Shown: positions 1 to 64,000 of the stretch, in pieces
Layout: each line of letters starts with the position of its first letter
How positions within the stretch are numbered: position 1 is the first letter of the stretch
Assembly (NCBI GenBank): GCA_951799425.1
Contig: OX637391.1
Location: 13,014,551 to 13,078,550, forward strand
Origin: Ilex aquifolium
Taxonomy: Eukaryota > Streptophyta > Magnoliopsida > Aquifoliales > Aquifoliaceae
DNA length: 64,000 nt
Direction of reading: 5' to 3'
The notes under the pieces: generated by a model
Database searches by the model: none
The model's input: only the letters and a program-made list of their open reading frames with translations
What the model was told of the DNA's origin: nothing
Position numbers and translations under genes: made by a program

Positions 1-3000
1 GCAAGAGTTATGTCTCAAACTTGATGGCAAAGTTTGTTTGACATGTTAGATACTGCCGAAGCATCGATTTTTTTGGGTCATGGTGATCGTTGACAAAAGA
101 ATAAACAAATTATAGAGAACTCATTCGCAATACATCCAAAAAAATTCCAAATTTAAACAAAAAAACTTTGGAAACGACGGAATAAAAAAACCAAACCCAA
201 GTAGTCGATTTTTTTATCACAAGTGTGGAATTTATTTTGGAGAGCAATAAAAAGGAGAGCAGTGGAAATATAACTCTAGAAGGAGTGCATGACGGTGGAT
301 TTTTTGATCCTGGGCTCTATGTCGAACACCTTCGATGTGTCCTCTGTGTGTGTTGAACAACGGAGAGAGATAGAAACAGTGAGACCAACACCGTAAATTG
401 ATATGCACCTATAACTTATTTGACATCAAACAACACAGTTAATTACCTGCAATTTCAATTGATGCACCTATAGGACAGCTATTTTCCATGTTCGATGTTC
501 CAACTTTAGAAATCTCTATTGATATTCTCCTTGCAAATAAAATTAAAAAAATAAAAGAGTAAGAAGATAGAGACATGAGTTTAAAGTACAATGAGAGTTT
601 AAATAGGCCTCAAAAAATTAGGTACCAACAATGTAGTGCCGTAGTGGTAATGGACATTTAAACCACTAAAAATTAAATTGCAGCCAAATCAAGACCAACG
701 ATAAATAGACACTAAAGATATCCAACAAATGAACATTAGAGAAGAGTAGAGAGGGACAGTGAGACTCACCTCAATAGAGTAAATCAATGTGGATTCTCAA
801 ATTCTATGGAGAGTGCTTAGTAACCCCAAAACAATATTGTCATACGATCCAATAACTTCAACTGCCAACAATTTGCGTGACCTATAAACAAAGAAACTAT
901 AATTAAGTCAATTTTTCAGGATCACTTGACATATAAATTGAGTACGAAGAAGATCAATAATATACCTAATGTAATCTACAGGAACGCAGTATCATGTTTT
1001 ATGAAGACATCAAATTGTTGATACATATTTAGCCTGAAAAAATGTTGAAAATATGAAATATTCTATGTAACTCGAAGAAGAAAAATATAACTCTCAATTG
1101 CTTTTCCAAAGACTTTTAACACATGGGATGAAATTAGCCCCATTGGCTTATTCATTGTCTATTTCTTCAGCTCACTCTATTAAAAAATTCAAGCATCAAA
1201 AACCAAGAAAGATTAATTTGTGACAACAACAACAATTCTACTTTTAATTGCACAAATGAAAAGAAATGAACCAAAACGAACCATGAAGGTGGAATTCAAT
1301 AGGAGTATAGGACAAATTGAATCAAAGCTACTACTTTCCTAAAAGTATATACCCATATTCAGAAATTTCATTTTCTTTCCCAAAAACTCTTATTATCAAT
1401 CCCTCCATGTAATCCACTACAATCCCTCTGATGAACGTATTGAGCTTTTATAGAAAAACTTATGCAATCAAGTAAAGATAAATGAAAAGAGAATTAGAAA
1501 CTAAAAACCCACTACCTGAAAACATTATGAAGGAAGTGTTCCTCATGCATCCCCACATTTTATGTCATTTTTCCCCCCCATCAAACACCATACAATTCAA
1601 TCACTTGTTACCCATTACCGAAATTCATCAAACGACTACAAATAGTTGATGTCCAAAAAGCCCGGGCTAACAGTTTTTTTCATTTGGCTCTGCCAGGCAT
1701 TTTAACAAATAGTTGATGTCCAGGGTGGGGCAGTGGGTTGTGTGACTTGTGTCTGGTGGTCACGTAGGAGAGGAGAAAAGGAGTGGAGGCAGTGGTCGAA
1801 CTCTTCCCATAAATTAGAAAAACATAATACAAAGCAAAAAAAAAAAAAAAAACTTGTGAATTCTGCATAGTAATACCAGTAGTACAAATCCAATTGATAT
1901 CCAACCAATAATTCCAGAAACCCGCAATTCAATTGATATCCAATTCAGCTCCATATAAGAGTTGTATACAACAAAAGCCCAAAAGTAAAGCAAATCTTAA
2001 AAAATTAAACTACATAAACTACGCTTGCTATGGTAGTTGAATTTGATATTTAATCAAAACAAACACAATTAAGCTTATTACTACCATACTCAATAACCAT
2101 AAAAGTAAAACACATAATTAATTTGCACTTACCTGAATTTTGGAACTTCCAGCAAAAGGCGTCGTCCCCATGACTGCGCAATTCACCTCAAAGTCGCCGC
2201 ACTACCAAATTCCACTTCAAAGCCTTTGGTGCCATATAGGACGTATTGTCCACTATATTAGAGAATCTCCCCCAAATTAGAAAACTCCAATTGGAGCACA
2301 GGACACCTGACATCCACAACACACTTAGCCAACCACACATACATAAAACACCACAAAAAGTAGCAACAACCAAGACTAACACCATAACTAAGAGTTTCAT
2401 TCTATAATATATCACAGTGCCGATTTTCCAAACTAAACTACATAAATTTAAAAAATGGACATGTGAAAAAGTCCTATTTAACAAAGTATTACCTATTTAA
2501 AGATTCTCGTGAAAAAGTCAACTCGAGTATCTTGTTTTCAAGTTCTGCATGGTATTGAAAAGAATAAATCAAAAGCCAGAAATATAATAATGCTCTAATT
2601 CCTATTTATGTAAACAATCACTGAATGAGAAACGAATAAAACCGTGCATTCACATTCCTAAGTATCTTGTTCTCAAGTTCTACATGGTATCGAAAAGAAT
2701 AAATAAAAACTAAAAAATCTAATAATGCTCTAAATACTAATTCACTGAATAAAGGACCCAAATTAAATCGTAATGAGCTGAAAGAAAATCAAAAGAGGTA
2801 ACCACAACTTTTCTCAAATACGATTCGACTACTAAAGCGTTGTTGGACTACGATCAAACATGCTCAATGCCAAAGCTAAGTTAACAAAGTTTCACGCTAT
2901 GAAAATGCACCAACATAACGAACAGGAGGGGGGGTTTGTTGAGTGTGTGTGTGTAAGAGAGAGAATCAAAAGGTGGGGTGGGTTGCGCAGAGGATGGGGG

Positions 3001-4094
3001 GTTTGCACAGAAGGGGGAGACTTGGGGGGGAGGGGGGTTTCGTTAAGCAAAGGGTGAGGGTGGGGTCTGGATCTAGGTTTGCAATGCTCTTCGTGTGTGT
3101 GTGTGTGAGAGAGAGAAACGCAGAAAGTATGCAACTGTGCTGGTGTGTGTCTGTGTGTTCTACTCTGTGTGTATGTGAAGACACGGTGCAACTAAAACAA
3201 ATCGAGCATTGAATTTGAACGCGAAATAATCAAGCACCGAATAAGCACAACTCGTAAGCAAAGAGGTAGGTAACCTCAATGGTACCAATTCGAGCACAAA
3301 ATCATAATTTCCACTTAAGCATAATGGGCCTCAATCACAGGCAGTCTCCATCTGTTACATCGTGATTTTCGTTTTCTCAATCTCAAGCTCCATTGTAATA
3401 GTCATTAATAGGGTGAACAACATAATAATCAAAATAAATATTAAAATCCACATCCCAAATTCCATTCCAGTATTCGAAATTTAAAACATAAGAAAAAAAT
3501 GAAAAAAATACGAAATCATTAGAGGTAATGAGATCCAAAACAATCTGCATATAAGCGATGAAGCACGGGTTTAGTAAAAAAAAAAATTGAAGAACGAACA
3601 GGTACAAAGCTCTCTCAGAACTTTCATCGAACATGTGGTGAGTATGCATGGTGGAGGAAACAGAAAGAGAGAGGGGGAGAGAAAGAACTGACCTAATAAT
3701 TTTTAAATGCACATATGTGCTGAAACAGAGCAAAACAGAGGGGGATCATTAACATTTTCCATCCTATTTCTTTTCTTCCTTAAGAATTTAGTCTTCAAAT
3801 GATGCATCTCTTTGCTTATCACAATGGTCACTCAAAGATTTTGCCAAAACAGAGCTCTCTGAGACATAAAAAGGAGAAAGAAACCCATTAGAATTTGACT
3901 GTGAATTACCTAGATAAGCAACACGAAACAATTTGGTTTTTTTTTGAAACAATTGATTTATAGTCACGAGTATGTATTTCCTTCCATTATTCCAGAAAAA
4001 TAAGATACCAAAGACTTGAAAATATATGATTTTCTCTAATATTTCCAATACTTTCTTTGCAACCAAACACATAAACCATAACTACTATTCTTAC
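1..4094. other. Unassigned region downstream of the response-regulator exons
   Basis: No complete gene is recognised. The minus strand has a few exon-like pieces of unknown identity. One is a short open stretch reading MGTTPFAGSSKIQ (2171 to 2133) ending in a perfect CAG|GTAAGT donor. Another is an open stretch ending near 478 before a GTAATT donor. A third, around 356 to 276, reads VFDIEPRIKKSTVMHSF and then a stop, preceded by an AG acceptor-like site. They could belong to one spliced minus-strand gene or to captured fragments; I cannot join or name them. Simple GT and GA repeats lie at 2943-2966 and 3092-3118. I looked on the minus strand for the missing response-regulator exons and did not find them. 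Confidence 0.35.
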
Positions 4095-4395
4095 ATTGAA
4101 CCCAGCCGAGGACTTCTCTCCATCAAAACCCAAATACTGAAGAGCTCTGCTTCCACTCTCAACAACCGTCACTACATGTTCGAAATTCAAATCGATTTCA
4201 AAAACAAATGAAATCACAAAAAAAAAAAAAAAAAGCTACAATCAAAACAACTAATCAGAACATACCTTTACATACCGAGATCTTCAACAATCGCTCAATG
4301 ACCTTTCGATCCAAGTGGCTGTCATCGACAGCTAGCACATGTAGCCCCGACGTTTGATCCAAAACTTCCCCTCTCTTCTCCACTGTTCTCGCCAT
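4095..4395 (-). pseudogene. Type-A cytokinin response regulator (ARR-like), exons 1-2 only
   Basis: Exon 1 (4395 to 4266, 43 codons plus one base) starts MARTVEKRGEVLDQTSG and continues HVLAVDDSHLDRKVIERLL, the beta1-alpha1 start of a receiver domain with the acidic DD pair. It ends at a GTATG donor. Exon 2 (4171 to 4095) reads TVVESGSRALQYLGFDGEKS and ends at GTAAG. The intron phase fits exactly: the last G of exon 1 plus TG of exon 2 restores Val in KVTVVES. Type-A ARRs are small two-component receivers that damp cytokinin signalling by accepting phosphate from histidine phosphotransfer proteins. The next exon should carry the phospho-accepting Asp (usually in ITDY.MPGMTG) and the Lys-containing end of the domain. 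Neither is visible in the remaining 4 kb, so this is a truncated copy, or a gene with a very long intron running out of the window. Family identity is strong; status is uncertain. Confidence 0.85.
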
Positions 4396-5266
4396 TTGCC
4401 TAAGTATAGATCAAATACACACTTGCGACTAAATGGGTTTCATCAGATAGATATATATAGAATATCATATAGAATACCATAAATAATAAGCAACCATGAT
4501 GTCATGGAAAACCCCAATTTGAGAACCCTATCATTTAATTTCTTATAAAACTTAACAACCAAATTCCTACAAATCACCCAAATTAACAGTCAATTCATAG
4601 AAATATTTTTGTGCTGGAGAGAGAGAGGGAGAGGGAGGTACTTGGGCTGAGCTGTCGTCATCGGATGTTGGTTGATCGTCACTGTGTTGAGCCATGGCAG
4701 AGGAGTGAGGTCTTCTGATCTTCTCAAAGACAAAGAGTGGAGGTCTTCTCCAGATCTATCGAGGCCTTCTTCTCTAGAACGCGTCTTGAGAAGATAGAGA
4801 AGAGAAGAGAAAGTGGTTGTTCGAGCAAATAGAGAAGAGAAAGTGGAGAGAGAAGAAAGAAAGACTTGACAGGGGCTGAGAGAGAGAGAGAGGGGTACCT
4901 GGGCCATGGCAAAGGAGCGATCGGGGAGACAGAAGGAGAGAGGGGGTCTGGATGCCTAGGTCTTCTTCCGGCAGAGGAGCGAGAGGTGAGAGAGTGAGGG
5001 GGTCTGGTGGTAGTGGTGTTGCAGGTGGTGTTGCTGGAGCGTAAGAGAGAGAGAGATAAAGAGAGAAGGGGAAAAAAAAAAGAAACAGAAGGGATGCAGG
5101 GAGACGGCTCTGTGGCTGTGAGGTGACTGATTGGTCAGACTTTTGAAAAAATTATGAGTGAAAAATGATAAATTTAGGGGGAAATGAGAGTTATTGGTGA
5201 TCGTTGGATGAAATGATTTGTAACCGTTGGATCGGCTTGTTGAAGCCGTCCTGTTTTATATTATAG
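4396..5266 (-). promoter_or_regulatory. GA/CT-rich leader and upstream region of the response-regulator copy
   Basis: Seen from the minus strand this is a CT-rich stretch (4600-5080) of the kind common in plant 5' untranslated leaders. Two related segments around 4693 and 4908 both carry GCCATGGC, suggesting a local duplication. A short minus-strand open frame from 4695 starts MAQHSDDQPTSDDDSSAQV but has no supporting context. No convincing TATA box could be tied to a start site. Confidence 0.3.
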
Positions 5267-5267
5267 A
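5240..5267 (-). mobile_element. Possible Helitron 5' terminus on the minus strand
   Basis: The minus strand reads A|TCTATAATATAAAACAGG from 5267, matching the 5'-TC start and A-preceded insertion site usual for plant Helitrons. If real, the element would run leftwards and contain the truncated response regulator as a captured fragment. No matching hairpin plus CTRR 3' end was found between here and base 1, so it would have to end outside the window. Confidence 0.22.
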
Positions 5268-7884
5268 TATTTTCCCCCTCAAAACCATCTTATCACACCC
5301 ATCACCTCCATCTTAACATTACTCTATTTCTCTCTCTCTCCCCCTAGCACACCATCACATACGCATTCACAAACAATGTCTCTCTCTCTCGCCATAGACG
5401 CACGAAGCGCCACAACACCACCGCTAGAGCCACAGATCCACCTCCAAGGTACTGTCCTCCCTTCCCCTCCTCTCTCTTCCCCATCCCTTGTTTCACACAT
5501 AAACACCCCCAGATTCTCTCCCTCAAACCCCCCCACCATCAAACCTTCCCCAATTTCTCACTGTCTTTCTCTCTCTTGCACCCTCCTCTCTCTCCATCCT
5601 TTGCCTCACACACACAGAGAAATACTCCCCCTCCAAATTGTGATCGAGTAGCACAATTGAGTTTGTTTTTTTTTTTCTATTTTTATTTGAGTAAAGCTTA
5701 TAGTTTTTTTCAATTTCCAATTTCCAATTTTTTGGACTTGATTGCAAGCTATTTAAGAAAATGTCTGAAAGGATCTGGTTTATTGGGGGGAAGGGGGGGG
5801 GAGAGAGAGAGGCATGGGAAAGAGATAGAAGAGAGTCGCTGGGGTATGCTTATTTATCAATCAATTTTTTGGACTTGATCGCAAACTTTGAACTAGGAAC
5901 CTACTCATAGCAATTATATAATTGTTTATTTATCAATTAGTGTTTTGTTGTTTTATACAAAGCAATTTGTGATTGTGAGTGAGGTCTGTGTGTCCCATTC
6001 TATGATTTTAATAATGTCGCAAAAGACGAACTTATTTGATATTTCTTTGTTCATTACATTCCTTAATTTGATTAATCAAATGAAAAGTCTCCATGTTGAG
6101 TTGATATCTGACGATCAAGTTCGTGAGATGCAAAATTTTGTAGAAAACAATGGACCTAAATTTTTTGCACACGTGCATTGTCCATGCCCTTCGTCAATAT
6201 TTTGGGTATTATGCTCACTGTTATTACATATTCCGTTGAATTTTTATTTATGTGAAATGGGTATGCTTTCTTTTCGTGATCCTTTGGTCTAACAATCCTA
6301 TCAAACTGAGTATTAGTGCCTTAACTTGATCTATTTGTAATGGGTTTGTATTCATATCTAATTGACTACTTTATATGTGAAATTAATTCTTTTTCTAGCC
6401 TTATGATTGAAGGATTTTGGTGCTTGCTCTGTTATCTTTGTGCACTATCTAAAAAAGTAATAAATTTTAGAGGACTATGAGGAGGTCAAATGTTGAATTT
6501 GACACTGTTGAATGTGAGCTTGGTTTTACATATCAACAGATCTTTAACTTTATTGTTTAATCTTAAATTAAGGTTTAAAATTGTAGCAGTTGGTATACTA
6601 AAATCGTATGGTCATGCTACTAAGATGCATCAGTTGTTTTGCGGCTCATTATGTACCCAAAAGTTGAAAATTGCTTTGTTATTCGGGCAACATTTGGTGG
6701 GATTTCTTTTGGAGTTTGCTACAATTAGATTCTCTAGACATCATCGTATCTGTTGCTTCTAATGGGTTAATACATTCTGCAGAGCAATTTTTTCCTTTAT
6801 TTCACTTGATTTAGTTGCCATTGCACCTTTTTATTTTTTAGCAGGTGTTACATTTTGTCTAAAATAGAGGGAAACTAAAGGAAAAGGCCAAGCTATAGAG
6901 CATGGCAAGAGATTTCTCCAACGGTAATTTAATCATTGGAGTTATTAGCTACTGTAAGTGATTGCTTTTCCGATGACATTTTATTATTTTGTTTGGAATA
7001 TTGTCTTAATTCATCTTTTATCATTTGGAACATAGATGAACAAAACTGTATATTCAGGTTGTTTTGAAGTAGTCGTTTGAAGTGGATCGCATGATGAGTT
7101 GTTACATGACAATGACTTTGGGCTGGTGTTTGTTTTTTATTTTTAAAGAGAAATAGAACAAAATATTTTTTTTTTAAAAAGTATCAAGCTGACATGTGAT
7201 TCTTGTAGTACAAATACTTTATAACCAAAATTGTTTATTTTTGGCTTATGCATCATCCTTCAATTAAATTTTCATTCAAATTCCATCTTTTTTAATGTTT
7301 GCATTTTGGTGTCGTGTGATTTCTTCATTTTTTTTCTTTTCTTTTCCTCCTCTTTCTGTCTCTCACCAGTGACATCGCCACAGCCACAGCCGCCTCCACC
7401 ACGCCATATCCTCCCTCTTCTTTTAGGTATCCCAACTCTCCTCTTCTGCGCAACCCCCTATCATAACTCATTTCTAGCAAACACACGACACAAACAACAT
7501 GCACCCACATACACGTCAAACACACACACCCCGCAAGTGGGAACACAAATAGCATACACCCATGCAGCATGCACAGAATGCACACATAACACGCGCACAA
7601 CACATAGTGCACGGACAAACCCCTCTTCACCTCTCCCTCACTCTTTCTGCCTTGATGCATGTTAGGTGTTCGAGAAAATGTTAAATGGACAAAAAAATAG
7701 GCAGGTTCTTAGAAAATGTTATGTTTTGCATCTCACTCTTATTCTATGGTGATTTTTCTCCATATGAGCTTGCCTAACCTAAGTTGAGAGTGCAAAATTG
7801 AAGTGAATATGCCTTTACTTAATGTCTTAACATTGAAATTCAAAATGACTTCATTTAATGAGAGACAAAATTGTGTCTTTGTAG
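5268..7884. other. Unassigned AT-rich region with CT-rich start
   Basis: No gene is recognised. At 5300-5640 there is a CT- and CA-rich stretch with an open frame beginning MSLSLAIDARSATTPPLEPQ at 5376 and a GTACTG donor-like site after IHLQ, which could be a first exon. Its composition makes chance likely. The segment 7370-7660 is CA-rich and also open by composition. I searched this region for the upstream exons expected for the universal stress protein piece at 7885 and did not find them. Confidence 0.3.
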
Positions 7885-8000
7885 ATAATCATTGTCACAA
7901 AACTATATTGGGGAGATACTAGAGAGAAGTTATGTGAAGCTACTGAAAATCTGAAGCCGGATTCCTTGGTCATGGGAAGTAGAGGACTTACCATCTACAG
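7885..8000 (+). pseudogene. Universal stress protein (USP/UspA-like), single internal exon
   Basis: After a TTTGTAG acceptor the sequence reads [18 protein letters not shown] then [20 protein letters not shown], ending at CAG|GTTCAC. This is the second half of a plant USP domain: the KLYWGD.REKL strand-helix step followed by the ATP-binding-type loop, here LVMGSRGL (family pattern G-x2-G-x9-G-S/T). It most resembles the Arabidopsis [14 protein letters not shown] subgroup. USPs are small cytosolic alpha/beta nucleotide-binding proteins linked to stress responses. The usual N-terminal exon (.IGIAMDFS.SS..AL.W) and the last exon (LLGSVS.YV...A.CPVTVVK) are not visible within several kb on either side. 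It is therefore best called an orphan exon, either a relic or a captured fragment. No stop or frameshift lies inside it, so it may be fairly young. Confidence 0.8.
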
Positions 8001-11000
8001 GTTCACTTTCTACTGTTTATTTTCGTTGCTTTTTATCGACCATCATCTGATCTTTAAAAATATATAATTTGAGTTGCATATATGCCTTTTTTTTTTTAAG
8101 GCTTAGGCTTTCATAGAAAACGCACATTTGAGATTGTTGTCTATAATCCTTTTTTCTTTATTTCCCCTTTTCAATAGTTTCTGTTTGAGTCTTGGTCATG
8201 ATTATTCATTTTATTGGATATAGTCAGTTATTTTCTAGGGTCGAGATCTTTATTTTTGTATGCTCAATTTATTTTTTTGTCAGACATTGTCCAATATTCT
8301 TTTTTGTGCTCATATCACATAATTAATTTCTTTTGTTGGATGTGACCAGTATGTTTTTTTTTTTAATATTGTCCATTGTACGTTCATGATGATTATTTGA
8401 TCTTTTTTAAGGTTGAAGAATCACTTTCCGATTTTTGCTTGATCCTATTCAAATAAAAAAATACATTAGAGCTTGGTGTTTTGCAGCATTCATTTTGTTT
8501 AATTGATTAAAACTTGAGGGATGTTAGGCCCTATTCTGGTCTTATTTTGGTGTAGTGTGTGTAAAGGATTTGAGGAGAGTTATTTTTTCATTCACTGCTT
8601 AGTTTACTGTTATATTGTTTGGATTGAGTTTGGTGATGCCCAAACCAAGGGTGGATTTATTATGTTTTTGGAGAGGGGAAGTGCTCAAAGAGATGGATTG
8701 AGGTGTAGGTGGTAGCAACTTCATGCTTTTGGTGGAGATCCTGGTTAGAGCTTTTTCAGAGGCGTTGTTATGATAAATAGGGATTGGTGTTGGATAAATG
8801 TTTTTGAGATACTAATTATTTTGTTTCTCTAGGGATTGCGACATTATGTTATATAGACTCTTTCTTGATGTTTGAAATAGTTGGGGTTTAAAGATATGTA
8901 TCTTTTTAGGGTGGTTGGTTTTAGGTGTAGTCCATGAGATGTGAATGTTTAGAATTTGGTTTTCCTTTTGGTCTGGGTTTTTATCTCCATGTTCATGTAA
9001 AATATAAATAGAGAAACCCTATTTTGCCAAAAAAAAAGACCGAATGCAATCATTGTTGTTTGTTGTAGCCACTGGGTTGACATGCGTGTTTGGATAAAAT
9101 ACATACCATTCTCAAGAACTAGCCATTTTGTAGTTGTAAACATTTAAAAAAATATGGAAGGACTACAAATATAGACATGCGCAGTGGAATTGGAAGGATT
9201 AAAATCAGGGCAATAATTTTTGGATTACATTCATGGTTACAAAGTATACTCTTCTGTTATTTTTTATCTTTATTTTAGTCGTTGGTAATCGTTATTTTTT
9301 CTTTGCATATTTTTGTTGGTGCATTGGTGCCTACGACTTTAGCAACGAGGAATCCGGCAGTTTTAAGCGGATTTGTTCTCTAGCTTTGGTCAGTCATATT
9401 TATGTTTTTGGGGAAGTCTCATATTTATACTTGGTATCTTAAGTGAAATAATGTAAAATTAATGCTCAAGTTCATGGTTTATTTGAATATTGATGATTTG
9501 CATTTGATTTGTGCCAAGTAGACAAAATACTTTTTTGTTAATGATGTAAATTAAACAATAAATTGAGGCTAAAAGCTTGCACACATATGGGCACGCATAC
9601 AACACATAGCACGTGGAACCATGGTTGCAACAATTGATTTTATATCTTCTTAGTGCTATTTAATTCTTGAGTACGCAAGTGTTATTTGTGGTTGTCAGTT
9701 GCATGACTTGAATTGCATTTGTTCTGAGAGCTGTGTTGTAGAGGATTGATTTAATTGGTCATTGACTCTTTTCTTGGTTGTTGCCTTTGTTCTCTAGGGT
9801 TGGACTTCCTACTATTGAATTGGTCATGGAGGTTACACACCTCTAACACGTGCCGATACATATAAACAACGAGCATTTTAGTGTTTTTAATTATAGTTTT
9901 TTAATTTACATTTTTTAATCTATCTTTGCAACAACTAATATATTTGTAGGTTCAATTTTTTTTACTTATGCCAATATTGGGCCCAAACATATATAATGTA
10001 ATTCTTTTTAAACATGTATCACAATTCCAAGTTCTTAGCTTGGAAGCAATCCCAGTAATTTTTTACATCTCATCTTTTATTTCATTTCTTTAACATCTCA
10101 TCAACTATTTCTTCCATTGGAGGATTCTTTGATAGAGATTTCAATTATGGATGCATCTAAATTGCAACATCAAGTTGTTGTCTCAAACTTAGATTAAGAA
10201 AGACAGTAACATCAAGAAGCTTGGTAATTTTTCATATGTGTTCTTTTACACTGAAAAGCAAGTGATTATTTATTTTTTTGTATGAGTTATGAAAAGGTTC
10301 AAAAACAGTGCATAAGGTAGTTAGGTGTTTAACAGTTTTCCAAGGTGTTTAAAAGCAGTGTGTAAACTGTTGAGATGAACTCTCTTTCTCTTTCTATGCT
10401 ACCTAAGATTTGTTTATACCTTTGGTGATCTTTGTGAATTTGTTTGAAAGCATTTTATGTTTGCTCTTGGCTTTTGTGTAGTTCATGTTCAAAGTTTATT
10501 CACACACGATAATTTAATTGGAATATTATGCTGGGCAGTTTTATATGTACTATTTTCATCTTCTTTATTTTGCTAAAATTGGGCCATGTTTTTTTTAAAT
10601 TCACGTGTTTCTTAATAATAAACAGATATGTACTAATTATTAGCCATTTAATAAATTTTGTACACAAGTTGATATTGTTTTTGTGTTCTGTTTTAAAAGT
10701 AAATTCCGTTAAATTTTTTTATAATTGATTGTGGGTCTAGATTGATTTAAAATGGTGTAATTAAAAAAAAGGAAAAATAAATTACCACTTGAAATATTTG
10801 TATTACATGATTAATGCTCGATTTTGTGTTGTACAATGTCTTCGGGTATGAATTTTGTCCATTTTTTAAAAAAAAAAATGGTTGTCGCGATTTGATAGAG
10901 TGGCACGAGTTATTACTAGTATTCTGACAAATTTGCTTACATTTTCCTACTTTGTTTACCCAAATAACTTTAGAAGTCATGCAATATTACCCAATCACAT

Positions 11001-11090
11001 TTTCGACTGCCATAAGCCATTAGGATACTATTGTAATATTAATTGCCCCAACCTTTTCGTCTTGCCGGTGGACGGCAACTTTTCATATAA
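8001..11090. other. Unassigned AT-rich region
   Basis: I see no recognisable coding exon, RNA gene or mobile-element terminus in this stretch. It is AT-rich with long T tracts. Short open frames, such as 8521-8715 and 9233-9442, have no family signature and are probably chance. Confidence 0.3.
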
Positions 11091-12901
11091 CTAGTTAGTG
11101 CAAACGTGCGTTACACGTAAACCATTTTCAAGTTAAAATCTTTGATTTGATGTGTTAGAGACTCTACCTCTAACAAGACTCGGTACTAAACGTTAGATCA
11201 ATATTTGCAAAAGGAATCAAAGAAAGTGGGTTAGAGCTTAGATCAATTTCTTAATACATATTCCAACAATAACTTGGGAATCTCTACGTTGATTGCCTCT
11301 TTTGTTTTGGCCTCAAGTGTTGTCATTGGCGTCCAACATAGTGATAACAGGATACAAGGCTTGGCCAAATATACTAATGAAAAAATAAAAAATAGAAAAT
11401 TAATATAAAAATAACCCAAACCATACAATAGAATAAAAATAAAGTGATTGTTGAACTCATGAAACAGCTCATGTAATTTTATTTTTCAGTTCATTCTTGT
11501 AATAAGCAATGAAAAATCCACTATGTCTTGCTAAAATGCAAAGTAAACAGGAAATACATGAGAGAGAATAGGTATCAACCACTAACTCTAAATATGAATC
11601 TGCGGACATGAAAAGTTGTAGACAATATAGACAACCAATGAGTAAAATGCAAAAAGGGAACTAATACTTAAGCATGTGAGCAAAGACACATGATATCAAT
11701 ACCAATGTTTCTTCTTAACTAATATTTGTATTAATCCACCTTTGGAACAACAGGACGGACCATAAAGATCCCAGCAGTACTCTTTCATAAACTACACCAA
11801 CTTGCAAAAAAGGAAAATGTAATCCCTCAGAAATTCCTCCTTCATATCCTTCACCACTAATTGATAAGCCCAACTATATTGCGTTGATCTTTTTCTTCCA
11901 AACCTTCTAATTCCTTAATGCCCTACAAAATTAACATTTAGTATCAACTACATAAATTAAACAAAAAAAGAAAGAAGAAATACTCAATGAATATCATCAT
12001 GCGTTCAGTATGTTTATTACCAACAAAATAATTTATTTGAATCATGAATTACTTGTTATTTTGACAGAGCCTAGCACCTAACATATGTCACTACAAGAAA
12101 ATATATTTTTTGTGACGGCAAAAAGCTGCTGCAAAAAGTATATTTGTCGTCACAAATACTTTTTGCGACGGCTTTGCGGCGGCATTTAGTAGCCGCAATA
12201 GGCAGTGCCGCAAAAAGTATTTGAGGCGGCATTATGCCGTCGCAAAAAACATTAGTGGCAAAAATTGTCTGACGCAAATAATGGTGTCGCAATTTTGCAT
12301 AACATTTGTGACAGAGACTTTGCCGTCACAAATGTTATGTATTTGTTGAAAAAATACAATTGTGATAGCAAGAATGCCGCCGCAAAAAAATGTCAATTTT
12401 TTTTATTTTTTTATATTACCAATTTCTACCCTGTATATACAAATACATCACACAAATCAAAAAGACTTATTACAGTCAAATAATTCCACATACAATTCCA
12501 TTTATATATAAATCTAAACACCAAGTAAAAATATGTTCATATATATACATAAACAAATCATCAATTAGACAAAACAGTTTAAAATCTACCAAGTATAATG
12601 TTAATTCCCCAAGTACAGATAAAAAAGATAAAATTAAAACAAAAAGTTCAATGTTGTATCCACATATGCTTATAAACAAAATGTAAAAAAAAATTCTAAG
12701 GTCTTCCATAACTCTTCTGCAAATCACCTTCCATTTCAATAGTACCTGAAAAAACAAATAAAACTTTTGTTATTATAATACTACTACAACATAGAATAAA
12801 AACATGCATATATGTATTAAAGAATTAAAAGAAGTTGAACATATATCAATAGATGGCCAAACAACATTTCGTTGAACAGCATTCTCAACTGTTTTGACTC
12901 A

Positions 12902-13435
12902 TTGATGAGGTCTTGTCAAACATGAATTACTCTCAATTGCATTTTCAATAAATACTTTCCAAAAATTTGATCCCAAGCGTATTCCGTTCACTTCGGCCAA
13001 TGGGTCTGTACTAAGAAGAATACCCTCTGCTAATATGCACTTTGGAATTTTAGAACTTAACAAACCTACTTTAGTTCCAACCTACAATAATATGCACAAT
13101 GCAATCAAAACAACAATCGTTATTTAAAATGTCTAATGCATGGTTATTCATAACAATTGAAAGACGTCATATGGTATACAAAATAAATATACCTGTAGAA
13201 CTAACTTCTTCAACAATCTCCTTTCCTTTGTTATTTTTAGCGGTGTGCATCTGTATAACATTTTCACAACATTAGATAAGTCTTTAACTAGCAGGACCTT
13301 GTGAAATGCATTGGAAAGAATGATACAACAAACATCATATAAAGTGCATTCACAATTGCTCACAAACTCGCTTATGTCAATTCCCCAAAAATAAAAAAAC
13401 ATAGCCCTTTTACCCAAAGTTGAAACTTTACACAC
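12902..13435 (-). pseudogene. Fragments of a CACTA-associated protein
   Basis: On the minus strand 13080 to 12902 is open and reads KVGLLSSKIPKCILAEGILL, STDPLAEVNGIRLGSNFWKV and ENAIESNSCLTRPHQ, then a stop. The pattern of a hydrophobic strand, an .A.G.L.STDP turn and a G..LG..FW.V.I segment resembles the small domain found beside transposase in plant Ptta/En/Spm ORFs, though I cannot confirm the family by eye. Upstream, 13435 to 13148 is open (MCKVSTLGKRAMFFYFWGID...) and separated by intron-like AT-rich DNA. The pieces probably derive from the element's own second protein rather than from a host gene. Its role in transposition is not known from this sequence. Confidence 0.4.
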
Positions 13436-14829
13436 CCTTCATCCATTAATGAAGTCATTTACTACACACTCAAAGCTAAAATTATTATTCATACCTTTAA
13501 TAATACACTCAAATCTAACAAATTAATCAAATGTCAAATACAAAAAATTCAAATACATTTCACCTCATCAGAAGGCAAGGGAGATGGAGATGGTATGGAC
13601 GACTTCTTTTTCCTTTTTCCGCTTACTTTACTTTGTTTTTTGCAGAACTTATGAATTTCATCATACATAACAAGGGCATCACAAATTCTGTAAACATAAG
13701 AACTTTCAATTTCTAAATAAAGGCACAAGTTATTTTTAAATAATTTCAGATATTCTAGAAACGGTGAGAGTTCTATCATTCATGTATAAGAGATCATCCA
13801 TAATGCAGCACATTTTTCAGCTCCCAAACTCATTCATGAAGTTTCTCAAAGCAATTGTGAAGTCCTTGCCGCATTGCCATTCCCAGGTTTATACTTCGTC
13901 ACATTTTTTCTACTTGAAGTATCAAACATGAAATAGCAAATAATTTCAAGATTCATCCAAAATTTGCTAATAGCTTCAAACTATTTAAACCAGAGCAAGC
14001 ACTTTAATTTTCTCTATGTTCACTTTAATTTTAAATTATGTAACTAAAAGAGCAAAATTCTCACATTAAAATTAAAATTTTATTACTAGACTAGGTCTTG
14101 ATCAAGAAGTATTGGACGCCATTACTGGCAAGCTTCCTTTCAAATACCAAGACCGACACCCCCACTTTCTGAATACTAAAAAAGGTATAGATAACGTAAG
14201 ATGAGTGTCAACCAACTCAGTAAGTTAATCCAATTATAATTAAACAAGGTTTGAAAATAGCATAATATTTCAATGTTTTAGATTTAAATCAACATTTGAG
14301 CATATGTACATGAACATCAAAATAGTGTCAAACTGAAAACAGTAAATTAGCGATTGGCACATTGATAATGAATCAATTGAAATAGGCCAAAATTTATATA
14401 ATATCAAGTATCAACTAACTCATCCTAAATTGCAAACAGAGAGAGAGAGAGAGATGTACTTACTGGGTCAAGTGAACGAATGAAATCACAATGCACAGCC
14501 CACGTCTCAGTGAGTGAAGCAGATCTTCAATGGTTGTCGAGAGTCGCAGCAGATCTTCAACGATGATTATCGAGGGTCGCAGTCGAAGTTTGATTTCGAT
14601 CCACAGAATGAATCACACCAGTTAGAGAGATGAATGAGCGCTTGAGAATTTGGAGTTTCAGTCGTCCAGCCTTGCTCGAGAGATGCGGCAGCAAACGATT
14701 TGGGGGAAAATGCCAAAAGAAAGTGACCAACGTGGTTGTTATAATTTTGGTAAAATTTCAACTATACCCCTCCTTGTTTACCATACCTTCAAAGACATCC
14801 CCTATATTTTCAAATTTTTTTACGTATTA

Positions 14830-15370
14830 AAATTCAGGCCGATTAAAATTCGATTCGAACTAATTAAAATTTATTTTTTACGCATTAAATTTGAGGCGAT
14901 TAAAAATTATTTTTTTTACGTATTAAAATTTGAGCCGATTAAAATTCTATTTGAGCCAATTAAAAATTATTTTTAATCGACTCAAATCAAATTTTAATCA
15001 ATTCGCATTGAATTTTAATTGGCCTAATTTTAATACATAAAAAAATATAAATTTTAATTGACTCAAATTTTAATGAATCGAATTTTAATTGACACGAATT
15101 TTAATAAATAAAAAAAATATAAATTTTAATAGACTCGAAAGCGAATTTTAATCGGTGGTAGAGCTCAAATCGGCTCGAATTTTAATACGTTAAAAAAAAT
15201 TTATAATAGGCTCGAATTAATATATAAAAAAAAGAATTTAATCAACTCGAATCGAATTTTAATCGGCTCAAATTTTTAATATGTAGAAAAATAAATTTTA
15301 ATCAACTCGAATTTAATATGTAAAAAAATAAATTTTAATCGGCTCGAATTTTAATAAAATTTTATGTAGA
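14830..15370. repeat. Degenerate AT-rich minisatellite inside the CACTA element
   Basis: About 540 bp is built from imperfect units around TTTTAATCGGCTCGAA and its reverse complement, spaced roughly 20-35 bp apart with A-rich spacers. The unit occurs in both orientations, so the region can fold on itself. It differs from the GCGACGGC subterminal repeats and lies just inside the right subterminal region. It has no coding signal. Confidence 0.75.
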
Positions 15371-15828
15371 AATATTGTTTGGGGTTCATGTAGGGACATT
15401 TTTTGTATTTTAGAAGAATTTTTTTTTTGTTAGAAATGGTTGTTTAATGACATGGGGTGTCAATGATCTTAAGTGCTTGATATTTTTTATAAAAGAGAGC
15501 TAATGGCAGAAATGGGGAAAAAATGAATAAGAAATATAAAAATAGGTAGTTTTATTTATTGGGGGAAAAGCAAGCAAAAAAAATGCCAAAAAAATAAATT
15601 TTAAAAAAAGGTCATCTTTATCTTGTTAAATTACTTGCGACAAGGCATAGCCATCACAAAAAAAAAAAGATAACGCAAAATTTATCATTTGTGACGGCAA
15701 TCCAACTGTCGCAAAAAAGATGCCGCAAAAAATGACTTTTTTGTGGCGGCAAATCTTACTGTCACAAAAAATTCGCCTCAAAAGGCCTTAATTCTTGTAG
15801 TGTGTCAACAAATGAGTTGAAGCGTGTC

Positions 15829-16208
15829 ATTTTTTCTAAGGGTGTCAAAATATGACACGGCACGAACACGACACAAAATTAAAAGATTTATGTCTTCCTT
15901 AAGCCACCCGTTTCATAATTGAATGGGCACGACACAACACAATTAATAAACAAATCGGATATGGGTGAAATCAATCAAAAGAAATATACGACACAAATCG
16001 TTTACATATTGGTTATGCACGATTCATATTATACATAAACCTGATCGTTTACATACTAGTTATGCACTATTCATACACAACACGAACCTTATTTGTTAGA
16101 CACGAATTAATAAATGAATCAGGTATGGGTGGAGTGTTTTTTGACATAAATTCACTAAGTCAATACGAACCTACTTCACCTAATACGATTGACAGTTCTA
16201 GTTTTTCC
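15829..16208. mobile_element. Small hAT-like element (TAAGGGTGTCAA ends)
   Basis: The element spans about 15837-16200 (364 bp), starting TAAGGGTGTCAAAA and ending TTGACAGTTCTA. Its interior is rich in CACGACACAA and CGTTTACATA-type repeats. Flanking 8-mers ATTTTTTC and GTTTTTCC match at six of eight bases, consistent with an aged 8-bp target duplication. This TAGGGGTGTYAA class is common in plant genomes. It lies about 30 bp right of the CACTA element. Confidence 0.65.
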
Positions 16209-17872
16209 TATTACAACTTATTTGGCCAACATTTGAAGTGAAGCAAACAACATCACAACCATAATTATCATGTTAAAATTAAATATAGGCTGAGTAAACT
16301 ATGTATCCTAAATTCATTTCTTTATCCATTCAGTTAAGGGATGCTCGGGTATTACTCGGGTTATATGTAGATAGGGTATAATCTCTTAAAGAATAATTTT
16401 CAATAAATAACGAAAAATAATAGGTTTGCGGTAACACATATTAAAAAGATCGAAAAAGCATATCAGTTGATGTACCCAAGCCATGGTCAAATGAGTGAAG
16501 TATCTAAGCCATCATTATAGGCTAAATCCACTTTATTCAATTTTTTCAAGTAGAACTCTCCCTTTTGAAGCACCTAGAAGTTTTGGTCTCGTTCATCATT
16601 GGACCAAACCGCTTGAATAGCTACATTGTTCAAGCAAACAATTATTAGGATTAGACAATGCAGCAAAGAAGAACAACCAAAGCCTCGTCCAAAACAGAGC
16701 AAGCCCAACTTGAAAATACTCTCAGTCAAACATAAATTGCACCCCACACCCATCAGAGAGCAAGACAGAAATAAAAGAGACTATATGCTTTTAACCAGAA
16801 TTTCAATACTCCTACATGGAGTAAGAATAAGGGTCTTCATCACATTCTTCCAAATCTCAATCCACCCAAAAGAATGGGAACTGTATAAATCAGTTGAAAT
16901 TATCTCCTAAATTAGAATATGGGTTGAACAGAAAAAATGTAGACAATTTATTCTATAGGAGTTACCAAATGTGGAGTCAAACCACTATTTAAAGCATCCA
17001 ACTAAGTGTTTATAATTTTTTCCAAAGAATATTTACCAAACCTTAATAACAATCATTAGCTATACATAAATTGAACAACTCAATTACCACTGATATATAG
17101 TGTCACCTAAATTCACAATGAAATATATTTATCTTGGTTTATTGTGTATTTTTTTACAAAATAAGAACCGTACGACTGGAAAAATCTATTTTCAAGAAGA
17201 CGATGATAAAAAAAAAATAGTTGTCTGAAAAATGGTCCAGTTGTAATCCTTTCCATGAATTTTCTTCTTCCTGGGTTAGCCTTCAGAAGTGGCGACTTAT
17301 ATAACCTCCTCAACTGCAGCTTCAAGCCCCTACTTAAATTGTAATGATAGAAAACGGAAATAATTTATGTTAGTTTTTCTAGTTCTTTGGTGCCTCTCGC
17401 AATATTTATCAATGGAATACTGGATTAGAGAATAGAGTAACTTACAATAGAAAAAATATCCATGATGAGCGGCAGAACAGTTCAATCTTTACGATAGAGG
17501 ACAAAAGCAAAAAAGAAAGTATGTTATAGGAGAGAGAGCTTGAAATGAGAGGAGTCTCCTTCATGATGGGTCTTGAAGAAGGAGAAGAAACTGCGATTGA
17601 GATCAGGGCTCTTTGACTGCCCGAACAAGCTCAAAAACTTCAATTAATACCCATAGAATATGAATGAAATGATGATTGTTGCTTACAAAACTGACTTTCC
17701 TGAATATGAATGGTATGACTTTAGTACTGCGATTGTAAATTGCCGGTAACTTTAGTGACTTCTTTGAATTATTGGAGGGTCAATAATTTATTGTTTAGGT
17801 TTTAGATGGCTTTATAGAATTGTTGAAGGTCAAAAAAGGAAATCAAAAGTTTTAATTTTAGATTAGTATAGA
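16209..17872. other. Helitron flank with possible captured gene fragment
   Basis: No gene is recognised with confidence. On the minus strand a possible first exon (MDIFSI, ending at GTAAGTTAC near 17445) follows a purine/pyrimidine-biased leader at 17470-17640. Further down, after a TAAGTAG acceptor-like site near 17330, GLEAAVEEVI is open. This leader-exon-intron arrangement inside a probable Helitron suggests a captured 5' gene fragment, but the source gene cannot be named. Confidence 0.25.
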
Positions 17873-19165
17873 TAATCTATACTATAGATAGATAGATATG
17901 CAATTAATTCATTAATGATCAAATTTGGCCAATTTAATTGTTGAATATACATAGAGCAAGAATATCAATAGTTACACGGTTAAGATATAGCATTAAACAA
18001 TGATCTGGTCTTAAAAAGATAAAATTGATATTATAATATTAGTTGAGGAATAATTAGAATTTTTTTAAGTCGTCTTTTATTATTAGTATATATATAGATA
18101 TATGTGTGTAACGTGTTGAATGGGCAAGGAAGACATAGATGGACGGCTGTAAAGATGACGTTTTAATTATTGGACAAAAAAAAAAGAGGAGATGAAAGGT
18201 CATTGCACCTACTCAATAAATAGATGAACTTTTATGACGAATAACATTTATAATATATTAATTCAAGGTAGTTTAGATAATTAAGAAATGTTATAGAGTA
18301 AAAGAGGAAAATAAAAGTTTTTCCAAGATACATATTTTTTAAAGTAGTATAGATTCATTTAGAGTAATGTGATTTAGACTTAAAAATTAGTTTAATTTAT
18401 TGACTTAATAATATGATAATGACATAGTCGAATAAAATTATTTGATAGTAAATATTGGATTTATTTATTAGGACTCTATCACTTGACACATCATTAGGTT
18501 AGCAAATTAAATTAATTTTTTAGGTACCAATAATATTATTTATTTATTTATGTGACATTCTTGGGCATAGAGTTTTTGTTCTGGTGACAACTACTTAAAC
18601 CAACCACTCAATTTGATATCAAATTTTTTTATTTTTTTTTTTGCTATTCAATTTGATATCAAATTTAGACACTGAAAGTTACCTTTTTTCTTTATTGAGT
18701 CTGTGAGAGAGTGAATAGTTGTATAAGTTCAGGGTTGGGTGTTTAAACTTGAATTACTCAAGTTTGTAATTTTTTTTCAAATTTTTAAACTTGAATTATT
18801 CAAGTTTGCAATTTTTTTTAGAAAATTAGATGAAAGATCGTACATGTAGAAGAATTTTGTCCATTCATGTAAATTTTGCATGCTTTGATTTTTTTCATCA
18901 ACCTGCTGTGGAATTTATCAAAAAAGGTAAGAAGATGTTGGCTCCTTGTGATAAATTTTTGTTTCTGTTCCGGTTTATAAATATCAGTGCTTACCAGTCA
19001 CATTAAAATCATCCAGTTTAGTTTAGTTTTAATGGGTTTTTTTTTTTTTTTTTGTGAATTATATAAACGATCTGAATTAAGAATCGACCCAGTCTAGACA
19101 TTGATTCCCCAATTTTTCAAGTTAACCCGCGGATGTGGTTCAGTTTTGATCGGCTTAGTTTTGAT
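17873..19165. other. AT-rich intergenic stretch
   Basis: No gene is seen. There are TATA and GATA tracts near 17875-17900 and 18085-18105. Another TCTATACTACTTTAAAAAAT start-like sequence occurs on the minus strand from about 18353, a second possible Helitron 5' end without a matching 3' end. Confidence 0.3.
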
Positions 19166-19667
19166 TAGGGGTGTTAAACGTGTCGGGTTAAACGGGTGAC
19201 GGGTGAAAAACATGTAAATCCATACACGACCCGTTTAATAAACGGGTGAAAAATCTCAACACGAACACGAACCGTTTAATAAACGAGTAACACGACACGA
19301 CTCGTTTAACCCGCTTTATTTTAATTTATAATTATTTATTATTATATTTTTGTGGTTGTCACTAAATTAAAAAAAAAAAATTGTGGCTATCACTAAAAAT
19401 AATATATATATATATTTTTTCTATGGCTGTCACTAAAAACAAAATCTGCCTAATTTTTTAAAATAATTATTAATTTATTATTATATTAATTTTATTTAAA
19501 CGGGTAAACGGGTGATAAATGGGTTGATATGACTCACCCGAACACGACTCATTTATTAAACATGTCTAACGGGTCAACCCGTTTATCATCCGAACTCGTT
19601 AAGATCTCACTCAAACTCGTTTAACTCGTATCGGTTAATCGTGTCGTATCAGATTTTGACAGTTTTA
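19166..19667. mobile_element. hAT-like element (TAGGGGTGTTAA start), Gly-Asn rich ACGGGT repeats
   Basis: It begins TAGGGGTGTTAAACGTG at 19166 and ends near TTTTGACAGTTTTA at 19667. The ends are packed with AACGGGTGA, CGTTTAATAAACGGG and CACGACACGACTCG motifs in both orientations and surround an AT-rich core. The right end has drifted from the canonical GACAGCCCTA, and no convincing 8-bp duplication remains, so this copy is older than the one at 44.6 kb. Confidence 0.6.
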
Positions 19668-19692
19668 ATAACTATGCATAGAGTTGTCAATA

Positions 19693-19693
19693 T

Positions 19694-19726
<33 letters not shown>

Positions 19727-19727
19727 A
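19693..19727. repeat. (AG)n microsatellite
   Basis: A GA dinucleotide run of about 35 bases with one interruption. It has no coding context. Confidence 0.9.
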
Positions 19728-20099
19728 ATAGATATTTTTTTTGTCAACTGATAAAATATGAATGGTTTGGACTAAAGGACAAATAATAAGTATTGACGTG
19801 TAGTTAATGCTTTAAAAGGACTGACATTAGACTTATCAACTAAAAAGAGTCTTGTAATGTATTTTTGACAACTTTTCGGTACAAATAAAGACTTTGCCGA
19901 GCACTTCAGACTATGTCATTCAAATTTAAGCATTTCTCTTCTCCTTGAGCGTACTTATATTCTTAGACTTTTTATTGGTATTTTTTATGGCAAAAAGTAT
20001 AGAGTGTGTGCGTCTGTGAAGCTTCTGTTTTGAGAAAATTTCATTCACACTCCTTATAATTAAGTCTAAATTCAATGATACCTCTTCTCGATTCTAAAA

Positions 20100-20225
20100 C
20101 TTCATTGCATACTTTTCTGATTTATATTTTCAAATCAAATTCGGCAGTTTTAGTACCTAAAAAAAAAGTCGTAGATAGGAGGGGTGCTCCAGGGGTCGAA
20201 CCTCTGACTCTCAAGTCAGTATCTG
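20100..20225 (-). mobile_element. Antisense LTR fragment (U5 part)
   Basis: On the minus strand 20219 to 20168 reads GACTTGAG, AGTCAGAGGTT, CGACCCCT, AGCACCCCTCC then ACGACTTT. This is the same run of blocks that appears on the plus strand at 36891-36945 in the LTR of the older Tat element. The piece is therefore a leftover U5 segment of a related LTR in the opposite orientation, just left of the integrase remnant. It is a fossil scrap with no coding role. Confidence 0.6.
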
Positions 20226-20329
20226 GGAATTTAAGGTGCATTAATTTTACTGGGCTTAGTGTGCTTACTTGGTCTTATCTCGGAGGTCCCCTTTTATAGT
20301 ATTTTGACCACCAGAAAGATGCAAGGTAC

Positions 20330-21470
20330 GTTGTTATAGGCAGAGTTTTATATAAAAGAGGTTTCCTCATTCCTTATTTACATTGTTTGGAGAAAGAGGA
20401 AGCTCAGTATGTTCTTAGAGATATTCATGAAGGAGAATGTGGGAACCACCTGAGAGGGAGAGCTCTGCCCTACAAAGCACTCCTCCAGTGGGTCAATTGG
20501 CCAACCATACAGAAGGATGTCATGCAGTTTATGAAAACTTGTGATAGTTGTTAGAGCTTCGCCAACGTGTCAAAGAAACCTCCATTGGAGCTTTCTCTTA
20601 TGAAAAGTCCTTGGTCGTTTGCCCAATGGGGCAATGACATAGTCAGACCTCTGCCAGTCGAAAAGGGGCGGAACCGATTTACAGTTGTGGCGATTGATTA
20701 CTTCACCAAATGGGTCGACGTAGAACCCTTGACCAATGTCACAAAAAAGAGACTTCGAGATTTCTTTTGGAAAGTCCATACTTTTTCGATTTGGGGTACC
20801 TCATGTTTTGGTGTCGGATAATGGAAAGTAGTTTGACAATGATCCATTCAAAGAATTATACTCCGAATATGGAGTTTGAAATCATTACTCCTCCCTAGGC
20901 TACCTGCAAGTTAATGGCCAAGCAAAGGTGACCATCAGGACACTTATGCAAGGAATCAAACCCTGCCTGAAAGAGTCAAATGGGCTATGGTAGAGGAACT
21001 GCCCCGAATCTTGTAGGCGTATTGCACGACGATAAGAACTTCAGCAAGGGAAACACCATTCTACCTGGACAATGGCACAGAGGCAATAATCCTAATCATA
21101 ATGGAGATGCAAACTTTCAGAGTCCAACATTATAATGGAGAGGAAAATGAAGAATAGCTCCATACTAACCTTGATCACCTAGAATAAAAAAAGGAGCAAT
21201 CTCGAATCGAACTGGCAGCTTACCAGGTTCAAATAGCCCACAACTATAAAAAAAAGATCAAGATCCGCGAGTTCGCCCCAGGAGACCTAGTCCTAAAAAA
21301 GGTAACCCAAGCTCCGAGGATCCTAAGCATGGAAAGCTGGGTGAAAACCGGGAAGGGCCCTATCAAATTACTCAGATGATAAATCTTGGAACTTATGAGC
21401 TGCATACATTGAATGGAAGAAAGCTGATGCATGTTTGGAATGCCGAGCACCTTAAGCAGTACTATTAGTG
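20330..21470 (+). pseudogene. Integrase remnant of the older Tat element
   Basis: Recognisable parts, in order, are the zinc-binding HHCC start (HEGECGNHL... with a later CDSC), the catalytic-core start (WGNDIVRPLP and AIDYFTKWVDVEPL), and a C-terminal segment resembling the end of the young element's integrase (VWNAEHLK). The fragment is similar throughout to the integrase at 27.2-28.3 kb and belongs to the same lineage. It is decayed, with many breaks, and is a fossil. Confidence 0.8.
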
Positions 21471-22051
21471 AGAATGGCTTTCTAAAATCATAAATAAGGA
21501 TGATAGTTCATCTTTGTCACTTTGATTTCTTTATTTAATTTTGTAATAAGTCTTGTCGCAAACTTTTCTTATAAGAAGAGTTATTAATAAAGAATGTTTG
21601 TTTCATCTCTTAGAATATTTTGTGTGAATCTTATGTCAAAAATCTCGAGAAAGCTCAATCTTGAGGAAACCAGACTTTTAGAAAAAATGCACCTTATTTA
21701 AAAAGAAGGATGGAAAGAGAAGAGCACCTCTAAAGAAAGCGCCTATCTCTAATAAAAAAAGAGAAAAAAAAAAAAGGGAAAGTTAAGAAGCCTTCCATTC
21801 ACTAGATCAAAAAGACCTAGCCCCGCCTAAGCTTGCTAGGGACCAACTTGGTTAACCACCAATTGAACAGTTGGCAATACTCCAAACTCAGCAAAATACT
21901 CTCTATACATAGTAGAGAGGAAAACTGCTTGGGTGTGACACCGATAAGCTTGACCTCCGAATAAAGGCAATTAAAAAGCCCAAAATTAGCAAGGCAAAAA
22001 TAGCCAAAGTAAGAGCAATATAAAGAAAGAACAGTTTACATAAACTACTTT

Positions 22052-22762
22052 TGATGATACCCAGAATAAAACTGGCACGTGCTCAGTAAGAGAGCTCAGC
22101 TCGGGAGCTCAGGCAAAATAAGCTGAGCTCCCCTAGCCATGAGCAGAGCTCATCCAGTCAGCACTAAGAGCTCCAAGTCGAAGGCGCGAGAGGAGAAATG
22201 CTGAGGGAACAACAAGACGACTCGGATACCCTTATTAAGGAGGTAGAATCCAATCCGAGGCAGAAAACCCGTATTTAACCATGATCTCCTCCTAAAACTA
22301 AGGAGGATCCCACAGAAGAAGGCAAAGATCTCTCCGTTTAAAGCCAGCCATAAGGAATTTAGGTAACTCCGGAATTGTGGATGAAGATAGGGCACGATCC
22401 CTTCAATGTAGGATAGTCCCGTATTAGAGGTAAATATGAGGCTATAAAAAGAAAGAGATATCCCCCATTAGAAGAGAGAGATTTTTTGAAACCCTAGTTC
22501 CCTGAGTATTCGACTGTAACACCTTCAATTCATCAATAAAGAAGAAGGAGCAAGAGCCTCCATTAGAGAGTGGACTAGCCGAGCTCACTGGCCGGTGAAC
22601 CACTATATTTCCACCGTATTTCACACATTATACACGACTAATTAGAGCTTTCATTCTCCACTTCATGAGCCTTGTAGCTCAGATGCCATATTAGTCCCCA
22701 TGCAAACTGTTCACGCCAATTAATCTGGTTCCTTAGCTCGTATCCGGAGGTTTACACCATCA
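22052..22762 (+). repeat. Left LTR of the young Tat element
   Basis: 711 bp, TG...CA ended. A TATA box (TATAAAAAGAAAGAG) lies at 22443, so U3 covers roughly the first 400 bp. The U3 is rich in GAGCTC/AGCTCA motifs. It matches the right LTR except for one T/C difference near 22678. Confidence 0.95.
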
Positions 22763-22790
22763 GTTTGGTGCCGTCTGTGGGAACGACTGT
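22763..22790 (+). promoter_or_regulatory. Primer-binding region after the left LTR
   Basis: Directly after the LTR the sequence is GTTTGGTGCCGTCTGTGGGA. This short conserved segment follows the left LTR in many plant Ty3/gypsy elements and is where a tRNA primes minus-strand synthesis. I have not assigned the tRNA. Confidence 0.65.
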
Positions 22791-22824
22791 TCCTGTTACA
22801 AGTAAGCTGATTCCTCAGTGACTG

Positions 22825-24530
22825 ATGGTAATAACTCGAAATATGAGCAGAAGTCAAACAAACCTACCCCGAATGCAAGATCAGCCGGAAACTGCCCACG
22901 GCAGACAACCCGGGAACATCCAGGAGGCGAATTCCCCCATTAATAACGAGTTGGAGGCCCTTCGTCTCTTCAACCAACGCTTGCTAAAGGAAAACGAAGA
23001 GCTGTCAAAGCTCGTACAACGCCCACGGGAGGCACCACCGGCCCAAGAAGGCCAGAGTAATCCCCCTCATAGGGAACCTCGATACTGGGACCCCCTTAGA
23101 GAGGTCAGCGAGGGAGGAGAAGGCAGCCAGGCCAGGGGATATGTCCCCTACGTACCCCCTGGTAATGGCCATAACGACGAAGTGCAAAGTCGGAACGACA
23201 GGGGTGAGAGGGGTGATTTTTTCCCTTATCCGCAAGACAGGAGAGAGCAGCACTGGGAGCAACGCTTCAAAGACTTCCAGCAAGAGCTCAGTCATATGAA
23301 AGAGGCCGTAAAGAGTAAGGCCCCGGTTACAATGGATGTTTTGGTTCAGCAAACCGAATCCCCATTCACCACGGGGGTGCTACACTTCCCTCTCCCACCA
23401 AAGTTCAGGATGCCCCAAATGGAGGTCTTTGACGGATCGAAAGATCCCGTGGATCATCTCAACACTTACAAGAACCAGATGGAGCTACATGGGTACCAGG
23501 ATCCTGTACGCTGCAGAGCTTTTGCCATCACGCTGAAAGGCTCCGCCTTAAACTGGTTTCATAGGCTCCCACCAGCCTCGATCTCATCCTTTAAAGAACT
23601 CTCCATTGCTTTTGTCTCTCACTTTATAGGAGCCCGGATACGCAGAAAGCCGAGCTACCACCTGCTGAATGTGAAGCAGGGTCCCCAGGAAAACCTAAGG
23701 ACTTATGTCCAAAGATTTAACTCGGAGACATTGAAAGTAGACGTCCCCGATGAAAAATTCGCCATAACTGCTTTCATTGCAGGATTGGGAGTGCAATCAA
23801 AGGATTTGATGTTCTCCATATCAAAAAACCCTCAGGCAAGTATGGCTGAGGTGTTAGCCAAGGCAGAGAAATATATAAACGGTGAAGAGGCACTCCTTTC
23901 TAAGGTGGTCGGTACGTCTTCGCGAAAGGAAAAGGAAAAAGAAGAGAAGAGAAGGGACAGAAGCCCTAGGAAGGAAAAAGGACGAGAGAGGTCCCCAAGG
24001 AGGGACAGAGACCGCTCGCCAAAGAGGAGAGGAAATGTCAGAGATCGGCTGGGTCCCATGCAACCTGAACTACAACCCAGGTATGGGCCTCAGCGGTTTA
24101 CCCCACTCACCGCTGCTGTGTCACAAGTACTGTATGAGGTCCAGAACGAGAAATTCTTAAAATGGCCACCTAGGATGAAGGCAGACCCGGCAAAGAGAGA
24201 CCCCACGAAATACTGTGATTATCACCGGGATCATGGACACCACACTGATGACTGCATTCAGTTAAAGAAGGAAATCGAGTTCTTGATTCAGCGAGGTCAG
24301 CTGCGTCGTTTTATAGCCAATGATAACCAGCATCGAGCCCTTCCGCCTCCACCACCCCGGCAGCAGGCACCTGCACCACACCAGCAGCCTCTAGGGGAAA
24401 TCAGAGTGATATCTGGAGGGTTCGCAGGAGGTGGAGAGTCTAGCTCAGCTCGGAAGGCGCACCTCCGACGGGTCAGAGCCGAAGAAGCTCTCGAGGTGCA
24501 TGCTGTATCCAAAGCACCACGTTTGGATAC
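22825..24530 (+). other. gag region of the young Tat element
   Basis: The N-terminal part is charged. A typical retrotransposon gag core follows (FDGSKDPVDHLNTYKNQM, then LKGSALNWFHRLP). Next is a strongly basic Arg/Lys/Ser stretch (about 23.9-24.05 kb), and then a zinc-knuckle-like CDYHRDHGHHTDDC near 24.21 kb (C-x2-H-x3-H-x4-C spacing). These are the capsid and nucleocapsid parts of the particle protein. Confidence 0.9.
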
Positions 24531-27500
24531 AGCTATCACTTTTTCAGATGCTGATTTAGAAGGATGCCAATACCCCCATGATGATCCATTGGTGATACGA
24601 GCAGTGGTGGCAAATAGAACCGTTCATCGGGTTCTAATTGATAACGGGAGCTCGGCAGATATTATTTTCGCACCTGCGTTCGACAAGATGGACATAGGAA
24701 GGCAGAAACTTGAGCCAGTAAGCACTCACTTACTGGGATTCTCCGGGGAAAGGGTGCTCCCCCTGGGTTCAATCCAGCTCGTGCTCACCCTGGGGGACCC
24801 ACCTTGCCAAGCCACTACCACTGTCAAATTCCTAGTAGTCGATGCACCATCTGCGTACAACATCTTGCTTGGAAGGCCATCCTTAAATTCTATGAAGGCA
24901 ATCCCATCTGCCTACCATTTAGTCGTGAAGTTCCCTACAGAGAATGGAATCGGAGTGGTCCGAGGAGACCAGCGCGTAGCACGGGAATGCTACATGGCTT
25001 CTATGAAAGGGAAGGAGGTTGAGAACATCCAACTGGATGAGCTCGACATGAGAGATGAAATGGAGACAAGACCAATGCCATCGGAAGAGCTGGAACCAGT
25101 TCAGCTTGATGAGAAGCCAGAACACCTCGTTTATGTGGGTTCCAAACTGACCGCTGAGCTCAAAGAACTCCTCATCCAGTTCCTAAAAGAGAATATAGGA
25201 GTGTTTGCCTGGAAGCAAGAAGACATGGAGGGAATCGACCCTTCGGTTATTACCCACAAGCTATGCGTGAACCCAACTTGCAAACCCATCAAACAGAAGA
25301 GGAGGAGCTTTGCTTCTGAAAGGCAACGAGCAATAAATGAGGAGGTCAGCAAACTCCTCCAGGCCAAGGCTATCAGGGAGGTTGATTACCCCACTTGGTT
25401 AGCAAATGTAGTTCTTGTAAAGAAAACAAATGGGAAGTGGCGATTGTGCATCGACTTCACTGATCTCAACCGAGCATGCCCCAAGGACAGTTTTCCCTTA
25501 CCTCGGATTGACCTAATAGTGGATGCCACTGCAGGGCACGAGCTCCTCAGTTTCATGGACGCCTTCTCAGGCTACAACCAGATCAGGATGGATCCCAGCG
25601 ACCAGGAGAAGACCTCCTTTGTGACTGAACAGGGAACATATTGTTATCAGGTCATGCCCTTCGGATTGAAGAACGCTGGAGCCACTTACCAGCGGTTAGT
25701 AAATAAAATGTTCCAGAAGCAAATAGGAGCCTCCATGGAAGTTTAAATTGATGACATGCTGGTGAAGTCACTAAAAGTAGAGCTCCACATCGAGCACTTA
25801 GCTGAGTCATTCCGAATTCTAAGGGAGTACAAAATGAAGTTAAACCCTGCGAAATGCGCATTTGGGGTCTCGGCAGGAAAATTTCTGGGCTTTATAGTCA
25901 ACAGTAGAGGGATTGAAGCCAATCCAGAAAAGGTTAGAGCAATGATGGAAATGCAATCACCATCCAACACGAAAGAGGTGCAGCGTTTGATAGGCAGGAT
26001 AGCTGCACTGAGCCGTTTTGTGTCTAGGGCTAGCGATAAATGCCAGCCATTTTTTCAAATCTTGAAGAAGGCATTCCACTGGGATGCCAAGTGTGAAGAA
26101 GCATTCGAAGACCTAAAGAGATATATGAGCTCTCCCCCTGTTCTGGTGAGCCCTCTAGAAGGGGAAATCCTCACCCTCTACCTAGCAGTTTCAGATTTTT
26201 CAACAAGTGCAGCGCTAGTTAGGGAGCGAGACAGAGCTCAGCAACCAGTCTACTACTGTAGCAGAGCTCTGAGGGGGGCAGAGGAGAGATATCCAAGGAT
26301 GGAAAAACTCGTTCTAGCTCTGGTTACAACAGCTAGGAGACTTAGACCTTATTTCCAGGCTCATACTGTTGAGGTTCCAACAGATCAGCCAATGAAGCAA
26401 GTACTACACAAGCCGGAATCCTCAGGGAGGTTGGTTAAATGGGCCGTAGAGCTCAGCGAGTTTGATATCAGGTACAAGCCAAGAGCTGCCATCAAAGGGC
26501 AAATTTTGGCAGATTTTATTGCAGAATTCACAGCAGCAGCGCCTATGGAAACCACGGATTTAGTACCGGACCTTCCCATATGGAAGCTTTCAGTAGATGG
26601 AGCTGCCAATGCTCAGGGAAGCGGTGCAGGAATGATCCTGACCTCCCCAGAAGGAATAGACGTCGAATATGCCCTCAGATTTGGGTTCAAAGCTTCAAAT
26701 AATGAGGCAGAATATGAAGCCGTCATCGCTGGGCTTAATCTTGCCTATTCTATGGAAGCAGAGCAGCTGGAGATCTGCAGTGATTCTCAACTGGTGGTGA
26801 AGCAGATAGAAGAGTGTTACGAGGCAAGAGGCGAGAAGATGGTCCTGTACCTCAAAAAGGTACGAGAACTAATGAAACAGTTCGTGCAGGTTAAGGTCAG
26901 ACACGTGCCTAGAGTGGAGAACTCACGAGCAGATGCTCTGGCAAGGTTAGCAACTGCCTCGCAGGAGGATTTGGATAGGCTAATTCCAGTAGAGCACCTT
27001 CCAAAGCCCTCGGTAAGCATCGAAGAAGAGGAAATTCTATCAATGGAAGCTCAGCCGAGCTGGATGGATCCCATCGTAGAGTACCTTTAGAATGGAACTT
27101 TGCCAAATGATGCCAAGGAGGCATCCAAGCTAAGGGCCAGGTCAGCCAGATTTTCCCTGATGCAAGGGAAACTGTACAAGCATGGATTTTCAATGCCTCT
27201 CCTTAAGTGCGTAGGAGACGAAGATGCTAACTATATACTCAGAGAAGTACATGAGGGGATATGTGGCAACCACATAGGAGCTCGGGCCTTGGCAGGAAAA
27301 GTACTGAGGCAAGGATATTATTGGCCCACCATGCTCACAAGCGCCACCGACTTAGTAAGAAAATGCAAAACTTGCCAAGAGCATGCTAATATGTCCCACT
27401 GTCCTCCCGAGCTCCTAACCTCGGTGGTAAGCCCATGGCCTTTTCAGCAGTGGGGGTTGGACATTCTGGGACCCCTTCCCACCGGTGTGGGGCAGTGCAA

Positions 27501-28296
27501 GTTTGCCATCATAGGAGTGGATTACTTTACTAAATGGGCGGAGGTTGAACCTTTGGCGACGATCACAGAGCAAAAAGTTCAAAACTTCGTTTGGAAGTCG
27601 ATAGTTTGCAGGTTTGGAGTTCCCAGAGCATTCGTGTCTGACAATGGAAAGCAGTTTGATAATTCAAAGTTCAAAAGTTTTTGTGCCGAGCTCGGAATCA
27701 AGAACTATTTCTCAGCTCCTGCCCATCCCCAGTCTAATGGGCAGGCAGAGGTCACAATAAGAACCATAAAGTCAGCTTTGAAGACCAAGCTAGAAAACCT
27801 GAAAGGCAAGTGGGTGGAGTACATTCCGGAGGTGTTGTGGGCCTACAGGACCACCGCCAGATCTGCGACTCAGGAAACCCCCTTTGCTTTGGCCTTTGGG
27901 ACCGAGGCAGTGGCCCCAGTGGAGATAGGGCTCCAATCACCAAGGGTGGAGTTTGCGGATTCCGAGCACAATGATGAGTCTCTCTTGCTAAACCTCGATC
28001 TCTTGGATGAAAAGAGGGACAGAGCTCTGCACCGTGTCCGTACATACCAAAGGAAAACTGCAAGGTACTATGACAGGAGGGTAAGACACAGAAGTTTCAA
28101 GGTTGGAGATTTGGTACTTAGGAGGCTTATGCTTGCGAGAAAGGATCCCACGCATGGGAAATTGGGACCCAATTGGGAGGGGCCCTATATCGTGTCAAGG
28201 ATAATCAGACCAGGGAATTACGAGTTGCAAACAGAGGAAGGAAAGGTTCTACCTCACTCGTGGAATGCCGAGCACCTTAAGAAATTTTTTCAGTAA
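24530..28296 (+). other. pol region of the young Tat element: protease, RT, two RNase H, integrase
   Basis: Protease: VLIDNGSSADIIF near 24.63 kb, an aspartic active-site triad in DNGSS form. RT: about 25.2-26.0 kb, with CIDFTDLNRACPKDSFPLP and SFMDAFSGYNQI. RNase H: about 26.1-26.5 kb. A second RNase H-like domain begins WKLSVDGAANAQGSGAG near 26.58 kb and includes SNNEAEYEAVIAGL. Integrase: about 27.2-28.3 kb, with HHCC zinc site, the core (LDILGPLP, SDNGKQFD, PQSNGQAE) and a C-terminal GPNWEGPYIV segment. No chromodomain is seen. Dual RNase H is diagnostic of the Tat/Athila side of plant Ty3/gypsy. The region carries about two breaks in all. Confidence 0.92.
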
Positions 28297-28374
28297 GTGT
28301 TACTTGTAATAGAACTACTTTTAAATAAGAAAGAGCAAGCCTTTTATTCACCCTCCAATGGTCTCCAAAGTAGC

Positions 28375-28885
28375 AAGATGAGCTCTTCAGCTCATAAACA
28401 AACGATAAGCTTCAAAGCTTATAAATGCAAGATGAGCTCTTCAGCTCATAAACAAACGATAAGCTTCAAAGCTTATAAATGCAAGATGAGCTCTTCAGCT
28501 CATAAACAAACGATAAGCTTCAAAGCTTATAAATGCAAGATGAGCTCTTCAGCTCATAAACAAACGATAAGCTTCAAAGCTTATAAATGCAAGATGAGCT
28601 CTTCAGCTCATAAACAAACGATAAGCTTCAAAGCTTATAAATGCAAGATGAGCTCTTCAGCTCATAAACAAAAGATAAGCTTCAAAGCTTACAAATGCAA
28701 GATGAGCTCTTCAGCTCATAAACAAACGATGAGCTCTTCAGCCCATAAATTTAAGATGAGCTCTTCAGCTCATAGAAACCCGATAAGCTTCAAAGCTTAT
28801 AAATCAAAGATGAGCTCTTCAGCTCATAAAAACACGATAAGCTTCAAAGTTTATAAATTAAAGACGAGCTCTTCAGCTCGTACAA
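28375..28885 (+). repeat. 54-bp tandem array with two hairpins per unit
   Basis: Six near-identical 54-bp units start at 28375, 28429, 28483, 28537, 28591 and 28645, followed by degenerate units to about 28885. Each unit has two short inverted repeats: ATGAGCT-CTTC-AGCTCAT and ATAAGCTT-CA-AAGCTTAT. The array lies between integrase and the antisense gene, where Tat/Ogre elements are known to carry variable tandem repeats. The plus strand stays open across it simply because 54 is a multiple of three. Confidence 0.93.
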
Positions 28886-29040
28886 AATTCAAGGCTGAAC
28901 GCTTCTTGGAGACACCAACAGCCAAATTCAAGGCTGAACGCTTCTTGGAGACACCAACAGTCAAATTCAAGGCTGAATGCTTCTTGGAGACACCAACAGT
29001 CAAATTCAGGGCTGAACGCTCCGTGGAGACACCAATGGTC
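28885..29040 (+). repeat. 39-bp tandem array, four units
   Basis: Four units begin at 28885, 28924, 28963 and 29002. Each starts AAATTCAAGGCTGAA and ends with GGAGACACCAACAG. They follow the 54-bp array directly, so two unrelated arrays are stacked in the same spacer. Confidence 0.9.
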
Positions 29041-29940
29041 CTCCCCCCAGGACCGGATACCCTTGTGCACTGCCTACACACTCAAAGACCTCGAAAGGTC
29101 CAGAACAACTGAGAACACCTATGAGGTCAGATGAGAAGTAAGGTCAGAGCAGACATGATCTTCTGTTCTCCATCGATATCCGTGGTTCGACCTAGGGGGT
29201 CAGTGAAAGACCAAGGTCAGAGCAGACATGATCTTCTGTTTTCCATCTACGTTCGTGTTTCGAACGAGAAGAGTAAGCTGAAATAACCTAACAGAATTCG
29301 AGATGAATGAAAAGTCTGGCATTCGAAATATCAGACAGAACCCGTAAATTCAGACAAAAGAACCACGAAGCTCAGAAATAAACTTTAAGATCAGACAACA
29401 GAGCCAAATAGCTCAGAAAGCACTCTTCAGTTCATACAGAAAAGACAAAGAGCTCAGAGCTCTCAAGTTCGAAAAAAGAACCGTCTTAGCTCAGCAAGAA
29501 TTTATAAGCTCACAAGCACGAGCTATGCAACTCTGAAGGAGCACGCCAGTTCAGAATATAGAGTTGAGCAGCTTAGGACGAAGAAGAATAAGGAGTGGAC
29601 CCCTAGGGTACCAACTACCGAGCTTAAAAGGCTCGGGAAAAGCAGTCGAACATAACACCAAGTCCCCTGTACTCTTCAAACTTAGTAATTTTGCTTCAAG
29701 AAGTGCACAGCACCCCTCAAAGCAAAAGGGGGCAAGGGGAGTATACAAAGTTAAGTGCATGCAAAGCCAGGCAAATAAGTGCACCGTTGCGGTTCGAGTC
29801 GAAGTCGAATCAAAATCCAAAAATACATATATGCTGAAATTGAAAGATATGTATATATATACTAAGCCAGCAAAAGAGCAATAAATGAAGTCAAAGACTA
29901 CATCACGAAAAATTCTTTACAGAGAAATTACAACTAAAAA
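29041..29940. other. Spacer between repeats and antisense gene in the young element
   Basis: No coding domain is seen. AGGTCAGAGCAGACATGATC occurs twice (about 29141 and 29214), and AGCTCAGA-type words are frequent, like those of the LTR U3. It acts as sequence between two convergent transcription units. Confidence 0.5.
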
Positions 29941-29943
29941 GAC

Positions 29944-32573
29944 CTAGGATTCTGGAAGAAGAGGGATTGAAGGATCTCGCAGCTCAGTAGAGGAGTCCCT
30001 TGCTTCTGTTGCTGAGGGCTCACCTTGAACAAGGGCTTCAGACACCACGACAGCTGAAAAGGATGCAGAAACAGGAACAGCAGGAGCTGCAGCAGAAAGC
30101 TCAGGAATTGTTGTTGAAGGCTCAGGGAGCGCGATAATAGCTTCTGAGGTCCCAGGGGCGGGTGTGTCTTGACTTAAGGCAGCAGCTGGGGAGTCTGAGA
30201 TATCCCCCTCATTGTCAGTGCCAGATTCTTCCATTTCCTCCTCAGTGGGGATAGGGAGATTGAAATCAAGGTCTGGATATGCTTTGGTAGCCTTACGCCT
30301 AAAAGCAAGCCATCCAGTAGCCCATGAAGTGGTGGCCTCATCCTTAAGCTCGGCAAACTCTTTGTCTCTCTCTTGAACCAAATATTTCTGCTCCTCGAGC
30401 TCCTCACAGAGTTTGCCGTTAGCCTCACTGAGGGCAAGATAATCTTGATTAACCTGGATGAGCTCCCTCTTAGCATCAAAGGCCTCCTGGTTATCCTTGG
30501 ACCACGCCTCAACCTTAGCCTGCAGGTCTTCCTTAACCGCCTTCAGCTCATCCCGAGTCTTCTTTTCCCCTTCCTCAGCTCTGGCCTTGACTGTCAGTGT
30601 ATGTTTGAGATCGGAGGCTTGCTTCACCATCTGTTCGTTGAGACCCTCCATCTGCACTTTAAGGCTCTCCACCTGAGCTCTGAGGTCTTCATTCTCAAGA
30701 GACAATTCTGAAACCTTGGTCTTGTATTTCTTTAAGACCTGGAAAGAGCTCTCTTGAGAGCGAACTCGGTGCAGCAGACCTTTCGTATGAAGGGCAGCCT
30801 GAGAATATAAGGAAAGTACAGCAAATAATGTCAGACCACGAAATACAAACAAGCAAAGAGAGACAGGGGGTTAACACTCACAGTAGCAGCTCCCTGAAGG
30901 GCCAAAGAGATGGATTCCTCCAGGGGCATGGAAGCGGCCTTCAGGACATCAGATTCAGAAAAGATAGAGGAAAGAGCTCCAGCAGCAAGGTCTATATTGT
31001 CAAAAAAGGAGCCCTCATCTTCCTCCTCAGACTTTCTCTCTTTTTCGGTCACCTTCCCAGAAGCACTGTATTCGAACTTCCCGGGTTGAAGGTCGGGAAC
31101 CAATTCCAAAGCCTCCTTGACCTCAGAAGAAGAAGGGGAAGCCTGATCCCTTTCCTGAGCAGACGCCAACTTAGAAGGGGCCACTGGAGGGGAAGAAGAG
31201 GTGGTTGCAGCTTGTGGAGTTCCAGAGGAGGAGGGCGGAGCCTTGCTTGGAACCTGTCCTTCAGCTGCAGAGGGGGGAAAAGATGCTTCCAGCCTGGGGA
31301 TCTTAGCTCGAGTGTTTGGGCCGCTCCCAGAGCCTACCCGAGCTTTGCGTTTCCTAGACCTGCCACCCTCCATCAGCTCCGCAATTTTGGCCTGAAGCTC
31401 TTCTGGAATAACCTTCATGGTAGAAGGACCTGGAAGATCTGGAAGAAGTAGGAAAATGTAAAGAAAAAGAGAAAGGAAGGAAAGATAATGAAAAAAGGAA
31501 AAAGAATGGCGTTGAAATCACCTTCGTCAGCCCCTAAAACAGACAAGGGGATCGCTAAAGTCGCCACAGGAAGACTCAGACCTAGCTGTACCAGGTTCCT
31601 TGACTCAATCAAGTCGGCGTACTTCTCTGGCTTGATCTTCTCCAACTTTGCTAGCAACTTTTTGTCCTCAGGGCTGAGCTCGTAGCGTTCACCTAAGAGG
31701 AAGAAAGTATGCAAATAAGAAAAAGATAAGAGGCCGGCAGGTTCCAGATCAGAGCTCGAACTCAAGTAAGGACTCACGTAAATTATCTGGTTCAGCCCAG
31801 GCCGTAGGGATACCGAGTGTGTCTGTCTTATCAGCAGGGTTGTACTCCCAATTGGTGCCCCCGACAAAGAAGAAATGTTCCTTCCAGTGTTTATGGGAGG
31901 TCGGAATGTCAGAGATGAGCTGCCTAACGCTGGCATGCTTGGAGGCATACAAGAAGCCTCCGGAGGTCGGTTTTACATTGAAGAGCTCTAAGAACAAAGG
32001 AATGCTAGGAATCCCAAGTTTATGCTTCTTAAACAGGACTAACAGACCAACCATGACGCCATAGAAGTTGGGGGAGATCTGGGAAGGGCACACATGAAAA
32101 TGTTGCAGAACAGCCTTGATGAAGGGATGCAAAGGAAAGCGAAGGCCGTTGTCAAAAGCAGCAAGAAAGAAGCAGACTCTGTTATGAACTTTTTCTACAT
32201 AACAAACGGATCGATCTGGGCACCAGGGTTCGACCCCAGGGGGAAAACCATACCGAACTTTATAAGACTTCATTAGCCTAGGGGCCTCTTTACTGCAGCC
32301 CACAGATTCGGCATGCCTAAAGGCAAGCCCTAGATACGAGGTTTTTTCCTCCACCCCGACTCCACTTATCTTAGCTTTGCCTTTGTCAGGTCTGGGGGGC
32401 AGGGAAGATGAGGTGGAGGGAGGCTCCTCGGCGTAGACCTCAGCCTCTACAGCCTCTACACCCGGAAAATTATCAATCTCATCACCAACTTCCCCTAAAT
32501 CCGTATCTTCCCCGGCTGACCTAGATCCTAGAAGTGAAACAGAGGAGCGAGTGGCTTCAGAAGAAGCAGACAT
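29944..32573 (-). other. Antisense gene of the young Tat element
   Basis: The minus strand carries a long spliced-looking gene beginning MSASSEATRSSVSLLGSR near 32.57 kb. The first block (to about 31.8 kb) holds the globular domain annotated in plants as putative gypsy-type transposon protein (Transposase_28/PF04195-like: YGFPPGVEPWCPD, HPFIKAVLQHFHVCPSQISP). Three further exon-like blocks with GT/AG borders follow. They contain an acidic/Ser-Pro linker with a basic GGRSRKRKARVGSG segment, then a long coiled coil (about 30.2-30.8 kb: LENEDLRAQVESLKVQMEGL and heptads after it), ending in an acidic Ser/Pro-rich tail. Antisense genes with introns are a known feature of Tat elements, and their role is unknown. 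The gene looks largely whole here. Confidence 0.8.
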
Positions 32574-33200
32574 GATAGGGAGAGAAAAAGGAAGATGGAA
32601 AGAGCGATAGAGCAAAGGGGGATTAGTCAGGCACTCTCTAATGACCCGGGAATCAACACAGTGGCTCCCAACAGCAAGGATATGAACTACAGAACCCCAA
32701 TCCACGAAGTGGTGAAGTGGGGCTAGACAATGGTCACGATTCCAAAAATAAAAGAACCGAAAAGCCCAAAAATGCAATAACCACCTCGAACTTGAGGGAT
32801 CCAGAGCAAAAAAGGAAGAAATAAGGGCAAAGGACCTACCTAACCCAGGGATAGTGGCAAACAGGAACTTGGAACGAAATCGGAAAAGGAGGCGTCGCAA
32901 GTCTTCGAAACGAGGTCCGGAAATTCGATTTCAGGCAAGAAAATAGAAAAACCAAGGCAAGAAGGACTGGAATCACAGAGAGAGCGGAGACGAAGGGCAG
33001 TAAAGAAGATGAATAGTGCGAAGAAGCAGTTTAGATAGCCGTTTTAAGCATTTAAAGCCTGGGAGACATGGGCTGAGACGTGCGCGGGAATCGAGGAAAG
33101 TCATGATGGCTATAAAACCGTCAGAAATCCTCCAGCCACGTGCCAGCCACACGCACGTCTAACTCGTCTTGTACAAGTCATCCCCTGCCTGAGCTAACTC

Positions 33201-33222
33201 AAGGCAAGGGCTGGGGGGCAAC
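33201..33222 (+). promoter_or_regulatory. Polypurine tract of the young Tat element
   Basis: AAGGCAAGGGCTGGGGGGCA lies immediately 5' of the right LTR. It is G/A-rich and in the right place to prime plus-strand synthesis. Confidence 0.75.
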
Positions 33223-33933
33223 TGATGATACCCAGAATAAAACTGGCACGTGCTCAGTAAGAGAGCTCAGCTCGGGAGCTCAGGCAAAATAAGCTGAGCT
33301 CCCCTAGCCATGAGCAGAGCTCATCCAGTCAGCACTAAGAGCTCCAAGTCGAAGGCGCGAGAGGAGAAATGCTGAGGGAACAACAAGACGACTCGGATAC
33401 CCTTATTAAGGAGGTAGAATCCAATCCGAGGCAGAAAACCCGTATTTAACCATGATCTCCTCCTAAAACTAAGGAGGATCCCACAGAAGAAGGCAAAGAT
33501 CTCTCCGTTTAAAGCCAGCCATAAGGAATTTAGGTAACTCCGGAATTGTGGATGAAGATAGGGCACGATCCCTTCAATGTAGGATAGTCCCGTATTAGAG
33601 GTAAATATGAGGCTATAAAAAGAAAGAGATATCCCCCATTAGAAGAGAGAGATTTTTTGAAACCCTAGTTCCCTGAGTATTCGACTGTAACACCTTCAAT
33701 TCATCAATAAAGAAGAAGGAGCAAGAGCCTCCATTAGAGAGTGGACTAGCCGAGCTCACTGGCCGGTGAACCACTATATTTCCACCGTATTTCACACATT
33801 ATACACGACTAATTAGAGCTTTCATTCTCCACTTCATGAGCCTTGCAGCTCAGATGCCATATTAGTCCCCATGCAAACTGTTCACGCCAATTAATCTGGT
33901 TCCTTAGCTCGTATCCGGAGGTTTACACCATCA
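33223..33933 (+). repeat. Right LTR of the young Tat element
   Basis: 711 bp, the same length and ends as the left LTR, with one visible difference (C where the left has T). The ACTTT duplication follows at once. Confidence 0.95.
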
Positions 33934-34009
33934 ACTTTCATTAATAAGTTAAAATTTTATCTACAAAAAACTCAAAAGTCTAAAACAACCTCTTATAAAT
34001 CTAATCCTC

Positions 34010-36064
34010 GCCATCCTTTGGCGAGGAATCCTCCATATTAGAATCGTCTTAACCTTCCTCAGTAGCAAGGAGGTAGCAAAGGAGGCAGCTAGGAGAAGAA
34101 CAGAAGTAGAAGCTGGGACAGAAGATTCAAGTTGGATGTTAGAAAAATCAATATTAGGGTAAAGCCACATAGTTTGCTGGTGAAAATCTTCAAAGCCAGC
34201 ATTCTAGTAGTTCATCCCACGCTCGAGAAATTCAAAAGACTTCTTGAAATTCTCTACTGCTTCCTCAATAAATTTCTTCATGGCAGTCTTGGCTTCATCA
34301 TTCAAGGAGAAAAATTGGTTGGCCATATCCCTTTCAGCATTCTTGGCCTTCTTTGCTTCTTCATGGGCCTTCCTTAAAGTCTCCTCCAGAACACTCTTTG
34401 CAGCTTTCTCAATCTCTAGGATTTCTTGATATTGTCTAAGTAAGCTTGCATAGACACTAACTCCTTCTCACGAGAATAAAGAATATACTTCAAAGATAGA
34501 GTCTCAGAAAGAGCTTTCTCCAGCTGCTCGTTGATGGGGTCCTCTTTCATAAAAGTCAAACAGCTCATTGAAAAACCAAGAAGGGTCAACTGAAAAAAGA
34601 AAGTCTCTATTAGGATAAGAACATTAAAGAATAAGGAGAAGAGAAGAGATATGTACTCCCTTCCCAAAGTGATGGGCCATGGACTCAAAAACTTCCAGAG
34701 ACCCATCTTCACTATCTTCTCAACCTCTGCCCCAGGGATAATATCTTGAAACCACTTCACAGCGAATTTTGTGTCGCTCAAGACTGTCGAAGTAGTGGTT
34801 TTGGTTTTAGAAGCCAAAGTATCACCAAGAGCAGGGGCAGGAAGCTTGCCCTCAAAGTCTTCATTTTCTTGATTAAAGAAATATCTAGAGAAGACTCCAC
34901 ATCGATAGGCTATTTGGAGCTAGAAACAGTTGGGGGCGACTTGCAAGCAGGGCATCTCTAGACCTCAGTCTCTTTGAAATTGGCAAATGAGGGTTGTTGA
35001 ATCCTTCCTTCTACTTGGATCTCACACTCCTGAGAGCCTCTCTATCCAGCTTTATATCAAGCTAAGGAACCAAGCCTACAATAGAAATCTCACAAGATGA
35101 GAGAAAATTTTGAGACATAGTGCAAACATGATCAAATAAAATAAAGATCTTACTTTTCAGAGGTACAATAGCAAGAGCGGGAGGTTTATGTCTCATCTTC
35201 AATTTATGTTCGTTGGTCTCTGTAATCAAGCTACTAATTTTTTTAAAATTGTGGCTTTGAGCCACAACAACGCTATCAAGAATCTCTTCACCCAGAGATG
35301 AGATGTCAACTACAAAGACTAGGATCTCTTAATTCTTGATTTTTTGAAATAAAAAAGGAATTCAAGAAAATGAAGCAAGAAACTTAATAGAGGTAGAGGA
35401 GGGCATTACACCCCATTTACAGAGAACCCTCGTAGGGTTCGCAACTAGAGGTTCAGAGGGATCGAATTCCCATCTTGAACCAGAAACGAAGAAGAAGTGA
35501 TCTTTCCACTCTTTGGCAAGGGAAAAAATTTTAGTCAACAGATCAGTGTGGCCAGCCTTCTTCGTCAAATAGTACCAGCCCAAGCTTGGGTCAGTACCTA
35601 CCTTAATCAGAAAATAATGGAGGACCTCTCCAACAGTAGGAAAATGTTGATGCCATGAACAGAGCTCCACAAGGCACCAAACCCAATCAACACCCTCCAA
35701 CTATTTGGGGTGAGTTGGACAAGAGTAATGTTCAAGAAAGACAAGAATTCGCGAACATAAGGAAGAAAGGGAAATCTGAATATAGAATTGAAGGTTGCTT
35801 CATACATGCAGACCTCCCCTTCATGATAATTGCAAGCTTTTACATCCCCACTAGGAGCTCTCAATAGGATGGAATCAAAAATTCAAAATTTGTAGCGAAG
35901 GCGGGAAAGATCAGCGTCAATAACAGTACTAAGGATCCCCTGGGAAAAATAACCAGGGGTTTCAAGGGCCTCTTCTCGAATATCCTTCACAAGTCCAACG
36001 TCTTCTATTCCCGCCTCTTGAACAGAAGCGGAGGGAATTTCAGATGGAGATTTTTCAAAAGCCA
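34010..36064 (-). pseudogene. Antisense-gene remnant of the older Tat element
   Basis: The minus strand starts MAFEKSPSEIPSASVQEAG near 36.06 kb. It goes on to pieces of the same globular domain as in the young element (EATFNSIFRFPFLPYVREFL; EWKDHFFFVSGSRWEFDPSE) and then Lys/Glu-rich coiled-coil-like sequence towards 34.2 kb. It is clearly homologous to the antisense gene at 29.9-32.6 kb but diverged and broken. Confidence 0.75.
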
Positions 36065-36330
36065 TGAGCAGCAAAAAAGGGAAAAAAGATAAGTGTTTTC
36101 AACTTGGAGAACATATAGGTCTTTCTGAGGAGAAAGATCAAAGAAGGAAGAAAAAATTTGCTAACCCAAGAGGCCTTAACTGCCCTATAAATAGGTCGAT
36201 AGATGGCGGTTACAAAAACCCTGCTTACCTCATCTGAAGAGGCGCGCAATTAATGCGCTTCAAAAATCAAAGAGAATAACGGTCAAATTTCCAACCGGAG
36301 GAAATCTCCACTAGCTTGGAAAACCTGATT

Positions 36331-37100
36331 AAGGGCAACTGATGGGGGAAAATTTAATCTCAACTAAGGAAAATGTCCTAGTTGGTACTACTTTTAGAAA
36401 TGCAACTGTTGATTGGCTTGTTAGAGAGAAAGGAAAGCTAGAGAAATAATGAGCTTAGATAATCAGCTTTCTCCAATCTGGTGGGATGAGGAAACCAAAA
36501 GGATAGCAAAACTTATCCCCAATTTTAAAATAGGAACCTTATCATCTAAAGACTCCTTCAAATGGTGGGATTCATTTTGATACTCTAAAGAAGATAGGGC
36601 AGCCAAGGGATAAGGATAAGATCCCACCCTTGACAAGCCTTATCCACGTGATTAAACAAACTCCTAGCACAGTTATGACTCTGGATGGCTATCCCAACAA
36701 AGAATAAAGTCCACAGAAGCCAAGACTCCTCAATCGAAAGAAGATCAAGCAAATTCAAACTACAAGGAGAGCCTAGAGTCCACTCTCCCTAGAACACCTA
36801 TAAAAAATACTATAAAAAGGGACCTCCAAGGTAAGACACAGGTAAGCACACTGAGCCCAGTCAACTGTTACACCTTAATTTCCAAAATATTGACTTGAGC
36901 ATCGAAAGATCGACCCCTAAAGCACCCCTCCAGTCTTCGACTTTCTTTTCATGTACCACAACTGCCAGAAACCTCACCCAGTGCTCAGGAAAAGGTGTAG
37001 CCAAGCCCAGAACAACTACAAATAGCTTTCAGAACAGTTGGACACATTTTTTACTCCAACAAGGGCCTAGGCCCAACTTTCAATAACATGACTCTGAGTT
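36331..37100 (+). repeat. Polypurine tract and right LTR of the older Tat element
   Basis: AAGGGCAAC is followed by the LTR start TGATGGGGGAAAATTTAAT at 36340. A TATA box (TATAAAAAGGGACC) lies at 36811. The U5 blocks GACTTGAGCATCG and CGACCCCTAAAGCACCCC lie at 36891-36945. The end near 37.1 kb is a guess, because the next element's sequence begins there without a clear TG...CA junction. Confidence 0.6.
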
Positions 37101-37109
37101 AAAGCCGCA

Positions 37110-38870
37110 CTACAAGTCAGGTCGGACAGATCTCACAAAAATTTTCTCTTTTTTTGAGTCGATGAATGGGATGCACCACCCATGTTTCCTTTTTCCCTCT
37201 TCCCTGGTCTACTAGAAGACTCAGTCTGAAGAACCTCCTCCGGGAGGCCCGAAGTATTCTCCTCAAGATCAAGGACATGTGAAGAGACCGCCACAGGTTG
37301 CTCTGAAAGAGTTTTCCCTGTCTCAACTAAGGATAAGGGGAGCTCCTCTTCTTGAACCTCCTCAGTATGGAGATCCTAGTCTCTAGGAGAAGAATAAGAT
37401 TCCTTGCCCTCAACACTAACCCTAAGCATTAGAGAGATGGAAGAAGAGAACTTAGAAGAAGTGTCAGACAGAATCCTCACCATAGGAATCCCACACCTTG
37501 ACGTATGATATAATTCAGGTAGATGGGAGGGAATAATCTTCTGTGGATCTCAGTTCGAGGCTCCAATACCTCATTAGAGATAGCCTGAACAACAAAGGAT
37601 GATCGACGAAAGAAGGAAGAGACACAAAAGACCTAAGAGAATTCCTAAAGAGAGAAAACCTAAGGACCATGAATTGAAATCCTATGGACCACCACAAGGG
37701 ATCAATTCAGTCCAGGGCAGAGTGAGGGGAGAGGAATGTACCTAAAGAGCATGCAGACTGGTCAAGAAGACAATGAAAAATGAACTACACTACACCAAAA
37801 ACTTCGAATATCTCTTTGTCCTTTCGATAAAAATTTCATGGCCTTACTACAATGAAGGTGAGAAGTTCAAATACCTTTGGGTTTTGGCTTTTCAATCACC
37901 TCATGAGCAATTAATACGCCAGACGTGTGTTTAAAAGCATCCAAGATGCACTGTCGATCAAAGCCACGTGTACTTATATGATAAAAGCATCCAAAAAAAT
38001 GAGGCGTTAGATACACTGCACCCCTGCATAACTGTGCCACCTCAACCAAATAGGCATGTCACTTCACATCAAAGTTTTGAAGAATGACGCACCTCCGAGG
38101 TATGAACTTTAACTTTGGCACAGTCTAACCCTGACCTAAAACTAGTACAGAACTGTCTGAGCTCGGGTTGGGGGGTAACTGATGATACCATGGATCAGAA
38201 TTAGACTATCTCTTCCATATTTGACTTTGATAATCCGACCATGAAGTCTAGAGTTGATATAACCAATCAGCAACATGAGTCTCTTGCTCATGTTATCGAA
38301 GCTCGGCACGATCTAGTGCAACTCGATTATAAAGCTTAGCCAAACTGAGCTTCTCGCCTTAACAACTCTTCTAAAAATGAGCGTTTCTTAGGCCACCAAA
38401 CGATACCTAATCAGCTTGGTTGATGACCATGGATGCTGAGATATGCGTACCCAAGAAAAAGTTGGGTTCAGCAAGCCAGCCCAACCTTCGGCACAAAGGT
38501 ACCGTTTCCAAGATGACACCTCATCATTTCTAGAAGGACACGTGGAATAGTGTCAAAAATCTTCTAACGACAAAATATTCCCCACATAATTCTAACTGAT
38601 TAAGAGGACCACACAATCTCGAATAAAGACAAAAGTTAGTCCTTGTATAAATAAGAGGGGATACCTTACGTAGATGATTATTGAATACCATTGTACCAAT
38701 CTTCTTCTCCAAGCAATATAAACCAGTGAATAAGAGACTCTATTAGAGTAGACGAGCCAAGCTCTTCAGCATGGTGAACCAGTGAATTCTGTGGGTTGTT
38801 TTATTTTCATAAGATATTATTTCTCTACAATAGGAAGGAGTTATTCAGCTCCGCCCCCGCAAAACAATCA
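37110..38870 (+). mobile_element. Third Tat-lineage remnant: antisense-gene tail and right LTR
   Basis: The minus strand from about 38.05 to 37.12 kb carries decayed antisense-gene sequence (acidic, Ser/Glu-rich, with a basic RPGKREKGNMGG segment). A polypurine tract, GGGTTGGGGGGTAAC, then precedes an LTR beginning TGATGATACCATGG at 38180. A TATA box (TATAAATAAGAGGGG) lies near 38646. The LTR start is like that of the young family but the body is diverged. The right end, somewhere near 38.87 kb, could not be fixed. Broken and old. Confidence 0.6.
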
Positions 38871-39000
38871 TTCATTCGCATGCATGCATCCAACCGCCTT
38901 CAGATCCCTTAGCAACCTCTTTATCCTCATACCTTTATTTTACGCTATTAGTGTTTTCTTAACTCATCTCCTTTCTTTTGGTGATTTTTTTTGGGTGGGG

Positions 39001-39751
39001 CTATTTCCACCCCGCAAATCTCCGCTCCTATCCCATTAAACTATAAATCATAAAACTACTAAATTCACCCCTTTTATACCCACCCCACTAGTAACTAAGT
39101 TCACCCTATTCTATATCCACCTCATTCATAACAAAACTTATCTTAATCTTTACCTTTAGGATTTCTTTTTATTCTCATCTCACACAACCTATACATAAAA
39201 TATACTCAACTGGATTCCACTCTGAATTTCTTTCATGCAAATTACTTCAATTGTCACCGTCCATTCTATATTTTCTCCAATCTCATCGTTGGAATAATTC
39301 TCTGATTCCACTATGCGCTTCTCTTTTTTCCTTTTTTAATCGCTAGTTGAAGGAATCTGCGGAGAAAAATATCTTATTCACATGCAATTTCTCAATATAT
39401 AAAAAGAAATTTCTTGGAGTCTTCGTTGGAGGTCATATTTGAAGCTAAGTTTCTTAGAAAGGAAAAGAAAAAGATCATCAAATCTCCCTCCTCGAATCAC
39501 ACAGTCTATAAATAATTGTTTGTTCAATTTTAATAGATAATCCACTTGAATATATTTTGTATAGGCTGTGTGAGATGGGGTATAGAAAGAAACCCTAAAA
39601 ATCAAGATTGAGATAAGTTATAGTTATTAATGGGGTGGGGTATAGAATGCGGTGTAGTTAGTTATTAATGGAGTAAGTATAGATATGGTGAACATAACAG
39701 TTTTATAATTTATATTTTAATGTAGTGGGAATGGAGATTTGTGGGGTGGGC
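39001..39751. mobile_element. Foldback element with ~190-bp inverted arms (MULE/MITE-like)
   Basis: The arm 39001-39194 (starting ...CCACCCCGCAAATCTCC and ending CACACAACCTATAC) is the reverse complement, with scattered mismatches, of 39560-39751 (GTATAGGCTGTGTGAGAT to ...GGAGATTTGTGGGGTGGGC). A 365-bp AT-rich core separates them. Long inverted arms without a coding core suggest a Mutator-like non-autonomous element. A target duplication was not resolved. Confidence 0.75.
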
Positions 39752-40021
39752 TTGCAACAATTGAATGACAATCTCACTGTTTCTTTTATTGTACAAATTG
39801 AAAAGAACCTAATAAAAGAAATTAAACATAGAATAAATTACATATAATCTTTTAAATTTGAAAACATCATGTTTTTTTTAAGATTGATACTGATATTATT
39901 TTTTATATATTAATTTAGCTTGAAAATGTTATCATATTTTTTATGTAGTATTTTGCTATTTCAAATAAAATCCTTGTTCTGCTAGATCTGTTCCTGGTTG
40001 TGAGAGAAAATAATTTTTTTT

Positions 40022-40114
40022 CCAGCAATCAAAATTTGACAACTACACAAACACACAAATCTCAATGTTGAACATTTTTAATAAATTTGTATAGTTGTCA
40101 AATTTTAATTGGTT
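40022..40114. repeat. Short imperfect inverted repeat
   Basis: 40022-40051 (TCAAAATTTGACAACTACAC within it) pairs with 40085-40114 (TATAGTTGTCAAATTTTAAT within it), around a 33-base loop. It is probably a small MITE relic. The surrounding 39.75-40.18 kb shows nothing else. Confidence 0.6.
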
Positions 40115-40177
40115 GCCTGTAAATAATTAATTTATGGTCTCTAAAAAAATTATTCCCCTAAATAATATATATATTTT

Positions 40178-40266
40178 GTGGGCAGGTGGAACATACGGGG
40201 AAGCCAGGTTTGCGAGTTGAGCATTTTTTTACTATTGACATCAACAAGTGGGTTCATTCCTTCGGT
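40178..40266 (+). repeat. 89-bp direct repeat, copy 1 (left of Helitron)
   Basis: It contains GGTGGAACATAC, GAGTTGAGCATTTTTTTACT and ATTGACATCAACAA. Copy 2 at 41597-41685 has the same length and differs at about a dozen bases. The two copies bracket the minus-strand Helitron. Confidence 0.85.
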
Positions 40267-40278
40267 TATATATATATA

Positions 40279-41589
40279 TTAGTTATTTCTCGTGCCTGAA
40301 GGCACAGAGTAATAAAAAAAAATTGTCAACAATAAACATATTTGTATTCACACCCAAAATCAAATCACAAACATAAAGAAACAATAAAGAAATTTAAGTA
40401 TCAATTGTAATGGGGGTGAGCGGTGCTAGTGGTGGTGGGCGGTAATGGTGATGGTGGGAGACGGTGATGGTTGTGGTGGGTGGCGACAACCGTGGTAGTG
40501 GTGGCAGTCGTGGGTGACAACGATGATGGTGGTGGTGGATTTTTAGGTGACGATGATGGTAGTGACAGCTATGGGTGACAGCGGTGGTAGTGGTGGTGTT
40601 GGAGGTGGTGGACGACAGTGATGGTGGTGCTGGGACGACGACGGTAGTGGTGGGCGGTGATGATAGTGGTGGCGGGCGACGATGGGTGCTTCTAGGCGAC
40701 AGTGTGATAGATGGTGACGAATGGCGGCAGTGGTAAGTGTAGTGGGGGTAGGTGACAGTGGGTGGTTGTAGTGGTGGGCGGTGACGGGTGGTGGTGGTAG
40801 GTGTGGTGAAGGTGGGTGACAGTGGCTGGTGGCGATGGTGGGCGACGACAGGTGGTGGTGGGTTGTGGTAATGGGTGACGGTGAGCAACAATGGTAGTGG
40901 TGGGTGCTGACGATGGGCAACGGTGGTAGTGGGATGATGGTGGTAATGATAATAAATATAAGAATAAGATGATGATGATGGTAGGTGGTGGCAGTAGACG
41001 ACGATGGTAGCAATCGGTGGTAGGTGGTGGTGGTGGCAGTGGGACAGTGAGGGTGGCGTGGGGGTGCAAGTGGGGCAGTGGTAGTAGTGGTAGTTGTGAT
41101 GGTCGTGGTAGTGGTGGTGGGGGGGTGGTGGTGGGACAGTGGTGGTAGTGGTAATGATGATGGTGGGGCAGTGGTGGTGGTGGGGCGGTGGAGGAGATGG
41201 TGGTGGTGGTGGAGTGGTGGGTGTGGTAGGGTGGTGATAGTGGTGGTGGCGGCGACAGCGGCGGTGGCGGTGGTGGGGGTGGTAGTGGCGGTGGTAGTGG
41301 TGATGGTGGTGGAGCGGTGGGGGTGATAGTGGTAGAGGTAGTGGTGGAGCGGTTCCAAACACTATTTAAAAAAAAAAAAATGCTTATGAGAAATAATTTT
41401 TAAAAACACTTTTAAAAAGTTATTCCAAATACACCTTTAGGGGCCTATTTTTCCTATTAAATTTGGGGTTTTAATATTATCCGTCAGATTAATTTTAAAG
41501 TAAAATTTAAAGAGATCTCAACCGCGAAAAACAAAAATTATTTTGTTTATCTTTTGAGATTTGAAATATATTGTACTTTATTATATAGA
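40279..41589 (-). mobile_element. Helitron (copy H3, minus orientation) with GGT/CCA minisatellite
   Basis: Minus strand: A|TCTATATAATAAAG starts at 41589. The 3' end is hairpin GTGCCTTCAGGCAC (40305 to 40292), then GAGAAATAA, then CTAA ending at 40279 and followed by T. All Helitron end rules are met. About 200 bp of its 5' part matches the two plus-strand copies at 50.2 and 51.3 kb (AATCTCAAAAGATAAA, TTTTCGCGGTTGAGAT). No Rep/helicase is present, so it is non-autonomous. Confidence 0.8.
40410..41355 (-). repeat. Trinucleotide-type minisatellite in H3
   Basis: About 950 bp is almost wholly GGT/GAT/GGC triplet variants on the plus strand (CCA/CAT/ACC on the minus). All frames stay open for long runs, giving His/Pro/Thr- or Val/Gly-rich pseudo-proteins. 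This is composition, not coding. Loose higher-order units of the GGTGGTGGGCGACGATGG kind recur. Confidence 0.9.
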
Positions 41590-41596
41590 TTTTTTT

Positions 41597-41685
41597 GTAG
41601 GCAAGTGGAACATACCGGAAAACCTAGTTTGCAAGTTGAGCATTTTTTTACTATTGACATCAACAAATGGGTCGATTCCTTTGGT
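41597..41685 (+). repeat. 89-bp direct repeat, copy 2 (right of Helitron)
   Basis: This is the partner of 40178-40266. It begins seven bases beyond the Helitron's 5' end, whereas copy 1 ends 12 bases before its 3' end. Confidence 0.85.
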
Positions 41686-42259
41686 CCCATTGAAAGGACC
41701 TTATAGTATTGCACCGGTAAAAATCTGTCAATAGTTAAAATATGTCGAGATGTGTGCCCCTAGTCTTCGAGTATCATCAAATCCATGAGCTGCAAGACAG
41801 AAAGAGGTTAGAGGAACCCCGGCATTGAGTCAGGGGAGACACCTCCGATGCCTAAGTCAGTACTGCGATCAATACTTGAATAGACGAGTGTATAAACTAC
41901 AAAAATAATATAGGTGTGTGAGTGAAGTATAGAGCCGAGGTGCTCATACTTGAGGCCCCGTCTTCTTTGGGTTTTCACCCATATATATAAAGAGGATTAG
42001 AGAACTATTCATAATGTTGTACTGTGCAATTGTCAATGTAGGGAGATAGGCATGGCTAACCTACTAAAATATTCATTACATGTCATATATTTATTGTGTG
42101 ATGCTACTTCTATGATATATCTCAATTCATTTATTGGGAGTGGGCTGGTGGAGCCACTTGACAGGACTGTCCCGCCAAGTATGTTGGACTCGACTGCCCA
42201 AATTCGGTGCTTGCTCTCTTACTCATCTCCCTGCGATACTCACTCTCTCTTTTCTCTGA
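41686..42259 (+). promoter_or_regulatory. Upstream region of the TNL gene
   Basis: A TATA box, ATATATATAAAGAGG, lies at 41981, about 270 bp before the TNL start codon. The stretch 41740-41970 (with GACACCTCCGATGCCTAAGT) has the look of an LTR scrap, so the promoter may include transposon sequence. No other element is resolved. Confidence 0.4.
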
Positions 42260-42741
42260 ATGGCTAGTTCCCATGAAACCTTATTTTCAGCTTCTGAGTG
42301 TAACTATGATGTGTTTTTGAGTTTCAGAGGCCCAGACACTCGCAAATCTTTTACGGAGCATCTTTATACAGCTTTATCCGATGTTGGAATTCGCACGTTC
42401 AGAGATAACGATGAGATTGAGAGGGGAGAAAATATCAACTTCGAATTGGAGAAAGCAATCAAAATGTCGAGGATATCTATAATTATCTTCTCAAAAGACT
42501 ATGTGTCTTCCAAATCGTGCCTTTATGAAGTGGAGACAATTCTTGAACATAGTAAGAAAACTAAACATTTCATTTTGCCTGTCTTTTACGATGTAGATCC
42601 CTCTGAAGTTAAGAAGCAAGCAGAAGGTCTGGTTGCCGATGAAGGACAAGATGAACAGACGAACAACGTGAAGAGATCAACCGCGGCACTTAAGGAGGTT
42701 GTAAATCTAGCAGGGATGGTTTTGAAAAACCAAGCTGATGG
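42260..42741 (+). CDS. TIR domain exon of the TNL gene
   Basis: A complete first exon of 160 codons plus two bases, starting MASSHETLFSASE. YDVFLSFRGPDTRKSFTEHL (from residue 16) is the TIR start motif. The alphaA/BB segment has RTFRDNDEIERGENI. RISIIIFSKDYVSSKSCLYE follows, with Glu90 at the place of the catalytic Glu of plant TIR NADases, and then FYDVDPSEVKKQ. The exon ends LKNQADG at GATGG|GTAATT, the usual place of the TIR/NB-ARC intron. The domain is open and carries the expected motifs. Read past the donor site, translation would run one more codon or so and stop, giving a TIR-only protein of about 161 residues. Plant TIR domains cleave NAD+ to make immune signals acting through EDS1. 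Whether this one is expressed is unknown. Confidence 0.9.
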
Positions 42742-43915
42742 GTAATTTCCTCTCCTCCTCTCCTCCACCCCCACCCCCACCGCCGGCCGGAGATGGTTTC
42801 AAAACTCGGCCGTTACTGTGCCTAATGACCGTTACATACGGTACCCAAGCCCTCCGCTCCGATCCCGTTACACCCCGCTATATTGGAAAGAAAAATTTTC
42901 ACATCTGTTACAGCACGTTACGGGTCCAATCGGCCCAGTCCAACCCGATAAAACCAAGAACCTAGATGCAAAATTCCCTTCACGAATGATTTTCTCCACT
43001 GCTTCTTTGCATTTCAGCCTCGTATTCTCTCATTTTCGATCATTTCAGCCCTCAGAACTCTAGATCTTCTCTTTGTAGCTTCAAATCTTCTGTCTCCGGC
43101 CATAAATCTTGAAGTTTCTACCACAGAGCATCACAACAGTTTAAAGGTTTTTTGAGGGTAGATCTATACCTTCCAAAGATTCCCATTGCATCCTCTGTCC
43201 ATCTTCGATTTATATTCTTGAGTTTGAGCACTGTAGCATTTCAATTTCTATTCTTGCTGTGAGCAGACGACGGGCAACAAGGGTTTCCGTCTATGCTCTG
43301 TTTTTTATTTAATGGTGCCCTGTTTTGGCCTTTTTGGTCTCCAATTTGCTTGCTTACTAAACTTTTTCAATATTATAAATTGCTCTCATAACTTTTTATT
43401 GTTATATTTTGTTTTGTCATGCAGAACCATAGTCTAAATATGTTTTGTTAACAACCCCATATTTATCTCTACCATTTAACAACATGGAAAACAATAATTA
43501 GAGCATTTAAAATAAATTTAAAATTCAAACAAAAGTTTGTTTTAGCAAATTTTAAATGTAGATATTATTTTATTTGACCAAAACATATCAGAAGCCTGTG
43601 CAATTAGCATGTCCATTATTCACATCACATAAATGGTACAGGGTATGTGTCGAGGAGTTATTTATCAAAATAAAGTCTTTTTAAAATTTATTTGTCAATT
43701 TATAGTACTTTTAAACTTATTTACTAATCTATGACATTTTTTAAAAACGGAATCAATAACTTCGCTTTTGTTAAAACAGAGTTGTTGACTCCGTTTTTTT
43801 AACAAAAGCGGATTTATTGATTTATAAAAAAAATCGTTTTAAATGTTGATTTTTTTTTTTGGTGAAATCTTGATATGTATATTGCTCTTTTTTTCCCTTT
43901 GACTTGAATTTTTAG
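42742..43915 (+). other. Intron 1 of the TNL gene, enlarged (1.17 kb)
   Basis: It runs between GTAATT and TTTTTAG. TNL introns here are usually 100-500 bp. The first 350 bp are GC-richer than the surroundings (CCCCCACC tract; CACGTTACGGGTCCAATCGG) and look like inserted foreign sequence, possibly a piece of a promoter or transposon. An inverted repeat lies at 43745-43822. Confidence 0.6.
43745..43822. repeat. Overlapping inverted repeats in TNL intron 1
   Basis: AATCAATAACTTCGCTTTTG (43751) pairs with the reverse complement in AACAAAAGCGGATTTATTG (43801). In addition AAAACGGAATCAA pairs with TTGACTCCGTTTT. The two pairings are mutually exclusive. Confidence 0.6.
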
Positions 43916-44618
43916 GCATGAAGCGAAGTTCATCCAGGAAGTCGTTCAATGGGTTAAAGATAAGAAAACTTGGCGGGCCATAAGTGTTGCTACCCACCTA
44001 GTTGGAATGGAGTCTCGAGTCAATAAAATTGATTGGTGATTCAAGAACTGTTCAGCCCCTGTCAGCAAACTTGTGATATGCGGGATGGGAGGTATAGGAA
44101 AGACTACTATTGCCAAAACTCTATACAATAGGCACTGTGGCACATTCAACGGAAGCAGTTTTCTCGAAAATATTAGACAAGTTTCTGAAAACCCCAATAG
44201 TTTACTTTATTTGCAAAGACAACTTCTTTCTAATATTCAAAATAAAAGAGAGCATAAAGTAAATGATGTTTATGATGGCCACAGGAGGCTTAAATTTGTC
44301 TTGTCAAGAAAAAGAGTTCTTCTTGTTCTCGATGATGCTGAAAACGAGAACCAAATAAAGGCAATACTAGGTCAAGAAAGAGATTTTTTTTTGCAAGGAA
44401 GCAAAATTATCATAACAACTAGGAAGGAGGGCCTGCTAAAGAAAAGTGAAATTGATATCACTTATGACATTGAAACACTGAGCGACATTGAATCGCTTGA
44501 ACTTTTCAGTTGGCATGCTTTTGGACAGAAACATCCTGTTGATGATTACATAGAACATGCAAAGAGATTTCTACATCACTGCAATGGGCTTCCTTTAGCT
44601 CTTGAAGTTTTAGGTTCT

Positions 44619-45278
44619 TCTGTAAGTAGGGGTGCAACTCGGGCGGGTTGGGCGGGTTAGACAGTCAACCCTAGCCCAACCTTAGGTATATAATCTTCAA
44701 CCCTAACCCTAACCCTAACCCTAACCCTACCTCGGGTTGAGGAACTCAACCCGAGCACTGCCCGAGTTTAATTCGAGCGGGCTCGGGTTGAATTCGGGTT
44801 CACTGCAAGAGAGACAGAGAGAGGGGGTAATAATTACAAATTCATAAAACAATCCATATATTTCATTCATAACAGTGCACGATTATTGATCATCTGCTTT
44901 CACACCAAAAAACTAGTGATCTCAAAGCACAATCCCAGAAAACATAGAAATTAGACCCATAAAAACATTAAACTTAAAATATCACACTATCACCACTAAT
45001 CACGCATAACAGAGTAGCAAGCAACAAGAAACAGAGGACGATGGAGTAAAAATGAAAAAAAGTGCTAATGTTTTATATATATATAATTATTTTTTAATTT
45101 ATCGGGTTCGGGTTGAAATCGGGTTGCCAATGCCTCAACTCGAGCCCGGCCCAAATTGAATTCGGGTTGAGGTTTTTTGACCCAAGCCCAACCCAAATAT
45201 TAAAAACCTTAGCCCAAGCCCTAATTTTTTCGGGTTGGGCTCGGGTTGCCCAACCCAAGTTGCACCCCTATCTGTAAG
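44619..45278. mobile_element. hAT-like element inserted in the TNL NB-ARC exon
   Basis: The element is 44627-45270 (644 bp). It begins TAGGGGTGCAACT and ends AGTTGCACCCCTA, a perfect 13-bp inverted terminus that continues imperfectly inwards (GGGTTGGGC blocks). It has a perfect 8-bp target duplication, TCTGTAAG, at 44619-44626 and 45271-45278. The GC-rich GGGTTGGGCTCGGG ends flank an AT-rich middle. No transposase is present. Perfect ends and duplication point to recent insertion into the sequence encoding GSSVREQS. Confidence 0.95.
44698..44729. repeat. CCCTAA hexamer run inside the hAT-like element
   Basis: Five tandem AACCCT hexamers. This is the vertebrate/Asparagales-type telomere hexamer, not the CCCTAAA heptamer of most plants. 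The neighbouring element sequence (CAACCCTAGCCCAACC) shows an easy local origin. Confidence 0.85.
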
Positions 45279-45756
45279 AGAGCAAAGTTTGGCGATATGG
45301 GAGAGCAAATTAAAGAAATTGGAAGCTATTCCAAATTCTGAAATTGTAAAAAAGCTCAGAATAAGTTATGACGACTTAGATTGGCATGATAGAAAAATAT
45401 TCCTCGATATTGTTTTTTTCTTCGTTGGAAAGAAAAAAACTGATACGGTGACAATCCTAGATGGATGTGATTGTTTTGTTGTGGCTGGGATTCAAAATCT
45501 TATTGAAAGAAATCTCTTAAAATTTGAAAATGGTAAGTTGTCAATGCATCCACTGCTGCAAAGAATGGGAAAAGCAATAGTTGACGAAGAATCTACACCC
45601 CCTCAAGAGCGTAGCAGACTCTGGCGTCACGAGGAATCCTTCAAAATTTTGAGAGACAAAACTGTAAGAATCTTCTTTCTCTTGTGTCTGCAATAGTTTT
45701 GGTCCATATGGTTACTCAATTAACCAATTTTCACTTATTTTGTTTGTCTTCATAAG

Positions 45757-46122
45757 GGCACAGAAAAAATTGAAGGCCTCATTCTTGACATGGAGAGGTT
45801 GAAGGAAGATGATTTTGCTATAACAGATTCTGGTCATAATTTTTTTAAATTATTTTGGCACCGCGTAGATCCAGCTTCGAGAAATTCAAGTGAGAGTGAC
45901 TTAGAAGTTAGTGCATTTGAAAGGATGCTCAACCTTAGATTGCTCAAGCTCAATTACGTACAATTCTCTAAAAATGTTGGACTATTTCCGAAAAATTTAC
46001 GATTCTTGTATTGGTGTGGTTCTCGTTTAAGATTTTTGCCTAGTGGCCTTCCTCTAAATAACTTAGTAGCTCTTGACATGCGCAATAGCAAATTGGAACA
46101 ACTTTGGAAAGGAGCAATTAAG
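45757..46122 (+). CDS. TNL exon between NB-ARC and LRRs
   Basis: An open exon (GTEKIEGLILDMERL ... AFERMLNLRLLKLNYVQFS ... FPKNLRFLYWCGSRLRFLPS ... LVALDMRNSKLEQLWKG) between a CATAAG acceptor and an AAG|GTATGT donor. It is the typical second NB/LRR exon of TNLs: the IEGL.LD start, F.KM..LRLL, LRFL.W and L..LD..S..L..LW motifs are all in place. It is intact. Confidence 0.9.
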
Positions 46123-46229
46123 GTATGTAACCTAATTTGCTTTTGCCGTTTTAAAGGATTCTAGTGTTTAATTATTTGTGCGAGTAGGCAACCTTTAACC
46201 TCTCTCTCTCTCTCTATGTTCTAAAGTAG

Positions 46230-47146
46230 GTTCTTGGACAGCTGAAAATTCTAAAGCTCAGTCATTCCCATTATCTTAACAAAACTCCAGACTTCACAAA
46301 AACCCCCACTCTACAGAAGCTGATTTTGAAACATTGTAAAAGATTGGTTGGGATTGATGAATCCATTGTGAACCAACATAAACTTTGTCTCTTGAATCTT
46401 AGAGGTTGCATTGGTCTGAGGGCACTTCCAAGAAACTTTAGTAAGGTAACATCTCTTCAAGAGATCGATATTTCCGATTGCTCAAATCTTATATTGTCGG
46501 CAGAGGAGCTCAAGAAGATGGAGTCAATGAGAGTACTTCGAGCTAACAGAATTGATATAAATAAAGCACTCGGTGTGACCCATGATATTGTACTAGTAGG
46601 GAATCGATTCGTTTGGCCTTGGGTACCAAAACCAATGAAAACCCAAACACATTATGGACCTCTTTCCCAAGTTCTTTAGTAAGCTTAAGCCTTGGGAATT
46701 GCAATCTCACCGATGATGCTTTTGGCATGGATTTTGGTAGGCTCAATATGTTGGAGTCCTTATCTCTTGTAGGAAATCAGATTCGTAGGCTACCAGATTG
46801 CATTGGAAATTTGTCAAGACTCCAAAAGCTAGATTTATCTTGCTGTCCAAAGCTCGAGAAGATTCAATGGCCAGCAATAGTGGTTGAAGAATTGAATGTT
46901 TCGGAGTGCAGATCTTTGCAACAAATAACTTATGATACTGAGGCCAGTGACCAGTCCACTAACAATTCAACATGGTGCTTGCATGAGGCTATGTTACATT
47001 CAAAATCACTTCAAGACAAAACCTGTAAAAGAAGTTGATGTAAGATTGATCAACAATGTTGGCTTCTTCAGCTTGGACTCCATGGCAGATGTTGAGGTGA
47101 TGATTGCAAATGGCATTGTGTGGAGCAGAGAGAAGCGTCCAGTTGA

Positions 47147-47147
<1 letters not shown>
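46230..47147 (+). pseudogene. LRR exon of the TNL gene
   Basis: It starts VLGQLKILKLSHSHYLNKTP after a GTAG acceptor with a long CT tract. Leucine-rich repeats follow: LQKLILKHCKRLVGIDESI, LCLLNLRGCIGLRALPRNF, TSLQEIDISDCSNLILSAEE. After a frameshift near 46640 come LVSLSLGNCNLTDDAFGMDF, LESLSLVGNQIRRLPDCIG, LQKLDLSCCPKLEKI and VVEELNVSECRSLQQI. A second frame change near 47000-47030 leads to VDVRLINNVGFFSLDS, the short link to the C-terminal domain. About seven repeats are seen; LRRs give recognition specificity. The (TC)n run at 47149-47189 lies in the following intron. Confidence 0.85.

Positions 47148-47148
<1 letters not shown>

Positions 47149-47189
<41 letters not shown>
47149..47189. 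repeat. (TC)n microsatellite in the TNL intron
   Basis: A run of about 40 bases of CT dinucleotides directly after the donor of the LRR exon. Confidence 0.9.
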
Positions 47190-47193
<4 letters not shown>

Positions 47194-47226
47194 ATTCATT
47201 CATTAATGATTAAAGGCTAAACTGAG

Positions 47227-47708
47227 TTTTATTTTCCTGGACGAGAAGTTCCATGCTGGTTTAATTATAAGACTAATGGGCCCACAATCACATTAAATGT
47301 GCCTTCCAATCACCAAATACGAGGCTTAAATGTGTGCGTAGTGTACACATTTTCAGACATCGTAAATTGGTTACAATTTCCAATAGAGGTTAAAGTCCAT
47401 AAAAAGAGTAAGCATTTTGTGTGGCCCTATAGACCAAGGTGCTACGGTGTTCCAGAAGAAATGGATATATTGTATGGTTATGCCATTTGGGGCTTGAGGT
47501 TCCACTTGAAGAAGGTGATGAAGTGGAGGTTTCGTTTGAGATGAAGGCTGGGGGACAAATAAAGGAGTGTGGAGCCCACCTTTTGTACCATGAAGAGGTA
47601 GAAGAAATAAAGCAATACTGTAATACTCTGTTGTGTTGCTGGGATTCAAATTACCCGCTCCTATTAGGTGGGTATCTCCTCTCCAATCATGCTTTACAAC
47701 AACTATGA
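47227..47708 (+). pseudogene. C-JID (post-LRR) exon of the TNL gene
   Basis: After a CTGAG acceptor it reads FYFPGREVPCWFNYKTNG, then ITLNVPSN and LNVCVVYTFSD, the C-terminal jelly-roll/Ig-like domain that in TNLs such as RPP1 and ROQ1 contacts effectors. A frameshift near 47490 changes the frame, after which LEEGDEVEVSFEM and IKECGAHLLYHEE complete the domain; a stop follows at 47706. A GTGGGT site near 47668 could instead splice to the acidic exon at 47982. Confidence 0.85.
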
Positions 47709-47967
47709 ATATAATACACAAATAAGAATGTCGGTTGGAGTTTTTATGATCTTAAAATTACCCATAGATGATAGATCCTGCAGAATTGCTGGTTTTGCCC
47801 AAATTTTTAATTTATACAATTTTGCGTAGAGTAGGAATAAAACCTTTGGGCAATGATCACTATAAAACTCGGTTGATTTAGGCTGTTTTATTGTCAAGAA
47901 ACACCAAACAATGTAGTTATCTTTAGGAAAATTCCTTCTAATCTGTATGATTATATGTTCTGTGATA

Positions 47968-48290
47968 TGTATTGAATGCAGAACGGAAAGAAGAGGAGGA
48001 GCTAGAAAACGAAGAAGAAAAGGAAGCAGAGGAAGAGCATGAAGAACAAGAAAAAGAAGAAGCAACAAGAGCAGAAGTAGAAGGGGAAGTAGCAACAATA
48101 GATGCAGAAGAAGAAAGAGCTTGTATTGAATGCAGAATGGAAAGAAGAGGTGGAGGTAGAAAAAGAAGAAGAATATGAAGAAAAGGAGGAAGTGGATGAA
48201 GAACAATAAAAAGAAGAAGCAACAGAAGTAGAAGGGGGAGCAGCTGCAATGCAACAGATGCAGAACACGAACAAGAAGAAGAAGAAAGAG
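47968..48290 (+). repeat. Tandemly duplicated acidic (Glu-rich) last-exon-like segment
   Basis: Two copies with a 154-bp period begin TGTATTGAATGCAGAA at 47968 and 48122. Each has an acceptor-like TGCAG followed by GAA/GAG-rich sequence. In the first copy, 47982 onwards reads ERKEEEELENEEEKEAEEE then HEEQEKEEATRAEVEGE, and it stays open to a stop in 48176-48178. Short acidic tails after C-JID occur in some TNLs, so this may be the last exon. It could equally be 3' untranslated purine-rich DNA. Confidence 0.6.
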
Positions 48291-48694
48291 CATAATAAAG
48301 GCCATCTGACAGTGGTGGCTATGGGGGAATGAGCAGTCATGCCGATACTAATAAAAACACAGAGATCAGCAATACAAAAAGGAATGTCCAACAGAAGGTT
48401 ATTGTTACCCAAACCCCCCAAAAATGGAGTAAATGTTTAATGAACAACCCAGAACTGAATTCCATCTTGCAAAAAGTTGATGATTCTATAGGCTTTTGAA
48501 TGATTAGGGGCTATTGAAAATAATCTCGATTTGATGTGAGTGTTGATTTGATGTGTTTTATAATTAATATATTGTAAAAGTTTTCAGGGAATAAGAAAAA
48601 TATTAAGTCGCGTAGTATAACCGCCTATTAATAACTAAATAAATTTGTAAGTCAATTTAGACCCCTATTATCAATATTGGTAAATATATTCGTT
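48291..48694. other. Intergenic region after the TNL gene
   Basis: AT-rich; no gene or repeat is seen apart from what is probably the TNL 3' flank. Confidence 0.4.
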
Positions 48695-49715
48695 AATAAA
48701 TTACAAATAGGCTCTCTGAACTTTGTAAATATATACTTAGACTACTCAAATTTAAAATGTCACACTTAGACAAAAAATATTTTAATAAAAAATAAAATAT
48801 CAAATGTTTTAAATTTTATAACTAAAATTCATATTATATTATATCATTTATTGAAATAAAATCAAAAAATAAAAATCTATTTTTTTCTTAAAAAATTGTA
48901 TCTAGTACACAATTATACTATCTATTTGAATAAAATTAAAAACTCAAACAAGGAGTCTAAGTCATTCATGATAGAACATGAATTTTACAATTAAAATTCA
49001 TGTTCTATTATGTCATTTATTGAAATAAAATTAAAATTAAAAATCTAATTTTTTTAAAAAAAAATCATAATTAATATACAATTATACTATCTATTAGAAT
49101 AAAATTAAAAAATCAAATAAAAAGTCAAACTGTAATGGACACAATATCTTCTAACTTTAATTGAGATAATTAATAGTTTAATTTATTTTTGGACCCTAAG
49201 GGGCATCATACTTTTGTGAGCAGAACGAGCGTCTACACTACCATGGTTACTACACGCGCGCCCGTCACCCGTCCGCCTGCCTCGCCACGACCCAACCCAG
49301 TCGGGCTTGGACTTGGGTAAAAAAAATATAACCTTTTTACCAATAGGTCTTTGGTTCAATGATACTTCTTATCTTGTAAATATTTTACCTTCTTGAGATC
49401 AAGAGTTCAAGTTTCTCTCCTCAAAATTTTTTTTTAAATAAAATAAAATAAAATAATTTGGTCATTTAGACGAAATTAAATTTCAATAGATAGCATAATT
49501 GTATACTAATTATGATGTTTTAAGAATTTAATTTTTATTTTTAATTTTATTTTAATAAATGTCATAATAGAACATGAATTTTGGTTATAAAATTTAAAAT
49601 ATCTGATATTCAACCTCTGATTAAAGTATTTTTTGTTTAAGTATAACATTTTAAACTTAAGTAATCTAATTATTACACGCTTACAAACTTCAAGAGGTGT
49701 AGGTGTAATTCCCTC
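48695..49715. mobile_element. Foldback element with ~270-bp inverted arms
   Basis: The left arm from 48695 (AATAAATTACAAATAGGCTC, TCTGAACTTTGTAAA) pairs with the right arm ending 49715 (reverse complement GGAATTACACCTACACCTC, TTGAAGTTTGTAAG). Similarity continues about 270 bp inwards at roughly 75-80% by eye. Within the left half a segment of about 180 bp (ATTCATRTTMTATTATRTCATTTATTGA...) is directly duplicated. The core (49210-49330) is GC-rich with ACACGCGCGCCCGTCACCCG. Long arms suggest a Mutator-like non-autonomous element. Confidence 0.75.
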
Positions 49716-50197
49716 AAATTTATAATCACACACTAATGCATAATCAACTCTATAATAAAGAACGGCTCTCATTTTATCCAATTTGTAATTTTTGTATTGA
49801 ATAATTACATCACATCACATCACATCAGCATTAGTTTTTTCTTTTTAATTATCTTGTTTACTCGTGAAATGTTTTCTTTTTGAGGTTGGGAAAAGAAAAT
49901 AGATTGAAAAAAAGGGGATGGCAACAAACAAGCAATGCACGATGGGATGCACATGCATGCTTTTGACTTTTAAATAACTTAAGGGTACTACTGGTATTTA
50001 ACATATAATATTTCGTTATAATTTTTTTTTCAGAATAACTAAATAATATAAAATCATCTTTCTTACTTTTTTATCTTTCCTACCAGCTATAAGGCGGAAA
50101 AATATCTTTCCTTACCTCTGAAAATGAAAAATTTATTGCCTCTATTTTTTTTTATCCTTTTTATTTTTCATTTCTCATAACAAACAAGGTTTTAAAA
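49716..50197. other. AT-rich intergenic stretch
   Basis: No gene is seen. A short CACAT pentamer run lies at 49808-49828. Confidence 0.4.
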
Positions 50198-51286
50198 TTT
50201 ATATAATAAAGTACAATACAATTCAAATCTCAAAAGATAAATAAAATGACTTTTGCTTTTCGAGGTTGAGATATTTTTAAATTTTACTTTAAAGTTAATC
50301 CGACAGCTAATATTAATACCCCAAATTTATTAGGAAAATAGGTTCCTAAGAGTGTGTTTGGATTTATAACTTATAACTTCTCATAAGTATTTAAAAAAAA
50401 ATAGTGTTTGGAATCATCTCACTATCACCACCACCACTGCCGTCATCGCTGCCATCACCCCACCATCCTCACCACCGTCACCCCACCCCCACCCCCACCC
50501 CCACTACCACAATTGTCACTCACCACCGATTGAAACCACTGTCATCCACCGCCCCCACCCACCATCATTGTCATCTCATTTTTATATTTATTACCACTAC
50601 CACCATCATCCCACTACCATCGTTAGCACCCACTACCACCATTGTTGCCCACCAACACCCATCGTTACCCACTACCACAACCTATAACCATCTGTTGTCT
50701 CCCACCTTCGCCGCCAGCCACTGTCACCCACTCTTACTATACCAACCACCACCACCCGTCATCGCCCACCACTGCCGCCACTCATTATCACCCACACCTA
50801 CCACTATCACCACCAGCCATCACACTGTCGTCCAGAAACACCCTTCGTTGCCCAACACCACCATCATCACTGCTCACCACCACAACCCACCACCGTCACC
50901 ACCACTATCGTCGCCCCACCACCACCACTACCAACCACCATTACCATTGCACAATACCAACCACACCCACCAAGATCGCCGTCACCCATGGCTACAACTA
51001 CCACCATCGTCACCCAAAACCAACCACCACCATCACCGTTGTCACCCACGACTGTCACCATCACCACGATCGTTGTCACCCACCACAACCATCACTGTCT
51101 TCTACCACCACCACTACCGCTCACCACCACTACCGCTCACCACCACTCACGCCTACAACAACCGGTGTTTAGATATTTTTCTCTCTGCTCTATGTTTGTT
51201 ATTTGATTTTGGGTATGAATATAAATATATTTATTGTTGACCATTTTTTTTATTACTCTGTGCCTTCAGGCACATGTAAGAACTAG
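50198..51286 (+). mobile_element. Helitron copy H1 with CAC-type minisatellite
   Basis: It starts TTTATATAATAAAGTAC (TC changed to TT) and ends with hairpin GTGCCTTCAGGCAC (51260-51273), ATGTAAGAA, CTAG at 51286. The 5' 190 bp match H2 and H3. The minisatellite occupies about 50.42-51.16 kb. Non-autonomous, no coding. Confidence 0.75.
50420..51160 (+). repeat. CAC/CAT/CCA minisatellite in H1
   Basis: About 740 bp of triplet variants of CAC, CCA, ATC and ACC, the complement of the array in H3. Long open frames rich in His, Thr and Pro are a by-product. Confidence 0.9.
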
Positions 51287-51997
51287 TCTATATAATAAAA
51301 TATAATACAATTCAAATCTCAAAAGATAAACAAAATCAATTTTTTCTTTTCGCGGTTGAAATCTCTTTAAATTTTACTTTAAAGTTAATCCGACGGCTAA
51401 TATTAACACCCAAAATTCAATAGAAAAAATAGACCCCTAAGAGTGTGTTTGGAGTGACTTTTTAAAAGTGTTTATAGAACTTATAACTTCTCATAAGTAC
51501 TTTAAAAAAAAAGTAGTGTTTGAAACTGCCTACCACCACCATAATCGCCACTGCCACAACCCAGCACCGCCACCGCCACCGCCACTGTCATCGCCCCACC
51601 ACCACCACCACCAACCACCAGCATTATCGCCCACCACCACCATTGCCAACATCATCACCATCACCTACCACCACCCACACCCACCACCACAACTACTGTC
51701 ACCCATGACTGTCACTACCACCATCGTCATCCAAAACCCACCACCACAATCATCATTGCAACCCACGGCTGCCATCGCCACCACGGTCTTCACCACTCAC
51801 CACAATCATCACCGTTTCCCGCCACCACCATGGTCGTCCACCACCACTATCACTACTCACCACCACTACCATCAGTGCTTAAATTTCTTTTTTTCTCCTC
51901 TTTGTTTGCGATTTAATTTTAAGTATGAATACAAATATATTTATTATTGACCATTTTTTTTTATTACGTTGTGCCTTCAGGCACGAGAAATAGCTAG
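51287..51997 (+). mobile_element. Helitron copy H2, directly joined to H1
   Basis: It starts TCTATATAATAAAATATAAT immediately after the CTAG of H1. It ends with hairpin GTGCCTTCAGGCAC (51971-51984), GAGAAATAG, CTAG at 51997, followed by T. At 711 bp it is a shorter copy, with its minisatellite (about 51530-51870) roughly half as long as in H1. Confidence 0.8.
51530..51870 (+). repeat. CAC-type minisatellite in H2
   Basis: About 340 bp of the same triplet composition as in H1. Confidence 0.9.
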
Positions 51998-54067
51998 TTT
52001 CTTAATATTTGATCATCCACCATAAATTTGTGTGGGCTCAATATATAAATGAGTCCCTCATGAATAAACGTTGAATAATATGACCATTAGGAAAATTGTA
52101 CAAAGTGTATTACAAGGAAGCTAAATCCCTGTTAAAATATGTCTTAGCTATACTGTTATGATTTAATTAGATTGCATAAATGAAAAATCATTAGGAACAC
52201 TGATGAGAATTTCGTGGTATGTTTATGCCAACGATTAGTCGTTTATTGCAACTCGAATATTTCGAAGCTTTAGCAGCATCTGTGGCATTAAGTTCGCAAT
52301 GGAGTCGGGATTTGAAGGGTCATGTATTGGAAGGTGACCCAAATATTATGATTAACTCTATTCTATGAGACCAAGAGCATAGTTTTTCATTTTCCTTTTC
52401 ATAGCCCTAAGTTCAAGATGATGTACTACAATATTAATTTAATAGATATCTCTGCTGTTTCCTATAAAAAAAAATTTAAAATCCTAATGTATGTCTTATC
52501 CTATTAGCAAAGGTGGGACAATGAAGAAGTGGAAGGTAGGCTTCAAATTCCATTACGTAATTTCTTTAACAATAAAGAAACCATGCTATACATTCGTACA
52601 ACTTGCCCAAAATCTGGATGTTAAAGGTGAAAGGATATAAAATGGTTATGCATGATTGAGTCAGTTAATGAAGTTACATGTTCTAAAGTACATGGCAAAA
52701 AACACATGCGAAAGGCATGTGGGGAATCACAGTGTCTATTGTAATCAACCGAGCAGATGACCGAAGCGTTCGACTGAATAGGTCTAGTTGTTAATAGGAT
52801 CAAACCAGAAGCAAGGCCAAGCAAAGATGGCAAGTTATCTTTTGTACGGAGATCCTTAAGTGAACTAGATAGCTAGGCTATCCCGAAAAATCAGAGGTGG
52901 AGCTGAACTGATAAGAACGTTGCCTAAATCATAAGTGAATATTATCAGCATGCCCTAATAAATAGGCGATTGAGAAAGGAGTTGTGAAAATTGGCCTAAG
53001 GTCCAGTCAAATGTTCTTTTAAGTCAGTAAATTCAAACAAGGTACTTTTAAGGAATTAAGGACATTTCAGGTGTTTTTTTTTCTTTCTAGTTTAATCTAA
53101 TTAAATCTTTTTTTAATTACCAGATTACCCTTAATTATATTACATTGGATACCTAAAATCAGTCAGAGATCAAAAAAACCCTAGATCACACACGCAGGGG
53201 GCATCAAATGTTGATTTTGATTGATTTCAATGGCGGAGCATTTGGCTTTGATATTCAGAATAGAGAAAGACAAAGTGAACAGTCCTTTCTAGTTCGAGGG
53301 ACAAAAGTCAATAGTCCTCATCGTCATCACAACTATGAAAAGCATCCACATAGTAGCCTTGGTTTTGGTAGAAGAGGTGATGTGTCAGAGATCAAAGCTT
53401 CTGATTCATGGTGGGAAGAATATCCATTAGTTGGGATTACTTTTAACATCTTTAATTTGGTAAGCCATTCTTTTACGAGTAAAAAAAACAGCACTTTCAC
53501 ATAATTGTTCACTAGGATTTTTAAGTTGAACTATTTTATGAATTTTCTTTGCTCTGTTGCAGCTATTTCATTTTCACAAGAGCATGGACATAGAGTTCTC
53601 AAATATTTCCACACAAATTTAAGTAAGAGAGAGTGATATGGAAGACGGAGGAGAGAAAGTGTGTGAAGGAAGAGAGAGAAGAGAACGAGAGAGAAATTTA
53701 GGGGTGACCATTGTCTCGCGTTGAGTTGTGTTTGGGTCAGGTCAATTCAAGGTTGGTGCCATTTTGTGCCTCACAAATCATGTGTTGCTTTGGAATTGTT
53801 TACAATTGGAGTTGCAAATAATTTGGCACAACTTTGTTGAATTTGGAGTTGTAGAACTAAAAATTTCTTACCACATACACTCAAACACACCCACACACCC
53901 CTTCCCCCTAGACTCATAAGTAATTGCCTTGTTTGAATGATTTTATGATATATGGATCATGTGAAATTTTCTTTATGTAACATTGCATGTGTTGATTATT
54001 GCAATTCATTTTTTCCCAATCAAATTCATAGCAAGAGGTAAGAAATTGTTTTCCTTTTACAATTGAA
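51998..54067. other. Unassigned region, possibly including a decayed 5' LTR
   Basis: No gene is recognised. One open frame at 53208-53501 (MLILIDFNGGAFGFDIQ..., then RRGDVSEIKASDSWWEEYPL) ends close to a TTTAATTTG|GTAAGC donor-like site at 53460 and might be an exon of unknown function. The last few hundred bases before 54068 should be the LTR of the following element, but no clear TG...CA LTR border is visible. Confidence 0.3.
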
Positions 54068-57000
54068 GCCGTATGTGGGAAGACGAATGAAAATCAGTCA
54101 TGTCATACCTACAGAGTATAATTGGATCAGCATGCAACAATCAAAATGCTTCCGAATATGTCCCTGCCCGAAACTACCAAGTATCATTTCCCTTGGATAG
54201 TGACATCAAAAAGGACACTGAGGGGAGCTCAGGTGGGAATCAGGAAGACCCTAACAGCATGTCATCAGGAAAATACTACCATAGGTATGAGACCCAAAAA
54301 GACAAGGGATACCAAGAGAGATACCCATGCCTCGATGGGGAAATCTCATCGTTTATAAAGCTAGTCCAATCTATCCAGAAACGGCTAGATGCTCATGACG
54401 ATATGTTGAAAAAGTCCCAAAAGGGATAGCCTTAGGTAAGTCCATGGATCACGAGGCCTCTGAAACGTCAGACCACTGTATCGGAGTGAAACATGAGCCC
54501 TTCCATTCCGAACCTAGTCCAATCCCAGAAAGGCATAGGGGAAGGCAAATAGAGGATACCCGAAATAGGAATAGAAAGAAGAAATTCGCTCGGGTCGAGG
54601 AGCAAGAAGACGCTTGGAAGCGATTCATAACAAAAGAGCTTGATAGCAAACTAAAAAGGTCCAAGTAAAGTCTGCAAAGGAGCTAGCAAGAAAGGTGATA
54701 GGTGAATATATTAGGGGAATTGAGGTTTCCCCCTTCAGCAGATGGATAAAATGGGAGAAAGTCCCAAGCAAATTCACTGTCCCAAAGTTTAAGCTTTGTG
54801 ATGGAAAAACCAACCCGACTGCCCACATTCATCATTACATATAGTTGATGGCGATCCACAAGAAAAATGAGGATCTATTGTGCGCGATGTTCCCAAGTAG
54901 CTCAAGGGAATCGACAATGAAGTGGTTTGACAGCTTCCCTCAGAGTTCTATCAATAGTTGGATGTAGTCGTCAACAGAAGGACATTGGAGCTCTACTTTC
55001 AATGAAGAAGAAGGATGGTGAAGCACCGCGTGAATACGCTCACCATTATTGGAAGACAATGAATAAGATAGAAAGCTGCAAATGTTGTATCAGTCGTTGA
55101 AGATGAGACTAACCCTTGATGTGGAAGACCTAATGACGAGGGTAGAGAAGTACACAAAGGTGGATGATGAGCTCGGTTGAAATGTTAGCCGAGGCCAACC
55201 TATCAAGAAGCAAACTGGTAAACAAGGGTCAAATAATCAATCCAATCAGGGGTGAAATGAAAAGTAATGTTCCCTATCACGCTCATCATTGGTCGGTGTA
55301 AACATGGTGTTCAAAGAAACCATTTACAAAATATTATCCCAAATAAAAGGAAAGCCCTTCTTCAAATGGCCGAACAGATTAGGATGTGATCCCAAGAAAA
55401 GAAATCCTAATTTGAGATGTTCTTACCATCGCGATATAGGACATAAACGGAGAAACTGCCTTTATTCAAGCAACATTTGGGGCAGCTTATCTAAGTCGGA
55501 CACCTCTCCAGTTCATAGATCAAGTGAAAACAAAGGCTGATGCAGGAAGAAAGACAAAAGCAATGGGTCCGAAACAAGATCTCATGAGAGTGATATCATT
55601 CATGCCACAATAAATCCTAATATGGCAACGAATAAGGCAACCAGACCCTATATCAAAAAAGCCGCGCAGGTCAAAGAGATATGTCAAGTTGGAGTAACAA
55701 CCGAACACACTGTCAAAAAGAAAAGGACCAATCAATTAGATGAATTGATTAGCTTTTCTAAAAGGGACCTAGTTGGGATTCATTACCCCTACAATGACGC
55801 TCTAATCCTGACATTTAGGATAACCAACTTCGACGTAAAAAAGATCTTGATCGACCATGTTAGCTCCTTAGAAATCATGTACTCTGGCTTATTTTACAAA
55901 CTAGGCCTAAAGGAGGAGGAATTGTTTGAAGCCATCCAATACCCCACTAGTTGGGGGCTAGTTGAAACGATGACCAAATTCCTCATCATAGAGGACGATT
56001 CAGGCCATAACATCATCATAGGGTGCACATGGCTTCATGAGATGAAGGTGATCTCCTCAACTTACCATCATATTCTATGGTTTCCAATAAAGGATGGAGT
56101 TTTTGACATCCGCATGGACTAGGTTGGTGCAAAGAATTGCTTGTTTGCTTTGGTGAGAAGGAAGGATATAAACGAAAATCAGGGCACTGAGTCGGCATCT
56201 AACTCAAGTCAAAAATAGCAATCAAAGTTCGAATGGTTGGGATTGGATAATCCATTAGCAAGCCCAGTCGAGCGCACTGTGGTGGACCTAAAAACCATAT
56301 ATTTGGGAAAGAGTACCAATACAATTCTTCTTGATTGGTTCTTCACTTCCACAACATGAACAAGAGGCTCTAGAAAACATTGACGTGTTCGCTTAGACTC
56401 CGTATGAAATGCCAAGCATTGATCCAGAATTCATCTGCCACCATTTGAATGTAGATAAAAAATTTAAACGAATTAAGCAGAAGCACAGGAGGTCGGCACC
56501 ATAGCATATGGAAGTTGTCAACAAAGAGGTTGGTAAATTACTGGAGGCATGCTCGATCAGTGAGGTGTAGTACCTGACCTGGATCTCGAACATGATGGTA
56601 GTTAAGAAGAATGACAAGCGGAAGGTATGTGTAGGCTTTACTGATCTCAACAATGCACGCCCCAAATATAACTTTCCATTGCCAAAAATCGACAATCTTG
56701 TTGATGCCACCTCAGGACACAAGCATATGAGTTTTGTCGATGCCTATATAGGATACCACCAAATACCTCTTTTAGGCCTAGATAAGGAGAATACCTCATT
56801 CATTACTTCGCAAGGGGTATAATGTTACAATGTAATGCCCTTTGGACTTAAAAATGCTGGAGCGACATACCAAAGGTTGTTACGAGGATGTTCGAAGGAA
56901 TGTTAGAGGGCACAATGGAAGTGTATATTGACGATATGATGGTAAAAGAGTCAAAGGATAGTCGACCACCTTGGCGACTTCTAGAAGATGTCTAACATGT

Positions 57001-59382
57001 TGTGAGACTACTAGATGAGGCTTAACGTCTCCAAATATGCCTTTGGAGTTGGTTTAGGTAAATTCTTGAGCTTCCTGGTCATAAGATAGGGAATTTAGTC
57101 CAATCCCGGCCAAGTAAAAGCTTTGATAGAGCTCAAAACATCAGAGACTGTCAAGGAAATATAGAGGCTAACTAGCATGGCCGCTGCCTTAAACAAATTT
57201 ATTTCTAGGTCATCTGACAAGTGTTGGCCATTTTTTCAAGTGTTGAAATAGAACGGGGGAGAAGTCTGGACTCCAGAGTGTGTGAATGCTTTCAATAATC
57301 TAAAATCATACCTGGCAACGCCTCCCTTACTAAAACCTCCCGAGCAAGGGGAAAGGCTATATCGTTACCTAGCCATTTCAGAGCATGCAATATGCGGAGA
57401 ACTAATGAATAAATCTCAGAAGGAGATGGAGCCAATGTACTACATGAGCAAGACACTTCTAAACGCAGAAACCAGATACTTACCATTAGAGAAATTGGGC
57501 ATAGCTCTAGTGAGATTAGCTAGGAAATTAGGCATTACTTCCAAGCTTATTGGATCATGGTTATAATAGACAAACCGTTGAAGGCACTGTTCATAAAGAT
57601 AGATTTTTCTGGAAGAATATCGAAACGGGCAATAAAGATCAAGGAATATGATGTTACCTTCAAGCCACGAACTGTCGTTAAAGGGAAAGTGGTAGCTGAC
57701 TTTCTAGCAAAGTTTTCCCTAAGAGACAAGACCCCCGATAACCTCCAGAACACTTCAATTGTCGTAGGATTTGGAGAAAGGGGGAAAGATGGAGCTAAGG
57801 AAAAGGCCCTAGAGACGAAAGATTCTTGGAAGTTGTACGTAGATGGTTCATCAAACCAGAAAGGGGCCGGAGTAGGCATAATTCTAGAATCCCCAGAAGG
57901 AGATGTGTAGAAGAAGGCGGTAAGATTAAACTTCGGCGCGTCAAACAATGAGGTAGAATACTAGGCTCTACCAGTTGCCATAAGGCTCACCACTGAACAA
58001 TTGGACATCTATTCTGATTCCCTACTTGCCATGAATCAACTCTCAGGCCAGTACCTAGCGAAAGATGAATGAATGATGGCATATCATAAGCTAGCCACTG
58101 TTGAGCTAAGAAAAATACTGAAAGTGTTAATCCAACAAGTAACTAGGGCTACAAATGCACATGCTGATGTTGTAGCAGCCCTAACCTCAAACTGAAAAAC
58201 AATCGAAGAAGCAATGTCAACCAAATTGGGACCCAGTTGGATGGAACCGATCATTGAAATTCTATGGAATTGATAGCTTCGTGAAGATAAAAAAGAAGCC
58301 CATAAGTTGATGTTAAAGGAAGCTAGGTTTTGGTTGTCATCAAAAGACGAATTATATAGACAATCTTTCTCATATCCATACCTACTCTGTGTACACCTAG
58401 TCAAAGTTCAGATTTTTTTAGTTGAAATCCATGAAGGAAGTTATGGGGCCCACATAGGAGGCAAAGCTCTATCACAAGGTTATTAGTGGCCCTACATGTA
58501 GAAGGATGCGCAGTGTTATGTAAGATAATTCGAGAAGTGCCAAAAATTCTCCTCCATTTCAAAGCAGTCGACATAGGATTTGAGCCCCCTAACAAGCCCA
58601 TGTCCCTTTCGTACAATGGAGGTTGGACATCGTTGGGCTTGTGCCAAAGGCACTTGGAAACAAGTACCTTCTAATAGGAACTGACTATTTCACAAAATGG
58701 GTAGAAGCTGAGCCATTGCCTAATATAAGCGATACTGATACAAAAAGATCTGCATGGCGAAACATCATTACAAGGTTTTGCATCCCTAGAGCCTTAGTCT
58801 CTGATAACGACACCCAGTTTGATAGTGGATCATTCAAAGCATTCTGCTAACATTAACCATTACTCTTCACCTGCTTACCCATAGAGTAACGGGCAATCAA
58901 AGATATCAAACAAAGCGATTTTCGATGGGATAAAGAAGAGGCTGAAAAAAGCTAAAGGAAAATGGGTTGAAGAGTTGTCCAACATGTTGTGGACGTACCG
59001 AACTACACCACGACGGGTAGGGCTGTTAAACAATCTAAGCGGCTCGCAGGCAGCTCGGGCTCGGCTCAATTTTAGCTCAGCTTGGGCTCGCTCATTTTAT
59101 AAAATGAGCCAAATCTGATCAATTTTTTAAGCTCGTTTTATATTCGAGCCTAGCTACTCGTGAGCTGGCTCGTTTTATTAAGTTGTATAAAATATAATTA
59201 TGAATTATTAAAAATATCGAGGTCACTTTAGTAGTAAATATATACTCCATTTTTAACATCCAGATATATCTATCCAACCAAAAAAGGCCTGCCACTTTTG
59301 AAAGCCATCACATGGTTCTCTTTCTCTCTCCCTATCTTGTGCCACTAACCCATCAGGCATTCATTCTAGTGAGATATCCCTA

Positions 59383-59385
<3 letters not shown>

Positions 59386-59433
<48 letters not shown>

Positions 59434-59437
59434 TCTC
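59386..59437. repeat. (CT)n microsatellite
   Basis: About 50 bases of CT repeats with one CC interruption, within the hAT-like element. Confidence 0.9.
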
Positions 59438-59556
59438 TACCCATTTTTTCTTCTCCCCAACTGTTATTCTAAGTCTCTCTTAAGAAGCGACATGCAATCG
59501 ACCTACCTGTCTCTCACTCTTCACAAAAATTTATGTATTTTACTGGTTTGCATCTA

Positions 59557-62098
59557 TGGAATGTAAAACTCTGGTAAATTTAATTTTTTTGTGAAAAAAG
59601 GCAAAACGGTAATTAGCCACTACGGTACGGGTTGAAAATATGAATTTTTTTAGAACTCAGGTGACGAGACGGACCTCACCGTAGGATTTTTCTCGCAAAA
59701 TTTTGTTACCCAATCAATTTTTGTTGAATTCCGAGACAGTCGAATTTCTTGCATTTTACGAGCCGATCGGGTGTCGCGTGACCTAATAAACGAGACCGGG
59801 AATTAAATTGCGAAAATGAGAAAATAATTTAAAGCTAGTTCAAATAAAAATATTTTAAACTTGAACCGGGATGAAATTTAATTGATTCGGGACAAAACCG
59901 GACCTGTGAAAGGAGAACGTGTGGCGCAACGAGTGTCATTGTTCAGCTGGGTTTTACATTGAAGAGGAACAGAGGGAAAAAGAGGGTTTTTCTTCAACTT
60001 CTCTCTACGATCTATGGCTCTACATTCGTCGAATCAACTCGGGCCAAGAACAAAGATTGTTCCACGCGGCGAGGGCTACAAAACCATACCAAAAAGCACA
60101 GATTTTGATGAAGTTCAAAATACGGGATTTGGGAAAATCAAGGGCTAAGGCTTGATTCGGGTGCTTGAAGACTTCTACCACTTATTTTAAGCTTTAAGGG
60201 GTAAGGTTACTTTCCTAATTAGGTTTATTTCCAACCTAGGGTTGATATATGAGATGGGTAGGGTGTATAGATGTAATCTCATGTATAACACTTACCTATG
60301 ATATTTGAAATGTGGGAAATGAGTATTAAGAATAGTTAAAATTAATTCTAGCATGAATTGGGTATGTATAAATTATTAGTTGTGATTTCTTGAGAAATGT
60401 GATGATTTGGACATATTATGAGTTACATGATTTTCTTGCCTTGAAGGTGTTTGATTAAATGTCTTTGTGGATTAAATGTGTTATTTGCATTGATTATGTT
60501 ATAACATGTTTGAGATTTGATGTTCGGAAATGTTGGTATATGCATTGTAATTGACATTGATGTTATTGATGGTGGTTATATGCTTATGATGTAATTGACC
60601 ATGGAGTATGTTGATTGGATATTGAAATTGTTCATATTGTGCTCATGACATATTGAACATAGTTGAGAATTGCAACTGTACATTTACATTGTATATGCAC
60701 GGGAAACATTGCATTTGTGGGCATTGACATGGAGTGTGGGTGTGTGTGCATGTTTTTGGCTCCAACACCATTCTTGGGGGTTGAGGCGTGGACTCGGGAA
60801 AGTTGGACCTAAGTCCGACTGAGTTGCACGGTTGCATGAAAAACTTGTGTCGGGTATAGCAAGCAGGACTAGATTCTCCCTCGGGTGCAAGACCTGATTA
60901 CGTGTTTATACACTTCCGCCGGTGCAATTCCAAAAAAGTGTATTGGTGTGCGGAACCGGGGGTGAGACATCAAAATCCGTCTACCCAAAAAAGACACATG
61001 GATTATTTTTAAAAGTTCATTGGATGTGTAACATCAATGGCAGGGGCTTGAAATGCCCGGATTCATATATATGACATTACATGTGTTGAGGGAGCCAGTA
61101 AAGGCTCGGTTTGAGTTGCATGTGTGAGTCTCATCCCATATCATGACATGACATAAAATATTTCATTGTTGAATTGTATATTTTTGAATGGAGTAATTGT
61201 TGCTTGTGATTTGCATGTGAACATTTCATATGCATCTAGGTTGGGAAGTAGCCTCTTTAGGAGATACTCTATTGAGCGTGACTCACCTTTTATGGGGACA
61301 ACATTTAAGGTGCGGGACATGCGCCAGTAGACGACTCTCATTCGGACCCTCATTGATGAAGAAAAGCCGAAATGTGGCTTTAAAATCATGTTTTGTAAAA
61401 CTAATATGTTTACTTTTTTGGGCATGTAATATTATGTAAAGAATTGTAAAAGAACTCATATGAATTGTATTTTGTTTAAAAATTGATGTTGTATGAGTTT
61501 GAGTTGATGTTATATAAGGTTGAAATGGATTGGAAGTGGAAAAGTATGTAATTGGGGAAAAACTGGGAAGACCTACCGTTAGAACGATGAGCTCTTCTAC
61601 CAGTATAACATTTTCAGTAGGTTTTTTTCTACCGATAGACGTCGAGTTTGGCCGGTAGAACAATTCCAGTGAGTTTTCCTACTGATAGAACACTGACAAA
61701 CCTACCGGTAAAACATTTCCAGTAGGCTTTTTCTACCGATAGAACATGGATATCTTCTACCGGTAGGTTTTTTTCAAAACTCAAAATTTAAAATGCTTTT
61801 GCTGTACTTTCAGGCCTTGAGTCCTTTTTCTTCAGGGGGATAAATGGGGTTATATTGAGAGTAAATTAATGTATATTGGACCTCGGATGGGTCATGTGAT
61901 TAAAATATACACAGGTTATACGTTGGGAGTGCCCGATACAAGGGAGACTTTGTCCAAATGTTGTGTTGTTTGTGATCCCGGTAAAGGGGATGTTATTGTC
62001 GTGGTGTTGGGTTATGCAATACTCACGGGTACTTCCACGGGCTAATGGGTGATCAATGGTTGACAAAGGACCCTCGGTTTTCGGGGCGTCACATGGAA
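59557..62098 (+). mobile_element. Solo LTR, 2.5 kb, with TGGAA target duplication
   Basis: The LTR is 59562-62093 (2,532 bp), beginning TGTAAAACTCTGG and ending TCGGGGCGTCACA. TGGAA is duplicated on both sides (59557-59561 and 62094-62098). No internal region is present, so it is a solo LTR left by recombination between two LTRs. The GGGGCGTCACA end and large size resemble the Tekay/Del chromovirus group; that assignment is inference. A plus-strand orientation is assumed from this end. Confidence 0.85.
61570..61775. repeat. CTACCGGTAGA-type motif cluster in the solo LTR
   Basis: About eight copies of CTACCGATAGAAC, ACCGGTAGAAC and related forms occur in about 200 bp, in both orientations, separated by TTTCCAGTAGG-like spacers. 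Each copy is nearly palindromic around ACCGGT. Confidence 0.7.
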
Positions 62099-62929
62099 TC
62101 TTCCTTATCAACTCTCTCACATTTCAGTTTCTAGTGTTCTAGAGAATTGCCAATTATCATCGTCGTTACTCTAACCTAGATCGAATCATTATCCCCTAAA
62201 TCCCATTGAGTTGGTGCAACAAATTGGAGAAGGAAAGGAATCTACTGTATATAATTATATATGTTCATGGTGTCTATTTGTAAGTTTTATTCAATTTTTG
62301 AAGTTTTTGATTATTAGGGTTTGTGTTTAGATTTAGATTTGTGTCTATTTAATGTGAAATCTATGAACTATAATTTGAAATTTGTGATTTGGGACTTGTG
62401 CATTTGAGACTTTTGAACTTTTGATTGTGGATTTGAGATTTAGCATTAGAGCTCGGTTTTGGCTCGAGCTCGGCTTGAGCTTGTGCCAAGCCAAGCTTGA
62501 ACAAAAATTTGGGCCCAGTGTTCGAGCTTGAACAGGCCTTGAAAATTTTGAGTCAAGCTTAAGCATACCAAATCTTGGAAGGCTCAACTCGATTAACACC
62601 CCTAACAACAATTAACAGAGGAAACTCCCTACGTGTTAGTTTAAGGGATGGAAGAAATTATCCTACTAGAGATAAGCCTCCCAACTCTTAGGTCTGAATT
62701 GGCAGACAGTACAAAAAACGAGGAGTCCATCGCCAAGGACTTGGACCTGGTAAAAGAACAAAGGGAGTCGGCAGCCATAAGATTGTCATCCTATCAACAA
62801 TAGATGTCTCGAGCACACAATAGAAAGGTTAGCCCAGGAGGATTCTTGGTCGGGGATCTATTCCTAAGAAAATCGTAGGCACCACCAGGGAACTGACAAA
62901 AATAAAGCTCGAGGCCAACATGAAAGGAT

Positions 62930-63720
62930 AATAAAATGTCACATTAGTTGGTGGAAATGAGTCTTACAAACTCAAAACATTATACGGGAATCCACTTCTG
63001 TGACCCTGGAACACAGTAAACCTACAAAAGTGCTACTTTTGAAGTACCTTCAAAAGAAAGCAAAGATCCAAGTGCCTTCGATCAGCAAGCTGGAGTGCCT
63101 TCAATAAGAAAGAAATGGACCTGAACTATCTTCAATATTAGCTAAATTGACCTAAAATACCTTCAAGATTAGCTAGGTAGGTCTTTAAAACTATAAGGCG
63201 TTTTATATCAATAAAAGATTTTTTCACTTACAAAGTGCCTTGTAAAATCTGTATAATCAATTGAACCTTTGTCAAGGCAAAGGAAAAAGTCCTACGAATA
63301 GTTCTAAACATAAGATCCGAGTAGGCTCAGGCATTAAACAACTACTGCCAAGGCATAAGAGAGACAAAATGTAAAGATTGAACCTGATCAAGCTTAGGCC
63401 CAAGGCTCGACATGGTGGTGAAGGAAAAAGGGTAAAAATTTGAGCCCGAATATTCGGTGGGTCGGTACAATAGTCATCACAAGTGACCAACATGAATGCC
63501 CAAACCCCTCATTGAGGCTGAGCCTCTTAGCTAAGGGGAAGGGGGCATGAAATTTTTTTAATTATGAAGGCCTGAACCCTTCATTGATTTCGAGCCTCTC
63601 TGCTAAGGGAAGGGGCCTGAATTTTTGTGAATGTAAAAAACCAACCAAGGATCACAAAAAAATTCATTATATTAATTAGAAGATTTGAGTACATGTTTAA
63701 AACAAAAAGAAACTACACTG
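62930..63720. other. Spacer of the decayed Tat element with degenerate repeats
   Basis: At 63040-63180 several imperfect AGTACCTTCAA/AAGTGCCTTCGA units recur. At 63500-63620 an approximately 80-bp segment (CCCTTCATTGA...GAGCCTCT...GCTAAGGG) is repeated twice. This is the same position, between integrase and antisense gene, where the young element has its two tandem arrays. Confidence 0.5.
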
Positions 63721-63907
63721 TTTAGGGAACAACAGGATCTGGAACAGCAGGATCTGAAATGACAGAATCTGGAGCAACATGACTCAAAGCACCAACAACA
63801 TGACGAGGGAAGAGCTCGGAGGTCAGCAGAACACCGGTAGCCAGTAGAGCTTCATCCCAACCCTTCTTGAAGTTTACCTTCTCAATCTGGCTAACTTTTT
63901 TGGGCAA
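63720..63907 (-). pseudogene. Tail of an antisense gene of the decayed Tat element
   Basis: The minus strand reads KVNFKKGWDEALLATGVLL, TSELFPRHVVGALSHV and an Asp/Pro-rich end, resembling the C-terminal end of Tat antisense proteins in composition and position. It is cut off at 63908 by an inserted LTR. Confidence 0.45.
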
Positions 63908-64000
63908 TGATGATGCCAAGAATAAAACTGACACGTGCTCAGTTAGTGAGCTCAGCTCGGGAGCTCAGGTAAAATAAGCTGAGCTCCCCCCCCTAGCCAT
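63908..64000 (+). mobile_element. Start of another LTR of the young Tat family, cut by the window edge
   Basis: TGATGATGCCAAGAATAAAA and the following 73 bases match the first 90 bases of the LTR at 22052 with about seven differences. It interrupts the antisense-gene tail of the older element, so it is a separate, somewhat diverged insertion of the same family. Confidence 0.85.

Follow-up and report, generated by a model that had tools for sequence, protein, structure and literature searches.

Insertions of the maize elements Ds and Ds1 are reportedly spliced as introns, in accounts said to be those of Wessler in 1987, Dennis in 1988, Wessler in 1991 and Giroux in 1994, the last concerning sh2-m1. 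The passages of two papers on which we draw present Ds, a hAT element, as the known plant case of a transposon behaving as an intron (PMC4256211, PMC5432752), and PMC3260210 and PMC4256211 cite papers whose titles concern the splicing of Ds as an intron. According to the relevant passage of a 2013 survey, an exonic Ds1 provides three splice donors, which lie 12-33 bp from the end of the element, together with two acceptors (PMC5432752). For plants, a study of five grass genomes singles out the transposon turned intron as the only model of intron gain with in vivo support; it adds that one case was precisely processed and that none of the proposed fixed gains is linked to a transposon (PMC4256211). 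For the sorghum NLR gene ARG1, a MITE located in the 5'-UTR is reported to have brought in a splice junction and to be removed by splicing (PMC9048912). Introners are DNA-transposon insertions whose 5' splice site can come from the target site duplication (TSD) and whose arrival sometimes alters neighbouring codons; the passages that describe them in this way report none in land plants (PMC9860276, Gozashti 2022).

The locus considered here lies in a window of 64,000 nucleotides from holly, Ilex aquifolium, which is the whole stretch of DNA that was analysed. Like the maize case, it concerns a coding exon of a plant gene into which a non-autonomous hAT element has inserted, with candidate splice sites at or near the ends of the element. 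The donors of Ds1 lie inside Ds1, whereas in the holly copy the GT comes from the TSD, and the splicing of Ds has been shown by transcripts, whereas that of the holly element would be a prediction from DNA, in an otherwise damaged host gene. As in ARG1, so far as the cited part of that report extends, a MITE lies in a plant NLR gene with a splice-like junction; there the gene works, the MITE lies in its untranslated leader and is tied to higher expression, and RNA data exist, whereas the holly insertion falls in coding sequence of a broken copy and its splicing would be a prediction. The spliced MITE of ARG1 removes part of the novelty, since an immune-receptor case is already in print, in non-coding sequence. 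The holly element shares with introners, as described in those passages, a DNA transposon origin and a candidate 5' splice site derived from the TSD. Introners form many similar introns across a genome, whereas only 1 of 40 sampled copies of this element family lies in a recognised host coding exon and splice-motif TSDs occur at chance frequency. The host gene resembles the TNL pseudogenes of tandem NLR clusters, where copies are open or broken by stops, frameshifts and transposons, and differs from them only in its splice-like TSD. Among the entries listed by literature searches, no report of this insertion was found.

The original prediction, that the element could act as a new intron, appealed to precedents in other eukaryotes; these are known, but maize Ds and the ARG1 MITE are closer and lie in plants. 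The proposed mechanism would thus be known in kind, plants included, while unproven for the holly copy. The explanation we favour, at a probability of about 0.87, is that a hAT MITE inserted into what is now an NLR pseudogene produced a splice-like TSD by chance, and that no new intron was made.

The element and its family

The sequence interrupting the NB-ARC exon is delimited by the following features.

44627-45270, no strand assigned: non-autonomous hAT-like element of 644 bp, recognised by its terminal inverted repeats, TSD and family consensus
44619-44626, plus strand: 5' TSD, TCTGTAAG, identical to the 3' TSD, with empty sites in paralogues
45271-45278, plus strand: 3' TSD, TCTGTAAG, identical to the 5' TSD
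44627-44643, no strand assigned: 5' terminal inverted repeat, TAGGGGTGCAACTCGGG, pairing with the 3' repeat
45254-45270, no strand assigned: 3' terminal inverted repeat, CCCAAGTTGCACCCCTA, pairing with the 5' repeat

An exact 8-bp TSD, 17-nt terminal inverted repeats that pair at 16 of 17 positions with TAGGGGTGCAA at both ends, and empty sites in all four close paralogues bear out the prediction of a hAT-like insertion at this place. The short terminal inverted repeats of hAT elements are, as a consensus, of the TAGGG/CAGGG kind. The element in the window has both an 8-bp TSD and short repeats of this kind, and fits a non-autonomous hAT element of MITE type. It contains a telomere-like array of 5.2 AACCCT units (44699-44729), of which the family consensus, built from 40 copies, has one unit fewer. 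Its divergence from that consensus, in which it is itself included, is 1.6%, and of its 10 substitutions all but one are C>T or G>A, an excess that is likely a signature of methylation.

The family is high-copy. Across the 800-Mb genome, a DNA search that scored 40 out of 1,858 candidates gave at least 42 matches, and among the matches listed the nearest relatives of the window element are 95% identical to it. The exact 12-mer TAGGGGTGCAAC from the end of the terminal inverted repeat occurs 2,131 times genome-wide, against 6 for the reversed control, a count that may take in related families with the same ends. A shorter pattern, GTAAGTAGGGGTG, was rejected as a family probe because 54 matches against 26 for its reversed control made it too unspecific. 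Forty-one other copies were examined and both ends were located in 39, of which 38 carry an 8-bp TSD (exact in 34, with one or two mismatches in 4); L004, with no TSD, is the sole exception. L030, outside this count of 39, has a TSD with one mismatch, and L051 has no recognisable 5' end. Domains for hAT dimerisation are numerous in the genome (at least 150, the best 150 of 1,396 candidates having been scored). At four transposase loci, inspected over 3,252 bases each for an autonomous partner, no TAGGGGTGCAA end was found within one mismatch.

Had this been an introner-like family, its TSDs or element ends would systematically supply splice sites. Instead, GTAAG adjoins the family's terminal inverted repeat at about chance frequency: it stands immediately 5' of TAGGGGTGCAA three times genome-wide, when about 2.1 are expected (4^-5 x 2,131 ends). 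A G precedes the repeat in 472 cases (22%). The other two GTAAG copies are genuine elements, L030 with TSDs GTTGTAAG and GTTGTGAG and L031 with TSD AACGTAAG; their empty sites lie in no long reading frame, the longest open stretches across them being 31 and 80 aa, and they were set aside as second intron-like cases. We rejected the idea of an introner-like family, which the motif counts do not support and for which the sampled copies yield no second case. Among 40 copies, the window copy and 39 others, the window copy alone spans a recognised host coding exon. Eleven of the others have an open stretch of at least 90 aa over the empty site, in which Pfam found LTR-retrotransposon domains three times and nothing eight times; the test covered these eleven, the other 28 copies having shorter stretches. 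Copies were selected by similarity, so that the sample is no census of exonic insertions.

Elsewhere in the window, an LTR retrotransposon occupies 22822-29112, its successive open stretches encoding domains of gag, reverse transcriptase, RNase H and integrase; after it comes a frame built of repeats of the type KMSSSAHKQTISFKAYKC. A Transposase_28 (putative gypsy-type) domain is encoded on the minus strand at 31749-32930. Long low-complexity open frames with much His, Pro and Thr lie at 40394-41399 (minus strand) and 50395-51950 (plus strand); several of these overlap one another in different frames, and they are probably repeat DNA.

The host gene and its lesions

TIR, NB-ARC and LRR regions follow one another in order in the host (Pfam PF01582, PF00931, PF23282 and LRR models), as in a TIR-NB-ARC-LRR receptor gene. 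Its relevant parts are these.

42260-42741, plus strand: exon 1, TIR domain, open, with no damage seen (Pfam TIR PF01582, E=2.3e-37)
43916-45663, plus strand: exon 2, encoding NB-ARC and winged helix and broken by the element; putative borders
44037-44039, plus strand: private premature stop TGA, where all four close paralogues have TGG
46637-46638, plus strand: private 1-nt deletion in the LRR exon, a frameshift; the extra base is present in all four paralogues
46944-46950, plus strand: private 7-nt insertion in the LRR exon, a frameshift; absent from all four paralogues
47229-47230, plus strand: junction of a private loss of 41 alignment columns, kept in all four paralogues
47458-47459, plus strand: private 1-nt deletion in the last exon, a frameshift; the extra base is present in all four paralogues

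Exon 2 encodes an NB-ARC domain before the element (PF00931, E=7.9e-25) and a WHD_ROQ1 domain after it (PF23282, E=3.4e-12). Up to the insertion point it is 94-96% identical to four paralogues on the same contig, and in each of these exon 2 is uninterrupted, with 378-379 aa open. Their empty sites are clean: both flanks align with an 8-bp overlap and no insert, the site reading TCTGTAAG in L035 and differing from it by one base in the remaining three. The insertion is therefore private to the window copy among the five. Exon 1 is 95-96% identical to that of L032 and L033, in which no break was seen by eye on the open stretches. L034 and L035 have breaks other than those of the window copy, and for these two no TIR exon was found in fetched stretches reaching about 3 kb upstream of exon 2. 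Within 44580-45700, identity to L035 is 94% before the insertion point and 97% after it, a shift that suggests gene conversion or recombination may have taken place in the NLR cluster.

The TGA at 44037-44039, which the original prediction did not mention, is in frame and lies upstream of the element in the same exon, so that translation from the TIR exon would stop after about 201 codons, before both the P-loop and the element. Four further private lesions follow downstream. The 41-column loss takes away TTTACAG, which in three paralogues probably serves as the last intron's acceptor (L035 reads ACCG), the assignment of this intron being deduced from the reading frames of the paralogues. Private indels at 46212 and 47156-47161 fall in CT repeats of introns and were excluded from the lesion count. 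The lesion calls come from one assembly, in which sequencing error is possible. With the TGA and the four lesions beyond it, no open reading frame for a full receptor exists. As all five lie outside the element, splicing it out could not yield an intact receptor, and this copy is most likely a pseudogene. The first proposal, that the gene could have survived the insertion as such, is possible but moot for an allele disabled at five other places.

A truncated protein of about 201 aa, comprising the TIR domain and ending at the TGA, could still be made from such a gene, the element then lying merely in the 3' untranslated region. TIR-only proteins are active in plant immunity, and the TIR exon is open and 95-96% identical to that of two paralogues. 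The introns downstream of the stop weigh against it, because an mRNA with such introns is targeted by nonsense-mediated decay, and we regard a TIR-only product as very unlikely.

In exon 2, the window copy has 15 private changes in 363 codons (1.4%): 12 nonsynonymous, 2 synonymous and 1 stop. The private nonsynonymous to synonymous counts in the other four paralogues, 8:5, 16:4, 15:5 and 23:4, are not clearly different, so the ratio in the window copy is by itself no proof of relaxed constraint; gene conversion in the cluster may also blur counts of private changes. The divergence of the element, 1.6%, is close to the 1.4% of exon 2, which makes insertion and decay roughly the same age. These figures are too alike to place the stop before or after the insertion, and an ordering by divergence alone was abandoned.

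Splice signals at the insertion

Three sets of candidate splice signals bear on the fate of any transcript.

44622-44627, plus strand: candidate splice donor GTAAGT, five TSD bases and the first base of the element
45185-45186, plus strand: alternative in-frame acceptor inside the element, TTTTTTGACCCAAG, keeping 28 element codons
45277-45282, plus strand: three tandem AG acceptors, those at 45278 and 45280 out of frame and that at 45282 in frame

The donor is as the original prediction described it. The TSD and the first T of the element form TCT/GTAAGT at the insertion point, and with 6 of 9 matches to CAG/GTAAGT it is a good donor (the donors of introns 2 and 3 have 5 and 7). The arithmetic of excision is also right: removing 44622-45282 joins 44621 to 45283 and GSS to QSLAIW in frame, with the loss of VRE, 44619-44621 being a full codon. 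The acceptor fared less well. The AG at 45282 is in frame, but it is weak and the third of three, the first two being out of frame. Splicing to 45278 (AAG, the first AG after the element) would lead to a stop after 20 codons, and to 45280 after 10. An acceptor at 45259 would give a stop after 5 codons. Further into the host exon, 45303 and 45315 would keep the frame open but are pyrimidine-poor. The competitors at 45278, 45280, 45186, 45303 and 45315 had been left out of the prediction. Five candidate acceptors were scored for T over the 20 nt that precede the final three bases of the intron: they contain 3-8, and the acceptors of introns 1-3 in the five gene copies contain 8-13.

Introns in plants require a relatively AU-rich sequence. 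The GC content of the element is 0.425 overall and 0.53 and 0.49 over the 100 nt at its two ends, compared with 0.37 and 0.33 in the flanking exon and 0.35 and 0.31 in introns 1 and 2. Folding predictions give the RNA of the element strong self-pairing (z -7.9, 20 shuffles), and in the predicted hairpin the first three intron bases of the donor are unpaired and the next three lie in a stem. Such a hairpin, if it forms, may help or hinder splicing.

The element could be a new intron, 44622-45282, spliced well enough to have kept the receptor alive, with the other lesions arising later. A GTAAGT donor matched by an in-frame AG at 45282 is what this would require, the similar divergence of element and exon would allow the lesions to postdate the insertion, and maize Ds and ARG1 offer precedents. 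Set against these are the earlier, out-of-frame AGs at 45278 and 45280, the scarcity of T upstream of the AG, the GC-rich element and the five other lesions of the present allele, and we consider such an intron highly improbable. Measurable splicing from 44622 to 45282, to which we likewise give little credence, would reveal a MITE-made in-frame coding intron and a receptor that outlived the insertion before unrelated lesions disabled it.

A donor as good as the gene's own, together with the existence of in-frame acceptors, makes partial splicing possible. The element might be partly spliced or exonised through mixed acceptors (45186, 45259, 45278 and others); the transcripts so produced would be untranslatable or short-lived and would have no function. 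The numerous AGs in the last third of the element, towards its 3' end, would lend themselves to this, as would the donor at 44622, and the cited portion of the 2013 survey has exonic Ds1 providing both donors and acceptors (PMC5432752). The strong predicted self-pairing of the element RNA stands against it, with an effect that could go either way. We hold this outcome to be possible but rather unlikely; it is compatible with a splice-like TSD of chance origin, to which it adds a behaviour of the RNA.

A splice-like duplication, probably by chance

The origin we favour, a chance splice-like TSD and no new intron, would begin with the transposition of a hAT MITE from a high-copy family into one gene of a tandem TIR-NB-ARC-LRR cluster, where it entered the NB-ARC exon. 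Transposition would have duplicated the 8-bp target TCTGTAAG, and because that target contained GTAAG by chance, its duplication created a GT-AG pair. Perhaps this insertion was the earliest lesion and decay followed it, if the events came in that order. Any RNA transcribed from the gene would be read only to the TGA of exon 2, for about 201 codons, whatever became of the element. Splicing from 44622 would presumably run out of frame or to another AG more often than it restored the frame. The counterpoint is that splicing of MITEs and of Ds is known in plants. The interpretation of the element as an intron is partly supported, and is neither needed nor consequential for the present allele.

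As it stands, the locus is a clean example of a hAT MITE breaking a member of an NLR cluster, with the empty sites preserved alongside. Splicing, if it were shown, would make the locus a natural plant example of an intron gained within a coding exon through a TSD.
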